Source: Methanobrevibacter sp.
Lineage (GTDB): Archaea; Methanobacteriota; Methanobacteria; Methanobacteriales; Methanobacteriaceae
NCBI RefSeq assembly: GCF_017447225.1
Contig: NZ_JAFSNZ010000032.1
Coordinates: forward strand, 1 to 64,000
DNA: 64,000 bases
Direction of reading: 5' to 3'
Part shown: one piece after another, positions 1 to 64,000 of the stretch
Layout: every line of letters starts with the position of its first letter
Numbering within the stretch: the first letter of the stretch is position 1
Position numbers and translations under genes: made by a program
Notes under the pieces: model-generated
Database searches by the model: none
What the model saw: only the letters and a program-made list of their open reading frames with translations
Told to the model about the DNA's origin: nothing

Positions 1-135
1 TCAACAGGTTCAGCAGCCTCAACAACTTCCTCAACCACTTCTTCCTCAACAGGTTCAGCAGCCTCAACAACTTCCTCAACCACTTCTTCCTCAACAGGTT
101 CAGCAGCCTCAACAACTTCTTCTACAACTTCTTCT
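1..135. repeat. 45-bp in-frame tandem repeat
   Basis: Copies at 1-45 and 46-90 are identical. The copy at 91-135 matches for its first 30 bases and then diverges at several positions. The unit is 45 bp, so it keeps frame and encodes a 15-residue acidic block. The array probably continues beyond the left edge. Identical neighbouring copies suggest recent slippage or unequal recombination. Confidence 0.9.
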
Positions 136-314
136 ACAGCAATCTCTTCAGTTTCTTCAACAACTTCAACAGGTTCTGCATCAGGAATTGTATTAATTTC
201 TTCTTTTACTTCTTCAACCTTAGGTGAAGATTCTTTATTAGATTTTTTACCAAGTTTAGTAAAATCCAATTTCACTTTGTTACCATATAATTTATTTACA
301 GGTTCATCAGCCAT
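1..314 (-). CDS. Acidic repeat protein, N-terminal part (runs off left edge)
   Basis: The ATG at 314 is preceded by a GGTGAT ribosome binding site (about 325-331), and the frame stays open to the window edge. The protein starts MADEPVNKLYGNKVKLDF, then has a Lys/Ser/Glu linker. From about residue 60 it becomes a Glu/Val-rich repeat of 15 residues, EEEVVEEVVEAAEPV, encoded by a 45-bp tandem repeat. It shows no signal peptide or membrane segment in the visible part. The repeat is probably an extended or helical acidic spacer before a domain that lies outside the window. I do not recognise the family. It is divergent from polC with 214 bp between them. Confidence 0.75.
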   Translation of the reverse strand, partial: MADEPVNKLYGNKVKLDFTKLGKKSNKESSPKVEEVKEEINTIPDAEPVEVVEETEEIAVEEVVEEVVEAAEPVEEEVVEEVVEAAEPVEEEVVEEVVEAAEPV

Positions 315-528
315 TTTTATCACCACTAAAAGCAATGAAAAATTTTTATAAGTTCGACAGTCTATGTAACATAAACATTTCTTTTTTAAAATATTTAAAC
401 CTTATTTAAATTCAACGATTTTATATATAAAGGATTAATTTTTTCACACAAACGCACTTCCCTAAATTTAATATAGTGCGAAATATACATATAATAACTA
501 ACTGATTTTAAAAAACCACGGCGATATT

Positions 529-3500
529 ATGGATTATTTTGATAGATTAGAAGCTGAAACACATGCATTATACGAAATAGCTAATGAAGCTCGCTCAAAA
601 GGTTTAGATGTAGAAACTAAAACCGAGGTTCCATTAGCAAAGGATTTAGCTGAAAGAGTTGAAGGGCTTGTCGGTCCTGAAGGTGTAGCTAAGCGTATCA
701 AGGAATTGGAAAAAGATTTGACAAGAGAAGAAGTGGCTTTTGAAATAGCTGCAGAAATTGCTTCTGGCAAATTTGAATTGACTGGTGAAAAAGCAGAATA
801 TGATGAAGAGCAAAGATGCGACCAGGGATTAAGAACAGCACTTGCTATCTTAACAGAAGGAGTAGTAGCAGCCCCACTGGAAGGAATATCCCAGGTAAGA
901 ATTAAAAATAATTTCGATTCAACAAAATATATCGCCGTATATTTCGCAGGACCTATCAGAAGCGCAGGAGGTACTGCTGCTGCACTTGCAGTATTGCTTG
1001 GAGACAAAATCAGAAGGGCAATCAATATTGATGAGTTCAAACCAATCGAAGATGAAATCGAACGTTATGTTGAAGAAGTTGAGCTTTACGAATCAGAAGT
1101 TACAAATCTTCAGTATTCACCTACTCCTGAAGAGGTTCGTTTTGCGGCAAATCACATTCCTGTTGAAGTTACAGGTGAACAGACTGATGCTGTTGAAGTA
1201 TCACACAGAGATCTGGAACGTGTAGAAACAAACAACATACGCGGTGGAGCTTTGCTGGCTATGGTTGAAGGAGTTATCCAGAAATCCAAAAAAATCCACA
1301 AAATCTCAAATAAATTAGGCTTGAATTGGGAATGGCTTACAGAATACTCAAAACCTAAAAAGGAAGAATCATCGGATTCATCCGATGAAAGCGAAATTGT
1401 CCATGAACCTAAATATATTCAGGATATTATTGGAGGAAGACCTGTTTTAGGACATCCTTCCGAAAAGGGAGGATTCAGATTAAGATATGGACGCTCCAGA
1501 AATACCGGCCTTGCAACTATGGGAGTTCATCCGGCAACAATGGCATTGCTTGAGTTTTTAGCCGTCGGAACACAGCTTAAAATTGAATATCCGGGTAAGG
1601 GAAATTGTGTTGTTCCGGTTGATTCTATTGAAGGTCCGACTGTTAAACTCAAAAATGGTGACGTAGTTATAATCAACAGTGTAAAACAGGCCAGAGAGCT
1701 TAAAAAGGATGTTGTTGAAATATTATTCTTAGGAGACATGCTGGTTGCTTTTGGAGAATTTTTAAGAAACAACCAACCATTGTATCCATCAGGATGGTGT
1801 GAAGAATGGTGGATTGGGCTTTTAAAGGAAAGCAAAAACTATTCTGAAGATGATGACCTTGATTTAGGCCGTCTGGAATATGACTATCTTCCGGCAAAAG
1901 AAGCTTTTGAATTATCCAAAAAATATGATTTACCCCTTCATCCGAAATACACATACTGCTATAATGACGTGACAATTGAAGATTTAAATGCATTATATGA
2001 TTTGTTAATGGAATGCAAGGATACATATAGTCTCAATGAAGGAATAAAATTAAATTTAACATATGCAAAAAGAACACTTGAAATAATTGGTGTTCCTCAT
2101 ATTGTCCGTGATGATAAAATAATTATTGATGCAGATAACTCTTATGCGCTGCTTGCAACAATAGTCGACAGATTGCCTAAAAGGGATTCCACTATTGAGG
2201 CTTTAAATGAGGTTTCAAATATAGAAATCAAAAACAAAGCTCCGGCATACATCGGTACCCGTGTAGGAAGGCCTGAAAAATCAAAAGAAAGACTGATGAA
2301 ACCTGCACCACACGGTTTATTCCCAATCGGAAACTATGGAGGAGCTCAAAGGCTAGTTGCCAATGCAGCTAAAAAAGGCAAAATTGACGTTGACCTGTCA
2401 AGAAGGAAATGTTCAAACCCGGATTGCAGATTAATGACATTTAACTCAATATGCCCTAAATGCGGCTCACCTACTGAAATGGGAAAACCTGAGCATAAAA
2501 AGATTAATATCTCATCAATGCTTAAGAAGGCATCAGATAATGTTGGAGTCAGAAAAGTCGACAAGTTCAAAGCAGTTGTAGGTATGATTTCAGAGTCAAA
2601 GCTTCCTGAACCATTGGAAAAAGGAATATTAAGATGTAAAAATGAAGTGTTCACATTTAAGGACGGTACAATCCGTCACGATTCCACAGACTTGCCGCTG
2701 ACACATTTTATCCCTAAAGAAATAGGAGTCAGTGTTGAAAAGCTCCTGGAAATGGGATATGAACATGACTGTTACGGCAAACCTATAGAAAATGAAGACC
2801 AGATTATAGAGCTTAAGGTGCAGGATGTCGTGATTTCAAATAACTGTGCAGAATATTTGGTAAATACAGCAAAATTCATTGACGATGAACTTACAAGATT
2901 TTATGGAATGGACAGCTTTTACAATGTTAAAACAAAAACAGATCTGATAGGTCATCTGATAGCTGGTCTTGCTCCCCACACATCAGCAGGAGTATTGGGT
3001 CGTATTGTAGGATTTACAAAGGCATTAGGATGTTATGCCCACCCATATTTCCATTCTGCAAAACGTAGAAATTGTGACAGTGACGAAGATGCGATAATGC
3101 TTCTTTTGGATGCTTTAATTAACTTTTCAAAAACATACTTGCCTAATACCAGAGGAGGAAGTATGGATGCTCCATTGGTTTTATCTTCACGAATTGACCC
3201 TGAGGAAATCGATGACGAATCACATAACCTGGACATTTATGAGCGCTTCCCTGTCGAGTTTTATGAAAAGACAAAAGATCCTTTAAAACCTGCTGACGTA
3301 TTGGATTATATTGATAATGTCGAGATGCATCTGGGAACTCCTGAGCAGTATGAGGGACTGATGTTTTCCCACCATACCTCAAGCATTCATGCGGGACCTA
3401 CATTATGTCTTTACAAAAGACTGCCGTCAATGAAAGAAAAGGTTGAAGCCCAAATCGAGCTTGCCGAAAAGATTAGAGCTGTTGACCAGAGAGACGTTGT

Positions 3501-3825
3501 GGAAAGAGTACTGTCTTCCCACTTCCTGCCGGACATTATGGGTAACTCCAGAGCATTTTCCAAACAGAAAGTGAGATGCACAAAATGCAATTCAAAATAC
3601 AGAAGAATTCCATTGTCCGGAAAATGCAGCAAATGTGGAGGAAATCTGATTCTTTCAGTTTCAAAAGGATCTGTTCAAAAATATCTTGGAATCTCCCAGG
3701 ACCTTGTTAACAGATACCCTGTATCACCATACCTGAAACAGCGTTTGGAAATTCAGGAATTTGGAATTAATTCATTGTTTGAAAGTGACAAGTCAAAACA
3801 AAGTTCTTTAGATGTATTTTTCTAA
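529..3825 (+). CDS. polC: DNA polymerase II (family D) large subunit DP2
   Basis: This is the catalytic subunit of the archaeal replicative polymerase PolD, which works with the DP1 exonuclease subunit. The 1098 residues are the usual length for an intein-free DP2. The catalytic acidic motif NCDSDED lies at about residues 848-854, with candidate metal ligands Asp850 and Asp852. Two zinc-ribbon Cys clusters are visible, one near residue 630 (CSNPDC with CPKC) and one near 1020 (CTKC with CSKC). The protein ends QSSLDVFF, which fits a C-terminal PCNA-interacting (PIP) box. The start follows GGCGATATT, and a TATA-like element lies near 422-430. DP1 is not in this window. Confidence 0.97.
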   Translation: MDYFDRLEAETHALYEIANEARSKGLDVETKTEVPLAKDLAERVEGLVGPEGVAKRIKELEKDLTREEVAFEIAAEIASGKFELTGEKAEYDEEQRCDQGLRTALAILTEGVVAAPLEGISQVRIKNNFDSTKYIAVYFAGPIRSAGGTAAALAVLLGDKIRRAINIDEFKPIEDEIERYVEEVELYESEVTNLQYSPTPEEVRFAANHIPVEVTGEQTDAVEVSHRDLERVETNNIRGGALLAMVEGVIQKSKKIHKISNKLGLNWEWLTEYSKPKKEESSDSSDESEIVHEPKYIQDIIGGRPVLGHPSEKGGFRLRYGRSRNTGLATMGVHPATMALLEFLAVGTQLKIEYPGKGNCVVPVDSIEGPTVKLKNGDVVIINSVKQARELKKDVVEILFLGDMLVAFGEFLRNNQPLYPSGWCEEWWIGLLKESKNYSEDDDLDLGRLEYDYLPAKEAFELSKKYDLPLHPKYTYCYNDVTIEDLNALYDLLMECKDTYSLNEGIKLNLTYAKRTLEIIGVPHIVRDDKIIIDADNSYALLATIVDRLPKRDSTIEALNEVSNIEIKNKAPAYIGTRVGRPEKSKERLMKPAPHGLFPIGNYGGAQRLVANAAKKGKIDVDLSRRKCSNPDCRLMTFNSICPKCGSPTEMGKPEHKKINISSMLKKASDNVGVRKVDKFKAVVGMISESKLPEPLEKGILRCKNEVFTFKDGTIRHDSTDLPLTHFIPKEIGVSVEKLLEMGYEHDCYGKPIENEDQIIELKVQDVVISNNCAEYLVNTAKFIDDELTRFYGMDSFYNVKTKTDLIGHLIAGLAPHTSAGVLGRIVGFTKALGCYAHPYFHSAKRRNCDSDEDAIMLLLDALINFSKTYLPNTRGGSMDAPLVLSSRIDPEEIDDESHNLDIYERFPVEFYEKTKDPLKPADVLDYIDNVEMHLGTPEQYEGLMFSHHTSSIHAGPTLCLYKRLPSMKEKVEAQIELAEKIRAVDQRDVVERVLSSHFLPDIMGNSRAFSKQKVRCTKCNSKYRRIPLSGKCSKCGGNLILSVSKGSVQKYLGISQDLVNRYPVSPYLKQRLEIQEFGINSLFESDKSKQSSLDVFF

Positions 3826-3906
3826 AGCAAAATACTGTTCAAATGCTCTAGGACAATTCTGATAGTATATTAAGTTAATAATATATTATTGTAAACTAAC
3901 TGGAAA

Positions 3907-3930
3907 ATTGTTCGTAACAATACGAACAAT
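3907..3930. promoter_or_regulatory. Perfect inverted repeat matching the MsvR box, nrdD promoter
   Basis: ATTGTTCGTA (3907-3916) and TACGAACAAT (3921-3930) are exact reverse complements separated by ACAA. The core TTCGTA-N4-TACGAA is the motif I recall for binding by the methanogen redox regulator MsvR, whose gene lies at 33094-33852. The 3' arm touches a TATA box (TATATATA, 3930-3937), so the TFB recognition element falls inside the repeat. A protein bound here would be expected to block TBP/TFB loading. The symmetry is seen directly; the MsvR assignment comes from the known motif plus the presence of msvR. Confidence 0.75.
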
Positions 3931-3937
3931 ATATATA
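3930..3937 (+). promoter_or_regulatory. TATA box of nrdD
   Basis: TATATATA sits about 98 bp upstream of the nrdD ATG and directly after the inverted repeat. With usual archaeal spacing, transcription would start near 3958-3963, giving a leader of roughly 75 nt. It is the only strong TATA element in the 209-bp gap after polC. Confidence 0.6.
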
Positions 3938-3964
3938 CAAGGTAAACTAATATTATAATTAAGT

Positions 3965-4007
3965 GATTAGTAGTAGATAGATTGCTCTATCTCTTATTTT
4001 ACTAATC
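3965..4007 (+). promoter_or_regulatory. Two-tier hairpin in the nrdD 5' leader
   Basis: GATTAGTA (3965-3972) pairs with TACTAATC (4000-4007). Inside it, AGATAGA (3975-3981) pairs with TCTATCT (3986-3992) around a TTGC loop. The structure would lie at the very 5' end of the transcript predicted from the TATA box. It ends 27 nt before the ATG and leaves the GGTG ribosome site at 4025 free. It may affect mRNA stability or bind a regulator; no known riboswitch class is recognised. Confidence 0.45.
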
Positions 4008-4034
4008 GAAATTAAATGGAAAATGGTGTGTTAA

Positions 4035-6353
4035 ATGGAAAAAAGTTCAGAAATTGCAAATAACTTAAATAAATCCGTTAAAATCAATGTAGAAAAAAAT
4101 AACGGAATTAAAGAAAGATTCAGTTATGAAAAATTATTAAAATCATTAGTAATGGTTGAAACCCCATTCTTTGAATCTGATAAAATTGTAGCTACTGTAG
4201 TATCCTCATTATACGATGGAATCACTACAAAAGAAATCAAAAAAATAGTTCACGAATGTTTAGAAGACATCGACGGTGAAATCGCCAACAAATACTTAGC
4301 AAGTACCCAATTAAAAGTACGTACTTCAAGAGACACAATCGAAGCATTCGACTTATCCAGAATTGCAAATACATTAATTGAAGAAACCGGTGCTAGCCAA
4401 GAAACCGCTTTTGAAATAGCAACCGAAACCTGGAAAGAACTCAAAAAATTAAACGTAGAATACTTAACCGCTCCAATGATCAGGGAAATAGTCAACACCA
4501 AATTAGTTGAATACGGACTTGAAGACTTAAGAAGCCGTTACACCCGTTTAGGTATTCCTGTTTACAACATTACCTCTTTAATCGAAAACGGTAACAGAGA
4601 TAATGCAAACATGATTCACAACCCGGAAAGTATCCACAAACATGTAGCAGACGAAGCATTAAAACAATACGCATTATTAAAAATGCTTCCGGCAAACTTA
4701 GCTGATGCACACATGTCCGGAGATATCCACATTCACGATTTAGAATTCTTCGCAGGAAGACCATTAAACTGTATGCAACACGATATCAGAACTTTCATCA
4801 AATACGGACTTAAAGTAGACGGTACCGGTGACCACACTTCAATCGCAGGTGCACCAAACCACATGGAAACTTTAATGAACCACACTGGTGAAATCATGCT
4901 TGCAGCACAGCAGAACATGTCCGGTGGACAAGGAATGTCTCTCTGGAACGTATTTGTAGCACCATTTGCAAGAGGAAGAAGTTATGATGAAATCAAACAG
5001 TCCGTACAAATGCTTGTATACAACCTAAACATGGCTTACGCAGCACGTGGATCACAGGTACCTTTCACAAGTATGGCATTGGAATTCGGAGTTCCTAACT
5101 TCCTAAAAGATGAAACCGCATACGGACCAAAAGGCCAGGTAGTTGGAACCTACGCTGATTTCGAAGAAGAAACCAGATTAATCCAAAGAGCATTTACTGA
5201 AACTTTACTTGAAGGAGATAACGAAGGAAAACCTCATTTATTCCCAAATACCATTTACACATTACGTGAAGAAACTATGACCAGCGAATATGAAGACGAC
5301 ATTCGTTTAGTACATGAATTATCTGCCAAATATGGTTCATCTTACTTCGTAAACATGTTAGCTGACTACAGAGGAGACATGGCTAACTACATGGGTTGCA
5401 GAACCTGTTTACAAGACAACTGGACCGGTGACTGGGATCAAGACTGTTTAAGAACAGGTAACCTCGCATACGTAACCTTAAACCTCCCAAGAATCGGATA
5501 CCAATCCAAAGATGAAACCCAAGTATTCGAATACTTAGATGAATACATGGACTTAGCTACCGAAACATTAATGCTTAGAAGAGAACAAGGATTAAAATGT
5601 TTAAATGACTTCCACATTTTACCATTCTTAAAACAAAAAGTAGCTGAAGATTCCTACTACAGAATCCAAAACTCAACATTATCCTTTGGTTTTGTAGGAC
5701 TTAACGAAATGTTATTATCCTTATTCGGAGAAGGTATTGAAAACCCTGATGCAAACAAATTCGGTATCAAATGTCTTGAATACATTAACGAAAGAGCAAA
5801 TCAATTAAAAGAAGAAACTGGACTCAGATGGTCTGTACTTCAAACTCCTGCTGAATCAACAGCTTACAGATTTGCAACACTCGATAAAAAACAATTCGGA
5901 GACCAAGCTATCGTTCAGGGAGACGGAAATGCAAACTACTACACCAACTCATCTCACGTGCCAGTAGACACTTCCGCATCATTAATTGAAAAAATCAAAA
6001 TTGAAGAACAATACCACCCATTAACTCCTGGTGGACACATCTTCCATGCATTCATGGGTGAATCATACTCCGATCCGGATTCATTAATGAGTTTAACCAA
6101 TAAAATCGCAAGAAAATCAGATATCGGTTTCTGGGCTTACAGCTCAGCACTAAGTTTCTGTTTAAAATGTAAAACTTTAATGAAAGGACTAAACCATGTT
6201 TGTCCTACCTGCGGTGAAAGTGAAGATGTAGAATGGTACGACAGAATTACCGGATACGTACAACAAGTAGGTCGTGCAAAATCCGCATCCGGTGGTTGGA
6301 ACCCAGGTAAACGTCAAGAATTAATTGACAGAAGAAGATTTGAAGATAACTAA
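4035..6353 (+). CDS. nrdD: Anaerobic (class III) ribonucleoside-triphosphate reductase
   Basis: It reduces ribonucleotides to deoxyribonucleotides using an oxygen-sensitive glycyl radical. The 772 residues have an N-terminal ATP-cone (about 15-105), then the barrel with YMGCRTC (Cys455, Cys458), a C-terminal zinc site CLKC plus CPTC (709, 712, 723, 726), and the radical site RITGY with Gly740. The start follows GGTG at 4025. Codon use favours C-ending and AAC/TTC codons, as in highly expressed genes. No nrdG activase gene is in this window, so the activase must be encoded elsewhere. The promoter carries a putative MsvR operator and a structured leader, and the gene ends in a hairpin terminator. 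Confidence 0.97.
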   Translation: MEKSSEIANNLNKSVKINVEKNNGIKERFSYEKLLKSLVMVETPFFESDKIVATVVSSLYDGITTKEIKKIVHECLEDIDGEIANKYLASTQLKVRTSRDTIEAFDLSRIANTLIEETGASQETAFEIATETWKELKKLNVEYLTAPMIREIVNTKLVEYGLEDLRSRYTRLGIPVYNITSLIENGNRDNANMIHNPESIHKHVADEALKQYALLKMLPANLADAHMSGDIHIHDLEFFAGRPLNCMQHDIRTFIKYGLKVDGTGDHTSIAGAPNHMETLMNHTGEIMLAAQQNMSGGQGMSLWNVFVAPFARGRSYDEIKQSVQMLVYNLNMAYAARGSQVPFTSMALEFGVPNFLKDETAYGPKGQVVGTYADFEEETRLIQRAFTETLLEGDNEGKPHLFPNTIYTLREETMTSEYEDDIRLVHELSAKYGSSYFVNMLADYRGDMANYMGCRTCLQDNWTGDWDQDCLRTGNLAYVTLNLPRIGYQSKDETQVFEYLDEYMDLATETLMLRREQGLKCLNDFHILPFLKQKVAEDSYYRIQNSTLSFGFVGLNEMLLSLFGEGIENPDANKFGIKCLEYINERANQLKEETGLRWSVLQTPAESTAYRFATLDKKQFGDQAIVQGDGNANYYTNSSHVPVDTSASLIEKIKIEEQYHPLTPGGHIFHAFMGESYSDPDSLMSLTNKIARKSDIGFWAYSSALSFCLKCKTLMKGLNHVCPTCGESEDVEWYDRITGYVQQVGRAKSASGGWNPGKRQELIDRRRFEDN

Positions 6354-6380
6354 ACACGTTATCTTCCACACCATTTTTTT
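6342..6380 (+). terminator. nrdD terminator hairpin spanning the stop codon
   Basis: GAAGATAAC (6342-6350) and GTTATCTTC (6358-6366) form a perfect 9-bp stem. The TAA stop codon (6351-6353) sits at the start of the 7-nt loop. A run of seven T follows at 6374-6380. Confidence 0.7.
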
Positions 6381-6471
6381 AACACCATCAATATCATCAC
6401 TAAACTTGTTGACATATTCATTAAAAAAATTTAATAATCCTAAGTATTAATACTATTAAATAGGTGTTAAC

Positions 6472-7020
6472 ATGAATAAAAAAATAATCTTAGTATTAAT
6501 AGCCATCATAGCAATTATTCTTGTTGTAGGAGGATTGTCCCTGACAAATGCTTTCAAACAAGAGCCTAAACTTAATATTGTAACTAATGGTACTGTTCAT
6601 ACAAATACTACTTTTTTAGTCAAATCAACTGACTTAAATAATACATCAATTGCAAATGAAAGTATTTCCATTGAAATTCTTGATAACGAATCAAATACTG
6701 TTATTGATGAAGAAGTAAAGACCAATGAGTATGGTGAAGCATCTATAGAACTTACCAATGTTTCAGAGGGAAATTATACTGTTAATGTTACTTTTGAAGG
6801 AAATGACGAATTTAAAGAATGTACTGTTGAACAAGATTTAGAAATAGTTGAAGATGTAGTCGATACAATATCTTCCGATGATAACAGTACTGATATTGAT
6901 GATGGTGCATTTTACAGTGAACAAGCTGGAAGAACAATTTATACAGGAGAAGTTCAGTTAGGTCCGGATGGTCACTATTGGAAACACTTAGGTAATAATG
7001 AATGGGTAGAAATTGATTAA
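6472..7020 (+). CDS. Secreted or membrane-anchored protein with one Ig-like domain
   Basis: The 182 residues begin with a Lys-rich N-terminus and a hydrophobic stretch (about 4-27), a signal peptide or signal anchor. Residues 33-125 form an Ig-like beta-sandwich module of the type repeated in methanogen adhesin-like proteins, with the phrase GNYTVNVTFEGN. An Asp/Ser linker and a short tail rich in Gly, Tyr and Trp (GRTIYTGEVQLGPDGHYWKH) follow. There are several N-X-S/T sequons. The start follows AGGTG. The gene has its own promoter region after the nrdD terminator. The tail could bind wall or surface polymer; this is a guess. Confidence 0.75.
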   Translation: MNKKIILVLIAIIAIILVVGGLSLTNAFKQEPKLNIVTNGTVHTNTTFLVKSTDLNNTSIANESISIEILDNESNTVIDEEVKTNEYGEASIELTNVSEGNYTVNVTFEGNDEFKECTVEQDLEIVEDVVDTISSDDNSTDIDDGAFYSEQAGRTIYTGEVQLGPDGHYWKHLGNNEWVEID

Positions 7021-7104
7021 TTACCTTTTCATTTTTTTAATAATTATCCCAATGAAAGTAAAAAACTAAAAGTATATTAATATCTTCAAATATAAATTAT
7101 ACTA

Positions 7105-7192
7105 TTATCATATCACTGATGATAAATTATTTTCACACTCTATGTTACTAGTATTTATGGGCTTTTTTGATACTAGGTAGCTGATAACATAG
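7105..7192. other. Cluster of inverted repeats upstream of rpl21e
   Basis: TTATCAT (7105-7111) pairs with ATGATAA (7119-7125). CTATGTTA (7140-7147) pairs with TAACATAG (7185-7192), and nested inside it CTAGTAT (7148-7154) pairs with ATACTAG (7170-7176). This leaves a 15-nt apical loop and an 8-nt one-sided bulge. The two nested left arms are continuous, giving a 15-bp bulged stem. It could be part of a leader, a small RNA or a protein-binding site. It ends 43 bp before the rpl21e ATG. Confidence 0.4.
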
Positions 7193-7235
7193 ACTTAATT
7201 AATACCCAGTGCATTAATAATATCGAGGTAATAAA

Positions 7236-7526
7236 ATGCAAAGATCAAGAGGATTTAGAAGCAGATCAAGAAAAAAAATGACTAAAGTTGAAAGAAAAGG
7301 AAGAACTAACCCTATCACTAACAGATTCCAAAAATTTGAAGAAGGAGATTTAGTTCACATTATTATTAACCCAAGTATTCAAAAAGGTCAGCCACATTCC
7401 AGATTCCACGGAAAAACTGGTAAAATCGTAGGTCAAAAAGGTAAAGCATACTTAGTAGCTTTAAAAGAAGGAAACAAAGCAAAAGAATTGATTGTTAGAC
7501 CTGACCACTTAAAATTACAAAACTGA
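7236..7526 (+). CDS. rpl21e: Ribosomal protein L21e
   Basis: This is an archaeal/eukaryotic large-subunit ribosomal protein of 96 residues, full length for the family. It has the basic N-terminus ([15 protein letters not shown]) and the SH3-like core with [13 protein letters not shown] and a conserved RPDHLKLQ end. The start follows GAGGTAATAAA. It heads an operon with rpo4 (5-nt gap), a classical archaeal arrangement that links ribosome and RNA polymerase production. Confidence 0.97.
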
Positions 7527-7531
7527 TTTAA

Positions 7532-7876
7532 ATGATTGGTAAAAATATCATAAAAAAAGAGGAAATTCCTGGAGTTGTAGTTAAAGAGACTCTTGAAGAA
7601 TTCTCTCAAGATTATGAATTAAATTACGAACAGAACGTAACTTTAAACCATCTTGCAAGATTCCCAAGATTTTCAGTTGAAGATACAGAAAAAATCATTG
7701 AAGAGCTTGAAAGCAAAATCGGTTTAAGACATAAAGTTGCTGTCCACATCGTAGATTTAATTCCACAAGATTTATCTGATTTAAGATTAATATTTGCAAA
7801 AGAACCAACTCAAATCACTAAAGAGGAAATGGAAGAAATTCTTGAAATCTTAAATCAATATTTTGTATCCGAATAG
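7532..7876 (+). CDS. rpo4: DNA-directed RNA polymerase subunit Rpo4 (RpoF)
   Basis: This is the archaeal homologue of eukaryotic Rpb4. It pairs with Rpo7 to form the stalk of RNA polymerase, which contacts nascent RNA and initiation factors. The 114 residues match the usual length. The C-terminal HRDC-like helical part (LARFPRF through EILNQYF) is intact. It lies 5 nt after rpl21e. A hairpin with T-runs immediately follows its stop, so transcription of the downstream DUF655 and rsmA genes may be partly separate. Confidence 0.95.
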   Translation: MIGKNIIKKEEIPGVVVKETLEEFSQDYELNYEQNVTLNHLARFPRFSVEDTEKIIEELESKIGLRHKVAVHIVDLIPQDLSDLRLIFAKEPTQITKEEMEEILEILNQYFVSE

Positions 7877-7907
7877 TTTTTTACTATTCCTTTTTTTAAC
7901 TTTTTTT
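7871..7907 (+). terminator. Hairpin and T-runs at the rpo4 stop codon
   Basis: GAATAGT (7871-7877) and ACTATTC (7883-7889) make a perfect 7-bp stem with a TTTTT loop. The TAG stop codon is part of the 5' arm. Two runs of seven T follow (7891-7897 and 7901-7907). It may be a partial terminator inside the longer cluster. Confidence 0.6.
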
Positions 7908-7989
7908 AAACTAGCTTATTTTAGATATATTTATTACTATTGAATTTTAAATTTAATAATAGATTTTTAAAAATAGTGAAGTGATAATT

Positions 7990-8619
7990 ATGGATAAAAG
8001 AAATAATAATAGAAAAAACCCACCTCAAAAAACTGAAGACAATGCAGTTATATTAGATTATCTTAGTTTAGGATATGTGCAGTCTGACATGTCTAAGTTT
8101 AAAGGAAAAGCTATTGCTCAAGCTATTGGTACTGATTATTTCACTTTACTAGAATTAGCACCTAAAAAAGGTGTTGATTTAGAAATTCAAGACACAGTTT
8201 ACATTGGAAAAGGAAAAAGAGATAAAATATATAGAGTTCTTGGAAAATTAGACTTCGAAAACTTAACTGCTACAAGTAGAATAGAGCTAGAATATGCAAT
8301 TAAAGATATTGTGGCAGCCAGAGAAGAAGAATTCGTAGACTTTTTCAATACTGCAGGTCCTGTTAATACAAGATTGCATAAATTAGAATTGATTCCTGGA
8401 ATCGGTAAAAAATACATGTGGGAAATCATTGAAGAACGTAAGAAAAAAGAATTTGAAAGCTTTGAAGACATTTCTCAAAGAGTTCCGGCATTATCCGATC
8501 CTGTTGGAATGATTGTAAATCGTGTAAAACAGGAACTGGACACGACAACTGTTAAAAAAGGTAAACAAAAATATTATTTATTTACCCCTATTCCTAGAAA
8601 TAACAGGAATAAAAGATAA
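7990..8619 (+). CDS. DUF655 family protein, probable nucleic-acid binding
   Basis: This 209-residue protein belongs to the archaeal DUF655 family, which is typically encoded between rpo4 and the KsgA/Dim1 gene, as here. The N-terminal half looks like a small beta domain with a basic GKGKRDKIYRV patch. Residues about 130-175 contain a helix-hairpin-helix-like motif (LIPGIGKKYMWEI). The ATG at 7990 is chosen because the GTG at 7981 forms the GTGATAATT ribosome site. A role in RNA or ribosome metabolism is suggested by context only. Confidence 0.85.
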   Translation: MDKRNNNRKNPPQKTEDNAVILDYLSLGYVQSDMSKFKGKAIAQAIGTDYFTLLELAPKKGVDLEIQDTVYIGKGKRDKIYRVLGKLDFENLTATSRIELEYAIKDIVAAREEEFVDFFNTAGPVNTRLHKLELIPGIGKKYMWEIIEERKKKEFESFEDISQRVPALSDPVGMIVNRVKQELDTTTVKKGKQKYYLFTPIPRNNRNKR

Positions 8620-8629
8620 AAGTGATAAC

Positions 8630-9502
8630 TTGAATGGTGAAGGTAGCGAATCCCTATCTAAAACAACAAAATCTATTCTGTCAAAATATGGAATACGATT
8701 AAATAAAAATCTCGGACAGAATTATCTGATTGATGTGAATAAAAGAAATCAGATAATTAATTTTGCCGATATTTCAAAAGAAGACACTGTTTTGGAAATA
8801 GGTTCTGGAATCGGTACACTTACAATAGAGTTAGCCAAAAAAGCTAAAAAAGTAATAGCTATCGAACAGGATTCCAATATTTGTGAGATATTGAATCAGC
8901 GTTTGAAAAATGAAAAAATTGATAATGTAGAGCTTATTAATGAAGATGCATTGAAAATTGAATTCCCGAAATTCAATAAGATAGTGTCCAATCTACCTTA
9001 TCAAATATCATCACCCATTACATTTAAATTCCTAGATTATGATTTTGATTTGGCCGTATTGATGTATCAGAAGGAATTTGCTCAAAGAATGAACGGTGAG
9101 GTTGGAAGTAAGAACTATTCAAGACTTGCTGCAATGCTGTATTTTAAATGTGATGTTGATAAATTAACTGATGTCAGCTGTGAAAGCTTTATTCCAAAGC
9201 CTAAGGTCGACTCTATGGTTATCAGTTTAACTCCGAAAGAATCCGGTTTGGACAGTGAAGATTTTGAAGCCTATTCCAAATTTACAAAAGCCCTGTTCCA
9301 GCATAGAAATAAAAAAATCAGAAATGCATTGATTGATTCAAGACATATTGTAAGCAATCTGGATAAAAAGGAAATGAAAAAAAGATTGAATGCCATAGAT
9401 AATGAACCACTGCTTGACTATTTGACCAAAAGAGTTATTGTGCTGACTCCTGAAGAAATTCTGCTTATTTCAAAAGAGCTTAACCCGATTTTTAATGATT
9501 AA
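8630..9502 (+). CDS. rsmA: 16S rRNA adenine N6-dimethyltransferase (KsgA/Dim1)
   Basis: It dimethylates the two adjacent adenines in the 3'-terminal helix of 16S rRNA during 30S assembly, using SAM. The 290 residues show motif I (VLEIGSGIGTL, about 55-65), the acidic motif (AIEQD) and the catalytic NLPYQISSP motif (about 121-129), followed by the small C-terminal helical domain. The best start is TTG at 8630, placed correctly after GTGATAAC; there is no ATG nearby in frame. It lies 10 nt after DUF655 and overlaps the next gene by 8 nt. Confidence 0.95.
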   Translation: MNGEGSESLSKTTKSILSKYGIRLNKNLGQNYLIDVNKRNQIINFADISKEDTVLEIGSGIGTLTIELAKKAKKVIAIEQDSNICEILNQRLKNEKIDNVELINEDALKIEFPKFNKIVSNLPYQISSPITFKFLDYDFDLAVLMYQKEFAQRMNGEVGSKNYSRLAAMLYFKCDVDKLTDVSCESFIPKPKVDSMVISLTPKESGLDSEDFEAYSKFTKALFQHRNKKIRNALIDSRHIVSNLDKKEMKKRLNAIDNEPLLDYLTKRVIVLTPEEILLISKELNPIFND

Positions 9503-10085
9503 TATGGATTTTATAATTAACACTCATGAAAATGTATACATTCCTGCGGAAGACAGTTATCTGCTTGCTGAAAATTTGGAAATTGAAGCTGGAAAAAGCG
9601 TTTTAGAAATTGGTACTGGCTCAGGCATTGTTGCAATGTATGCATCCAAGTTAACGGACAAAGTCACTGCTACAGACATTAATTTTGATGCGATTACATT
9701 GGCAGAATCGAATTTTAAAGCAAATAATATTGAAAATATTGAATTGCTCTTCGGAAACCTGTTTGAGCCTGTGAAAAATAGAAAGTTTGATGTAATTTTA
9801 TTCAATACTCCATATCTACCTACCGAAGAAGGTGATGTTATAGACAGCAATTTAAATTATGCATTCGATGGTGGATTAAATGGAAGGAAAGTTATTGATC
9901 TTTTTTTAAATGAAGTGAAAAATCATTTAAATGATGGTGGAATTGTGCAGCTGATACAGTCCTCATTTTCAGACAATGATGAGACATTGAATATGCTCGA
10001 TGAACTTGGCTTCATAGCAGAAATTGCAAAAAAGGAACATTATTTTTTTGAAGATATCGTGCTTATTAATGCTTATTTGATTTAG
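9495..10085 (+). CDS. HemK/PrmC-like class I methyltransferase
   Basis: This 196-residue SAM-dependent methyltransferase has motif I (VLEIGTGSGIVA, about 36-47), the acidic ATDIN motif and NTPYLP (about 105-110), a variant of the NPPY signature of glutamine N5-methyltransferases. It is short, without the N-terminal helical domain of bacterial PrmC, which fits the archaeal/eukaryal Mtq2 type that methylates the release factor GGQ glutamine with Trm112 help. The Mtq2-like role is inferred from family and length. It overlaps rsmA by 8 nt; an alternative ATG at 9504 would remove the overlap. Confidence 0.85.
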   Translation: MINMDFIINTHENVYIPAEDSYLLAENLEIEAGKSVLEIGTGSGIVAMYASKLTDKVTATDINFDAITLAESNFKANNIENIELLFGNLFEPVKNRKFDVILFNTPYLPTEEGDVIDSNLNYAFDGGLNGRKVIDLFLNEVKNHLNDGGIVQLIQSSFSDNDETLNMLDELGFIAEIAKKEHYFFEDIVLINAYLI

Positions 10086-10090
10086 ATAAC

Positions 10091-10672
10091 ATGACCTCAA
10101 GACCTCCGTTAACTAAAGACCTGAAAAGTGAAGAATTTATTGAATACTATTTTTTAAAAGAGGAACTGAAAGATTTCTGCAGAAATGAAGGCTTGAAAAT
10201 AAGCGGGAACAAAAATCAATTGGAAGAGCGAATAATACATTATCTGGATACGGGCAAATCTCTTGATAATTCAAAAGCTAGAAAAAATAACCTAGAAAAA
10301 CCTGAAAATATTACTTTAGACACAGTTTTAGGCGAAAATTTCAGATGCAGTGAAGATAAAAGAGAATTTTTTGAAAAAGAAATCGGAAAAGGATTTAAAT
10401 TCAAGGTTAAATTCCAAAAATGGCTAAAGGAAAACCCCAACAAAACATACAAGGACGCCATCAATGCTTACTACGAAATTCAAGGCTCAAAAGAAAAAAC
10501 TAAAATCGGCGAACAATTCCAATATAACAAATACATCAGAGATTTCTTTGAAAACAATGCGAATAAAACATTAGATGATGCGATCAAATGTTGGAATTAC
10601 AAAAAAAGCCTGAAAGGACACAACAAATACGAAAAATCAGATTTGAAAATATTAAAAAAAATAAGAAAATAA
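10091..10672 (+). CDS. SAP-domain protein with DUF6434
   Basis: This basic 193-residue protein starts 5 nt after the methyltransferase gene and is probably translated from the same message. Residues about 5-52 form a SAP-like helix-extension-helix (FIEYYFLKEELKDFCRNEGL to the Gly/Lys turn), a motif that usually binds DNA. Residues about 75-130 fit DUF6434 (ENFRCSEDKREFFEKEIGKG and KWLKENPNKTY). A second, partial copy of that helical pattern occurs near residues 145-175 (EQFQYNKYIRDFFENNANKT). The function is unknown; nucleic-acid binding is inferred. Confidence 0.75.
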   Translation: MTSRPPLTKDLKSEEFIEYYFLKEELKDFCRNEGLKISGNKNQLEERIIHYLDTGKSLDNSKARKNNLEKPENITLDTVLGENFRCSEDKREFFEKEIGKGFKFKVKFQKWLKENPNKTYKDAINAYYEIQGSKEKTKIGEQFQYNKYIRDFFENNANKTLDDAIKCWNYKKSLKGHNKYEKSDLKILKKIRK

Positions 10673-10694
10673 AATTTATCAAAAAGATAAATTT
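10672..10694. terminator. Convergent-end hairpin between the SAP gene and dapF
   Basis: AAATTTATC (10672-10680) and GATAAATTT (10686-10694) pair perfectly over 9 bp with an AAAAA loop. The hairpin overlaps the last base of the SAP gene stop and lies 2 nt past the dapF stop. On the minus strand it is followed by T-rich sequence, so it fits dapF termination best. Confidence 0.55.
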
Positions 10695-10696
10695 CA

Positions 10697-11557
10697 TTAA
10701 ATTTCAGCGTCAAAGACTAAAGTTGCAGGTCCTTCCATGAATGCTCCGAGTTCTCCATCTTTTTCATAGACTTCAAACTCTAAGTCACCCCCAGGCAAAT
10801 GGAGAAGAATTTCATTGTCAAAAAGACCTTGTTTAACACCAGCAAGCGCTGTTGATGTTGCTCCGGTACCGCATGCGAGAGTAACACCTGCACCACGTTC
10901 CCATGTAATCATTTTACCTTCATTTTTGCTTATAACTTCAACAAAGTGTACATTGATTTTTTCAGGAAAAACTTCATGAGCTTCAATAGCTGGACCATAC
11001 TTATTAATGTCAATGGATTCTACATCATCAACGAATATTATAGCATGAGGATTGCCTACACTAACTGCTGTAACGTTAAATGTAGTGTCAAGAACTTCCA
11101 GCTCACCGTCAATGAACTCTTCCTTATCGCTGGTCATTGGAATTTCAGGAGTTTTGAAAGTTGATGTGCCCATATCCACTTTGAATAAAACAGGCTCATC
11201 ATTTTCTAATGTTATTTCTATGGTTTTGATTCCAGCTCTAGTCTCAACAGTCATTTTTTCTTGCTTTAAGATACCTTTTCTGTAAACAAAATCACCGAAG
11301 CATCTGATACCATTACCACACATTTCAGCTTCGCTTCCATCAGGATTGAACATTCTGTATCCGATATCAGCGACTTCAGATGGCTCTACGAATAATACTC
11401 CGTCACCACCAACACCGAAGTTTCTGTGGCATAGGATTCTGCATGCTTCCGCTTTATCGCTTTCAGGAATTACTTCCCCTTTTGATTCGTCAATTATAGG
11501 GAAGTCATTTCCAATTCCGTGCATTTTTGAAAATTTTAATCCTTTTAAATCAACCAT
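10697..11557 (-). CDS. dapF: Diaminopimelate epimerase
   Basis: It interconverts LL- and meso-diaminopimelate in lysine biosynthesis. The 286 residues contain both catalytic cysteine motifs: MCGNGIRC near residue 80 and ACGTGATST near residue 228. The start at 11557 follows a GTGAT site. It lies 8 nt after lysA and is cotranscribed with it. In a pseudomurein-walled methanogen, lysine also supplies the wall peptide, so this pair serves protein and cell-wall synthesis. Confidence 0.96.
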   Translation of the reverse strand: MVDLKGLKFSKMHGIGNDFPIIDESKGEVIPESDKAEACRILCHRNFGVGGDGVLFVEPSEVADIGYRMFNPDGSEAEMCGNGIRCFGDFVYRKGILKQEKMTVETRAGIKTIEITLENDEPVLFKVDMGTSTFKTPEIPMTSDKEEFIDGELEVLDTTFNVTAVSVGNPHAIIFVDDVESIDINKYGPAIEAHEVFPEKINVHFVEVISKNEGKMITWERGAGVTLACGTGATSTALAGVKQGLFDNEILLHLPGGDLEFEVYEKDGELGAFMEGPATLVFDAEI

Positions 11558-11565
11558 GATATCAC

Positions 11566-12849
11566 TTATTTTAAATGATCGGGAATAATCTGTTGAGCGT
11601 GTAAATCTTCAAAAGTTTGTCTTTCACGTACAATTTCACAATTACCATCAGTCACTAATACTTCTGATGTTAACGGTCTTGAATTGTAATTTGAAGACAT
11701 TGTAAATCCATAAGCTCCCGCGTTTAATATTCCTAAGATGTCTCCTTCTTCCACATCAGGCATAGGCCTGTCACGTGCAAATAAATCTCCTGATTCACAA
11801 ACGTTACCTGCAATGTCTACTTCCTGAGTATTTGGAGCGTCCATTTTGCTTGCATCAACGATATGGTGATATGAATCATACATTGCCGGCCTTAAAAGAG
11901 TATGGAAACCTGCATCTACACCGATGAATTTTCTGTAACTTTGTTTTACGCTGTTGACTGTTACTAAAAGCACACTTGCATCTCCGACCAAATATCTTCC
12001 AGGCTCAAGATACATTGTTGGTGAGCCCATATCGTATTCATCTAATTTTTCTTTGAACAGTCCGACATTTACCTGCGCAAATTTATCCAAATCAACGATA
12101 TTTTCATCAGGAGTGTAAGGAATACCTACTCCACCACCGAAATCAACGAATTCGAAGTCAATTCCAACATCCTCATGGACTTTACCTGCAATATCCATTG
12201 TGGATTCGATAGCCAATTTGAACGGTTCCGGGTCTAAAATACCTGAACCGATGTGGGAATGCATACCGATAGGATTGAAACCTAAGTCTTTTGCCTGCTG
12301 ATAAACTTCACTGGCTTCAGAGTCCATTATACCGAATTTACTCATGACCCCACCAGTGATACAGTGATCGTGATGTCCTGCACCAACCATAGGATTTACT
12401 CTGAATGAAATTTTAACTCCTTCAGGATCGATGATTTTAGCTAATCTGGTAAGTGCTGAAACTGAATCAATGTTTAAAACTGCTCCTTCATCATAAACAA
12501 ATTTTAACTCTTCATTGGTAATGTTGTTTCCAGTGAAAAGAATTCTGCTGCCGTCAAAGCCTACTTTTTTAGCAGTGTAGACTTCACCTGGAGAAACTGC
12601 ATCAATGCAGCATCCTTCACTTTCCAATATTTTCATTACAGCAAGGTTTGTATTAGCTTTACATGCATAAAATACTTTGAAATCAGGATAATATTTAGAA
12701 AATGCACTATAAAATCTGTTATAATTATCTCTAATTCTGTTTTCATCAATAACATATGTTGGAGTTCCAAATTCTTCTGCAATATCTACTGCATCAGCCC
12801 CTCCAATATCTAAATGGTTTTTCTCATTGACTTTAATATTTAAATCCAT
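11566..12849 (-). CDS. lysA: Diaminopimelate decarboxylase
   Basis: This PLP enzyme catalyses the last step of lysine synthesis, converting meso-diaminopimelate to lysine. The 427 residues carry the PLP lysine motif (FYACKANTN, about 59-67), the Gly-rich phosphate-binding loop ([10 protein letters not shown]), a CESGD motif (about 341-345) and the C-terminal GAYGF motif. The start at 12849 is followed by conserved family sequence. It is the first gene of the minus-strand lysA-dapF pair and diverges from the Nudix gene. Confidence 0.96.
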
Positions 12850-12987
12850 AATATAACTCCTAAAAAAGTTTCATTATAAATATAGTTATGTATTAAATAT
12901 TATTTAAAAGTAGTGAAGGAAGTCATTTTGCCAACAAATGAAAATCTTATTATATTTATAAATTAAAATAAATATAAAGGTGAAAGA

Positions 12988-13392
12988 ATGGAAAAACCCT
13001 ACGGACTGACAATGCGAGGAATAGTGAAAAATAGTGAAGGCGAAATTTTAATATTGAGAAGACATCCAAAATCAAAAACCAATCCCCACAAATGGGAACT
13101 GCCTGGAGGAAAAATAGAAAAATGCGAATATTTTGATGATGCACTGGTTCGTGAAATCAAAGAAGAAACTAATTTGGATGTGAAAGTTGGAGACTTTGGA
13201 GAAGCCGTACAGGACGATTATCCCCACAAAAGGACTGTTCAGTTAATCATGTATGCAAATGACATTTCCGGTGAAGTTAAAATTAGTGATGAGCATGATG
13301 ACTGGAAGTGGGCTAGCGTTGAAGAAATTAGATTAATGGACATTACTTCTTCACTTGAAAAAATAATTGAAAAAAAGAATTTTGATATTTAA
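12988..13392 (+). CDS. Nudix hydrolase
   Basis: This 134-residue protein has a complete Nudix box near residues 35-57: GKIEKC, Glu, seven residues, then REIKEE. The box binds metal and hydrolyses a diphosphate linked to another moiety. The sequence EILILRRHPKSKTNPHKWELPGG resembles MutT-type house-cleaning enzymes, but the substrate cannot be read from sequence. The start follows AGGTG. It is a single gene divergent from lysA and convergent with the Ig-repeat protein gene. Confidence 0.92.
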   Translation: MEKPYGLTMRGIVKNSEGEILILRRHPKSKTNPHKWELPGGKIEKCEYFDDALVREIKEETNLDVKVGDFGEAVQDDYPHKRTVQLIMYANDISGEVKISDEHDDWKWASVEEIRLMDITSSLEKIIEKKNFDI

Positions 13393-13406
13393 AAAAATAA
13401 AAGAAA

Positions 13407-13426
13407 AAAGAAGCATGAACTTCTTT
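13407..13426. terminator. Hairpin at convergent ends of Nudix and Ig-repeat genes
   Basis: AAAGAAG (13407-13413) pairs with CTTCTTT (13420-13426) around CATGAA. It overlaps the stop codon of the minus-strand gene, and on the minus strand it is followed by a T-rich run ending in seven T. It therefore fits a terminator for the Ig-repeat gene. Confidence 0.6.
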
Positions 13427-14597
13427 AATCTATTACAGTAATTCTATTAGAGATATAACATTCATTATAGCTAGATGTTATTATATATTCTCCAGGCATT
13501 AATCTTATATTTAACTTAGCAATGCCTTCACTGTCTGTTGAACGATTGTAGAATATACCATTGATATTAAACATTACATCAGTATTTGTTAAAGGATTCC
13601 CCTCATCATCAAGTAATTTTGCTTTAAATTGATCAGGTGTTCCATATTTTTTTGTTAAATCATCAGCCAATAAAATTGGTTTTACTTTTATATTGTTGGA
13701 TACTTTGCATCCCCCATATTCTACAGTGATTATGTAGTCCCCAGGTCTTAAATTAATATTGAGTTTAGCATGCCCCGTCTCATTTGTTGTACGATTGTAA
13801 AATACACCATTAATATTAAATATTACTGTTTCGTTTGCTTTTACATGCATTCCATTATCATCTAATATTTTTACAACATACTGTGAGTTGTTACGGAAGT
13901 ATTTTTCTAAATCTTTATTTTCAACAATTTTTGGTAAAACTACAATTTTATTTACTTTTGGTTCACAGGTGACAGTATTTATTACCGTCAAAATATAAGA
14001 ACCTGGATTTAAATTAATATTTAATTTTGCACAACCGTTGGAATCAGTTGTGCGGTTGTAGCGAACCCCATTAATATAAAAAGTAACTGTTGTATTTACT
14101 AATGTTTCATTATTTAAATCAAAAAATGTTGCATAATACTGTGTATCATTTTTATATATTTTAGTAATGTCATTCCCAATAACAGTCGGCATATCCTTTT
14201 TATCAATAATACTAATCACAGATTTTACGGGATTGCCTATGTAAACATCTGAAGAACCGTTTGTAGTATGATGTCTTATTACCTTTAAATTATTAAGTGT
14301 AACATTACTTGATTGAATGTCAAATATATGCCTATTACTCAAATAATCGATGTAAAATCCATTTCCATTAATCGTGATGTTTTTATTAATCACAATAGTC
14401 TTATTATTAAAATCACCAACATAGTTCTTTTTTAAAGTAACCGTATCATTTGCTTCATTAATTAAATTCTGTAAGTCAGTTAAATCACCTGTTGAATCGA
14501 CGGTTTGAATATTTTCTGAAGTATTGTCCGCTGCACTAACCGCAGAAATAGATAGAATAATAACTATGCAAAAAAATAACAGATATTTGTATTTCAT
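13425..14597 (-). CDS. Secreted adhesin-like protein with three Ig-like repeats
   Basis: The 390-residue protein has a clear N-terminal signal peptide (YLLFFCIVIILSISAVSAA). Residues about 30-115 look like a short parallel beta-helix region (NKNITINGNGFYIDYL). Three repeats of about 80 residues follow. Each contains the same core: F.INGV.YNRTT(D/N), then G.AKLNI.L.PG.YI.T. This is the modular design of methanogen adhesin-like proteins, exported to bind or decorate the cell wall. A strong GGAGG site precedes the ATG. No pseudomurein-binding repeat or sortase-like anchor is visible, so the anchoring mode is unknown. Confidence 0.85.
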   Translation of the reverse strand: MKYKYLLFFCIVIILSISAVSAADNTSENIQTVDSTGDLTDLQNLINEANDTVTLKKNYVGDFNNKTIVINKNITINGNGFYIDYLSNRHIFDIQSSNVTLNNLKVIRHHTTNGSSDVYIGNPVKSVISIIDKKDMPTVIGNDITKIYKNDTQYYATFFDLNNETLVNTTVTFYINGVRYNRTTDSNGCAKLNINLNPGSYILTVINTVTCEPKVNKIVVLPKIVENKDLEKYFRNNSQYVVKILDDNGMHVKANETVIFNINGVFYNRTTNETGHAKLNINLRPGDYIITVEYGGCKVSNNIKVKPILLADDLTKKYGTPDQFKAKLLDDEGNPLTNTDVMFNINGIFYNRSTDSEGIAKLNIRLMPGEYIITSSYNECYISNRITVID

Positions 14598-14643
14598 TAA
14601 AAACCTCCATAATTAAATTATTTAATATATTATTTAAAAATAA

Positions 14644-14671
14644 GTGGGTGTCCACCAAAATTAGTTTTTGG
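14644..14671 (-). terminator. Possible terminator hairpins after the secreted-protein operon
   Basis: CCAAAA (14655-14660) pairs with TTTTGG (14666-14671). An adjacent short stem joins GTGG (14644-14647) and CCAC (14652-14655). On the minus strand the structure is followed by a T-rich stretch. It lies in the 118-bp gap downstream of the 14716-15300 gene. Confidence 0.35.
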
Positions 14672-14715
14672 CAGACTCTTCATTAAAAAAATAAAATTTC
14701 ACTTTTTACAGATAT

Positions 14716-15300
14716 TTATTTATCTTCCATATTATCAACTGCCACATAGATATTACCTGATTCATCAGAATAAGAATCATATGCTCCAGAATTATAGAGT
14801 TCTATTTGTTCAGAAGATAATCTATCCATAGAATAATATTTTTTCATTCCAATTATTTTTGGAGGAGAAGGAAGATCATTTTCTGAGAAATTATTTAAAC
14901 TTGGATTGAAAACATCTGGTTCACCAGGTTTGCCCCAGTAAGTAGTATCCCTATCGCCACCATACATATACAAATCGCCATTATCATCAACATAAACAAT
15001 TCCCACATCACTATCTGTAAATGGAATAGAAGAATCCCTATATATTGCAGCGACTCCGTTAATGATTTTATAAGGAGTTATTGAACTAGATAAATCTTTA
15101 GAAATACTTAAGCTATCTGAACTACTTGAACCATCCGTTGTTGTATTTTTTTCTAAATCCGTGACAGTAGTTTTTTCACTGCCATTATTATCTTGTACAT
15201 CTTGAGTACTTGAAAAAACCACATCATTTGATATGGCATATATTCCCGCAGTGAATAACAATATTACTATCGCAATAGATAAAACATAGATTTTTTTCAT
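14716..15300 (-). CDS. Secreted protein of unknown function
   Basis: The start at 15300 is preceded by the strong ribosome site AGAGGTGAT, so an in-frame upstream ATG at 15324 is rejected. The 194 residues begin with a signal peptide or anchor (KIYVLSIAIVILLFTAG). A Ser/Thr/Asp-rich linker to about residue 75 follows, then a compact region rich in Tyr, Gly and Asp (IVYVDDNGDLYMYGGDRD, YWGKPGEPDVFNP). It begins 16 nt after the transglutaminase-like gene and is surely cotranscribed. I do not recognise the family; a surface role is inferred from export and context. Confidence 0.75.
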   Translation of the reverse strand: MKKIYVLSIAIVILLFTAGIYAISNDVVFSSTQDVQDNNGSEKTTVTDLEKNTTTDGSSSSDSLSISKDLSSSITPYKIINGVAAIYRDSSIPFTDSDVGIVYVDDNGDLYMYGGDRDTTYWGKPGEPDVFNPSLNNFSENDLPSPPKIIGMKKYYSMDRLSSEQIELYNSGAYDSYSDESGNIYVAVDNMEDK

Positions 15301-15316
15301 ATTATCACCTCTTAAA

Positions 15317-16930
15317 TTAATCATACCAATTAATAAATATAATTGAATATGAATTCATTGTTGGATAAGTAATAGAATTATAATTACCAAACAATTTTGT
15401 ATTTGTTGCATCAGCGACTATCCATTCATTATCAATACATACTCGAGCCCAAAGATGATTAATATAATTAGGATTGTTTATACCATGAACATATTGAACA
15501 GCTAGACCACTAGCTCTAGCTAATGAAACAAAAGCATGCGTATGATTAACACAATCTCCATCATTTACTAAAATTGCTTTTAAATCACCATATCTTGCAT
15601 TTACATATCCCTTGTCTTTTCTAAAATTATAAACATAGTTGTATATAGCAATAGCTTTTTCCAAATCACCCGTGCAAGAAGAAGTTATTGCTGAACTCAA
15701 TGTCTGTATATAACTCTGAGAATAATCACATTGGGAATTGTTGTCAATTCTATAAATAGTTAAATCAGATTCTGTATTTACATCATTTAATGTGGAATTA
15801 CTTGTATGAATCAAGTGATATAATGAAGAGCAATGATATGATGATGTTCCAGCATAATTAACAACAATAGAATAAGTACCTTTACTTAAGGTAATTCTTA
15901 AACTAGCAATACCATTAGAATCAGTAGTTTTATCATAATCAACACCATTTATAGATATTTTAACCTGTTGATTGGATAAAACTGTGCCTGCAGCTGTTGT
16001 TAATTTAACATAATAATAATTATTCCTCTGAACAAAAGTTGATAATGAATTTAATTTAGTATTAGTATTAATAACATCAGTATTAACTACAAGATTTAAT
16101 GATTTTTGAGTCAATGATAAATAACCATTTTGTGTGATAAATTCATATGTTATTTGATAAGTGTATGGATTTAAATTAATATTTAGCTGAGCAACTCCTG
16201 TAGAATTAGTTGTTCTATTATATTGAACACCATGAATATTGAAAGTTACATCCTTATTAGCAATTGGAACTCCAGTATCATCAGTTAATTTAATACAAAA
16301 TGGAGTATGTTGTTGAACATAATAAGTAATAGGAGTTAATACCACATTTTTTTGATATACTGTTATATTTTTAGTAATGGATTTTGCTGAGTATTGGCTA
16401 TTACCGCTGAAAGTAACCTGTACTGGATATTCAGTTGAAGATGCCTGCAAATTAATATTAATTGAACAAAGACCATATGAATCCGTATAACGTGTGTAAC
16501 CAACACCATTTATTAAAAAATAAAATGGAGTGTTTGAAGGTAATTGAATTAATGAATTATTATTCAATGTTTCTAAATGAACAGTTAACTTTGAAGATTG
16601 ATGAATTTTTTGACTATTGAATACGATTTTAAAATTAGAATTTGAATTAACAGATCTATTTAAATCTAATGGAGTATCATCATAAACATAAACTTCTTTT
16701 TCAAACATTTCATTAGTAAAATTCTCTGGATTTAATTCATTAGTATTTGGAACATCCATTTCATCAGTTCCTTTATAAATAACCTTTTCACCATAAATCT
16801 GTACAATATCAACATCCTCATCATTCGTATAATCAAATGAATCATCAGCTGTTATTGCAGAAATATTTAAAAATAAACCCAAAATTATAAGAATAATAAA
16901 AACATTTTTAAAATATATTTTATTAAACAT
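15317..16930 (-). CDS. Secreted Ig-repeat protein with transglutaminase-like peptidase domain
   Basis: With the ATG at 16930 the protein has 537 residues and an N-terminal signal sequence (VFIILIILGLFLNISA). Three Ig-like repeats follow, each with the INGV.Y core and the NINL.P.TY end. The C-terminal domain (about 400-537) has a transglutaminase-like triad: Cys460 in GDCVNHTHAF, His492 in NHLWARV and Asp507 in VADATN. The stretch around ASGLAVQYVHG recalls pseudomurein endoisopeptidases of methanogen viruses (family C71), so wall-peptide cleavage or remodelling is a good hypothesis. An upstream TTG (17020) in frame has no support. Confidence 0.85.
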   Translation of the reverse strand: MFNKIYFKNVFIILIILGLFLNISAITADDSFDYTNDEDVDIVQIYGEKVIYKGTDEMDVPNTNELNPENFTNEMFEKEVYVYDDTPLDLNRSVNSNSNFKIVFNSQKIHQSSKLTVHLETLNNNSLIQLPSNTPFYFLINGVGYTRYTDSYGLCSININLQASSTEYPVQVTFSGNSQYSAKSITKNITVYQKNVVLTPITYYVQQHTPFCIKLTDDTGVPIANKDVTFNIHGVQYNRTTNSTGVAQLNINLNPYTYQITYEFITQNGYLSLTQKSLNLVVNTDVINTNTKLNSLSTFVQRNNYYYVKLTTAAGTVLSNQQVKISINGVDYDKTTDSNGIASLRITLSKGTYSIVVNYAGTSSYHCSSLYHLIHTSNSTLNDVNTESDLTIYRIDNNSQCDYSQSYIQTLSSAITSSCTGDLEKAIAIYNYVYNFRKDKGYVNARYGDLKAILVNDGDCVNHTHAFVSLARASGLAVQYVHGINNPNYINHLWARVCIDNEWIVADATNTKLFGNYNSITYPTMNSYSIIFINWYD

Positions 16931-16952
16931 AGATAAAAATATAATACATATA

Positions 16953-16960
16953 GTATAAAA
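16953..16960 (-). promoter_or_regulatory. TATA box for a near-leaderless transcript
   Basis: On the minus strand TTTTATAC is centred about 26 bp before the ATG at 16930. There is no ribosome binding site before that ATG. The message would start at or very near the start codon. Confidence 0.4.
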
Positions 16961-17158
16961 AAGTTTCCATTTTGAAATAAAACTTAAAAAATCTAATAAT
17001 AATTTTCTCCAATAAGTCAAATTTTAATTTAATATAATGACCTTTTTAATAGTTTAGTGAATTTTAGAAAATAGTTTACACTTAAATTTCACTTTGTTAC
17101 TTTTTTAAATATTCTTAGTTGTTTAAGAATGTTCTGCTTAAATTGTTGCTTGTTTTTT

Positions 17159-17405
17159 CTATTTTTTGTTTAAATAATGTGCATTTATTTTTTCATGTAT
17201 TTTTTGAATGTTATCTACATTAAGCATGATTAGTTCTTTGCATTTTCATCCAGTTCTTTTAGTTTTTGGAAATTGTATATGTTTTTGAGCGATTCTAAGT
17301 GATTTCGTTTAGATTAGCTCTTTTTTGTAGTGTAATTATTAGTTTATTAGACACAGGAAATGAGATATTTTCTATCGTATTTCTAGAGAATACAAAAAAG
17401 ATCTG
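17159..17405 (-). pseudogene. Frameshifted coding remnant
   Basis: The 548-bp space between the transglutaminase-like gene and argD contains no intact gene. On the minus strand, protein-like sequence can be followed across at least two frame changes. One segment ends ISFPVSNKLIITLQKRANLNE, the next reads NHLESLKNIYNFQKLKELDE, and the last reads LIMLNVDNIQKIHEKI before a stop at 17159-17161. Composition suits a C-terminal fragment of a lost gene. The ISFPVS stretch faintly recalls DUF4238 proteins, but I cannot confirm this. The rest (16965-17158) shows only a 7-bp hairpin at 17111-17130. Confidence 0.35.
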
Positions 17406-17478
17406 GAAAGGATAAAAAGAATCAAAAATAGTGATTTTTATCTGGAAAAAATATAAAATTAAAAAAGAATGATAAACT

Positions 17479-18645
17479 TTAGAGTGTTTCATCTAAAGCT
17501 TTTACAAATTCATCAATTTCTTCTTTTTTAATAATTAATGGTGGAACTAATCTTAAAACGCTTCCTGCGGTACAGTTAATTAAGAATCCTTTTTCTCTGA
17601 GTTTATCAACATATTCTGCACCAGGTGTTGTTAATTCAATACCTACCATTAATCCGCAGCCTCTTACTTCCTTAATGATATCATGTTTTTCCTGAAGTTT
17701 TTCCAATTCTTCTTTTAAATACTGGCCAACTTCTTTTGAATTAGCAAGTAAATCTTCTTCATAAATAACATCCAAGACAGCATTGGCTGCTGCACAGACT
17801 AACGGTCCACCACCGAATGTAGTTCCATGATCTCCAGGTACGAATGCGCTGGCAACTTCTTCTGTTGCAAGGATTCCGCCCATTGGGACTCCTCCACCTA
17901 TTCCTTTAGCCATTGTCATTATATCAGGTTTAACATCAAATAATTCATGAGCAAATAAGCTGCCGCATCTTCCGAAACCTGTCTGTACTTCATCAACGAT
18001 GAACACAATGTTATTTTCCTTACAGATTTTGGAAATCTCTTTAAGGTAGTTGACATCAGGGATGTTGACTCCACCCTCACCTTGGATAGGTTCAACAATA
18101 ATAGCTGCAGTGTTTTCAGTGATTGCTTCTTTAATGGCTTCAATGTCATTGTATGGGACATTTATAAATCCATTAGGCAATACTGATTTGAATGGTTCAT
18201 GATAATGTTCATGGCCTGTTGCTGCAAGAGTCATTATTGTTCTTCCGTGGAAGGATTCGACAGTTGAGATGACCTCACTTTTTCCAGTGTATTTAATAGC
18301 TAACTTAATAGCTCCTTCATTTGCTTCAGCACCGCTGTTTGCATAAAATATTCTGTCAAAACTGGTTAATTCAACTAATCTTTTAGCATATATTAATGCA
18401 GGTTCATTATAGTAGATACTTGAGATGTGTATGAGCTTTTCAGCCTGATCCTGAATTGCTTTTACAAGTTTAGGATTATTGTGGCCCAAAGCATTAACTG
18501 CAATACCTGCAAACATATCTATATATTCATTTCCATCAATATCAGTTACTTTAACACCATCCCCATGATCTAAAACAATTGGTTGTCTTGTGAAAGTGTT
18601 AATAAAATAATCATCTTCAATCTTTATTAATTCTTGAGTATTCAT
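17479..18645 (-). CDS. argD: Acetylornithine aminotransferase
   Basis: This class III PLP aminotransferase of arginine synthesis converts N-acetylglutamate semialdehyde to N-acetylornithine; related enzymes also act in lysine synthesis. The 388 residues show FYANSGAEANEGAIK (about 96-110), FHGRT, the Asp motif VDEVQTGFGRCG and the PLP lysine in MAKGIGGGVPMG. The length is typical. It stands alone on the minus strand and is divergent from the cyclophilin gene, with 71 bp between. Confidence 0.95.
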   Translation of the reverse strand: MNTQELIKIEDDYFINTFTRQPIVLDHGDGVKVTDIDGNEYIDMFAGIAVNALGHNNPKLVKAIQDQAEKLIHISSIYYNEPALIYAKRLVELTSFDRIFYANSGAEANEGAIKLAIKYTGKSEVISTVESFHGRTIMTLAATGHEHYHEPFKSVLPNGFINVPYNDIEAIKEAITENTAAIIVEPIQGEGGVNIPDVNYLKEISKICKENNIVFIVDEVQTGFGRCGSLFAHELFDVKPDIMTMAKGIGGGVPMGGILATEEVASAFVPGDHGTTFGGGPLVCAAANAVLDVIYEEDLLANSKEVGQYLKEELEKLQEKHDIIKEVRGCGLMVGIELTTPGAEYVDKLREKGFLINCTAGSVLRLVPPLIIKKEEIDEFVKALDETL

Positions 18646-18716
18646 ATTTTAATCTCCATAAACTATTTAATCAATAATACTTATATTATTAATATTATTT
18701 AAAAATAGGTGATAAA

Positions 18717-19148
18717 ATGAAAGTCGCAATAATCGAAACAGATAAAGGAGTAATTGAATTAGAATTATTCCCAAATGAAGCTCCAGGAACTGTAGCTAAC
18801 TTTGAAAAATTAATAAAAGAAGGATTCTATGACGGATTAACATTCCACAGAGTTATCCCAAACTTTGTAATTCAAGGCGGATGCCCTATTGGAAACGGAA
18901 CTGGGGGACCAGGTTACACCATCAAATGTGAAACCGAAGGAAACCCTCACAAACATGGAACCGGTGCTTTATCAATGGCACATGCAGGTAAAGATACTGG
19001 CGGAAGCCAATTCTTCATTACCCACTCCCCACAACCTCACTTAGACGGAGTGCACACCGTATTCGGTCAGGTAATCAAAGGCCAGGATGTGGTTAATGCA
19101 ATCCAGCAAGGCGACCACATGAACAAATTACATGTTGAAGAAAGATAG
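18717..19148 (+). CDS. Peptidyl-prolyl cis-trans isomerase, cyclophilin type
   Basis: This 143-residue cyclophilin accelerates proline isomerisation during folding. It has [13 protein letters not shown] (about 42-54), the MAHAG motif and [15 protein letters not shown] (about 100-114), which together build the active site. There is no signal peptide, so it is cytoplasmic. It is a compact single-domain form of the type more common in bacteria. The start follows GGTGATAAA. It ends inside a perfect palindrome shared with the convergent MFS gene. Confidence 0.95.
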
Positions 19149-19164
19149 TTAATTAACTATCTTT
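19141..19164. terminator. 24-bp perfect palindrome at convergent gene ends
   Basis: AAAGATAGTTAA is followed directly by its reverse complement TTAACTATCTTT. It contains the cyclophilin stop (TAG, 19146-19148) and two bases of the MFS stop (19163-19165). T-rich sequence follows on the plus strand. It is probably a terminator for the cyclophilin gene, possibly bidirectional. Confidence 0.6.
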
Positions 19165-20536
19165 AAATTCTATTTTTACTTTTAATACCCACAAGTGAAG
19201 CAAATACTGACGCTATACATAATATCATGCAAATAAAGCAAGTTATTTGAGATGATTTGATTAACAGCGGGAAGTATTGGCTTACCATAGGAACATCACC
19301 CATAACAAATGCAAATACCAACGTTAACATTCCCATACTCATGGTTTGACCTATCACACGCATTGTTGCAACTGAAGCTGATGCTATGGAAGTGTCCTTT
19401 GGTGGAACTGAGCTCATAATGGCGTTTGTATTTGGGGATGAAAATATTCCGAAACCCAATCCGTGGAAAATCATTGCTACAATTAAAAATACTAGTGAAG
19501 TGTTATTATCCAGCATTGCAAGCATTGCAAGTGATATCGCTCCGAAAAACATTCCAACAGCAGCAAGTTTTTGAGGATTGATCCTATCAGACAATCTTCC
19601 TGAAATTGGAGCCATGATTACCTGTATCAGAGGAGCTACGAGAAGTATCAGTCCTGCCATTTGGGAGTCATAACCTCTGATATACTGCAAATGATAATTA
19701 ACTATTGTAATGACTGCAAACGTTGCCAGATATGCGGATAAAGCGGCAAAATTGGCTGAAGAAAATTTAGGATTTTTAAAAAATCCCACATCAAATACAG
19801 GGAATTTTTCTCTCAATTCGATTATTACGAAAACTGAAAGAACGGCAATTCCAACAATTGTTAAGATTACTCCCATTAATTCACTTAACCTTGTAAAACC
19901 GTAAATAAACAGCAATATTCCTAATGAATATACGATACAGCCTTTCCAGTCAATAGGAACATCACCCATAGTAATCCATTCCTTATTGACTTTGGTAATT
20001 AACAGGACAAGAATCAATATTAAAAACGGAACGGAAGTTAAAAAGATAGATTTCCAACCGAAGTGAAAGTTTAAAAATCCACCTATTACCGGAGAAGTTG
20101 ATGTTGCAAGATAAACTCCAGTGACATTAATACCGATAGCCTTTCCCCTGTCCTGAACTTTAAATGCTGATACAACCATTGCCATTGAAGCAACATTTAA
20201 AAAGGATACGCCAATTCCCTGAAACAGACGGCATAATAAAAACATTTCTGAGTTTATAGAGAAAACTGCGATGATAGAACTTAGAATATAAACTATGGAA
20301 CCAAGAACCATTGCCTTTTTAAGACCGTATTTGGCAGACAGCTGTCCTGCGGGAATTGTAAAAATAGCTACTGCCAGGAAAAATAGCATTGTAACCCAAT
20401 TCTGGACAATATTGCTCATTCCAAATTCCTGAGCTAAACTTGGAACTGCAACCATGACTGCTGATGATAAAAATACAGTGAAAAATGAAGTCAGCGTTGC
20501 AACAACCAAAACAATGTTTTCGGGCTTAAGATTCAT
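19163..20536 (-). CDS. MFS drug/solute transporter, DHA2-like
   Basis: This 457-residue integral membrane carrier has about 14 hydrophobic segments. After the second to fifth segments it carries the antiporter signature region around SPVIGGFLNFHFGWKSIF, typical of proton-coupled multidrug exporters (EmrB/QacA type). The substrate is unknown. It starts 8 nt after the VOC-protein gene and is the last member of the hisF-ogg-VOC-MFS run, so it may export or protect against compounds handled by the VOC protein; that link is inference. Confidence 0.88.
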   Translation of the reverse strand: MNLKPENIVLVVATLTSFFTVFLSSAVMVAVPSLAQEFGMSNIVQNWVTMLFFLAVAIFTIPAGQLSAKYGLKKAMVLGSIVYILSSIIAVFSINSEMFLLCRLFQGIGVSFLNVASMAMVVSAFKVQDRGKAIGINVTGVYLATSTSPVIGGFLNFHFGWKSIFLTSVPFLILILVLLITKVNKEWITMGDVPIDWKGCIVYSLGILLFIYGFTRLSELMGVILTIVGIAVLSVFVIIELREKFPVFDVGFFKNPKFSSANFAALSAYLATFAVITIVNYHLQYIRGYDSQMAGLILLVAPLIQVIMAPISGRLSDRINPQKLAAVGMFFGAISLAMLAMLDNNTSLVFLIVAMIFHGLGFGIFSSPNTNAIMSSVPPKDTSIASASVATMRVIGQTMSMGMLTLVFAFVMGDVPMVSQYFPLLIKSSQITCFICMILCIASVFASLVGIKSKNRI

Positions 20537-20544
20537 ACTATCAA

Positions 20545-20895
20545 TTATCTGGTGTGCTGAACCAATACAATATTGATTCCATTTGGATCGATTACTCTTG
20601 CCATGTATCCCACTTGCGTTTCAACAGGCTCCATGGCAATGTTTGCACCTTTTTCTTTTAAATCTTCAATTTCCTTGTGAATGTCCTCCACATCCATTCC
20701 GATTGAATACAAACCGGTTTCAAAAGCAGTGCTTTCAATCAGTTCCAGACCTGCAAATCCGTCACCGTCAAGCAGGGTGATTTTTCCTCCGGGAACATCG
20801 AAAACCTCATCCAGTGTAAAATCCAAGGTTTCAGTATAGAACTTTACACTTTCTTCCATATCATTGACAATCATTGTAGCATATCTAATTTTCAT
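20545..20895 (-). CDS. VOC (glyoxalase/bleomycin-resistance) family protein
   Basis: The 116 residues form a single vicinal-oxygen-chelate domain, with the paired beta-alpha-beta-beta-beta modules evident from IRYATMIVNDMEESVKFYTE at the start and VGYMARVIDPNGINIVLVQ at the end. Members bind a metal and act on or sequester small molecules. The exact reaction is not predictable. It sits 33 nt after ogg and 8 nt before the MFS gene. Confidence 0.85.
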   Translation of the reverse strand: MKIRYATMIVNDMEESVKFYTETLDFTLDEVFDVPGGKITLLDGDGFAGLELIESTAFETGLYSIGMDVEDIHKEIEDLKEKGANIAMEPVETQVGYMARVIDPNGINIVLVQHTR

Positions 20896-20928
20896 GAAAA
20901 ATAGTATATAAATGAAAATATATAATTG

Positions 20929-21831
20929 TTATTTCAATTTTTCCATTAGGCCTGATTTTCGGGCATAATGAAACATGTACAGCTGAACATAACCTGCATA
21001 GTCACCGAATTCTTCCATTCCGAATTCCCTGACTTTTTCAACTTTAATATCCTTTCCGTCAAAATATAAATAGGACACTATACGTTTAATCCACACATCA
21101 CTTGGAAAAGCCTGTCTGAATCCAAATCCATAAAGTAGAATGCAATCAGCAACTTTTGGGCCGACACCAGGAACTTTTAAAACAGTTTCAAAGGCTTCAT
21201 CATAAGACATTTCTGATATGTCTGAAAGGTCCATTTCAAGTGAAAAAATTTCGCTTGCTTTTCTCATGTATGGTGCCCGGTAACCTACACCACAAGCTTT
21301 TAGATTATTGTTTTTAACAACATTTTCTTTTAAAAGTTCTTCTTCGTCATCCAAATAGAATTCTTTTAAAGAATCCGCATCGGGAAAAGAATAAAAGTTA
21401 TTGAAGTTGCGACCCCATTTTTCTTTCATATCGGATATGGAGTTAGTCCACCTCTTAATTGAATTGTTTGCAGAGCAAATTGATGATATTATACATTCAA
21501 ACGGGTCTTTAGCTTGAAATAGTCTTAATCCATTGCAGAATTTAGACATATCCCTAAGCTCATCATAACTGTCAAGATATTTATAAAACTTGTCCAAATC
21601 AAAGTCCAAATCATAGATTTTTTTGACTTTTTCAACAGCTGATGATTGAGATACGTTTCCAGTGTAACTGAAATCAATGTTTTCGCCCGTTTGTTTTACG
21701 GAAAAAATAGAAGGTTCACCGTTTACATAAACCAAATCATTATAGGAGTCATTAATTTTATTCCAAGGCGGTTGTGACGTTTGACCGGAAATCTGAGTTA
21801 ATTCCAAATCAATGGGAGCTTCAATAATCAT
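20929..21831 (-). CDS. ogg: 8-oxoguanine DNA glycosylase, OGG1-like
   Basis: This 300-residue bifunctional glycosylase/AP lyase of the HhH-GPD superfamily removes 8-oxoguanine from DNA. The hairpin-helix-hairpin and catalytic region reads [18 protein letters not shown] and continues to SDVWIKRI; the Lys in GPKVADC and the Asp in SDVW match the catalytic Lys and Asp of human OGG1. The N-terminal third is the OGG-type beta domain. The start overlaps the hisF stop by 4 nt (ATGA-type coupling). Its placement behind a histidine gene is unusual. Confidence 0.9.
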
Positions 21832-22652
21832 AATCTGACAGCCACATTATTTTCTTTAAGGTATTGCTTAACTTCACCGATGGAATATTGGTTGAAATGA
21901 AAAATACTTGCCGCAAGAGCTGCACTGACATCAGTTTTTTCAAAGACATCCAAAATATCTTTAGGTTCTCCAACACCACCACTAGCAATGACCGGAATGT
22001 CAACAGCGTCATTAATGGCTTTGTTTAGTTCAATATCATATCCTGCTTGAGTTCCATCCCCATCCATACTTGTCAAAAGGATTTCGCCCGCACCAAGATC
22101 CTGACATTTGCATGCCCAGTCTATTGCATCAATGCCTGTAAATTCCCTTCCTCCATAAATACTGCAGTCAAACCAGCAGTAACCGTTTTCAGTTTCGATT
22201 ACGTTTTTGTCTTTGGCATCGTCCGGATGGGAAACATATCTTCTTTTTGCATCGATTCCTATTACAACAGCTTGAGATCCGACAACCTTTGAAGCTTCAG
22301 TTAATAATTCAGGATTTTTAATGGCTGCAGTGTTTGTTGAACATTTATCCGCTCCTGCCTTTAACATTTTAATATAATCGTCAACTTTTCTTATTCCTCC
22401 GCCAACACAGATTGGCATGAATACGTTCTCAGTTAATCTATCAATAACATCCGCCATAGTTGCACGTCTTTCATGAGAAGCTGTGATATCAAGTACAACA
22501 ACCTCATCAGCGCCTTCTTCATAATAGCGGGTTGCAAGCTCTACAGGATTGCCTGCATATTTGATTTCTTTAAATTCAACGCCCTTTACAACACGTCCTT
22601 CCGGAACCTGTAAATCACAATCTAGACAAGGAATAATTCTTTTAGTTAACAT
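21828..22652 (-). CDS. hisF: Imidazole glycerol phosphate synthase cyclase subunit
   Basis: HisF forms the TIM-barrel half of IGP synthase. With HisH it makes imidazole glycerol phosphate and AICAR in histidine synthesis. The 274 residues contain both catalytic aspartates: IIPCLDCD near the start and [10 protein letters not shown] near residue 190. The phosphate-binding glycines (VGGGIR, ASGGVG) are present. hisH and other his genes are absent here. It leads the run hisF-ogg-VOC-MFS. Confidence 0.96.
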
Positions 22653-22677
22653 AATATCAAATAGAAAAAAAGTAGTT

Positions 22678-22696
22678 ATTGTTTTTTTAAAACAAT
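22678..22696 (-). terminator. secG terminator hairpin
   Basis: ATTGTTTT (22678-22685) and AAAACAAT (22689-22696) make a perfect 8-bp stem with a 3-nt loop, 4 nt after the secG stop. On the minus strand it is followed within a few bases by a run of seven T. Confidence 0.6.
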
Positions 22697-22700
22697 AAAA

Positions 22701-22862
22701 TTAAGCTGAATATCTTAAAACAAAACAGAATATAGCTAAAATAACTGTTAAAATTAAAACATGCTCAGGAGAAAGTTTTGGACCTACACTTTCTTCATCA
22801 AAGTACCTTACCAAACCTGCACCGGTTTGAGGCATACTAATCTTATTATCTTTTTTTGCCAT
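22701..22862 (-). CDS. secG: Preprotein translocase subunit SecG/Sec61beta
   Basis: This small 53-residue gene encodes the third subunit of the archaeal SecYEG channel. The translation begins MAKKDNKISMPQTGAGLVRY, has the conserved FDEE and GPKLSPEHVL motif before the membrane, and ends in one transmembrane helix (VLILTVILAIFCFVL). It is the archaeal Sec61beta type, with the N-terminus in the cytoplasm. The start has a GGAGAT-like site just upstream. Hairpins on both sides make it a separate single-gene unit. Confidence 0.92.
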   Translation of the reverse strand: MAKKDNKISMPQTGAGLVRYFDEESVGPKLSPEHVLILTVILAIFCFVLRYSA

Positions 22863-22953
22863 AGTAATCTCCTTTTTAATTAATTAATAAAAATAACTGA
22901 TAATAATTATTTCATTCATAGTATATAATGTTTGTTAAAAATTCAATGATAAT

Positions 22954-22973
22954 GAAAAAATTTAGATTTTTTC
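22954..22973 (-). terminator. moaC terminator hairpin around the stop codon
   Basis: GAAAAAAT (22954-22961) pairs with ATTTTTTC (22966-22973). The moaC stop (22962-22964) lies in the 4-nt loop. It separates moaC from secG. Confidence 0.45.
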
Positions 22974-23429
22974 TTTTTTAATTACTTTAATTTCACTTAT
23001 TCTTGTATCCGGATACTGTCCGTCTTCATCTTTTTCAACGGCTTTTACCATGTCCCATATTGTTAAAAGACCTACACTGACACCAGTAATAGCTTCCATT
23101 TCAACCCCAGTTTTACCTAAAGTATTAACTGCACAGGTACAAGTGATAAAATTAGGATTGACGTCGAAATCTATTTCAATTCCGGTTAAGCTTAAAGGAT
23201 GACATAAAGGAATGATTGATGAAGTGTTTTTAACCGCCTGAATTCCGGCGATTTGAGCTGTAGTTAAAACGTTTCCTTTTTTGATTTCTTCTGATTGAAT
23301 CATTTTAATTGTATTCTCATCAAGAAATATTTTTCCAGAAGCCACTGCCCTTCTTTTCTGATCCGGTTTTGCACCGACTTCAACCATGTGTACTCCACTG
23401 TCTGTTAAATGTGTAAATTCTTCTGCCAT
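22962..23429 (-). CDS. moaC: Cyclic pyranopterin monophosphate synthase
   Basis: MoaC makes cyclic pyranopterin monophosphate from the MoaA product, the early step of molybdopterin synthesis. With the ATG at 23429 the protein has 155 residues, and the start follows GTGATAAT. The family core is present: the SGKIFL segment, [15 protein letters not shown] and [19 protein letters not shown], with the conserved Lys near the end. Methanogens need this cofactor for formylmethanofuran and formate dehydrogenases. It lies 7 nt after pus10. Confidence 0.95.
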
Positions 23430-23436
23430 ATTATCA

Positions 23437-24630
23437 CTACTTTTCACTAACTTCAATTACATCCAATTGCTTACAAACTGCTTTAACGCCTAATTTATCG
23501 GCCACATTAGGCTGTGATCTTCCTTCATCACCTGAAATCAGCTCTTTGATATACAATCCGCCTTCAGTTTTGATTGTCATTTCAAAATGGGTTTCATCTA
23601 TAACTTCACAGGACAAGTCCAAAACATGCTTAATGCGAACTTTATCTGCACGTCTGTGAGAGACCCTTATTGGAGTCTGCTGATGAATTTCCCTCAACTG
23701 TGACAAGTCAGCCAATTTTTCAGTATCATATGCATCTTCACACTCGACCAATGCCTTATAAACCTTATATGCATCAGGTGAGGATACCTTAATTTCGGCT
23801 TTTCTATTTCTATAAGTGAATTTTAAATTATGATATTGAGTTTTACCTTTATTAATTTCATTAATTTCAGTTTCTAATTTATTCAAATCAATTTTTCTGA
23901 TTTTAGGTTCTTTTATTTCTAAAACAAATGGTCTGCCAGAACCTAACATTAAAACATCAATGTCTTCTCTTCCTGCCCCATGGAATTTGGCTTCATATCC
24001 GTCAGTAGCTTTTAAAATATGCTCGGAAAGTAGCTCTTCAACTGAACACGGATATTGTTTGCCTGTGAAATTACATTCCTCACATCCCCTGCCTTTGCAT
24101 TTGCCACAAGGCCATTTGGTTTGTGGGATTCCACGGACAAGCTTATTGTATTTGCCTTCTATGAATAATGGATTAATCTGCACCCTGACCTTTGGATCTT
24201 TTATTAAATTCACATTGACAATGATATCCTGCTTTTCAAAATTAACTTCTTTACCCAATTCTTTTTCTAAACGTTTGCCTATAATTCTGTTTATTTCCTT
24301 TTTAATTGGCTCCACGTCCAAATTTAGCTGGCTTATAATGTCTTCATCACGTTTTTGGATTTCTTTATCAATGCGTGAACCGACAATGAATGAATCGAAT
24401 TCTACTTTTAAAAAGTCCAGTTTATCATAAATCTTATCGAATAATTCATCATCTATCTTATCAAAAATATTGCCGCAAATCATACATTCGTCCGGACTGA
24501 ATTCAATGTCTAATGATTCTGCTCTTGAAACGTTGTCCTCACCGTCAATTGTTTTAGACAACATTCTTCCAAGGCAATGCTTACAAATTTTACCATCAGT
24601 CTTTTCAAGAATTTCTGTAACTAACTGCAT
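23437..24630 (-). CDS. pus10: tRNA pseudouridine synthase Pus10
   Basis: Archaeal Pus10 forms pseudouridine at tRNA positions 54 and 55 in the T loop. The 397 residues start with a Cys-rich zinc site (CKHCLGRML and CMIC) and a THUMP-like region with a second CxxC ([12 protein letters not shown]). The catalytic Asp is in the [13 protein letters not shown] motif near residue 225. The C-terminal domain ends with [14 protein letters not shown]. It sits between srp54 and moaC with 7-nt gaps on both sides. Confidence 0.94.
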
Positions 24631-24637
24631 GTTAATC

Positions 24638-25978
24638 CTATCTCATGAATTGGCCCATCATACGGTTCATTGCTCCACCGCCTAAACGTCCGCCACGTTT
24701 TCCAAGTCCTTTCATGGTCTTTTTAGTGTTATTGTAATATTTTAGAAGCTCCTTAACTTCTGATTCGTCAACACCGGCACCACGTGCAATTCTTCGGACT
24801 CTGGACTGTTTTATGATTTTCGGGTTTTCCATCTCTTCCTGAGTCATTGAAGACATCATGATTTTATATGATTCAATTTTTTCCTCAGTCATCTGAGAAG
24901 CCTCTTTTGAGATTTTATTGCCCATTCCAGGAATCATGTTCAGCACTTGCTGCATAGGACCCATCTTGTTCATCATATCAAACTGATTTTTCATGTCAAC
25001 AAGGGTGAATTTACCTTTTAACATGTTATTCATGGTTTTTTCTGCAATGTCCTCGTCGATGTTCTCTTCGGCTTTTTCAATTAAACTCTTGATGTCTCCC
25101 ATTCCAAGCAGTCTTGAAATGAATCTTTCCGGATCGAACAATTCAAAGTCATCAATTCTCTCACCAGTACCGATAAATTTAATTGGAGCTCCGGTTTCAG
25201 CTACAGCAGACATTGCACCCCCACCTTTAGCTGAACCGTCTAATTTTGTAATAATGATAGAACCTATATCGGTTGCCTGTGAGAAAGCTTTTGCCTGTTC
25301 ACCGGCTTGCTGACCTATTGTTCCATCAATGACAAGAATAGCTTCAGTAGGATTAATTATATCATCCAATTGGTCCATTTCAGCAATCAAATCAGACTCT
25401 TCCTTATGTCTACCTGCGGTATCGAAAATAATAACTTTACGATTTTTAAATTCATTTAAACCTTTTTCGGCTAAATCAAGCGCATCCTTATTTTCCGGAT
25501 CACCATAAAGCGGAACATCCATTTCTTCGGTCAATTGTTTTAACTGTTCATAAGCAGCAGGTCTCCATGTGTCTGTACATACTACAGCAGGGTTGAAACC
25601 TTTTTTCTGCAGATATCTACATAATTTACCAATGGTGGTTGTTTTACCACTACCCTGAAGACCTAAGAATAATATTTTGTAAGGTCTTTCGTTAATATCC
25701 AAACCGGCAGCTTCACTGCCTAAAAGATTTACCATTTCTTCATAAATAATTGTTATAACATGTTCTCTTGGCGTGATGCCCTTTGGAGGTTCTTCTTCAA
25801 GAGCCCTACTTTCAATTTTTTTGGATAAATCTAACACTAAAGCGATATTAACATCAGATTGAATTAATGCACGTTGAATATCTTTAACAACTTCTTTTAT
25901 TGTTTTTTTATCAATTACTGACATTCCCACTAATTTTTTCATTGTATTAGTGAGATTTTCACCTAAATTTCCAAGCAT
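24638..25978 (-). CDS. srp54: Signal recognition particle protein SRP54
   Basis: This GTPase of the signal recognition particle binds signal sequences and 7S RNA. The 446 residues have the N domain, the G domain with [15 protein letters not shown] (about 101-115), DTAGR and TKLDG, and the Met-rich C-terminal M domain ([18 protein letters not shown]). The start at 25978 follows GTG. It is first in the minus-strand operon srp54-pus10-moaC and diverges from hpt. The 7S RNA gene is not in the window. Confidence 0.97.
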
Positions 25979-26053
25979 AATACCACTTAAATTTATTAAT
26001 CTATTAAGATATATTTATATTTATATTAAGTTTTAAAATTTTTGTGTGATACT

Positions 26054-26623
26054 ATGTTAGAAGAAGTGAAAAAATCTTTGGAAGCATCCCCAATTGTTAA
26101 GAAAGGAGATTACAATTATTTTGTTAATCCTATAAGTGACGGTGTTCCAGCAATGGATCCTAAAATGCTGCGTGAACTGTCTCTAGCAGTTTATAAATAT
26201 GCTGATTTGGATATTGATAAAATTGTTGCTGTTGAAGCCATGGGAATCCATTTGGCTACTGCATTATCCCTTGCAACTGATATTCCTTTTGTGGTTATCC
26301 GTAAAAGGCAATATGGACTTGAAGGAGAACAGCAGGTATATCAAAAAACAGGATACGGCTCATCAAACCTTTATATTAATGATCTGCATGCCACTGAAAG
26401 GATTTTGCTCATCGATGATGTCGTAAGTACTGGTGGAACCTTAATTGCTCTAATTAAAACATTAGAGGATTTAGGTTTGGAAATCAAATCAACAGTTGCC
26501 GTTATTGAAAAAGGAAAAGGAAAAGAAATCGTTGAAAAAGAAACAGGCATTGAAGTTCTATCAATAATAAAACTTGACGTGATTGATGGAAAAGTAGTAA
26601 TTGAAAAAACAATTGAAGATTAA
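26054..26623 (+). CDS. hpt: Hypoxanthine phosphoribosyltransferase
   Basis: This purine-salvage enzyme converts hypoxanthine or guanine with PRPP to IMP or GMP. The 189 residues contain the PRPP-binding loop [15 protein letters not shown] (about 118-132) and the archaeal family hood region with [13 protein letters not shown]. The ATG at 26054 follows GTGATACT; an in-frame TTG at 26042 is rejected for that reason. dph2 starts 1 nt after the stop. Confidence 0.92.
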
Positions 26624-26624
26624 A

Positions 26625-27623
26625 ATGTCACTTTACAATATGGATTTGGACAGAGTAATCCGTAAAATCAATTCCAAAAATATTAAAAATGTTGGCCTTC
26701 AGTTTCCGGAAGGCTTAAAAATGCAGGCAGTCAATATTGCACGCACAATTGAGGAAGAATGCGATGTTAATGTTATAATATCCGGAGATCCATGTTTCGG
26801 AGCATGCGATGTGAGCGACTACAAAATGAAAGATTCCGTTGATTTAATCATTCACTTTGGCCATACTCCTCTCCCAATAAGATATGAAACTCCCACATTA
26901 TTCATTGAAGCATTTGCAAATATAGATGTTAGAGATGACTTGAAAAAGTGTCTTGAAAGTCTCAAAGATTATTCCAGAATCGGACTTGTTACCACAACCC
27001 AGCATTTACATTTACTGAATGAAATGAAAGACTTTCTTGAGGACAATGGAAAAGAGGTTGTTCTTGGGTCTTCTAAAAGTACTAGAAAAGGTCAGGTATT
27101 GGGCTGTAATTTTTCTTCCATTAAAAATTTGGATGCTGAAGTATTTTTATTTATAGGAAGCGGAAATTTTCACCCGTTAGGAATATATCTCTTCACCAAA
27201 GCACCCGTATTTGCACTTGACCCCTACAACAATGAATTGCGGGAAATGACCGAATACGCAGATAGAATCCTAAGAATCCGTTTTGCAAGAATCGTGAAAG
27301 CACGTGAAGCAAGAAAATGGGGAATTATAGTATCCTCAAAAGAAGGACAATACAGAATGGAACTTGCACGTGAAATAAAAAAACTGCTAAAGGACAGTGG
27401 AATGGAAGGGTTCATAATAATGTTGGACAATGTAAATCCTGACGTATTATTACCATATCTTGATTTGGATGCGTTCATAGTAACAGCATGTCCTAGAATA
27501 GCTATTGATGATTCTCAAATGTATAAAAAACCGTTAATAACACCTCAAGAACTTGAAATTGTTCTGAATAAGAGAGAATGGGAGAATTATCAGCTGGATG
27601 AAATACTTTTTAGAAGAAGATAG
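26625..27623 (+). CDS. dph2: Diphthamide synthase subunit Dph2 (radical-SAM-like)
   Basis: It catalyses the first step of diphthamide formation on elongation factor 2, transferring a 3-amino-3-carboxypropyl group from SAM to histidine with an unusual [4Fe-4S] cluster. The 332 residues have the three cluster cysteines in GDPCFGACD (about 57-65), LGCNFSS and [10 protein letters not shown]. Start candidates are the ATG at 26625, one base after the hpt stop, or the ATG at 26640; the first is kept because of translational coupling. Confidence 0.94.
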
Positions 27624-27698
27624 TACACTAAATATAAATATAGATTTGAATAAAATTATTATATTAATAAAAATTTTTTCTTACTTTGGTGATTTAAT

Positions 27699-28271
27699 AT
27701 GGGCGAAGAAAAAGAACAAATTGTAATGCCAGGAGATAAATTAGGAATAATTGAACAATATGTGCCTGGAGAAGGTACTTATGATGACGACGGAGAAATT
27801 AAATCATCAGTACTAGGAAACGTTAAGATTAATCAAAAAAGAAGAATTATCTCTGTAGACTCAAAATTTGGTAAACCTGCTCTTTTAAAGAAAGGAGATA
27901 TTGTATATGGTCAGATAACCGATATAAAACCACAAAGAGCAAATTTTAACATTGAGTGTATTAAAGATAACCCTAGACCATTAGCATTACCTTACATGGG
28001 AGCGATACACATATCCCAAGCAAAAAAAGACTACTTGGAAAAATTAGGTGATGCATTCAGAATAGGAGATATCGTGCAAGCAAAAGTAGTTAAAATAACT
28101 GGAGATAATGTTGATTTAAGTACTGTAGATAAAGATTGCGGTGTATTAAAAGCAATGTGTACACGTTGCAGAGATTATATGCACACCACCCAAAAGAAAA
28201 ACGAAGTTCAATGTAATACTTGTAATAGAAAAGAAAAACGTAAAGTTTCAATAAACTATGTTAACGAATAA
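27699..28271 (+). CDS. csl4: Archaeal exosome RNA-binding subunit Csl4
   Basis: Csl4 caps the Rrp41-Rrp42 ring of the RNA exosome and recruits substrates and DnaG. The 190 residues have an N-terminal strand domain with the PGD and GEGTYDDDG motif, a central S1 domain (about 63-145, GDIVYGQITDI to VKITGDNVDLS) and a C-terminal zinc ribbon (CTRC with CNTC). It has its own start after GGTGATTTA and is 14 nt ahead of rpo11. Confidence 0.95.
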   Translation: MGEEKEQIVMPGDKLGIIEQYVPGEGTYDDDGEIKSSVLGNVKINQKRRIISVDSKFGKPALLKKGDIVYGQITDIKPQRANFNIECIKDNPRPLALPYMGAIHISQAKKDYLEKLGDAFRIGDIVQAKVVKITGDNVDLSTVDKDCGVLKAMCTRCRDYMHTTQKKNEVQCNTCNRKEKRKVSINYVNE

Positions 28272-28285
28272 ATAAGGTAGATAAA

Positions 28286-28561
28286 ATGAATGATATCAAA
28301 ATTCTTAAACAAACTGCAACCGAAATAGAATTTGAAATTGAAGATGAAAGTCACGGCGTATGTAATGCCCTCAGACACATCCTAATGAAAGATGAAGACG
28401 TTGAATTTGCAGTTTATAATATAGACCACCCTTTAACAGGAAAACCAATAATGACCATTAAGACAAATGGTGCAGATCCAAAAGCTGCATTAAAAAGAGC
28501 TGCTGAAGAGCTCAAAAAAGAAAGTGAATCTTTCAAACAACTTATTGAAGAAAACTTATAA
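28286..28561 (+). CDS. rpo11: DNA-directed RNA polymerase subunit Rpo11 (RpoL)
   Basis: This is the Rpb11 homologue, which dimerises with Rpo3 to nucleate RNA polymerase assembly. The 91 residues contain the signature around ESHGVCNALRHILMKDEDVEFA and DHPLTGKPIMTIKT. It is full length and directly follows csl4, a known archaeal pairing of RNA decay and transcription genes. The start follows AAGGTAG. Confidence 0.96.
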   Translation: MNDIKILKQTATEIEFEIEDESHGVCNALRHILMKDEDVEFAVYNIDHPLTGKPIMTIKTNGADPKAALKRAAEELKKESESFKQLIEENL

Positions 28562-28597
28562 CTTCAATATTTTATTTTCTATTTTTTATGTGATATT

Positions 28598-29014
28598 ATG
28601 GGAAAATATAAAAATCCCAGTGTAACGACAGACATTTTTATTTTTGATGATGATTTGAATTTCATATTAATCAAAAGAAAAAATGATCCTTATAAGGATT
28701 TTTGGGCGTTGCCTGGAGGATTTGTAGATTATAATGAATGTGTGGAAGACGCTGCCGTAAGAGAAGCCCTGGAAGAAACCAGTATAAAAGTTGAGTTAAA
28801 ACATTTGGTTGGCGTTTATTCAGACCCTAACAGAGATCCAAGAAGACATACCATATCCATTGCATATGCAGCAAAAGGAAATATGGAAGAGATGAAAGCG
28901 GCAGACGATGCATGTGATATAAATATTTTTTCAAAAAAAGATTTAGAAAAAATAAATCTTGCTTTTGATCATGAAAAAATTATAAATGATTGCCTAAATT
29001 CAATTTCTAGGTGA
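28598..29014 (+). CDS. Nudix hydrolase, ADP-ribose pyrophosphatase-like
   Basis: The 138 residues carry a Nudix box GGFVDYNECVEDAAVREA followed by LEETSI at about residues 41-63. Upstream it has KRKNDPYKDFWALPGGFVD, characteristic of ADP-ribose or related NDP-sugar pyrophosphatases. The motif VYSDPNRDPRRHTIS is shared by that group. The substrate is inferred. It is 36 nt after rpo11 and may be read from the same promoter; the stop lies within a short AATTTC/GAAATT hairpin (29002-29018). Confidence 0.9.
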   Translation: MGKYKNPSVTTDIFIFDDDLNFILIKRKNDPYKDFWALPGGFVDYNECVEDAAVREALEETSIKVELKHLVGVYSDPNRDPRRHTISIAYAAKGNMEEMKAADDACDINIFSKKDLEKINLAFDHEKIINDCLNSISR

Positions 29015-29095
29015 AATTAAATTAAAAAAGTATAACTTTAAATAATTTAAAAAAAAAATTAAAATTAGAATAAAGAAAAATAAGAGGTTGATAAA

Positions 29096-29407
29096 ATGGA
29101 ATTTTGCCCAGAATGTGGAGCAATGTTACTTCCTACCGATAATAAACTTAAATGTTCATGTGGATATACTAAAGATTTATCCGCAAATAAAAGTGAATAT
29201 TCTGTTTCAGCAAAATTAAACGAGACACAAGGTGTAGTTAATATGGGTGAAGCTGAAGATTTAAGATCACAAATTAATGAAGTATGTCCAAAATGTGGTC
29301 ATAAAAAAGCATATTATGAGCTCAAACAAACCCGTAGTGCAGATGAAGCACCTACAAGATTCTTTGAGTGTGCCAGCTGCGGTCATAAGTGGAGAGATTA
29401 TGATTAA
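29096..29407 (+). CDS. tfs: Transcription factor S (TFIIS-like cleavage factor)
   Basis: TFS rescues stalled RNA polymerase by stimulating RNA cleavage. The 103 residues have the N-terminal zinc ribbon (FCPECGAML with KCSCGY) and the C-terminal one (CPKCGHKKAYY, then CASCGHKWRDYD). The tip TRSADEAPTRFF carries the catalytic Asp-Glu pair that reaches the active site. The start follows GAGGTTGATAAA. It is 11 nt upstream of an acidic membrane protein gene. Confidence 0.96.
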   Translation: MEFCPECGAMLLPTDNKLKCSCGYTKDLSANKSEYSVSAKLNETQGVVNMGEAEDLRSQINEVCPKCGHKKAYYELKQTRSADEAPTRFFECASCGHKWRDYD

Positions 29408-29418
29408 GAGGAACTGAT

Positions 29419-30393
29419 ATGAAAGATTCTAAAGAAAAAGAGCAAAGGATTTCTAATTTAAGGGACATGATTGACCATATGTCCGAAGAAGATAATGAAG
29501 AAAAATTAGAAATTATGGGTAATCAAGAGGAATTCGAAGAAGATGAAGAATTAATCAACTTCTTAAATGAAAACAATGAAGAATTCGAAATTGATGATGA
29601 ATACATTTATCGCCCAGGAAAAGATACTCCTTATGCACTGAATTTAGAAGATGATGCTGAAATTGATGAAAACTTTATTATTCAAGCAGACATTAATGAG
29701 GAATTAGACGAAAAATCACAAATCATCAATAAACCATCAGGTTTTGATGATGACATCAGTGAGAACTTTGATAATCTAGTTAACATTAAAATAGGTGAAA
29801 AACCAATTTTAGCCATTATTAGTTCAATTCTTGGAATCATATTTATTATTGCCTCAGTAATAGTTTACAATTCAGGTACAGATAGAATTATCGATAATGT
29901 TGTTTCTGGTGAAAACAACTTTTTAGTAGTTATTTTATTAATTATTGGAATATTATTACTTATCTATGGATTATTTAAAATATTTAACTTTAAAACTCCA
30001 TTTGATTCTATGATGGAGTCTATAAACGATATTGAAAAGGAAAGAGAAACTTTAAATAAAGTTGAAACTAAAAAAGAAGAACCAACCATCCCAAAAAGCA
30101 ATATTCCATTAGACAAAGAATCTTATAAGATTGGCGAGTTCGACATGAACGAACTCAAAAATAACCTAAAAAACTCATTTTCAAAAACCATCGACAAATC
30201 CAATAATAAAAAAGAAATTGTTGAAGAAGAAATTAATGTTGAAGACCTTCCTCCAGCACGTGAAAAATCTGATGATGAAAAAGGTCTTATAAAAGAAGAA
30301 ATTGAAGAAAAAGACTATGAACAAGCCCAACTTGACGGAGAATCTATTGATGAAATCTTTGCCGATGTTGAAGAGCTTGATAATAAAAAATAA
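29419..30393 (+). CDS. Acidic membrane protein of unknown function
   Basis: The 324 residues have a very acidic N-terminal part (to about residue 125, full of EE, ED and DD pairs). Two closely spaced transmembrane helices follow at about 131-150 (AIISSILGIIFIIASVIVY) and 167-188 (FLVVILLIIGILLLIYGLF). A charged C-terminal tail of about 135 residues comes last. Both tails are probably cytoplasmic. The start follows GAGGAACTGAT. It is cotranscribed with tfs. I recognise no domain; it resembles a lineage-specific membrane-tethered acidic protein. Confidence 0.7.
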   Translation: MKDSKEKEQRISNLRDMIDHMSEEDNEEKLEIMGNQEEFEEDEELINFLNENNEEFEIDDEYIYRPGKDTPYALNLEDDAEIDENFIIQADINEELDEKSQIINKPSGFDDDISENFDNLVNIKIGEKPILAIISSILGIIFIIASVIVYNSGTDRIIDNVVSGENNFLVVILLIIGILLLIYGLFKIFNFKTPFDSMMESINDIEKERETLNKVETKKEEPTIPKSNIPLDKESYKIGEFDMNELKNNLKNSFSKTIDKSNNKKEIVEEEINVEDLPPAREKSDDEKGLIKEEIEEKDYEQAQLDGESIDEIFADVEELDNKK

Positions 30394-30406
30394 ATAATAT
30401 TCATAT

Positions 30407-30480
30407 GGGCCTGTGGTCTAGTCAGGAATGACACAGGACTTCGGATCCTGAAATCGGGGGTTCAAATCCCTCCAGGTCCG
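30407..30480 (+). tRNA. tRNA-Arg (anticodon UCG)
   Basis: The 74-nt cloverleaf has acceptor stem GGGCCTG pairing with CAGGTCC (one G-U), and a short D stem GTC/GAC. The anticodon stem CAGGA/TCCTG has loop CTTCGGA, giving anticodon TCG. The T arm is GGGGG-TTCAAAT-CCCTC. The discriminator is G and no CCA is encoded. A run of five T directly after the 3' end may stop transcription inside the convergent helicase gene, whose stop codon is 3 nt away. Confidence 0.95.
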
Positions 30481-30483
30481 TTT

Positions 30484-32313
30484 TTACTTTTTAACTCGAA
30501 CAACAGCTTCTTTAAAAAAGTCCGGGACTAATGATCTGTAAATTGGACTTTTTAGCACCATATTAATATCAGAATCTAAAATATAAGTGTAACAATAATC
30601 GTCTTCAGCACGCATTCCACGACCATATGCCTGCATTAAAGTCATTACTGTTTTATAAGCATACCATTTCTGGTCCTTTTTTCTGCGCATATTAATCTGT
30701 TTATCTCCCAAATATGGGAAAGGTATTTTATAAATTACTTGGAATCTGCACTTATCATAAGGCAAATCAACACCCTCACTCATTGAAGGAGAAACCAAAA
30801 CTAAAGGATTTTCATCTTTTTCGAAATAATCAAGAATCCTTTCCCTATTCTCTGAATTATGAGATATTAATCTTGAGTTAATCAGATTATTATTGATGAA
30901 ATGCTGACATTTATAGCTGTTAGTATGAATGAGCCCCTTTTCATCCTTATGTTTCTCTAGAATTTCCTTTAAAATAGGAATCGTTTTAGGAGCCGTTTTG
31001 GCAATTCTGTTTTTAGACATTTTTCCTGCCAAATTTAAAATAATCGGCCTTTTTTCTTTTGTAAAAGGACTGTCTACTTTGATATGATAAACTTCATCAG
31101 GAGATAAGCCTAACCATTTAGAGAAAAGATTGCTTGACAGGATAGTCGCACTCATGAATATGACAACATCCCCATATTTAAGTAAGCTGTCTTTGGCATA
31201 ATGATGAACCCTTAACGGCTTGAATGAAACTCCATTTTCATCACTGTCAATAACCCAATTTTCAGGCTCGCTTTCAAGGTTTTTCTTAAGTGTTTTAAGT
31301 CTTGATATAGTAGACCGAATCCTGTCAGCTTTATTTTTTGATAAATCCTTAATGTCAATGTCTTCATATGACTCGGAAATAGCTGAAATTTCCATGAGCC
31401 AATCCTGAAGTTCCCCATCCTTTAAAGTTTCTTTGGAAATTACTTTACTGATATCCTTTTCCAAACGGTGATTATAGATATTGACTTCCATCGTATTCAT
31501 CAGTTTAGATTCTATGTTATGAGCCTCGTCCAGTATAAGTAATGAACGGGTACCAAAATGCTTCACATAGTTCAGTTCTGCTATAGCATAGTCATAATTC
31601 ATCAAAGTTATTGGAGAATTGACGGAATTGGTTTTCTGTTCCCAATAATGACAATGTACAGGTGACTGATAAAATACAGCTCCTCCAAAGGAATCTTCAA
31701 AAGCAAGCTCAGCATCCAATGTCGGATTTTTAGCAACCCCAAACTCACAGAAGAAGTTGCTGGAAGTAGGAGAAGTTTTACAGGCCCCCATATCACAGGT
31801 CACATCCAGACCATCATGCAAACATGAAAAATTGGATCTTCCCTTAACTAATGGGAATTCGAATTCATCACTATATTGTGACTGCAATTGCTTTGTCATT
31901 GTTAGAATATAAGCTGAACCATACATCTTAGCCAGTGTTGTTGCGATTGCAGACTTGCCTGTACCGGTACCGGCCTCCAGAATAATATATTTATATCCCT
32001 GCTTAATTGCATCATCAATATTTTGAATAATCTCAAGCTGTCCAAATCTTGGTTCATAAAACGGAAAATTCTCAATGATTTCGTCATCTATATTCGGATA
32101 TAAATCCTTAAGTTCAAGAAATCTGTTGACTTGCATCTTATGGTCTTCAATCGAATAGGATTCCTGTATCTCATCATCCAATATTGAAGATGTCTGAGGC
32201 TTGGAAAAACTAAACAGACTAGTAGAACCCTCATTTTCAACAGAGGTTTTATGTTTACAGATACAATTGCTTTTAAGCATACCACAATTTGGACAAAACA
32301 TTGAATTTGACAT
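30484..32313 (-). CDS. Rad3/XPD/DinG-type DNA helicase with FeS motif
   Basis: This is a superfamily 2 ATP-dependent 5'-3' helicase. With the ATG at 32313 it has 609 residues; an in-frame upstream extension would run through cbiL and is rejected. It begins with a small zinc ribbon (MFCPNCGMLKSNCICK). Walker A is LEAGTGTGKSAIAT, the FeS-cluster cysteines follow in CLHDGLDVTCDMGAC and CEFG, and the DEAH box is LILDEAHNIES. The C-terminal motif is SPSMSEGVDL and QAYGRGMRAEDD. The role is probably DNA repair or replication-fork processing. Confidence 0.92.
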   Translation of the reverse strand: MSNSMFCPNCGMLKSNCICKHKTSVENEGSTSLFSFSKPQTSSILDDEIQESYSIEDHKMQVNRFLELKDLYPNIDDEIIENFPFYEPRFGQLEIIQNIDDAIKQGYKYIILEAGTGTGKSAIATTLAKMYGSAYILTMTKQLQSQYSDEFEFPLVKGRSNFSCLHDGLDVTCDMGACKTSPTSSNFFCEFGVAKNPTLDAELAFEDSFGGAVFYQSPVHCHYWEQKTNSVNSPITLMNYDYAIAELNYVKHFGTRSLLILDEAHNIESKLMNTMEVNIYNHRLEKDISKVISKETLKDGELQDWLMEISAISESYEDIDIKDLSKNKADRIRSTISRLKTLKKNLESEPENWVIDSDENGVSFKPLRVHHYAKDSLLKYGDVVIFMSATILSSNLFSKWLGLSPDEVYHIKVDSPFTKEKRPIILNLAGKMSKNRIAKTAPKTIPILKEILEKHKDEKGLIHTNSYKCQHFINNNLINSRLISHNSENRERILDYFEKDENPLVLVSPSMSEGVDLPYDKCRFQVIYKIPFPYLGDKQINMRRKKDQKWYAYKTVMTLMQAYGRGMRAEDDYCYTYILDSDINMVLKSPIYRSLVPDFFKEAVVRVKK

Positions 32314-32389
32314 CAAAAATATATTAGTATAGTATACTATAAATAAATTATATAAGAGCATTTGAAAAGAAATATTTATAAGTGATAAT

Positions 32390-33091
32390 ATGACTGAAAG
32401 AGGAAAATTGTTTGGAATTGGTGTTGGACCAGGAGACACAGAATTATTAACTTTAAAAGCCGCAAGAATTCTGGAAAGTGTTCCGGTTATTTTTTCACCG
32501 AAATCATCAAAAGAAAATGAAAGTATAGCACTTTCAATTGTCAAGCCAATAATCGAAAAAAGAAAAGACTACAAGAGATTAATGCTTGTAGAACCAATAT
32601 TTCCTATGATAGAAAATAAAGATGAACTTGAAAAGGTATGGACTTCAGCTTCTGAGTTAATTGCTCAATATCTGGACAGCGGACGTGATGTTGCATTCAT
32701 AACTCTTGGAGATCCTTCAATATTCAGTACATACTCATATGTTCAAAAGAGATTAAAAGGAGCCTATGAAATAGAAACCGTACCAGGAATTACATCATTC
32801 ACCGCCTGCGCAGCTGCCCGTAATGAAGCATTAGTGGAGCAGAACAATATTTTATCAGTTGTTCCAAAAATTGACGACAGATTGGATGATGTTATGGAAT
32901 ACAGTAATGCAATAGCTTTAATGAAAGCATCAAGAAATATGAGAAAACTAGAGCTAAAAATAGAAAACAACAAACGTACAACCGACATTTATTCTGTTCA
33001 AAACTGTACTCGTGAAAATGAAAAAATAATCGATGGATTTTCAAAAGATAAACCTTATCTTACAACCACAATCATAAAATTGGATGATTGA
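32390..33091 (+). CDS. cbiL: Cobalt-precorrin-2 C20-methyltransferase
   Basis: It adds the C20 methyl group to cobalt-factor II in the anaerobic corrinoid pathway; corrinoid is needed by methyltransferases of methanogenesis. The 233 residues carry the family start GIGVGPGDTELLTLKA, the FITLGDPSIFSTY motif (about 102-114) and VPGITSFTACAA. The start follows GTGATAAT. It diverges from the helicase with overlapping TATA-like promoters at 32336-32356, and its stop is 2 nt from the convergent msvR stop. Confidence 0.95.
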   Translation: MTERGKLFGIGVGPGDTELLTLKAARILESVPVIFSPKSSKENESIALSIVKPIIEKRKDYKRLMLVEPIFPMIENKDELEKVWTSASELIAQYLDSGRDVAFITLGDPSIFSTYSYVQKRLKGAYEIETVPGITSFTACAAARNEALVEQNNILSVVPKIDDRLDDVMEYSNAIALMKASRNMRKLELKIENNKRTTDIYSVQNCTRENEKIIDGFSKDKPYLTTTIIKLDD

Positions 33092-33093
33092 GT

Positions 33094-33852
33094 TCAGTTG
33101 AACGGTTCAACTTCGAAAACACATTTACCATCACCCATAGTATAACATTGAATTTCAATGACACTGACAGGTGAATTGAAGTATTCTGAAAACAGTGCTT
33201 CAAAAATTCCGGTATCCAAAAAGCATGCCGGTTTACCTGTTTTTGGCAATAACTGACATTCAAAACAGTCAAGGGCAGTGATTTTTATAATATCTCCAAC
33301 TTCAAAGAAAACTCTGCCTAAACCTTTGGCTTCCCAGAATGAAGCGATATTTTCTAAAAATACATCCAAATCGTCATCATACAATGAATCAAAAATAGAT
33401 TTGCCTATGCGAACACCTGTTGCCTGAAGGACAGGGTCAATATTTATGCCCTCCTGAATGAGCATGGATCTTAATGTGTGGAATAATAAAACTGTGAAGT
33501 CACCATCATCATTAACAATATTGTCAATTAAATAATCTTTTTGGGTTTCTTCAATTTCTTTTTGTTCTGATAAGTTAACGGAACCCAAATATTTGGAATT
33601 AATATAAAAAATCTTTTTTCTATTATCTTCAGGATGCATTTTAAATGATACAATACCTGATTCTCTTAAACTTTTCAAATGGACAGAAACAGTAGATTTT
33701 GATTTACCTGTATTTGAGACAATTTCATCAAATTCCATTTCGCTATCTCTTAGCATTTCTAGAATTGTAAGTTTTACTGGACTTTTTACAACATTTACGC
33801 CAATATTTTTTTCGGGATTAGAGAAAATTTGTATTGGTTTTTCATCTGCCAT
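33094..33852 (-). CDS. msvR: Redox-sensing transcription regulator MsvR
   Basis: MsvR is a methanogen-specific regulator that controls the F420H2-oxidase oxidative-stress operon. The 252 residues have an ArsR-like winged helix-turn-helix (about 24-92; LEMLRDSEMEFDEIVSNTGK and STVSVHLKSLRESG) and a C-terminal V4R domain (about 155-250). V4R cysteines are at 196, 199, 210, 236 and 244, matching the redox-active set described for the family. It is divergent from fpaA with a shared 230-bp promoter region, the same arrangement as in Methanothermobacter. Confidence 0.92.
   Translation of the reverse strand: MADEKPIQIFSNPEKNIGVNVVKSPVKLTILEMLRDSEMEFDEIVSNTGKSKSTVSVHLKSLRESGIVSFKMHPEDNRKKIFYINSKYLGSVNLSEQKEIEETQKDYLIDNIVNDDGDFTVLLFHTLRSMLIQEGINIDPVLQATGVRIGKSIFDSLYDDDLDVFLENIASFWEAKGLGRVFFEVGDIIKITALDCFECQLLPKTGKPACFLDTGIFEALFSEYFNSPVSVIEIQCYTMGDGKCVFEVEPFN
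33096..33112. terminator. Hairpin at cbiL/msvR convergent ends
   Basis: AGTTGAAC (33096-33103) and GTTCAACT (33105-33112) are perfect complements with one base between. The repeat overlaps the msvR stop (33094-33096) and codes for the last msvR residues. No strong T-run follows, so a terminator role is less certain here. Confidence 0.35.
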
Positions 33853-34082
33853 TTTGCACCTCTTAATAGAAAATTTTAATTTTTAAGGTTAATAAAATTA
33901 ACTAAAAAAATATACAAAATAATAGTAAATCCATAAAAAAAGCGATGAATATTATTTAATGTTCACTACAAAAAACGAACAGTTCAGAAAAACATAATCT
34001 ATATATATTTTCTTTAACATAAATATAATAAATTCATATGTCATTCGTATGGATTCAAACAAATTTAATTGAGGAATATATT
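33853..34082. promoter_or_regulatory. Divergent msvR/fpaA control region
   Basis: The fpaA TATA box is CTATATATAT at about 33999-34008, 75 bp before the ATG. Just upstream is GTTCACTACA ending in CGAAC (33961-33980), an imperfect match to an MsvR box with 2 extra spacer bases. Downstream of the TATA lies TTCGTA-tgga-TTCAAA (34044-34059), one perfect half and a 4/6 second half with the expected 4-nt spacer. These could be the autoregulatory and operon operators. The half-sites are seen directly; the function is inferred. Confidence 0.5.
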
Positions 34083-35309
34083 ATGAAAGCTAATGCTCAA
34101 AAAATAGCTGAAGGAGTATACTGGATCGGTGTTCTTGACTGGGATTTAAGAAGCTACCACGGATACACCTTAGATGGAACCACATACAATGCATACATTG
34201 TATTTGGAGAAGATAAAGCAGCAATTATTGATAATGCTTACCCTGGAAAAACAGCTGAAATGATGGCACGTATTGATGATGCATTTGCACAAGAAGGCAG
34301 AGACGTAAAAGTTGACTACATCATTCAAAACCACGTTGAAAAAGACCACTCCGGTGTTTTATATGACTTACACAAAAGATTCCCTGAAGCACCGATTTAC
34401 TGTACCGAAATTGCAGTAAAAGGACTTTTAAAACACTATCCTAAATTAGAAGGTGCTGAATTCATAACTGTAGGAACCGGAGACACATTAGATGTTGGCG
34501 GAAGAACCTTAGCATTCTTAGATGCATTCTTACTCCACTGGCCTGACAGTATGTTTACCTTACTTGCAGACGATACCGGAATTCTATTCCCTAACGATGC
34601 ATTCGGTCAACATTTATGTTACACCAAAAGATTCAGTGACGAAATCCCTGAATACGTATTAATGGATGCTGCTCAAAAATTCTACGCAAACTTAATTACC
34701 CCACTTTCCAAATTAGTGCTTAAAAAATTAAATGAAGTAGTAGAATTAGGATTACTCGAACAAATCAAAGTAATCGCACCATCCCACGGTCAAATCTGGA
34801 CTGACCCGATGCAAATTATTGGAGCATACCAAAACTGGGCAACCGGTGTATGTGAAGACAAAATCACAATCATCTACGACACAATGCACTACTCAACCCA
34901 AACTATGGCTCACGAAATTGCTGAAGGTGCAATATCTGAAGGATACGATGTTGAAATCTTCTTCTTACACGAAGATGAAAGATCAGAAATTGTTAAAAGT
35001 ATCCTAACCAGTAAAGGAGTTGCAATCGGAGACCCAACCATTAACGATGTTCCATACCCAAGTATCGGAGACATCATGTACTACCTGAAAGGTCTTTTAT
35101 TCAACAGAACAGGCATTGAAAGAAAAGCTGTTACCTTCGGTTCCATGGGTGGAAGAGGAGGAGCTCCTGATAAACTCGCTGAAGAATTAGGTAACTGCGG
35201 ATTCGATATAATTGACACTCAAGAAATTTATTTCGTACCAACCGATGACGAAAACGAAGCAAGCTATGAATTAGGTAAAAAACTAGCACAAGCTTGTAAA
35301 GAATTATAA
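34083..35309 (+). CDS. fpaA: F420H2 oxidase (flavodiiron protein FpaA/FprA)
   Basis: It reduces O2 to water with electrons from coenzyme F420H2, protecting the methanogen from oxygen. The 408 residues have an N-terminal metallo-beta-lactamase-like diiron domain with the HVEKDHSG ligand motif (about 82-89) and LLHWPDSM, followed by a C-terminal flavodoxin domain starting [10 protein letters not shown]. The ATG at 34083 is chosen from the GAGG site at 34071 and the family start [14 protein letters not shown]; an upstream in-frame ATG at 34038 adds 15 residues of non-family sequence. It is cotranscribed with the rubrerythrin gene. Confidence 0.95.
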
Positions 35310-35329
35310 TTAAAAGGAGATGTATTAAT

Positions 35330-35743
35330 ATGGTAAAATACGAACATGAAATTGGTATTACAAAAGGAACCCCTGTAGAAAAATTTGTAGCAGGAAACTT
35401 TGAAGGAGAAACAAACGAAGTAGGTATCTACTTAGCAATGTCCAGACAAGCTTCCAGAGCAGGCTATGGAGAATTAGCTGAAGTATTCAAAAGATTAGCA
35501 TGGGAAGAAGCTGAACATGCAGCAAGATTCTGTGAAATGAACGGAATCATCAAAGATGACCTCAAAGCTAACATCGAATGGATGATGGGCGGAGAAAAAA
35601 TGGCTAACGCTGAAAAAAGAGAAGCTTCCGAAAAAGCTCAAGAAGCTGGAATCGAAACCGCTGCTGATTTCTTCAGAGAAAGTTCCAAAGACGAAGGTCG
35701 TCACTACAAAATCTTAGAAGGCATCTTAGAAAGATACTTCTAA
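35330..35743 (+). CDS. rbr: Rubrerythrin-like diiron protein without rubredoxin domain
   Basis: This ferritin-like four-helix protein of 137 residues probably reduces hydrogen peroxide. The diiron ligands are visible in [10 protein letters not shown], in EEAEHAARF (Glu-x-x-His) and in [11 protein letters not shown]. The usual C-terminal rubredoxin FeS4 domain is missing, so it needs a separate electron donor. It lies 20 nt after fpaA, preceded by AAAGGAGATG, and a strong hairpin terminator follows. No rubredoxin gene follows, unlike the fpaA-rlp-rub operon known in Methanothermobacter. Confidence 0.92.
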
Positions 35744-35787
35744 ATTGAAAGAAATATTTATCTTTCAATTTTTTTATTTTTTTAACC
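35743..35787 (+). terminator. fpaA-rbr operon terminator
   Basis: AATTGAAAGA (35743-35752) and TCTTTCAATT (35761-35770) form a perfect 10-bp stem with an 8-nt loop. Its first base is the last base of the stop codon. T-runs follow (35769-35775 and 35777-35783). Confidence 0.75.
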
Positions 35788-35951
35788 AAAAAACCACTCG
35801 CCAAAAGAATATAATTTACTTAAAATAACGATTAATATTTTTGTAGAATAATATGAAAACTAAGTAAATTATTAAAGCTAACTATAAAATAATAAAAAGG
35901 TGAGTAAATAAAATAAATAAAAAATTACTTGCCATACATGTGATGACAAAA

Positions 35952-37085
35952 TTAGATGAAACTTGCAACTAAACTGAAAATAATAATCATTGCCATTATC
36001 ACTGAAATTGAATTGACAAGAGGTTTGTACTGATTTTCCGGAAGTTTATAGCTGAGCAGTATTTCAAGCATCTTACCCCCATCCAAAGGTTTCATAGGAA
36101 GCAGATTGAATGTACCGATTCCCAGGTTTAAAATAAACATCCATTGGAACAGTTCAAGCAAATTAAAGTAAATCCATGGAAGCGGACCGAAAGCATTATT
36201 TTTTAATTCATAATGTTTTCCAGCCTGAATACCAAAGTATCCTACAGACTCATTATTAGGATTTTTATCCAATGTCAGCGAATAAGTACCCTCATTAGTG
36301 CCGACACTTACATTATCACCCGGTTTGAATGATCCAACAATGTCCAGATAACTATCTGAGTTGTCGACGGTATGATTGTCAATAGACTCTATAATCATGC
36401 CCTCTTTCAAATATTCGCTTGCAGGAGAATCACTTACAACACGATTGATTTCAATTCCGTTTTCCTGAAAATTAGCAGGAATAGCATATGATGATATTAC
36501 TAAAAACAATACCAGAGCTATTGCCGCCAGTGACATGTTTGCAATTGAACCTGCAGCATAAACCCTTAATTGAGATATTTTTTTAGAAGCCATTAATTCA
36601 GCCTCATCAGGCTCTACAAAAGCACCTGGAATAATTAGGAACAATAAAAGTCCAATAGATTTAATGCTTATCTTTTCAGCAGTAGCCAAAATTCCATGTG
36701 AAAATTCATGAACTATAAGAACCGTTGCAAGTCCTATCAGTCCATATCCCAAAGGAACATAAATTGATGAACCCGGCATTTCTACACCAGGAATAACAAG
36801 AGACACCGAAGGAGCCGTTGTAACAGTTTCCAGGGATGACACAAGAAGCCATGCCATGAATATCATTGCTCCGAACGATACAAAAATACCTAGAGTCATG
36901 AAATATTTCCAAAAGCGTGGAGATATATTAGCAATGCGGGCAATCAGTCCCCTAAGCCTTTCTGTTCTCCACATTATCACCGGAAACTCTATTGAAAAAC
37001 CATGAGTGGATAATCTATTATTAAATATTAAAGCCACTGTCCAGATGACAAAGAAAGCTACCAAATAATAATAAATTCCATTCAT
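35952..37085 (-). CDS. Site-2-type membrane metalloprotease (M50) with PDZ domain
   Basis: The 377-residue integral membrane protein carries the zinc site HEFSHG (about 126-131) in a transmembrane helix and the second motif MKPLDGGKMLE near residue 330. A PDZ-like domain sits between (GIEINRVVSDSPASEYLKEGM to NESVGYFGIQ). Such proteases cut within the membrane to release regulators or clear signal remnants. It is last in the operon ileS-purL-moeA-M50, 15 nt after moeA. The substrate is unknown. Confidence 0.9.
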   Translation of the reverse strand: MNGIYYYLVAFFVIWTVALIFNNRLSTHGFSIEFPVIMWRTERLRGLIARIANISPRFWKYFMTLGIFVSFGAMIFMAWLLVSSLETVTTAPSVSLVIPGVEMPGSSIYVPLGYGLIGLATVLIVHEFSHGILATAEKISIKSIGLLLFLIIPGAFVEPDEAELMASKKISQLRVYAAGSIANMSLAAIALVLFLVISSYAIPANFQENGIEINRVVSDSPASEYLKEGMIIESIDNHTVDNSDSYLDIVGSFKPGDNVSVGTNEGTYSLTLDKNPNNESVGYFGIQAGKHYELKNNAFGPLPWIYFNLLELFQWMFILNLGIGTFNLLPMKPLDGGKMLEILLSYKLPENQYKPLVNSISVIMAMIIIFSLVASFI

Positions 37086-37100
37086 TTAAACACCACAACC

Positions 37101-38318
37101 CTACCAAAGTAAAGAATCGAAAAAGACAACATCCACTATATCACCTTTCTGATATCCTTCATCATTTTCATCTATGATTATGTAACTGTTAGCTTCAACC
37201 ATTGAACGGATGATGCCGGAACCTCTATTAAGGATGTGCCTTGCATAGTCATCATCGGAAAATGCACGAATATAATCAGTCCTTCCAAGTTGAGAAGGAA
37301 TTTTCAGTTTAGCTTCCCTTTTAACGACATGCCAATTCAAATCTCTTCCTTGCATTTTAAATAGATATTTACGTGCAAATATATCGAATTGTGTCATTGC
37401 AGCCACAGGCTGACCAGAAAATGTGAATATCATTTTTCCATTAATAATTCCTGCACCAATCGGTTTTCCAGGCCTTATTGCAACACCATGGAACAATATT
37501 TCACCTAAATCATCCACAACATCCAATACCACATCACCTTTACTGATAGCTGTTCCGCCAGTAGTCATGATAACATCATACTCTTCACTGGCTTTCAATA
37601 CTTCATCCCTTACTTCTTCAAAAGTATCTCCAGCATGAGAAATGCTAACAGTAGCTCCAGCATCCTCAATCATAGCTTTAATAGTGTATTGATTAGAGTT
37701 AATGATTTTAGCTTTGTCCATTTCTTCTTTTGTAGGTTCAACTAACTCATTACCTGTAATAATTAACTTAATTTTAGGTTTTTTATAAACTTCAACATTT
37801 GCATATCCCGCTGAAGCTATTAAACCCATCTCCTGATACCTAATAAAAGTATTTTTAGATAGAATCTGATTTCCTTTTTCAATATCTTCAGCTTTCGGAG
37901 AAACATTTTCTCCAGGAGTAACTTGAGAATAAATAGTTAACTCATCACCATCTGTTGTAGTATACTCCTTCATTAAAACAGCATCAGCCCCTTCAGGGAC
38001 AGGTGCGCCGGTAGCGATGACAATTGCTTCCCCCTCATTAATTGTCTTGTCGCAAAAATCTCCAGCACCTATAGCATCAACAATTTTTAATGTTTTAGGA
38101 TTGGATTGAGATGCACCGAATGTATTTTCCCCTTTAAGTGCAAAACCATCCATTGCAGATTTATCAAATGGAGGTGAGTTGTGATATGCTATAATATCCT
38201 CAGCCAATACTCTTTTATGTGCTTCAACCAATGGAATAATCTCCGTATCCATTACTTTTTGATTTTCATCAATAAGTTTTAAAGCATTTCCTAAAGAGTC
38301 TAATTTTGATAAAAACAT
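37101..38318 (-). CDS. moeA: Molybdopterin molybdenumtransferase
   Basis: MoeA inserts molybdate or tungstate into molybdopterin. The 405 residues show SAMDGFAL near residue 55, the VIATGAPVPEGADAV stretch, TTGGTAISKGD (about 243-253) and the C-terminal barrel domain. The ATG at 38318 is preceded by GGTGTTTAT; an in-frame upstream start (38333) is less likely. Together with moaC (22962-23429) it supplies the cofactor for formylmethanofuran dehydrogenase. It lies 24 nt after purL. Confidence 0.94.
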   Translation of the reverse strand: MFLSKLDSLGNALKLIDENQKVMDTEIIPLVEAHKRVLAEDIIAYHNSPPFDKSAMDGFALKGENTFGASQSNPKTLKIVDAIGAGDFCDKTINEGEAIVIATGAPVPEGADAVLMKEYTTTDGDELTIYSQVTPGENVSPKAEDIEKGNQILSKNTFIRYQEMGLIASAGYANVEVYKKPKIKLIITGNELVEPTKEEMDKAKIINSNQYTIKAMIEDAGATVSISHAGDTFEEVRDEVLKASEEYDVIMTTGGTAISKGDVVLDVVDDLGEILFHGVAIRPGKPIGAGIINGKMIFTFSGQPVAAMTQFDIFARKYLFKMQGRDLNWHVVKREAKLKIPSQLGRTDYIRAFSDDDYARHILNRGSGIIRSMVEANSYIIIDENDEGYQKGDIVDVVFFDSLLW

Positions 38319-38342
38319 ATAAACACCAGCCAACTAATCTAT

Positions 38343-40481
38343 TTACGCCATATATTTTTCAATGACTCCGTAATATGAATCTTTTAATTCATCGATAGTA
38401 AATTCATTTTCATTAATTTTTAAGACATTACCTTTAACTTCCCCTATAACAGTTACAGGAACATCTATTTTTGATAAAATATCATCAGCCGCATCAGCTT
38501 TAACAGTCATTAAATATCTGCCGTGACTTTCAGAGTAAAGTAGCTGATTTTCATCAAGCTCATCAGATGTCAATTCAACATCACAACCGATACCTGAAGA
38601 CATTACCATTTCAGAAAGTGCAATAGCCAAACCTCCAGCAGATACATCGTGAATCGCAGAAATATTTTTATCGCAATCTTCATCCAATAAGTTTAATACT
38701 GTTTTTGCATTAGCAACCTCATCATCAATTCTGATTCTTGGAGCAACACCTTTTTCAATGTCATGGATAGTTCTGTGATATTCAGAACCTGTTAACTCAT
38801 CAAATGTTTCCCCAATCAGAAGAATTTTATCTCCTTCATCTTTAAAGTCCATGGTTCTGATATTTTCAATATTTTCCACTCCAATAACACCTACAGCAGG
38901 AGTTGGATTGATTTTAATACCTTCAGTTTCATTGTAGAAACTTACGTTACCGCTGATAACAGGTGCTTCAAATTTTTCAGCCACCAAACTCATTCCTTCA
39001 ATAGCTCTCTTGAATTGCCATAATATGTCGGGCTTTTCAGGATTTCCGAAGTTAAGGCAGTCAACTACCGCATATGGGGTTGCACCCATTGAGACAACAT
39101 TACGGATAGCTTCTGCAACACAACCTGCAGCTCCGTCAAATGGAGACAATTTGGTATGGATTGTGTTTGAATCAGTTGTAAGAGCAATAGCTGTTGTATC
39201 ATCAATTCTTAAAACAGCTGCATCATCACCCGGTTTTACAACAGTTCTGACCTGAACTTCATGGTCATATTGTTTGTAAACCCAGCTTTTTGAAGCTATA
39301 TTAGGTGAAGACAATAATTTAAGTAAGGATTCCTTAACTGGAGGATGTTCTACAACAACAGGTTCCAAATCTTCCGGAATTTCTTCTAATGGCCTGTTTA
39401 AGGATGGTGGGTCTGCAAGTAAAATTGTAGGTAAGTTAGCGATTTCATCGCCCTCATCGGAAATAATCATGTTATTGCCTTCTCTTACCTCACCGATTAC
39501 CGCTGAGACAATTTCATGTTTATCACAGATTTCTTTTGCCTTTTCAACATCTTTTGGATTTAATACGAAAACCATCCTTTCCTGTGATTCGGATAACATT
39601 ATCTCATATGGAGTCATTCCGGTTTCTCTTAATGGAATTGAACGTAAGTCAACAAATGCCGCATTGTCAGACTCATCTACAAGCTCTGAAATACAGCAGG
39701 TGAGACCTCCACCACCTAAATCCTTAACACCACTTACATCAATTTCTTCCAATATTTCTAGTGATGCTTCCAATACTCTTTTTTTAGTGAAAGGATCTGC
39801 TACCTGTACAGCAGGTCTGTCTTCAGTTTCAGAGTCAGATGTCAATTCTTCAGATGCGAAAGTTACTCCGTGAATACCGTCACGGCCTGTGGTTCCTCCC
39901 ATAAGGAAGAATACATCTCCGACATAAGGTGCCTGACCACGTACGATTTTATCTTTCTCAACAAGTCCCACACACATTACATTAACTAAAGGATTTGTTC
40001 TGAAAGATTCATCAAATTCTATTTCACCTGCAACTGTTGGAACTCCGACACGGTTACCGTAATCTGAAATTCCTTTTACAACATGTTCAAATAAGTATCT
40101 TGATTTTTCATCTTCCAGAGGACCGAATCTTAATGAATCAAGAAGAGCTATAGGCATTGCACCCATTGAAATAATATCTCTTAGAATTCCACCGATACCG
40201 GTTCCAGCTCCACCGTATGGTTCAATAGCTGATGGGTGATTGTGAGATTCCATACCTACTGCAAGAGCATATTTGTCAGTGACGGACACTAATCCTGCAT
40301 CGTCACCGGGACCTAAAATAATATTTTCTCCTTCAGTCGGAAAAGTACCTAAAATTGGTCTGCTGCTTTTGTATGAACAGTGCTCGGAGAACATTACATC
40401 CAACATTCCTTCTTCCAGTTCATTCATTTTCCTACCAAGAATACCTTCAATATATTCTACTTCAGAATCTGTTAAAGTCAT
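38343..40481 (-). CDS. purL: Phosphoribosylformylglycinamidine synthase II
   Basis: PurL converts FGAR to FGAM with ATP and ammonia delivered by PurQ/PurS. With the ATG at 40481 it has 712 residues, the length of the small archaeal/Gram-positive PurL. The region [11 protein letters not shown] near residue 33 and GPGDDAG match the substrate and ATP sites, and a second half with DAAVLRID repeats the fold. A GTG in the same frame at 40490 is part of the AGGTG ribosome site. It is 10 nt after ileS. Confidence 0.96.
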
Positions 40482-40491
40482 TTTAAACACC

Positions 40492-43400
40492 TTAGATATT
40501 TTTTATGGATATTATTACTTTTTCGCCTTCTATATCCCATTCTTTTTCATAATCACTAGCTTTATCGCAAACTTCACTGTCTGTAATAGTTAAACTTCTG
40601 GCCCTGACTTCATGAGAAATGAATTCTGATTGAGGAGTAATTAAATCTTTAAATTCTGATGTTGTTTCGACACATACGTCAATGTTTGCTTCAACATCCA
40701 AATCCAAATCTTTTCTCATGTCCTGAACTCTTCTTATAAGTTCACGAGCCATTGCTTCCTGTCTAATTTCTAAAGTAATGTTTGTATTTACGAATACGTT
40801 TCCGCCTTCAAACTCTGATGAAACGAAATCATCCGGAAGTTCTGAATCGAACAATACGTCATCACCGGACAGTTCATGGCCTTCAATTGTTATGCTTCCG
40901 TTGGCTTCAAGGTCAGCTTTGATTTGATTGCCGTCACCCTGTTTTAATGTAGCCATTACCTTGCCCATATCTCCCTTAAGTCTTGGACCTAAAGTTTTGA
41001 GGTTAGGTTTTGCATTGAAGGATAATTTTTCAAATTCACTGGCGCATAAAACATCTTTAGTATTAGATTGGTCTTTAATAATATCAGTTAACTCTTCAAT
41101 AGCTTTTAAAACATCTTCATCCTGAGATACGACAGTGATGTCAGATACAGGCCATCTGAGTTTATATTGAGCAATGTCACGAGCCCTGATTGATGCGTCA
41201 ATTACTTCACGCACAACATCCATTTTAGCTTCAAGTTCCACATCTATTGCATCTTCATCATATGCCCAATCATTCATATGAATACTTTCAGGAGCATCAG
41301 GATTGACGCCTTTTACAAGATTTTCATAGATTTCTTCTGATACATGAGGAGCTATAGGACATAATACGTATATTAATTTAGTAAGGGCAGTGTATAAACT
41401 GTAATAAGCACCCAATTTATCCGGATCGTCACTTTCAACCCAGGTTCTGCCACGAATAAGCCTTACATACCAACGGCTTAAGTCTTCCAATATGAAATTA
41501 TTAATTTTTCGAGTAGCTTTATGGAAGAATAGTTTATCGAAATCTTCACCAACCTCTTTGACTAAAGTATTGGCCTTGGAAATAATCCATCTGTCTTCAG
41601 ACCTTAGAATAATATCATCTTCAGTTATTTCTGTAGGATTGAAGTTGTCTAAAGACATGTAAGTTGTTGAAAATACATATACATTCCATAAAATGTTGAA
41701 CATCTTGTTGATGTTAAGGAGTTCGTCCCATACGAATTTTAAGTCATCCCATGGTTTTGAGGCCCATAATAAATAGAATCTTAAAACATCTGCTCCATAT
41801 TTCTCAATCACTTCTTCAGGAGATACCACATTACCTAAAGATTTGGACATTTTGTTTCCGTTTTCATCTAAAACGAAACCGTGCATTAATACTTTTTGAT
41901 ATGGACTTCTGCCCATTGAAATTACCCCTGTTCCGAGTTGTGAATAGAACCATCCTCTTGTTTGGTCGTGACCTTCAGTAATGAAGTCATATGGATACCA
42001 GTCTTCGAATTTTTCCTTTTCTTCAGGATAGTACAGTGAAGCCCACCCGGCTACACCGGAGTCAATCCATACGTCCAACACATCAGGAATTCTTTTGATT
42101 GCTTTTCCGCAGGAATCACATTTTACTTCAACTTCATCAACGTATGGTCTGTGAATAAGTTCAGCATCATCTACATTAATTTCATTTAATGCTTCGGATT
42201 TGAGCTCGTCAAGAGAACCGATTACTTTCAGCTCGCCACAGTCAGGACATTCCCATATAGGAATTGGAATACCCCAGTATCTTTGTCTTGAAATTGTCCA
42301 GTCACGTGCATTGTCTACCCAATCATGGAATCTACCTTCTCCAGCCCATTTAGGTACCCATTCGACTTTTGCAATTTCATCCAACATTTTCTGTTTGATT
42401 TCTGTGACTTTCAGGAACCATTGTTTGGTAGCACGATATATGATTGGAGTTTTACATCTCCAGCATACTCCGTATCTGTGCTCAATAGTTTCAACCCTGT
42501 ACATTAAATTTTTAGCCTGCAGATCTTCGATGATTTGCTGATTTTCATCTTTTGTGAATTTTCCATCGTATTTGCCTGCATCTTCGGTAAAGCATCCGTC
42601 TTCACCTACAGGACAGAATATTGGAAGACCGTTAGCTTGACCGACTTCAAAGTCGTCAGGACCGTGTCCAGGTGCAGTGTGTACCAAACCGGTACCTTCA
42701 CCAAGTTCTACATGATCTCCAGGCAATATTGTGTGGACTTTTTCAATTTCTGAGTCAAATTCCATCTGTTTTGGAATTTCATCAGCTAAAATGTAATCGT
42801 AAGCCATTCCAATTAATTCTTCACCTTTTACTGTTTTAATGACTTCATACATTACTTCTTTTTCTTCGATGATTTTATCTTCTTCGCCTTCGTTTTCTGC
42901 AGGAATTTTGGTTCTGTGGATTTTGACCTGTTTTCCTAAAACCGCTTCCATCAGGTTTTCAGCCAAAATATAAGTTTCACCGTCTTTTGAAACGTAAACA
43001 TAATCAAATTCAGGATTTGCACAAATTGCAAGGTTTGCCGGCAATGTCCATGGAGTTGTTGTCCATACAAGGAAATATGTATTTTCTTCACCGGTTACCG
43101 GGAATTTAATGAATATGGAAGGGTCGACTTTTTCTTCATATTCAATTTCTGCTGCTGCAAGAGCTGTTCCACAGTGAGGACACCAGCTGATTACCCTTTG
43201 GTCATTTACAAGCAGGTTTTGTTCATTTGCCCTTTTAAGTGTCCACCATGAGGATTCCATATATTTCGGATCCAAAGTCATGTAAGGGTCATCCCAATCC
43301 ATCCAGACACCCAACTGGTCAAACTGCTCTTCCATTGCAACTTTGTTTTCCATAGCAAATTCCCTACATTTGTCTACAAAAGCAGCTATTCCAATTGTCT

Positions 43401-43731
43401 CTTCGATTTCCTGTTTGGACTGGATATCCATTAGGTGCTCTACCTTATTTTCGATTGGAAGTCCGTGCATATCCCATCCAGCCTGACGCCTTAGGCTAAA
43501 ACCATTCATGGATTTAAAACGTAGGTATGTATCTTTAATTGTTTTATTCCATGCTGTACCTAAATGTATTCTACCACTACAGTAAGGTGGACCGTCCAGA
43601 AATGAGTATCTAGGACCACTTGCTCTAAGTTCATTAACTTTTTTAAAAGTTTCAAATTCATTCCAGAATTTCTGAACTTTCTTTTCTATTTTATCATGAT
43701 CGTATGATTTTTCTGCCTCTTTTATTGGCAT
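40492..43731 (-). CDS. ileS: Isoleucyl-tRNA synthetase
   Basis: This class I aminoacyl-tRNA synthetase charges tRNA-Ile. The 1079 residues include the HIGH-type motif in GRIHLGTAW (about 53-61), the editing (CP1) domain with [14 protein letters not shown] (about 223-236), a zinc site (CWRCKTP, CPDCG, CDSCGK), and KMSKSLGNV near residue 600. The long C-terminal domain is of the eukaryote/archaeal type. It is first in a four-gene minus-strand operon with purL, moeA and the M50 protease. Confidence 0.97.
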
Positions 43732-43870
43732 TGTAACTCCTCAAAAATTAATAATTTATAATACTTATATTTTTGTTTTAAATATTAAATAAAGTTTATT
43801 GCAATATTTAAAATTTTAAAAAATTAAAAGATTTTGAACGAAAAATAGAAATAAAAAAATAGAAAACTTA

Positions 43871-43884
43871 TCCTCAAAAGAGGA
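43871..43884 (-). terminator. metK terminator hairpin
   Basis: TCCTC (43871-43875) and GAGGA (43880-43884) pair across AAAA, 9 nt after the metK stop. On the minus strand T-rich sequence with a run of seven T follows. Confidence 0.55.
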
Positions 43885-43893
43885 AAGTCAGAT

Positions 43894-45060
43894 TTAGTTT
43901 TTAATATACTTTTTTAAATCTTCAGCTTTGTCGGTTTCTTCCCATGGAAGACCTTCAATACCGAAGTGACCGTACTTAGCGGTTTGTTTGTAGGTAACAT
44001 CTCTTAAACCTAAGGTTTCGATGATTCCATCAGGTGTTAATCTGAAGTTTTCACGTACAATTTTTTCAAAGTCAACATCTGCACCGGTTCCAAAAGTATC
44101 CACCATAACTGAAGTCGGTTCTGCAACTCCAATTGCATAGGATAATTGGATTTCACATTTTTCTGCAAGTCCGCTAGCTACGATGTTTTTAGCAATGTAT
44201 CTTGCCATGTAACATGCGCTTCTGTCTACTTTAGTGCAGTCTTTACCTGAAAATGCTCCTCCACCGTGGCGGGCATATCCTCCATAGGTATCGACAATGA
44301 TTTTACGGCCTGTAAGGCCTGCATCCCCGTGAGGACCTCCAATTTCAAACTTACCTGTCGGATTGATGTGCTCTTTAGTATCTTCAGTCATTAATTCTTG
44401 AGGAATAACAGCTTTGAAGAGTTTTTCACGAATATCCTCTTTTAACTGTTCCTGATTTTCTGACATTGTCTCATCATGCTGGGTTGACAATACCACTGCA
44501 TCAAGTGAAACGACGTTGCCGTCTTTATCATAATTTACAGAGACTTGTGCTTTACCGTCAGGCCTTAAATATGGGATTTCCCCGCTTTCTCTGAGTTCAG
44601 TTAATTTATTAGTTAATTTACGGGCAAGATCAATTGGGTAAGGCATTAATGAATCGGTTTCGTTAGTTGCAAAACCGAACATCATTCCCTGATCTCCAGC
44701 TCCGGTTTCTTCTTCTCCACGGTCTACCCCTTGATTAATGTCCGCAGATTGTTCATGAAGTCTATTTTCAACTTTACATGTGTGACCATCAAATTTTAAA
44801 TCGGGATTGTCATATCCAATTTCAATGATTGTATCCCTAATGATTTTTTCAATTTCATCTTCTGAGATATGAGCTGATGAGGTTATTTCACCAAATACCA
44901 TACAAAAATCAGTTGTTACACAAGTTTCACATGCAACATGTGAATTTTTATCCTGTGCCATATATGCATCCAATATAGCATCAGAAATAATATCCGCAAC
45001 CTTGTCAGGATGTCCCTGAGTTACTGATTCTGATGTAAATGTTCTACCTAGTTCATTCAT
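43894..45060 (-). CDS. metK: S-adenosylmethionine synthetase, bacterial type
   Basis: It makes SAM from methionine and ATP. The 388 residues follow the bacterial MetK family, not the divergent archaeal [23 protein letters not shown] at the N-terminus, [12 protein letters not shown] (about 121-132), [14 protein letters not shown] and the [17 protein letters not shown] loop. Archaeal MAT has different motifs, so this is probably an ancestral transfer from bacteria. The start follows GGTGATAAAAT. It stands alone with its own hairpin terminator. Confidence 0.95.
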
Positions 45061-45221
45061 ATTTTATCACCAATATTCAATTTTAATTCAGTGTTTTATT
45101 AACAAATCAAATAGTCACTATAAGTTATATCTAAAATATTATATAAAAATTATTAAAATTGAAGAGATAAAAAATAGAAAAAAACTAATTTTTTAATAAG
45201 AAAAATAACAAAACATTAAAT

Positions 45222-45887
45222 ATGAAAATCATATATTGGAGCGACTTCAACTGTCCATATTGCTATATAGGAAATACAAGACTTAAAAAGGCAATAGATG
45301 AACTGAATTTGGATATCAAAATGGAGATGAAAGCTTTTGAACTTGAACCGGAAGAAAGTGATGAAATAGCTACTCCCATGAAAAACCATTATGCGAGAAA
45401 ATATGGTATTCCTGAGTTTGAAGCTATAGATGAGCTTAAAGAAATTGATGAGATTGGAAGACAGGAAGGCTTAAATTATGATTATTCCAACAGCAAAATT
45501 ACATCTTCAAGAAATGCTCACAGATTAGTGAAGCTGGCTTCAAGCAAAATGGATGATGAATTAGTTGATAATATTTGTGAAAAATTGTCCCAGGCTTTTT
45601 TGTGTGAAGGAAAAACTTTGTCAGATAAAGAAGTTCTGATTGAAATCGGAACATCTGAAGGTCTAAACAAAGATGAAATCGAAGAAATGTTGAACAGTGA
45701 TAAATACCAAGTTGAAGTCCAGATTGATGAAGATGATGCCAGATTAAATGGCGTTAATTCCGTTCCATTCTATTTCATTGAAAAAGGTGATGAAACCCTT
45801 GCAATTCCCGGCGCATTAACTATTGAAGGATTTAAAAATGCCTTAAAAGATTTGATAAGTGGAGACATTGAAGATAAATTAGAATAA
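45222..45887 (+). CDS. DsbA/FrnE-family thioredoxin-fold oxidoreductase
   Basis: The 221 residues start with a thioredoxin-fold active site near the N-terminus (YWSDFNCPYCYIGN, CPYC at about 11-14). A helical insertion follows (about 65-165), then the cis-Pro region VNSVPFYFIE. This is the FrnE branch of the DsbA family. There is no signal peptide, so it acts in the cytoplasm as a thiol oxidoreductase or isomerase on an unknown partner. No obvious ribosome site precedes the ATG. A perfect 16-bp palindrome lies after the stop. Confidence 0.9.
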   Translation: MKIIYWSDFNCPYCYIGNTRLKKAIDELNLDIKMEMKAFELEPEESDEIATPMKNHYARKYGIPEFEAIDELKEIDEIGRQEGLNYDYSNSKITSSRNAHRLVKLASSKMDDELVDNICEKLSQAFLCEGKTLSDKEVLIEIGTSEGLNKDEIEEMLNSDKYQVEVQIDEDDARLNGVNSVPFYFIEKGDETLAIPGALTIEGFKNALKDLISGDIEDKLE

Positions 45888-45894
45888 CCTCCTC

Positions 45895-45910
45895 AAAGCA
45901 ATATTGCTTT
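45895..45910 (+). terminator. 16-bp palindrome after the DsbA-like gene
   Basis: AAAGCAAT is followed directly by ATTGCTTT, 7 nt after the stop codon, and two further T then an A-rich stretch. It is a possible terminator with a weak T-run. Confidence 0.45.
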
Positions 45911-45957
45911 TAAAAATGAGTTAAATTTATTATAAAGTTCCGTAAAAGCTATATTCC

Positions 45958-46251
45958 ATGATTAGGATAAAATATGCAGACAGCTATTTCAAAAGATTAC
46001 TTGGACTGATGTTTAAAAAAGACATTGATTACGGATTGTTATTCATTTTAAAATACGGATCAAGCATCCATACATGTTTTATGAGATTTACAATTGATGC
46101 TTATTTTTTAGATGAAAATAAAGTCATTATTGATAAGACCACACTGAAACCCTGGAAATTCTATAGCCCATCAAAAAAAGCAAAATATATTTTGGAAACT
46201 AAAGAAAACTTTTTAAATTTAAAAAAAGGAGAAAAAATTGAGTTTAGATAA
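45958..46251 (+). CDS. DUF192 family protein
   Basis: The 97 residues match DUF192, with the core [31 protein letters not shown] and [11 protein letters not shown]. The family is found in many prokaryotes, often exported, but this copy has no signal peptide. Its function is unknown. The 3' end overlaps the convergent flavoprotein gene by 8 bp within a short palindrome. Confidence 0.85.
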
Positions 46252-46255
46252 ACTC
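46240..46255. terminator. Palindrome shared by two overlapping stop codons
   Basis: GAGTTTA (46240-46246) and TAAACTC (46249-46255) are perfect complements with 2 bases between. The stops of the DUF192 gene (46249-46251) and the convergent flavoprotein gene (46244-46246) both lie inside. On the minus strand T-runs of six and seven follow, so it suits termination of the glyA-flavoprotein transcript. Confidence 0.55.
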
Positions 46256-46936
46256 CAAAACATCTTCAGGATGTTCGAAAATTTGAATATCATCAATTTC
46301 AGATAATTTCCTTGTATTTTCAATATCGATGTCTCTCATGTAGATTGTAATGATTTTTCCTTCTGAAATTGCATCATAGGGACAAGAATTCCTGCATTGT
46401 CCACATCCGACACATTTTGTCAAATCAATCTCATCATGAGGAATAATCGCTCCTTCAGGACATACAAGAGCCGCAACACACTCATCACACTTTTGACATT
46501 TGCTGGCTTCCATTTTGGATGGAAGAACAGTGTCAATTGGTCCCGGATGGATATCAACAGGGACCATGAATGTCTTAACAGCACCTTTGCCTGCCTGTGC
46601 AACAGCATTTGTCACTAATGTGTCTGCAATACCATAAACGATTTTGGAAACCGTATTTGCCGTTGCAGGCGATACTATCAGTAAATCATATTTACCAAGT
46701 GAGAGTCTGCCTGTTATTGGATATGAAAACTTTTGGTTGGAATCTGTAGCAAGCTCTCTGTATTTGCCACCAGTCAGTCTGGTAACCCTTTCGTAAAGGC
46801 CATACATTTTCAATACTTCTTCCGCAGCACCTGAAAGAAATATGGTTACTTCATGGTCTCGAGCCAGTTTTTCAGCAACTTGAACAGATTCATTTAGTAA
46901 ATGACCTGCTCCAGTAAAAGCAAACCCTATTCTCAT
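46244..46936 (-). CDS. Flavoprotein-ferredoxin, dihydromethanopterin reductase (DmrB)-like
   Basis: The 230 residues join a flavoprotein domain ([11 protein letters not shown] at the start, then [11 protein letters not shown] near residue 87) to a C-terminal ferredoxin domain with two [4Fe-4S] motifs ([16 protein letters not shown] and [14 protein letters not shown]). This is the architecture of DmrB-like dihydromethanopterin reductases and the archaeoflavoprotein group. It would reduce dihydromethanopterin to the C1-carrier tetrahydromethanopterin. It lies 6 nt after glyA, whose enzyme also uses this carrier, which supports the pterin role. Confidence 0.85.
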
Positions 46937-46942
46937 AGTAAT

Positions 46943-48211
46943 CTATAATTTATGATATTGATAAGCGTCTTTATCGGAAAATGCATAATCTAAAGTTACG
47001 TATTGATTCATGAATTCAGCAACTTCATCAGCGATGTTTTCTTTGTCAACAGCAACACGTTTAATGAATTCAGCAACTTCAGACATTTCTTTTTCTTTTA
47101 AACCTCTTCTGGTAATTTCCTGAGTACCGATTCTGATACCTGATGGATCATCGGAATTGTCTCTGTCATCACCAGGAAGGAGATTTTTATTTAAGATAAC
47201 ATTATTGTCAGCCAATTCACGGGCAATATCAGATGCTGATCTAATGGAACTTAAATCAACAGCAATTTGGTGTGATTGGGTGAATCCCTGTTCTTCACAT
47301 AATACATCGAATCCTAATTCATACATTGCCTGACCTAATGCCTGAGCATTTTTAATGGTTTGTTTTGCGTAAGCTTCACCGAATTCCAGCATTTCAGCAG
47401 TTGCAATACCTAATCCGAGCAAGTGGTGTAAATGGTGATTACTTACAACACCAGGGAATACTGCATTGTCGATTAATTCTTCATTTTCTTTGTGTGAAAG
47501 GATGATTCCTCCCTGTGGACCAGGGAATGTTTTGTGGGTACTTCCCATCATTACATCTGCTCCTTCTTTAAGAGGTTGCTGGAATTGGCCTCCGGCAATA
47601 AGACCTAATACGTGAGCTCCATCGTACATGATAGTTGCTCCAACTTCATCAGCTGCTTCACGAGCTTCTTTAACAGGATGAGGGAATAAGAATAAACTTC
47701 CTCCGAACAAGATTATTTTTGGTTTTTCTTCGAGGATTTTTTTGTTCATTGCATCGATATCAATGTTCATGATATCTTTGTTTAAAGGATGGAATACGGT
47801 TTTTAATCCACGGATACCTGCTGCACTTACATCTGCGTGGGAAATATGTCCTCCGGAAGGTACTTCCAAAGCCATTACTTTTTCACCAGGTTTTGCAAAT
47901 CCAAAGAATGCTGCTAGATTTGCGGTTACACCTGAAACAGGCTGAACGTTAGCATAGTCACAGTCATAAACTTTGCATGAAAGTTTTTTGGTCATATCTT
48001 CGACCTGGTCAACGAACTGACATCCTTCATAAAATCTTTGGAATGCCTGACCTTCAGCGTATCTGTGAGCAAAATCAGTTGCTAAAGCTTCAGTAACCTC
48101 TACACTGGTTACATTTTCAGAAGCAATCAAATTAATACTGTTTCTCATATATTGAGTATGTTCTTTTGCAATTTCTTCAAATTTTAAAATTTCGTCATGA
48201 TAATTAGTCAT
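46943..48211 (-). CDS. glyA: Serine hydroxymethyltransferase
   Basis: This PLP enzyme interconverts serine and glycine and, in methanogens, uses tetrahydromethanopterin as the C1 carrier. The 422 residues contain [10 protein letters not shown], the [14 protein letters not shown] substrate loop and the PLP lysine motif [13 protein letters not shown] (about 228-240). The C-terminal part is shorter than the bacterial form, as is usual in archaea. The start follows AGGTGTAGTAA. It forms a pair with the flavoprotein gene. Confidence 0.95.
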
Positions 48212-48295
48212 TTACTACACCTAAAATTAAATTAAAAATTATGTTTTAATTTATATTGATAATCAAATATAATGTTTATGAAAATAGGAGTTATT

Positions 48296-49456
48296 TTAAC
48301 TATATTTCAAATTGATTTTCAAAATGTAGATTACATAAAAAAGCAGGATGAATGCCAAAAGTAAAAATACTGTACCTGCTGGAAATATGGACATTACTCC
48401 AAAACCGTCGACGAGAAATCCGCCGATTGCAATTCCTATGGCGATTCCACCGTTTAAAATGCTTAAAAATATGCCGTTTGCAAGCTCAAGATTATCTGAG
48501 AGTACTGAAGTTTCGATATATTGAATCAAATTGTATCCCATTCCATCCAATATTCCAAAAATTAAAATTAATGCCAATACTGGAATCAGATAATCAACTG
48601 AAAAGTACAATGCAACAAAAACCGAAGCACAGACAATCTGGAAAATAATTAATGTGAGCTTATCTTTCATTGATATCAGCTTTCCACCCAGCCATGTTCC
48701 AAAAATGGAAAATACTCCATAGACAAACAGGAAAATGCTCAACTTATAGGTATAGATATGGCTGACCGTCTGCAGGAAATATGGAAGATAGTTATAGACT
48801 ATGCTTGCGCCAATCGGCATCATGACAATTCCCACAGATGCTAAAATGAATTCTTTTGAATTTAAACTTGAAAATGACATTTTATAGCTTGTTGCTTTGC
48901 CCGCAATCTTTGGGAAAAATAACACTATCAGAATCAGCGTTAAAAAATTGATTGCAAAAATCCAGCACATGGCTGTCTGATATCCAAAAATTGTTCCGAG
49001 AGCGGTTGTTATTGGCAAACCCACAATACTTCCGACAGAAATTCCAAGAAGAATCTTAGTGATATAATCCTGTTTTTGGCCCTCAGGAGCAATTTCCTCA
49101 CAGACTGTCAATGCAATTGAAATAAATGCAGGATAGAATACTGCAGACATTATTCTGAAAAATGAAGCGATGAGAATATTATCTGTAAATATGATTATAA
49201 AATTAGAAACTGCAAAGACAGCCAAAATTGAAACGAAAGTTTTCTTTCTCTCAAACCTTGAAAATAGTGTAGGTACAAATAGTCCGCATATCGCAATAGT
49301 GAAAGTAAATGAACTAACATATAGTCCGGATATTGCAATTGAAGTATTGAAATATTGTGAAATTTGTGAAATAATGCCTATAATGCTTAATGGTGTGTTA
49401 ATACCCAATGATGAAAGCATTAATATATAAAGTAGCAGTTTAGGATTATTTTTCAT
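48296..49456 (-). CDS. MFS transporter
   Basis: The 386 residues form 12 hydrophobic segments of a major facilitator carrier, with a short charged loop (FSRFERKKT) after the second helix, typical of the family signature. A long cytoplasmic loop around residues 190-205 divides the two halves. It belongs broadly to the sugar-efflux/drug-efflux type (AraJ-like); the substrate is unknown. It is a single gene downstream of the hdrA terminator and before glyA in the same direction. Confidence 0.88.
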   Translation of the reverse strand: MKNNPKLLLYILMLSSLGINTPLSIIGIISQISQYFNTSIAISGLYVSSFTFTIAICGLFVPTLFSRFERKKTFVSILAVFAVSNFIIIFTDNILIASFFRIMSAVFYPAFISIALTVCEEIAPEGQKQDYITKILLGISVGSIVGLPITTALGTIFGYQTAMCWIFAINFLTLILIVLFFPKIAGKATSYKMSFSSLNSKEFILASVGIVMMPIGASIVYNYLPYFLQTVSHIYTYKLSIFLFVYGVFSIFGTWLGGKLISMKDKLTLIIFQIVCASVFVALYFSVDYLIPVLALILIFGILDGMGYNLIQYIETSVLSDNLELANGIFLSILNGGIAIGIAIGGFLVDGFGVMSIFPAGTVFLLLAFILLFYVIYILKINLKYS

Positions 49457-49568
49457 AATTCATACCTATTTAATTAATAACACAAGTTATGTTAAAATGA
49501 GTATTAATACTTTAATATCATGAAAAAAATACTGTAAAAAAAGTGTTAAAAAAAAGTAAAAAAAGAAA

Positions 49569-49587
49569 TAGAGATTAAAAATCTCTA
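49569..49587 (-). terminator. hdrA terminator hairpin
   Basis: TAGAGATT (49569-49576) and AATCTCTA (49580-49587) make a perfect 8-bp stem with an AAA loop, 3 nt after the hdrA stop. On the minus strand several runs of seven or more T follow within 50 bp. It is the best terminator in the window. Confidence 0.75.
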
Positions 49588-49590
49588 AAT

Positions 49591-51579
49591 CTATTTTCCT
49601 ATGTCTTCAAGAGCAGCACTGATTTGTGCCATAATTTGATCGGTTTTGAAGTGTTGTTGATCCATAGCACCGGATGGACATGCACCTACACAGGTACCGC
49701 ATCCTTTACATAATGCAGTGTTAATTTCAGCGTGGTTGGAACCTGAGTCACCAACAATTGAAATAGCACCGAATGGACATAATTCAACACAAACTTCACA
49801 AGCACCACAAATACCTTCATCAGTACGTGCGACGATAGGTTCGATTTCTACTTGACCTTTAGCCATTGGGATAGCTGCTCTGGATGCTGCAGCGGAACCT
49901 TGTGCTACGGAGTCAGGAATATCTTTAGGACCTTGAGCTACACCAGCAATGTAAACACCGTCAGTTAAGGTGTCAACAGGTCTGAGTTTAGGGTGAGCTT
50001 CCATGTAGAATCCGTCTGCGGATTTGGAAACACCTAAGATTTGTCTGAGTTCGTCTGAACCAGCAGAGTGTTCAAGTCCAACACTTAATACAACCATGTC
50101 GTAAGTGTATTCAGTTACTTTACCGAGTAAAGTATCTTCTGCTCTGATAGTTAAGGTTAAATCATCATTTTCGAAGATTTGTGCAGGTCTACCTCTAACG
50201 AATTCAATTCCGTATTTTTCTTGGGAAGTTTTGTAGAACTCTTCGTATCCTTTACCGAATGAACGGATATCCATGTAGTAACAGGTTACTTCAGTGTCAG
50301 GTTCGTGGTCAATACATAATTGAGCGTTTTTCATGGAGTACATACAACATACTCTGGAACAGTAAGGTTTACCGATTTGCTCATCTCTTGAACCGACACA
50401 GTGGATGAATGCGATACGTTTAGGTTCGATACCGTCGGAAGGTTTGATAACGTGTCCACCAGTAGGACCGGATGCGTTAATCATTCTTTCAATTTCCATT
50501 GCGGTAATTACGTTAGTGTAACGGCCGTATCCGTATTGGTAAATTCCGGATGGGTCGAATGGGTCGTAACCGATAGCAGCAATAATAGTACCGACTTCTA
50601 AGTCAATTTTTTGTGGTTTTTGATTGTGATCAATTGCGTCTGGACCACATGCTTGTACACATAAGTTACATTCGATACAGTAGTCTTTATCAATAGTTGC
50701 ACATAATGGTACAGCTTGAGGGAATGGAATGTAAGCAGCTTTTACCATACCTACACCTTCGTCGTAGTAGTTAGGTATTTCGATAGGACAAGCTTCTTGA
50801 CAAGCTCCACAACCAGTACATAAATCTTCATCTACGTATCTAGGTTTTTTCTCTACAGTAACTTTGAAGTTTCCGATGTATCCGTCTACTTCAGTAACTT
50901 CTGCGTAAGAAATTAATTCGATGTTTTCGTGTTTTGCACAGTCTACCATCTTAGGTGCTAAAATACACATTGAACAGTCGAGAGTTGGGAAAGTTTTATC
51001 TAATTGTCCCATTCTTCCACCAATGGTTGGGTTTCTTTCTACCATGTAGGTTTTGAATCCCATGTCACCTAAATCTAATGCGGTTTGAATACCACATACT
51101 CCACCACCGATAACTAATGCTTTGTTATCTACTGCTACTTTGGTAGCTTCTAATGGTTCGAGTAATCTTGCTTTTGCAACAGCCATACGAGTTAAGTCTT
51201 TAGCTTTTGCAGTAGCTTCTTCAGGTAAGCTCATGTGTACCCAGGAGTCTTGTTCTCTTAAGTTAGCAAATTCAAATAAAAATTTGTTTAATCCTGCTTC
51301 TTCTACACATCTACGGAAAGTAGGTTCGTGAAGACGAGGGGAACAAGCTGCAACAACAATTCTGTTTAAGTTTTTCTCTTTGATGTCCTCTTGGATCATA
51401 GCTTGACCTGGGTCGGAACACATGTATTTGTAGTCAGTTGCATAAACAACGTTTGGTAAAGTCTTTGCATATTCTGCAACTTCAGGACAGTCTACTACTC
51501 CACCGATGTTAACACCACAGTGACAGACGTAAACACCTATCCTTAATTCTTCATTATTATCTCTTATTTCTTCTGCCAT
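49591..51579 (-). CDS. hdrA: CoB-CoM heterodisulfide reductase subunit A
   Basis: HdrA is the FAD and iron-sulfur core of the electron-bifurcating HdrABC-MvhADG complex, which reduces heterodisulfide and ferredoxin with H2. With the ATG at 51579 (site AGGTGAAAATT) it has 662 residues. The N-terminal CHCG motif is followed by the FAD-binding [14 protein letters not shown]. Four ferredoxin-type motifs follow: [42 protein letters not shown] and [14 protein letters not shown]. There is no selenocysteine. hdrBC are not adjacent. Codon use suggests high expression. Upstream lies a perfect inverted repeat. Confidence 0.97.
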
Positions 51580-51608
51580 AATTTTCACCTTGTACAAGTG
51601 TGCGAAAT

Positions 51609-51629
51609 TATCTAACATAGAGTTAGATA
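51609..51629. promoter_or_regulatory. Inverted repeat in the hdrA leader
   Basis: TATCTAAC (51609-51616) and GTTAGATA (51622-51629) are perfect complements with a 5-nt spacer, 30 bp upstream of the hdrA ATG. A strong TATA-like TATATATA lies further upstream at about 51689-51697 and a weaker one at about 51625-51640. The repeat is therefore either a leader hairpin or an operator near the start site. Confidence 0.45.
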
Positions 51630-51815
51630 TTAAATATGTAGTATGAACACATTAATAAAGGTTTCTGATAAAATATGGGAGTAAAGTATATATATGATGA
51701 AATAAAATATTGCTAAAAATAACATTGATTAAAAAATAAAGGATTTATAAGCATTATTTATGATAAAATAAATTCTAATCAATAATTTTTAGGAAAACAA
51801 AAATTTAAATAATTT

Positions 51816-51831
51816 AAATTTTGGAAAATTT
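51816..51831 (-). terminator. AEC gene terminator hairpin
   Basis: AAATTTT (51816-51822) and AAAATTT (51825-51831) pair across GG, 3 nt after the transporter stop codon on the minus strand. The stem is purely A-T, so it is only a weak candidate. The following minus-strand sequence contains T-rich runs. Confidence 0.35.
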
Positions 51832-51834
51832 GGG

Positions 51835-52740
51835 CTATAATAACATGATTATGAGGGGCAAGCTAATCAGTGAAATTACAGTGTCAATTAAAATACAATC
51901 CGATGTCAATTCATAGTCTAATTTATAAGTAATTGCAAGTATCAGTGATAACATTCCTGACGGCATTGCAGCCTCAATAATTGAAACATTGAATTGCAGG
52001 TCAACAAAGCCTAACCATGAAACAATGAAAAATGCAACTAACGGGAAAAATGCCAATTTCATTATAGATGTGAAAATAATCATTGATTTGGAACGTTTAA
52101 GTCCACTTAAATCAATAGAAATACCTAAAGACAACATAATCAGTGGGATAGTACCGTTTCCTAAATAATCAACAGTGTTTTCAAGAACAGGCCCAATTGG
52201 AATATTTAATAGATTTAATAAAATTCCTAAAATAATTGCCCATAAGGGTGGGAAAAGTGCAATCTTTTTAACTGCCATTTTTGGAGATCCCCCAAATTTT
52301 AAAACCAAAACAAATGATAAAATCAAAAAGATGACACTGGTAGCAATATCACAGAAAATAGCTCTTAAAAAACCTTCACTGCCATAAATACCAATATTTA
52401 CAGGATAGCCCATAAATGCTGTGTTAGCAATCATTATTGCAACCAGTACGCTCCATAACGTCTTATCTGGAAGATTCATTTTTTTAAGTATGACATAAGA
52501 GACTATTCCCGTAATAAATGATGAAGCTAAAATAACAAAAGGAAGAACACCCAAAGATGACATTAAAGATAAGTCTGCAATGTATAATGCAGAAAAAATC
52601 ATACAAGGCAATAAGATATTAATAACAATGTTGTTTAAAGAATCAACGTCTTTAACGCTTAAAAAATCGATTCGCTTAAGAAAATAACCTAAAGCAATCA
52701 TTAATATAATTGACAAAATAGTTATTTCTATGGCATTCAT
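51835..52740 (-). CDS. AEC-family (auxin efflux carrier-like) transporter
   Basis: The 301 residues form ten hydrophobic segments with the paired five-helix arrangement of the AEC/BASS fold. The conserved NTAFMGYPVNIGIYGSEG loop (about 106-123) contains the glycines and Pro typical of the family. Members export or import small organic acids or malate; the substrate here is not known. It is a single gene with a 255-bp gap to hdrA on its left. Confidence 0.88.
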   Translation of the reverse strand: MNAIEITILSIILMIALGYFLKRIDFLSVKDVDSLNNIVINILLPCMIFSALYIADLSLMSSLGVLPFVILASSFITGIVSYVILKKMNLPDKTLWSVLVAIMIANTAFMGYPVNIGIYGSEGFLRAIFCDIATSVIFLILSFVLVLKFGGSPKMAVKKIALFPPLWAIILGILLNLLNIPIGPVLENTVDYLGNGTIPLIMLSLGISIDLSGLKRSKSMIIFTSIMKLAFFPLVAFFIVSWLGFVDLQFNVSIIEAAMPSGMLSLILAITYKLDYELTSDCILIDTVISLISLPLIIMLL

Positions 52741-52792
52741 TATTATAAATAGTCAGTTAAAGTATATAAAATTTAAGAAAAAGAAATTTAGA

Positions 52793-52818
52793 GAAGGTAT
52801 TTAGTCAACAATACCTTC
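52793..52818 (-). terminator. radA terminator hairpin around the stop codon
   Basis: GAAGGTATT (52793-52801) and AATACCTTC (52810-52818) form a perfect 9-bp stem. The radA stop (52801-52803) lies at the edge of the 8-nt loop, and the 3' arm encodes the last residues. T-rich sequence follows on the minus strand. Confidence 0.65.
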
Positions 52819-53736
52819 ATTAGTAATTTTAAATACACATTCGCCTTCAGGTAAATGAGGACTGTCCACTAAACGGGCAATTCTTTTACCTGCAAGTCCT
52901 TTTTTAAGCCAAATTCTGTAAGTGGAAGCGTGTCCTAAAACGTGACCACCAATAGCTTTTGTAGGACTTCCGAAGAATGAATCAGGTTTAGCTTGAACTT
53001 GGTTTGTAATGAAAACTGCAACATTGTAAGTATTAGCAATTTGCTGAAGGGAGTGTAAATGTTGGTTTAATTTTTGTTGTCTTACAGCTAAAGATTCTCT
53101 TCCAACATATTCTGCTCTGAAATGAGCCATTAATGAATCAACGATAACTAATTTAACATTAGTTCCGGATTGAATGAGTTCATTAATCTTGTCAACCATT
53201 AATATTTGGTGAGCGGAATTGAAAGCACGAGCAACATGAATTCTTTGTAAAACATCTTCAACATCCAATTCAAAACCATTTGCGATTTGTTTAATTCTTT
53301 CCGGACGGAATGTATTTTCAGTATCTACGAAAACACAGTCACCATCAAGGCCACCAAATTCTTCAGGTAATTGAACTGTTACAGCTAATTCGTGAGAAAT
53401 TTGACTTTTACCGGATCCGAATTCACCGAACACTTCAGTGATAGCCTGAGTTTCTATTCCTCCAGCAATCAATTCATTGAATCCTTTACTTCCAACTGAA
53501 ATATGACCTACATCTTTTCTTCTTTCATCAACTTCCAATGCTGTTTCAAATCCTATGTCTTCAGCTTTACGTGCAGCTTCAATAACTTTTTCAGCAACAC
53601 CTTCACCGATTTCTGCTTTAACTGATAATTCTTTAGGAGTAGCAGTAGCTAATCTCATCATATCTGCAAAACCAGCATCTCTTAATTTTTCTGCAGTTTT
53701 TTCACCGACACTTGGTAAATCTTCTAATTCCACCAT
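52801..53736 (-). CDS. radA: DNA repair and recombination protein RadA
   Basis: This is the archaeal Rad51/RecA recombinase, which forms filaments on single-stranded DNA and catalyses strand exchange. The 311 residues show an N-terminal helix-hairpin-helix domain ([17 protein letters not shown]), Walker [10 protein letters not shown] (about 105-113), Walker [13 protein letters not shown] and the loop [11 protein letters not shown]. It is full length with no intein. It lies 21 nt downstream of the RPA gene, so the two ssDNA-handling proteins are made together. Confidence 0.97.
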
Positions 53737-53757
53737 AATAATCCTTCCTTAATTTGT

Positions 53758-56373
53758 TTAATAATATTTTTGTAAAATTTTTCTTGGGTTAAGCCTTCTG
53801 GCTTCATTATATTCATCATAACGAACATTTGCAATAACTTCAACAGTTAATCCTTCTAAATCATCAATTCTTCCATCTAAAGCTCCAGGATCATCATTTA
53901 CAATGCTGACAATTTCGTCTTTAGACATTTCAAGGAGTTCTTCAACAAGATTATCGAAGAATGTGATACCAATCTCACCAGTATCGTCAACTAATGTGGT
54001 TGGAATCATAATTGTTGTTCTTGGTTCATCAAATTCTTCACCACAGAACTCGCAAGTGGTTTCTCCATCGATTTCAATGTCACCAATGTTGTTTCCACAG
54101 TTTGGACATTTTCTAATAAGCAAACGTTCTGAAACAAGATCTTGGAGAGTTCCTGTGACACGCACATTTACGTCTTCATCTTCAATAGCTTCTATTTCTT
54201 TTTGGACATATATTGACTCTTTGAGTTCTTCAAGAGAAGGTAAATTCAATAACTCTTCATCACTAGGTTTTACAATTGCAGTGTTTCTTCCCACATTTAA
54301 AGTCAACTGGTCATTGTAATAGTCTACACGAGGATTTTGAATCTTAATGGCTTCGCCTTCGTCAAATTCTCTTTGAGCATCGTCACCCCATAAAGAAACT
54401 CTTACAGCTGAAGAATTATCAGCGATTTCAATATTTCTTAATAAATATTTACTGCCGTCATCTCTTTCTAATTCACGAACATCAAATACTTCAAATATTC
54501 TGCCGACAACATAAATATTTTCATCGTATTCATCCAAATCGGTAATTTCACGGTATTCATAAATCATTTTTTCTAATGATTCGAAAGACGGTAGGAATTT
54601 AGCTTCATCTTCAGATAATTTGATTACACGGGAAGAAGATCCGATATTCAAATTGATTGAGTCCATGGTAAATCTGACTCTAGCATTTTCAAATAAGTAA
54701 GCGTCTCCAACATCCATTGGGATTTCGGTTTTATCATCCCATAATGATATTTCAATTACCTGAGTTCCATCGGAAATTGATGCTGAACGCACACGGCCTT
54801 CACTACCGTCGGATGGTCTTTCGAAAGATCTTACATCACCGACAGACATTGCTCTTCCCATAACATCAACGTCTACATTATCATCGTCAATCAGGAATAC
54901 TTGCTCTATGGACATAGGCTGTAATGATTCTTTAATAGAGTTAAATAATGATAGCTGTTCATCAGACAGGTTTTTAGGATTGACTGTTATTTGGGTTGAG
55001 AAATTAGTGTTTATTGAATGTCCTTCAGCGGCATATTCATCATAAACTACATTTCCACCGATTAATTTAACAATATCACCTTTTTTAATTTCAATATCGG
55101 CACTTTCTCCCCATAAAGTGACCCTAATTGATCCTGTATCATCAGTAATATTGAAATTTCTTAATTGGCCTTCACTATTGTCAGATTTCCTTTTGAATTT
55201 TCTGATGTCTTGGATTTTGGTTACTACACCAATGATTGCAATATCGGAATCGCCATCATCCAAATCACCTATTTCTGAAAATTCATGAACAAAGTCAGGG
55301 ACATCGAAGTCACCTTTAATTATTCTTCCATCCCAGTGGCTTAAAGATTTTTCATCATTTCTTTCTCTGACTTGTGCCTGGAGAATTTTTACGGTATCTC
55401 CATCATTCAAATCAAGGCTTTCAATTAAATCAACATTATTATTCCATAATGTGTAAGAAATGGTACCTGATTCATCCTGAAGCTCTAAAGATGCGACTTT
55501 ACCCTCTTTTTCATTTTTAGTATATGATCTGACTGGTGGGATTCTGGTAATTCTTGCGATAATATTAACTGTAGTATCTGCTTCAACATCTTTAATTGGA
55601 GTGATTTCCTCAACATATTCTGGATAGTCAGCAGGGTCTGCATCAACAACTTTTTCGAAAACAGATCTTGGCCTCATTGTAGCTTCAAGTCCTGAATAGC
55701 CGTCTTTAATGTCAACTCCACCTACATGGACAATGTCTCCTTCATTAATATTTTTAAGGTGTTTAATATTTTCAGTCCATAATACAACACGTATACTGCC
55801 TGTTTTATCTTCTACTTCAACATTACAGACTCTTCCGGAGTTTCCTTTACGTGTTTTGAAAGATTTAGGATTGCTTATAATCTTTACTACACCAGTAAAT
55901 GATTTTTCTTTGTCACCATTTTCAAGTAAACCGATGTCATCTGATGAATACTCTTCTCTTTCTGTTAGAATTTCATTTTTTTTTTCAATGTATTCACCGA
56001 TGATCTGATCTGCAAAAGTTTCCTCATTCATAAATGATACATCGGAATTTTCTTTTTTCAGCGCATTCATTTTAGCTAAAAATTCATCCTGTGAAAGAAA
56101 ATCTTTTACCTGTTCATATTTTTCTAAAAGTTCATCTGTCATTACGACTTCTTCAAAAGATGAGTCGTCTTCACTTTCGTCAGCGGAATTTTTAGATGAT
56201 GAAATATCCTTGACACCAATATGATTATTTACAACATCTGCTGCAATGTCTGCATCATTGATAAAAGGTAAATCATCGTAATTTGGACGTATTTCCTCCA
56301 TTTCTGCTAAAAATTCTTCTTCAGAGAGTATATCTTTGACTTTTTCGTATTGTTCTAAAATTTCTTTTTCCAT
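53758..56373 (-). CDS. rpa: Replication protein A, multi-OB-fold single-stranded DNA-binding protein
   Basis: This 871-residue protein binds and protects single-stranded DNA in replication and recombination. It begins with two related helical modules of about 50 residues (EQYEKVKDILSEEEFLAEM and EKYEQVKDFLSQDEFLAKM). Then come five OB folds, each marked by a D.(T/S)G.I or similar strand and a LW motif (VVLWTEN, YTLWNNN, VTLWGES, ISLWDDK, VSLWGDD). A sixth OB fold carries a zinc finger (CPNCG and CEFCG). It is longer than most archaeal RPAs. It is cotranscribed with radA. Confidence 0.92.
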   Translation of the reverse strand: MEKEILEQYEKVKDILSEEEFLAEMEEIRPNYDDLPFINDADIAADVVNNHIGVKDISSSKNSADESEDDSSFEEVVMTDELLEKYEQVKDFLSQDEFLAKMNALKKENSDVSFMNEETFADQIIGEYIEKKNEILTEREEYSSDDIGLLENGDKEKSFTGVVKIISNPKSFKTRKGNSGRVCNVEVEDKTGSIRVVLWTENIKHLKNINEGDIVHVGGVDIKDGYSGLEATMRPRSVFEKVVDADPADYPEYVEEITPIKDVEADTTVNIIARITRIPPVRSYTKNEKEGKVASLELQDESGTISYTLWNNNVDLIESLDLNDGDTVKILQAQVRERNDEKSLSHWDGRIIKGDFDVPDFVHEFSEIGDLDDGDSDIAIIGVVTKIQDIRKFKRKSDNSEGQLRNFNITDDTGSIRVTLWGESADIEIKKGDIVKLIGGNVVYDEYAAEGHSINTNFSTQITVNPKNLSDEQLSLFNSIKESLQPMSIEQVFLIDDDNVDVDVMGRAMSVGDVRSFERPSDGSEGRVRSASISDGTQVIEISLWDDKTEIPMDVGDAYLFENARVRFTMDSINLNIGSSSRVIKLSEDEAKFLPSFESLEKMIYEYREITDLDEYDENIYVVGRIFEVFDVRELERDDGSKYLLRNIEIADNSSAVRVSLWGDDAQREFDEGEAIKIQNPRVDYYNDQLTLNVGRNTAIVKPSDEELLNLPSLEELKESIYVQKEIEAIEDEDVNVRVTGTLQDLVSERLLIRKCPNCGNNIGDIEIDGETTCEFCGEEFDEPRTTIMIPTTLVDDTGEIGITFFDNLVEELLEMSKDEIVSIVNDDPGALDGRIDDLEGLTVEVIANVRYDEYNEARRLNPRKILQKYY

Positions 56374-56521
56374 ACCAAACCCCTCATTAGAAAGTTAATT
56401 ATTATTATGTAATTTCTTATAATATAAGTGATGTGGGAGAGCATTTGAACAGTATTCGCTGTTTGAAAAATCTATTAAAATAGCTTAAATATTATATAAA
56501 TAGATAAAAATGGGATGATTA

Positions 56522-57925
56522 TTAATACGCATTTGGATTTTTCTTAACAATAGTTTTTATCATTATTCCTAAATCTAAACCCATATGCCAATTCTCTACA
56601 TATTCAATATCATATTCTATACGTTTTTTAATAGACGTATCGCCTCTACAACCATGAATTTGAGCCCAACCAGTTATGCCTGGCTTAACCTGATGCTTGA
56701 CCATATACTTAGGAATTTCCTTTCTGAACTCATCGACGAAATATGGTCTTTCCGGTCTGGGACCGACTACACTCATGTCACCTTTCAACACATTGAAAAA
56801 TTGAGGCAACTCATCAATGCTGGTTTTCCTGATAATTTCACCGACTTTAGTTTTTCTAGGATCATCTTTTGTGGTCCATTCGGATTTTTCATCATTAGGA
56901 CTTTGAACCCTCATACTACGGAATTTATACATTTCAAAAGGTTTTCCATTGTGACCTATCCTTTCCTGCTTAAAGATAATAGGTCCTTTAGAGGTCAGTT
57001 TTATTGCAATAGCTGTAATAATCATTATCGGTGAAGTTATAATAATGGCTATTATTGCAATAATGTAGTCTGAAATGTATTTTAAAGCTTTGTTCAAGGA
57101 GTCATCCAAAGGCACGTAACGTATATTGATAATCGGAATATCTTCAATCATGTCAACTGATGGCTGAGCCGGAAAATATCTGATATAGTCAGGAATGATT
57201 TCTGCCTTAATACCGACACGTTCACAGCTTTCCACAACTTCATCAATTTTATAGTAATATTTTAATGGAATTGCAAGAACGACACGGTCATAGTCATTAT
57301 TTTCCAAAACAGTATCCAAATCAGAAAATGAACCTATAATCTTACTTCCTTCAATTTCCATACCCACACGGTTACTTCTGCCTAAAAATCCACTAATATC
57401 AAAACCTAAATACGGATTGTTTCTAATTTTACGTGCGAAAGTGAATGCCAAATCATTATCTCCAACAATCAGAATATGTTTTATATTTCTATTATCGCTG
57501 CGGATTTTTTTAAGAAAGCTTCTGATAACAAACCTTTCTATAATAGCAAATATCGTTGCGATTATTCCTAAAAGGAATAGCATGATTCTTGAAAAGTCAG
57601 GCTGGTTTAAAACAAACAGAATAGCAACCAACACGACAAAAGCCACAATATTGACTTTAATGATTTGAGTAGCTTCCGAAAATATCGTTTTATAGGTTCT
57701 GCGAGGCTTATATAATCCAAAAGAAAAGTACAATATCAGATAAACCGGAATTACGGCAAATATTAAGAATAATAAATAATTCTGAAGCGGAAGATGGCCC
57801 CCGATTGGTCCGAACATTGTAGTTTTAAAACGTAACCACCATGAAACGGCTAATGATACTGCTATAACTAAAACGTCAACCAGAACCATGATTAGATTAA
57901 ACCATCTTTGATTTTCTTTTATCAT
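56522..57925 (-). CDS. Polyprenyl-phosphate glycosylphosphotransferase
   Basis: This membrane enzyme starts a surface polymer by moving a sugar-1-phosphate from a nucleotide sugar to a polyprenyl phosphate. The 467 residues have four N-terminal transmembrane helices and a CoA-binding-like domain (about 150-250), then one more membrane segment (about 275-300). The catalytic bacterial sugar-transferase domain ends in KTSIDELPQFFNVLKGDMS and VVGPRPERPY. It is the last gene of the minus-strand glycan cluster and may prime the glycopolymer built by its neighbours. Confidence 0.9.
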   Translation of the reverse strand: MIKENQRWFNLIMVLVDVLVIAVSLAVSWWLRFKTTMFGPIGGHLPLQNYLLFLIFAVIPVYLILYFSFGLYKPRRTYKTIFSEATQIIKVNIVAFVVLVAILFVLNQPDFSRIMLFLLGIIATIFAIIERFVIRSFLKKIRSDNRNIKHILIVGDNDLAFTFARKIRNNPYLGFDISGFLGRSNRVGMEIEGSKIIGSFSDLDTVLENNDYDRVVLAIPLKYYYKIDEVVESCERVGIKAEIIPDYIRYFPAQPSVDMIEDIPIINIRYVPLDDSLNKALKYISDYIIAIIAIIITSPIMIITAIAIKLTSKGPIIFKQERIGHNGKPFEMYKFRSMRVQSPNDEKSEWTTKDDPRKTKVGEIIRKTSIDELPQFFNVLKGDMSVVGPRPERPYFVDEFRKEIPKYMVKHQVKPGITGWAQIHGCRGDTSIKKRIEYDIEYVENWHMGLDLGIMIKTIVKKNPNAY

Positions 57926-57975
57926 ACATTAAACCCCAAATTAGTTAATAATATGATATGAATTTTATATAATAT

Positions 57976-58833
57976 TTAATTTTTCTTTTTGAAAATATTT
58001 AAAAAAAGTTTTAAAATGCATAAAACAGATATTCCAAGGTAAACAACCAGATTAACTAAGATATTTGACTCATTAGCATGATGTTTTTTATAATATATGT
58101 ACATTGCACGATAGAACTCATAAATAAGTTTAGGCCTTTGTCTTTTACTGCTGGCTCCCTTGAAATGAGTTATTTTATCCTTTCCATAGTATATTATTTT
58201 CCAACCCGCCTTTTTTATTCTGTAACATAAATCAATGTCTTCACCATACATGAAAAATGTCTCGTCCAGTAAACCGATATCATCCAGAATTTCTTTTCTT
58301 GTAAAGATAAAAGCTCCGGTCAAACAATCGATTTCATAGACTCCATCGTCATCCAAATCATCTAGATTGTAATTATCGTCTTCACTATTTGTTGGAATAT
58401 GGAATAACCTGAAAAATGAGTTTTTAACATTAGGGAAAGTTCTTTTACATGCTTTATCAAGAGTATTGTCCTCCAAAAGCACCTGACATCCGCATGCCCC
58501 AACATCCGAATTGTTTTCCATGAATTCGTAAATGTCTTTCAACGTATTCTCCCAAACGACAGTGTCTGAATTTAAGAGAAGAACATACTTTGAATCAATA
58601 GTTTTTAATGCCAAATTATTTCCGGCTGCAAATCCATTGTTTGACGGGCTTGCAATGAATTTTACCTTGTCTTTAAAATATTCTTTCAGCTTTGATAAAC
58701 TGTCATCAGGAGATGCATTGTCCACAACAATGATTTCAATGTCAAATGGATAGGAATACTCCAAAATAGAATTGATAGTGTTTTTAGTTAGTTCAAACGT
58801 TCCATAATTTACAATAACTATAGATAAATCCAT
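57976..58833 (-). CDS. Glycosyltransferase family 2, rhamnosyltransferase-like
   Basis: The 285 residues have the GT2 N-terminal fold (LSIVIVNYGTFELTKNTI), the metal-binding LLNSDTVVW motif (about 90-98) in place of DXD, and the acceptor region FFMYGEDIDLCYRIKKAGWK. A hydrophobic stretch at the C-terminus (LVVYLGISVLCILKLFL) suggests membrane attachment. It resembles rhamnosyl/GlcNAc transferases of wall-polysaccharide loci. It lies 6 nt after the next gene upstream (58840-59796), so it is part of the operon. Confidence 0.88.
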   Translation of the reverse strand: MDLSIVIVNYGTFELTKNTINSILEYSYPFDIEIIVVDNASPDDSLSKLKEYFKDKVKFIASPSNNGFAAGNNLALKTIDSKYVLLLNSDTVVWENTLKDIYEFMENNSDVGACGCQVLLEDNTLDKACKRTFPNVKNSFFRLFHIPTNSEDDNYNLDDLDDDGVYEIDCLTGAFIFTRKEILDDIGLLDETFFMYGEDIDLCYRIKKAGWKIIYYGKDKITHFKGASSKRQRPKLIYEFYRAMYIYYKKHHANESNILVNLVVYLGISVLCILKLFLNIFKKKN

Positions 58834-58839
58834 GATAAT

Positions 58840-59796
58840 TCACTTTTTTAAAAAATTTAATGTGTTAACTATTAATTTATATTCCAGTCTAAAATAGTTT
58901 TTCAGGTTAGACTTTTTAAAATTGACCTTTTGAAGCTGTGATCTTGTGGATAAACCTTCTTTAACACCACTTAAATAAACAGGACCAAATCCCTTTTTCA
59001 AAAAGAAAACATATTTTATTGCAAAACCAAAGAATAGAAAAATGAAATTAATTATTTTCAGCGGAACTGGAAGATTCTTGTAGACTGTCCATACATTATT
59101 TCTTGCAGCAATTTTAACTTTAAAGTCATTGTATCTGCTGCCGCTTGTTGCACTTCCTATATGGTATACAATAGCTTCGGGACAGAGTAAATTTCTATAA
59201 CCGCTGATTTGTGACCGGATAGCCAAATCAACATCTTCCATGTATGCGAAGTATTTTTCATCAAAAAGCCCTAATTTTTCCAATAATGGTTTTTTATACA
59301 AAGCAGCACCTGCACAGCTGGAAAATATTTCAAAAACTTCAGAATAGTCATTTGAGTTTCTGTTTTCACCGGTCTTTTTAGTCCATGCAAGCAGATTGTA
59401 CTGGTCACCGGCATCATCAATAAGTGACTTGTTGTCAGCTTTTAGCATTTTTGCCTGAACGGAAAAAACATCATCATCGCGAATCAAATCAAGCATTGCC
59501 TTAATTGAGCCTTTCTTAATTTCAGTGTCATTATTTAAGGAGAAAATATAGTCATGTTTAGCTTTTGAAATTCCCTGATTTACGGCTTTTGCAAATCCTA
59601 AATTTTCATCATTGCTTATTATAACAACTGGGAAGTTGAAGGAATTGTTTTTAATATAATCTAGGCTTGAATCATCAGATCCATTATCTACAATAATGAC
59701 TTCACCGATGCATTCACTATCACGATTGAGTGAATCAAAATACTTTTTAAGAAATTTAACTCCATTATAATTGGGTGTTACTACTGAAACTTTCAT
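58840..59796 (-). CDS. Glycosyltransferase family 2
   Basis: The 318-residue protein has the GT2 start SVVTPNYNGVKFLKKYFDSL, the nucleotide/metal motif SLNNDTEIKKGS (about 91-102), and AYMEDVDLAIRSQISGYRNL toward the acceptor site. A hydrophobic region follows (IINFIFLFFGFAIKYVFFL), so it is probably membrane associated. It is related to the neighbouring transferase but not a recent copy. It lies 6 nt after the upstream GT gene. The donor and acceptor sugars cannot be assigned. Confidence 0.88.
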   Translation of the reverse strand: MKVSVVTPNYNGVKFLKKYFDSLNRDSECIGEVIIVDNGSDDSSLDYIKNNSFNFPVVIISNDENLGFAKAVNQGISKAKHDYIFSLNNDTEIKKGSIKAMLDLIRDDDVFSVQAKMLKADNKSLIDDAGDQYNLLAWTKKTGENRNSNDYSEVFEIFSSCAGAALYKKPLLEKLGLFDEKYFAYMEDVDLAIRSQISGYRNLLCPEAIVYHIGSATSGSRYNDFKVKIAARNNVWTVYKNLPVPLKIINFIFLFFGFAIKYVFFLKKGFGPVYLSGVKEGLSTRSQLQKVNFKKSNLKNYFRLEYKLIVNTLNFLKK

Positions 59797-59802
59797 AATA
59801 AT

Positions 59803-60759
59803 CTAGATTGAATTTTTAAATTTTTTCCACAATATATAATATAGTTTTGGATTAAATAAAAATAACTTAATTTTTAACTCAAATTTCTTATCTCCTTTAA
59901 AATTAGCTAATTTATTGAATAAATCCAATTCCCTCATTTTTTCAATTACCTCATCATAGTCATAGTCATTATAGAAAAAATAGTTCATGTTGCCAAAAAT
60001 AGCTCTTGGAATCCTTGAATTATAAATTAATTGGACCAAATCCGGATGGGAGAGTTCTCTAAAGAATTCCGCCAAATCTTCCAGAACAGGAATGAAATCA
60101 AAACGTTTTAATTTGGAAGTATTAATTAAAGACTCCTGATGCTGAATATAATAATATGTTATTTCATTGCTTATTTTAATAGAATCACCTAAAATCAGTG
60201 CCCTTAATGCAAAGTCTGAATCTTCACCATAGCTTATATCTTCACGGAATCTTAAATTGTTTTTTCTAATAATATCTGTTTTATATGACAATTGTACAAA
60301 ATTAAAAGGCACTTCCATTCCAAGTTCCAACTTTATAAAGTCCTTGGCTTTAATTTCATCAACATCATAAACATGAGGATTGGATAACTTTTCATTATCC
60401 TTTTTAATCATTTGAATTAAGCTAAAGTCATAATCTGAATTATACAATTCAGATAAATGATTTGTCAATAGATAATCATCTCCATCGACAAATACTATAT
60501 ATTCACCATTTGCTTCATTAATTCCCTTATTTCTAGCAGCACTTACGCCGGAATTTTTCTGATGAATGATTTTATGTGCAATGTCTGAATCAGCAAATTT
60601 TTCTTCAATTATTTTTAATGTATCATCTGTTGAGCCGTCATCTACTACAATGATTTCATAATCTTCAAAGTTCTGATTGAAAATCGAATCCAAAGTGGCG
60701 GAAATATAGTCCTGTTCGTTGAAAACCGGTACGATAACACTCATTTTAACATTACTCAT
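59803..60759 (-). CDS. Glycosyltransferase family 2
   Basis: With the ATG at 60759 (ribosome site AAGGTGG) the protein has 318 residues; an in-frame ATG 15 nt upstream overlaps that site and is rejected. The GT2 fold shows MSVIVPVFNEQDYISATL, the VVDDGSTDDTL motif and FVDGDDYL (about 89-96), a DXD-type metal site, then ISYGEDSDFALRAL. It overlaps the CDP-glycerol transferase gene by 8 nt, which implies translational coupling. It is a likely member of a wall-glycopolymer assembly line. Confidence 0.9.
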   Translation of the reverse strand: MSNVKMSVIVPVFNEQDYISATLDSIFNQNFEDYEIIVVDDGSTDDTLKIIEEKFADSDIAHKIIHQKNSGVSAARNKGINEANGEYIVFVDGDDYLLTNHLSELYNSDYDFSLIQMIKKDNEKLSNPHVYDVDEIKAKDFIKLELGMEVPFNFVQLSYKTDIIRKNNLRFREDISYGEDSDFALRALILGDSIKISNEITYYYIQHQESLINTSKLKRFDFIPVLEDLAEFFRELSHPDLVQLIYNSRIPRAIFGNMNYFFYNDYDYDEVIEKMRELDLFNKLANFKGDKKFELKIKLFLFNPKLYYILWKKFKNSI

Positions 60760-61837
60760 TTTTTCCACCTTCATTAATTACAAAATCAACAACTCTTTCG
60801 GATGCGTGTCCATCAATAAAATCAAATTGTGTTTTTAAAAATGAATTTAAGTTAGAAATATCGATTCCTTCGCGAATAACAGTGATTAGCTCATCATCAT
60901 TATATACAATTGGTCCTGGAAGGTCTTTTTTATAATTCAAGTAAAACCCACGTTCATTGTTTAAATAGTTTTCCAAGTCATAAGCGAAAAATATTATAGG
61001 TTTACTTAACATTGCAAACTCTATCATAATGGACGAATAATCAGTTATTAGAATATCCGCCAGCAATAACAATTCCTGTTCATTTTTATAATTGCTGCAG
61101 TCAATATAATCTCCGTCAACGGAAATATCTTCAGAGTAAAAATTTTTAATTTTCGGATGGAGCCTTAATGCTAAAACATAATCATCAGCCAGCTGTTCAT
61201 TAAATTTCTTCAAATCCAGATAATTGAATACATTATTGTAGAGTTTATCTTCCCTAAATGTAGGGGTGTATAGGATTATCTTTTTATCCGGGGAAATGTT
61301 GAATTTTTTATTGAATTTCTCCCTTAATCCGTCAACATCATGATTTTTAAAATAATAATCCGCCCTGGGAAGACCCAAAGGTTTGATTTTGGACTTGTCA
61401 ATCTGAAATGCTTCGCTGTAATAGTTTTCAATATTTTTTGAAGTGACAATTAAAAAATCAGTATTGTCTGAAATTAGCTTAAGCATATCCTTATTTTCAA
61501 CGCTTCCCCCAAATTTTTTAAAAGCTCCCGGAGCATGCCACAGCTGAATGACTGAAGTTTCATCTTTAAATTTCATGAATGCAATAGGAAAGAAATTGTC
61601 ATTTAAAAAAACATATTTTGAGGTAGCTAATTTTTTTAAGGAAGAGAAGGATATCTTATCCTTATAATAAAAATTAAATTTGTATTGGCCTTTTTTTTCA
61701 AACTCGTTTTTTATATATTCAAGATTGCCGCTGAATGATTCATTGGAATCTATAACAAATGAAATCATATTATCCTGAATAGGAAACTTGGCAAAAATAT
61801 TAAAAATGCTTCCAAATATCTTATGTTTTAAATACAT
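60752..61837 (-). CDS. CDP-glycerol glycerophosphotransferase-like (TagB/TagF) protein
   Basis: The 361 residues match the TagB/TagF family, which polymerises or primes glycerol-phosphate in bacterial wall teichoic acids. Visible family motifs are IQLWHAPGAFKKFGG (about 97-111), YTPTFRED, LALRLHPKI and the C-terminal ADILITDYSSIMIEFAML (about 258-275). In an archaeon it could transfer glycerol-phosphate, ribitol-phosphate or a related unit onto a surface glycan. The donor is not determinable. It is probably of bacterial origin, embedded in a run of GT2 genes. Confidence 0.88.
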   Translation of the reverse strand: MYLKHKIFGSIFNIFAKFPIQDNMISFVIDSNESFSGNLEYIKNEFEKKGQYKFNFYYKDKISFSSLKKLATSKYVFLNDNFFPIAFMKFKDETSVIQLWHAPGAFKKFGGSVENKDMLKLISDNTDFLIVTSKNIENYYSEAFQIDKSKIKPLGLPRADYYFKNHDVDGLREKFNKKFNISPDKKIILYTPTFREDKLYNNVFNYLDLKKFNEQLADDYVLALRLHPKIKNFYSEDISVDGDYIDCSNYKNEQELLLLADILITDYSSIMIEFAMLSKPIIFFAYDLENYLNNERGFYLNYKKDLPGPIVYNDDELITVIREGIDISNLNSFLKTQFDFIDGHASERVVDFVINEGGKNE

Positions 61838-61855
61838 CCAAACTACCCCACAGCC

Positions 61856-62887
61856 CTAAAAAATATCCGTCATTCTGTTTAGTATTCCACGATATCTCTT
61901 GATAGAATTAATAATCTTAAGTATTTCATTATAGTTATCTTCTAAAATAGGATTTGTTAAATTTGAATAGATTCTTTCATTAAATCCTGGAGTTATTTCA
62001 ACATTTTTCTTTAAAAGAGGATTGATAAACTTAATTAACTCTAATTTTTCATTATTACTAATATCACTGAGAACCAGACTTGTCAACCAATAAACGAAGT
62101 GCATGTTAAAGATTATAGCATAAAATTCCGTTAAATTGTAATCTATTAAATATTTATCCAATTCATAGTAACCTTCAACCATTTTCCCAAGATATTTCTT
62201 ATTTCTGATATGAATGGTTGATTTGTCTCCCTCAACATTACGAATGTTGTAGTTATAGCTGAAAAAGTCATCCAAGTAATATGTACATTTTGATGTGAAA
62301 AGAGACACTATAAAAAAGTATAAATCCTCCGCCAACATGCTCTGCAAGAAATGTATATCATTGCCTAGTAAAAAATCCTTTCTAAACATTTTACACCATA
62401 TTGCGGGGTCAATTGAAAACAATCGAGTATCTTCATTAATATCCTTGACTAGAACGTTTTCGCCATTGAACACCGTTTCAACTTCAATTCTTTCAGAAGG
62501 AAAAATCTTATAATAGTTTGTGATAAGCATGTCCACATTTTTTTCACTGGCAGCATTATACATTACCTCAAATGCTTCAGGGACATACGTATCGTCATGG
62601 TCAGAAAATATAACGTATTCAGCGTCTGATAAATCCAAACCTATGTTACGTCCTTTTCCAGGAAATCCATTGTTTTCATCTAAAAATATTGATTTGACAT
62701 TGGAAAAATTCTTATCGAATAATTCGAGCAAATATAAAGTATATTCATCATCGGAATTATCATCAACAAAAACCACCTGAATATTTTCAAAACCAATGCT
62801 CTGATACATCATTGAATCAAAAAAGGCATTTAAAAATAAACCTGAATTATATGTTGGAACAACAACACTCACTTTATATTTTTCCAT
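61856..62887 (-). CDS. Glycosyltransferase family 2 with C-terminal extension (paralogue A)
   Basis: The 343 residues begin with a GT2 domain (YKVSVVVPTYNSGLFLNAFF, then VVFVDDNSDDEYTL and YVIFSDHDDTYV with the DHDD metal site). The C-terminal half is helical and is shared with the adjacent paralogue: IWCKMFRKDFL, then a MLAEDLYF acceptor-type motif and KSTIHIRNKKYL. The enzyme type is often found beside TagF-like genes. It starts 1 nt downstream of paralogue B's stop and is very likely a tandem duplicate. Confidence 0.88.
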   Translation of the reverse strand: MEKYKVSVVVPTYNSGLFLNAFFDSMMYQSIGFENIQVVFVDDNSDDEYTLYLLELFDKNFSNVKSIFLDENNGFPGKGRNIGLDLSDAEYVIFSDHDDTYVPEAFEVMYNAASEKNVDMLITNYYKIFPSERIEVETVFNGENVLVKDINEDTRLFSIDPAIWCKMFRKDFLLGNDIHFLQSMLAEDLYFFIVSLFTSKCTYYLDDFFSYNYNIRNVEGDKSTIHIRNKKYLGKMVEGYYELDKYLIDYNLTEFYAIIFNMHFVYWLTSLVLSDISNNEKLELIKFINPLLKKNVEITPGFNERIYSNLTNPILEDNYNEILKIINSIKRYRGILNRMTDIF

Positions 62888-62888
62888 A

Positions 62889-63938
62889 TTATCTAACCAA
62901 TCTATTTTTTATTCTAGAAAATAAACTTCTATCATTCATATTTTTCTGCGTTTTTGATAACCTATTAGATTCCAAAACCGCTTTATCATATTCCTGATTT
63001 AATATTAATTCGACAAGATTATTATATCTTTTTTTAAAGAAAGGGTCCTCACTATAATATTTACTAAATATGTCTCTTGATTTAATAAATAATTCCTTTT
63101 TATCGGCATCTGAAACTTGAGATAAAACAATTGTATATAACCATGAAGTGAGATGGCTTTTAAAAATAAGTTCGCCATATGATGTCTGGTTTATGTTAAC
63201 CAGCATTTCATCGATTTTATAATAGCCATTTAAAATAGCTTCAATGTATTTACGGTTTCTTACATGAATTGTTGACTTATTATGCCTTGAATCCCTTATT
63301 TTATAGTTATATGAATAAAAATCATTTAGATAAATTATTCCATCAGCCTTTAAACAGGCATATGTTGCAACATAAACATCTTCAGCCAACATCCCTTCTA
63401 AAAAACGAATGTCGTTTTCAATCAGGAAATCCTTTCTAAATAACCTAGTCCATATGGCGGCTGGAACTCTTAAAAGGTTTTCATCGTCACGAAAACTGGA
63501 AACTTCAATTTCACCTTTATCGCCATAAATTGATTTGAATGGAATGGATTTGTCAGTGTAAACCTGATTAAAATTAGATATTAACATGTCATTCTGGGCT
63601 ATTTTATTGTGCATTACCTCAAAGGCATTCTTGGTATATGTATCATCATGATCGGCGAAAATTACATAATCTGCATTGGCATTTTTTAAACCGACATTTC
63701 TTCCAGTCCCAGGAAAACCTGAATTATTATCTAAAAATATGGATTTTACATTCTGATAGGATTCATCGAATTCCTTCAACAGATTCAATGTATACTCATC
63801 AGTTGACTTGTCATCGACAAAAATAACTTCTATATTATCAAATCCCATGCTTTGAGCTTTGATGGAATCTAAAAATTCATTCAAATAATTTCCAGTATTG
63901 TAAGTGGATATAATTACAGATATTTTATAATTAGCCAT
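62889..63938 (-). CDS. Glycosyltransferase family 2 with C-terminal extension (paralogue B)
   Basis: The 349 residues closely resemble the next gene: YKISVIISTYNTGNYLNEFL, VIFVDDKSTDEYTL, YVIFADHDDTYT (DHDD metal site), IWTRLFRKDFLIEND, MLAEDVYVATYA and NKSTIHVRNRKY. Length and motif order are the same. The two proteins may add similar sugars at different positions. It lies 1 nt after the stop of the partial gene at the window edge. Confidence 0.88.
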   Translation of the reverse strand: MANYKISVIISTYNTGNYLNEFLDSIKAQSMGFDNIEVIFVDDKSTDEYTLNLLKEFDESYQNVKSIFLDNNSGFPGTGRNVGLKNANADYVIFADHDDTYTKNAFEVMHNKIAQNDMLISNFNQVYTDKSIPFKSIYGDKGEIEVSSFRDDENLLRVPAAIWTRLFRKDFLIENDIRFLEGMLAEDVYVATYACLKADGIIYLNDFYSYNYKIRDSRHNKSTIHVRNRKYIEAILNGYYKIDEMLVNINQTSYGELIFKSHLTSWLYTIVLSQVSDADKKELFIKSRDIFSKYYSEDPFFKKRYNNLVELILNQEYDKAVLESNRLSKTQKNMNDRSLFSRIKNRLVR

Positions 63939-63939
63939 T

Positions 63940-64000
63940 TTAATCAGTTAAACTATTATATAATTCGATATAATTTTCACACATTTCATTAATATCTTTA
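63940..64000 (-). CDS. C-terminal end of a further glycan-cluster gene (partial)
   Basis: An open minus-strand frame enters from the right edge and reads KDINEMCENYIELYNSLTD before a TAA at 63940-63942. The spacing of one base to the next ATG and the continuing direction show it is part of the same operon. The ending resembles C-termini of glycosyltransferases or glycerophosphotransferases, but too little is present to assign it. Confidence 0.7.
   Translation of the reverse strand, partial: KDINEMCENYIELYNSLTD

Follow-up and report, generated by a model that had tools for sequence, protein, structure and literature searches.

A conserved inverted repeat at the nrdD promoter of Methanobrevibacter is a likely operator for the redox regulator MsvR

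INTRODUCTION

The sites described for the methanogen redox regulator MsvR follow the motif TTCGN7-9CGAA or TTCGTAN4TACGAA, with boxes that lie over the BRE/TATA region or the transcription start site (PMC3729527). On boxes 2 and 3 of the Methanothermobacter thermautotrophicus msvR/fpaA region, the cognate protein (MthMsvR) stops TBP/TFB (PMC3729527). The Methanosarcina acetivorans protein (MaMsvR) binds when reduced and is released by H2O2; it was shown to be bound only at its own promoter, the oxidative stress gene cluster that was tested being unbound, and the motif alone was insufficient for binding at rpoK (PMC3729527). No nrd gene is named in the main text of that article (PMC3729527). 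In the literature surveyed, which did not extend to the primary 2010 MsvR paper, MsvR was bound at no targets other than msvR itself and the fpaA operon, and no report assigning nrdD or deoC to the MsvR regulon was found.

Bacterial NrdR control offers a second comparison. There too a dedicated operator lies on an nrd promoter, and the regulatory outcome is similar in principle to that proposed below, but no NrdR was detected in the family genomes searched (0/40). The sequence of the NrdR box is also unlike that of the nrdD operator. We know of no ribonucleotide reductase control described in archaea that lack NrdR.

RESULTS AND DISCUSSION

A perfect inverted repeat adjoins the predicted nrdD TATA box

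The window analysed is a 64,000 nt stretch from Methanobrevibacter sp. (contig NZ_JAFSNZ010000032.1). The product of its nrdD gene is a class III reductase with an ATP cone, as judged from Pfam and TIGR02487 matches. The gap between polC/DP2 (529–3825) and nrdD contains a putative operator, 82 bp past the polC stop codon:

3907–3930, no strand: operator, the perfect inverted repeat ATTGTTCGTA-ACAA-TACGAACAAT, from its sequence and its conservation in 57/57 genomes of the genus
3931–3938, plus strand: predicted nrdD TATA box, ATATATAC, following the operator with no gap
4035–6353, plus strand: nrdD, anaerobic ribonucleoside-triphosphate reductase with ATP cone (PF13597, PF03477; TIGR02487, 562 bits)

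The two arms (3907–3916 and 3921–3930) are 10 nt each, 100% complementary and separated by an N4 spacer. The core, TTCGTAACAATACGAA (3911–3926), has the TTCG-N8-CGAA form and thus falls within the TTCG-N7-9-CGAA inverted repeats of MsvR operators, and the segment that is invariant in the genus, GTTCG-N8-CGAAC, covers 3910–3927. The sequence at 3931–3938 is suitably placed to serve as the nrdD TATA box, so that the operator, which ends at 3930, would lie at the BRE/TATA edge. This resembles the auto-regulation of MaMsvR, where TTCGN7-9CGAA lies directly upstream of BRE/TATA (PMC3729527). The GC content of the 17-bp flanks, as counted, is ∼24–29%; for MaMsvR, flanks below 20% worked while those above 40% did not. 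An initial annotation of this DNA had reported a perfect 24-bp inverted repeat abutting the nrdD TATA box; both elements are present as described, the end it gave (3937) taking in the TATA box, and the motif it gave for MsvR, TTCGTA-N4-TACGAA, is the published one (PMC3729527).

The repeat is the sole exact TTCGTAN4TACGAA in the whole 2.16-Mb assembly. By estimate, ∼0.2 perfect 10-bp palindromes with one given spacer are expected in 64 kb of AT-rich DNA; a lone palindrome is therefore not very rare, and is no proof of function.

The operator is conserved upstream of nrdD

All 57 genomes of the genus with enough sequence upstream of nrdD carry GTTCG-N8-CGAAC in the nrdD promoter. The ten outer positions are kept without exception, the centre drifts, and a TATA-like sequence starts 2–6 bp after the operator in every case (57/57). 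Dinucleotide shuffles gave 0 matches. The check that the initial annotation had proposed, the presence of the motif before nrdD in relatives, thus came out in its favour. In 33 genomes of the genus, two tandem modules ∼55 bp apart each contain an operator and its own TATA, indicating that operator and TATA form one unit. The case for operator function comes from this conservation (57/57 promoters versus 0 matches in shuffles) and not from the single sequence; on these grounds 3907–3930 can be considered a genuine operator beyond reasonable doubt.

The exact TTCGTAN4TACGAA motif was found 39 times in the genus, 35 of them just upstream of nrdD and four elsewhere. The reversed pattern, used as a control, gave 27 matches, a total close enough that only the position of the motif is informative. 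The remaining exact sites in relatives were singletons beside unrelated genes. A search of the source genome with TTCGN7-9CGAA was uninformative (35 sites versus 77 for the control), and the 105 matches found among 2.9 million viral contigs were judged to be at chance level.

Beyond the genus, a more drifted form of the nrdD element occurs in genera g3, g6, g9 and part of g13. In the Methanosphaera-like g12 (G113–G117, G122 and G126) the inverted repeat is replaced by TACGAAC direct repeats ∼19 bp apart, and in all seven Methanothermobacter-like genomes the everted half-sites TACGAACAGT lie upstream of nrdD. Genera g10, g11 and g15 have MsvR, with no recognisable site at nrdD.

The source genome encodes a cognate MsvR

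The initial annotation had also placed msvR, fpaA and a rubrerythrin gene within the window, which domain matches bear out:

33094–33852, minus strand: msvR, with an ArsR-type HTH and a V4R domain (PF01022, PF02830)
33974–33985, no strand: everted half-site pair AACGAACAGTTC between msvR and fpaA; the main-clade counterpart is AAACGAACAGTTCGTATT
34043–34060, no strand: degenerate inverted box ATTCGTATGGATTCAAAC (3 of 14 mismatches), close to where fpaA transcription should start
34083–35309, plus strand: fpaA, an F420H2 oxidase-type flavodiiron protein (flavodoxin and ODP domains), divergent from msvR; start codon selected by comparison with relatives
35330–35743, plus strand: rubrerythrin gene, after fpaA (PF02915)

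The operator and a cognate MsvR (33094–33852) therefore occur in the same genome. The protein has the N-terminal ArsR-type HTH, the C-terminal V4R domain and the conserved V4R cysteines of its family, with C196, C199, C210, C236 and C244 invariant in 10 family orthologues. It shares 42% identity with MsvR from G149, which we take to be M. thermautotrophicus dH, and the recognition helix KSKSTVSxHL is the same in both. In G149, ATTCGATGATATACGAAC lies between msvR and fpaA, with the geometry of the nrdD operator. The MthMsvR boxes (PMC3729527) and the nrdD operator thus share half-sites, the TTCG-N8-CGAA spacing and a location on core promoter elements, and msvR is divergent from fpaA both in M. 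thermautotrophicus and in the window genome. The two differ in that the site described here is a predicted one, its target is nrdD, and it takes the form of one perfect palindrome or of tandem modules, where M. thermautotrophicus has three boxes.

The msvR/fpaA promoters of the source genome contain only the degenerate inverted box and the everted half-site pair. Relatives have N8 boxes at fpaA (GTTCGAATTAGTACGAAC in G009, GTTCATATCCATACGAAC in G013 and, in G038, ATTCGTATGGATTCGAAC, which is less degenerate than the box at 34043–34060). In the main clade of the genus, where fpaA was apart from msvR in the genomes examined, the everted ACGAACARTTCG is found at msvR and at the unlinked fpaA; the form at both promoters is ACGAAC-A-[AG]TTCG or near it. 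Across the genus, 32 of 52 msvR promoters have the everted arrangement and none of the 52 has the N8 inverted one. The shuffle comparison for fpaA was built on related genomes and overstates their independence.

Many genomes of the main clade have, in addition, a second MsvR-like protein (G077:C12, G045:C10, G063:C17 and others), mostly 45–49% identical and with an altered recognition helix, KSKASVSMHL; the source genome has one MsvR only. No MsvR-motif site was seen upstream of the three MsvR paralogues examined. One genome, G006, has the nrdD site while no MsvR was found among its 300 contigs, perhaps owing to an assembly gap. NrdR was ruled out as the nrdD regulator: none of 40 family genomes gave a match above the cut-off, versus 9 of 14 control genomes.

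deoC belongs to the same site family

A genus-wide search with the 18-mer, allowing one mismatch, returned two more recurrent genes: deoC, which codes for deoxyribose-phosphate aldolase, and a DUF2097 gene that neighbours nrpR. A GTTCGTATNNATACTAAC-like site, differing at no more than 2 of 14 positions, precedes deoC in 30/30 genomes examined, always downstream of a TATA-like sequence and 18–25 bp before the ATG (deoC starts were taken from tblastn). The source genome has a weaker deoC site, ATTCGTATATTAACTAAC. No candidate regulator gene recurred among the targets.

Published RNA-seq data bear on three of the predicted genes. Among 2280 genes of M. ruminantium M1, 147 responded to lauric acid, and fprA2 (log2 +3.58), deoC (+5.12) and nrdD (+1.47) all rose, as did fprA1 and rbr2 (PMC5816558). 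Judging from where it lies in the genome, fprA2 (mru_0131) is expected to be the fpaA linked to msvR. Two FprA genes are present in G019, taken here as M. ruminantium M1; the one that is not fprA2 is consistent with mru_1507. The deoC and fpaA sites of M. ruminantium are weak. That fprA2, deoC and nrdD move together is a post hoc observation, made under a stress that was lauric acid and not oxygen.

MsvR as the probable reader of the nrdD operator

Taken together, the data suggest that MsvR is likely to be the reader of the nrdD operator (probability about 0.7–0.75). The initial annotation had read the repeat as an MsvR operator, and its motif, its place at the BRE/TATA edge, its conservation and the link to fpaA and msvR speak for this, while the degenerate sites at the genome's own msvR and fpaA speak against it, as do the genera that have MsvR but lack a recognisable nrdD site (g10, g11 and g15) and the insufficiency of the motif alone for MaMsvR at rpoK. 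We put at about 0.7 the fuller reading, that of a repressor operator at which most likely MsvR would block TFB/TBP and be released by a redox signal; here the protein, the repression and the signal are carried over from work on the Methanothermobacter and Methanosarcina proteins. The mechanism we favour, by inference, is repression of nrdD under redox control. Reduced MsvR would bind GTTCG-N8-CGAAC and keep TFB/TBP off the adjoining nrdD BRE/TATA; oxidation of the V4R cysteines would alter binding and release transcription. Expression of nrdD, deoC, fpaA and msvR would then rise as oxidants deplete the NrdD enzyme.

The identity of the protein is where another explanation comes closest. A different winged-helix repressor, sensing dNTPs or nucleotides, might act on nrdD and deoC, leaving MsvR the everted msvR/fpaA sites only. 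Both targets are deoxyribonucleotide genes, main-clade geometries split into inverted (nrdD/deoC) and everted (msvR/fpaA), and G006 keeps its nrdD site without an MsvR match. Within the genus the inverted form is mostly that of nrdD and deoC and the everted one that of msvR and fpaA, so a second protein with similar half-sites is possible. The split fails across lineages, however: inverted N8 boxes occur at fpaA in G009, G013 and G038 and at msvR/fpaA in M. thermautotrophicus, and everted half-sites at nrdD in the Methanothermobacter-like genomes. Since nrdD and msvR/fpaA can each have either arrangement, depending on the lineage, a single protein is the simplest solution. The co-induction of fprA2 with deoC and nrdD, and the lack of a recurrent regulator gene among the site targets, also count against a separate repressor, which we regard as rather unlikely.

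Ptr2-type activators recruit TBP/TFB from just upstream of BRE, and an operator upstream of the nrdD TATA would suit MsvR or another factor acting in that manner. The deoC element, which follows the TATA-like sequence and precedes the start codon, is a better fit to repression, and MthMsvR blocks TBP/TFB (PMC3729527); activation thus seems improbable. A transcription terminator, or a chance palindrome in the polC–nrdD gap, might be suspected from the 82 bp that separate the repeat from the polC stop codon and from the near-chance frequency of the motif elsewhere. No T-tract follows the repeat, though, and the invariant halves with a drifting spacer, the fixed TATA distance, the duplication together with the TATA and the recurrence at deoC leave such an origin a negligible chance; the terminator reading was rejected.

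With MsvR as reader, nrdD and deoC would, judging by their sites, probably be a new set of targets for an already known regulator. That one regulator links the deoxyribonucleotide metabolism of the Methanobacteriales to redox state is a more tentative idea: synthesis (nrdD), breakdown (deoC) and detoxification genes would share an operator whose half-sites are rearranged between inverted and everted forms from lineage to lineage. As nrdD and deoC both belong to the site family, a nucleotide-linked signal is possible, and the V4R domain might also read it. With an operator common to nrdD, deoC and fpaA, these genes form a candidate regulon in methanogens that are major inhabitants of gut and rumen. 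Such a regulon would account for the joint rise of fprA2, deoC and nrdD when M. ruminantium meets lauric acid, a methane inhibitor. A switch conserved in this way suggests that DNA precursor supply may be controlled jointly with oxygen detoxification.

Further sites and the nrdD leader

The DUF2097 gene (PF09870; L353, L395, L396, L398 and L403) has the one-mismatch 18-mer upstream in many genomes of the genus; its neighbours are another DUF2097 gene, one encoding a GXGXG domain, and nrpR. The source genome contains a second intact GTTCG-N8-CGAAC core (G000:C111:15768–15785; L512:1269–1286), ∼280 bp upstream of a gene that, reading its sequence, we take to encode a cdc48/VAT-type AAA ATPase; it is also present in G038 and G040. 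Both G036 and the source genome have a GTTCGTA-type site shortly downstream of a ribosomal-protein-like gene (L393, L406), presumably that for S3Ae from its sequence.

The nrdD leader can form a hairpin shortly after the expected transcript start:

3975–3992, plus strand: inner stem, AGATAGATTGCTCTATCT
3965–3972 and 4000–4007, plus strand: outer stem, GATTAGTA and TACTAATC

The position of the stem is kept in relatives while its sequence drifts. It reads GAGAG..CTCTC in most species and GATAG..CTATC here, with the extra outer stem (3965–4007). In 49 genomes of the genus the mean stem score was 9.5, versus 6.7 in mononucleotide shuffles.
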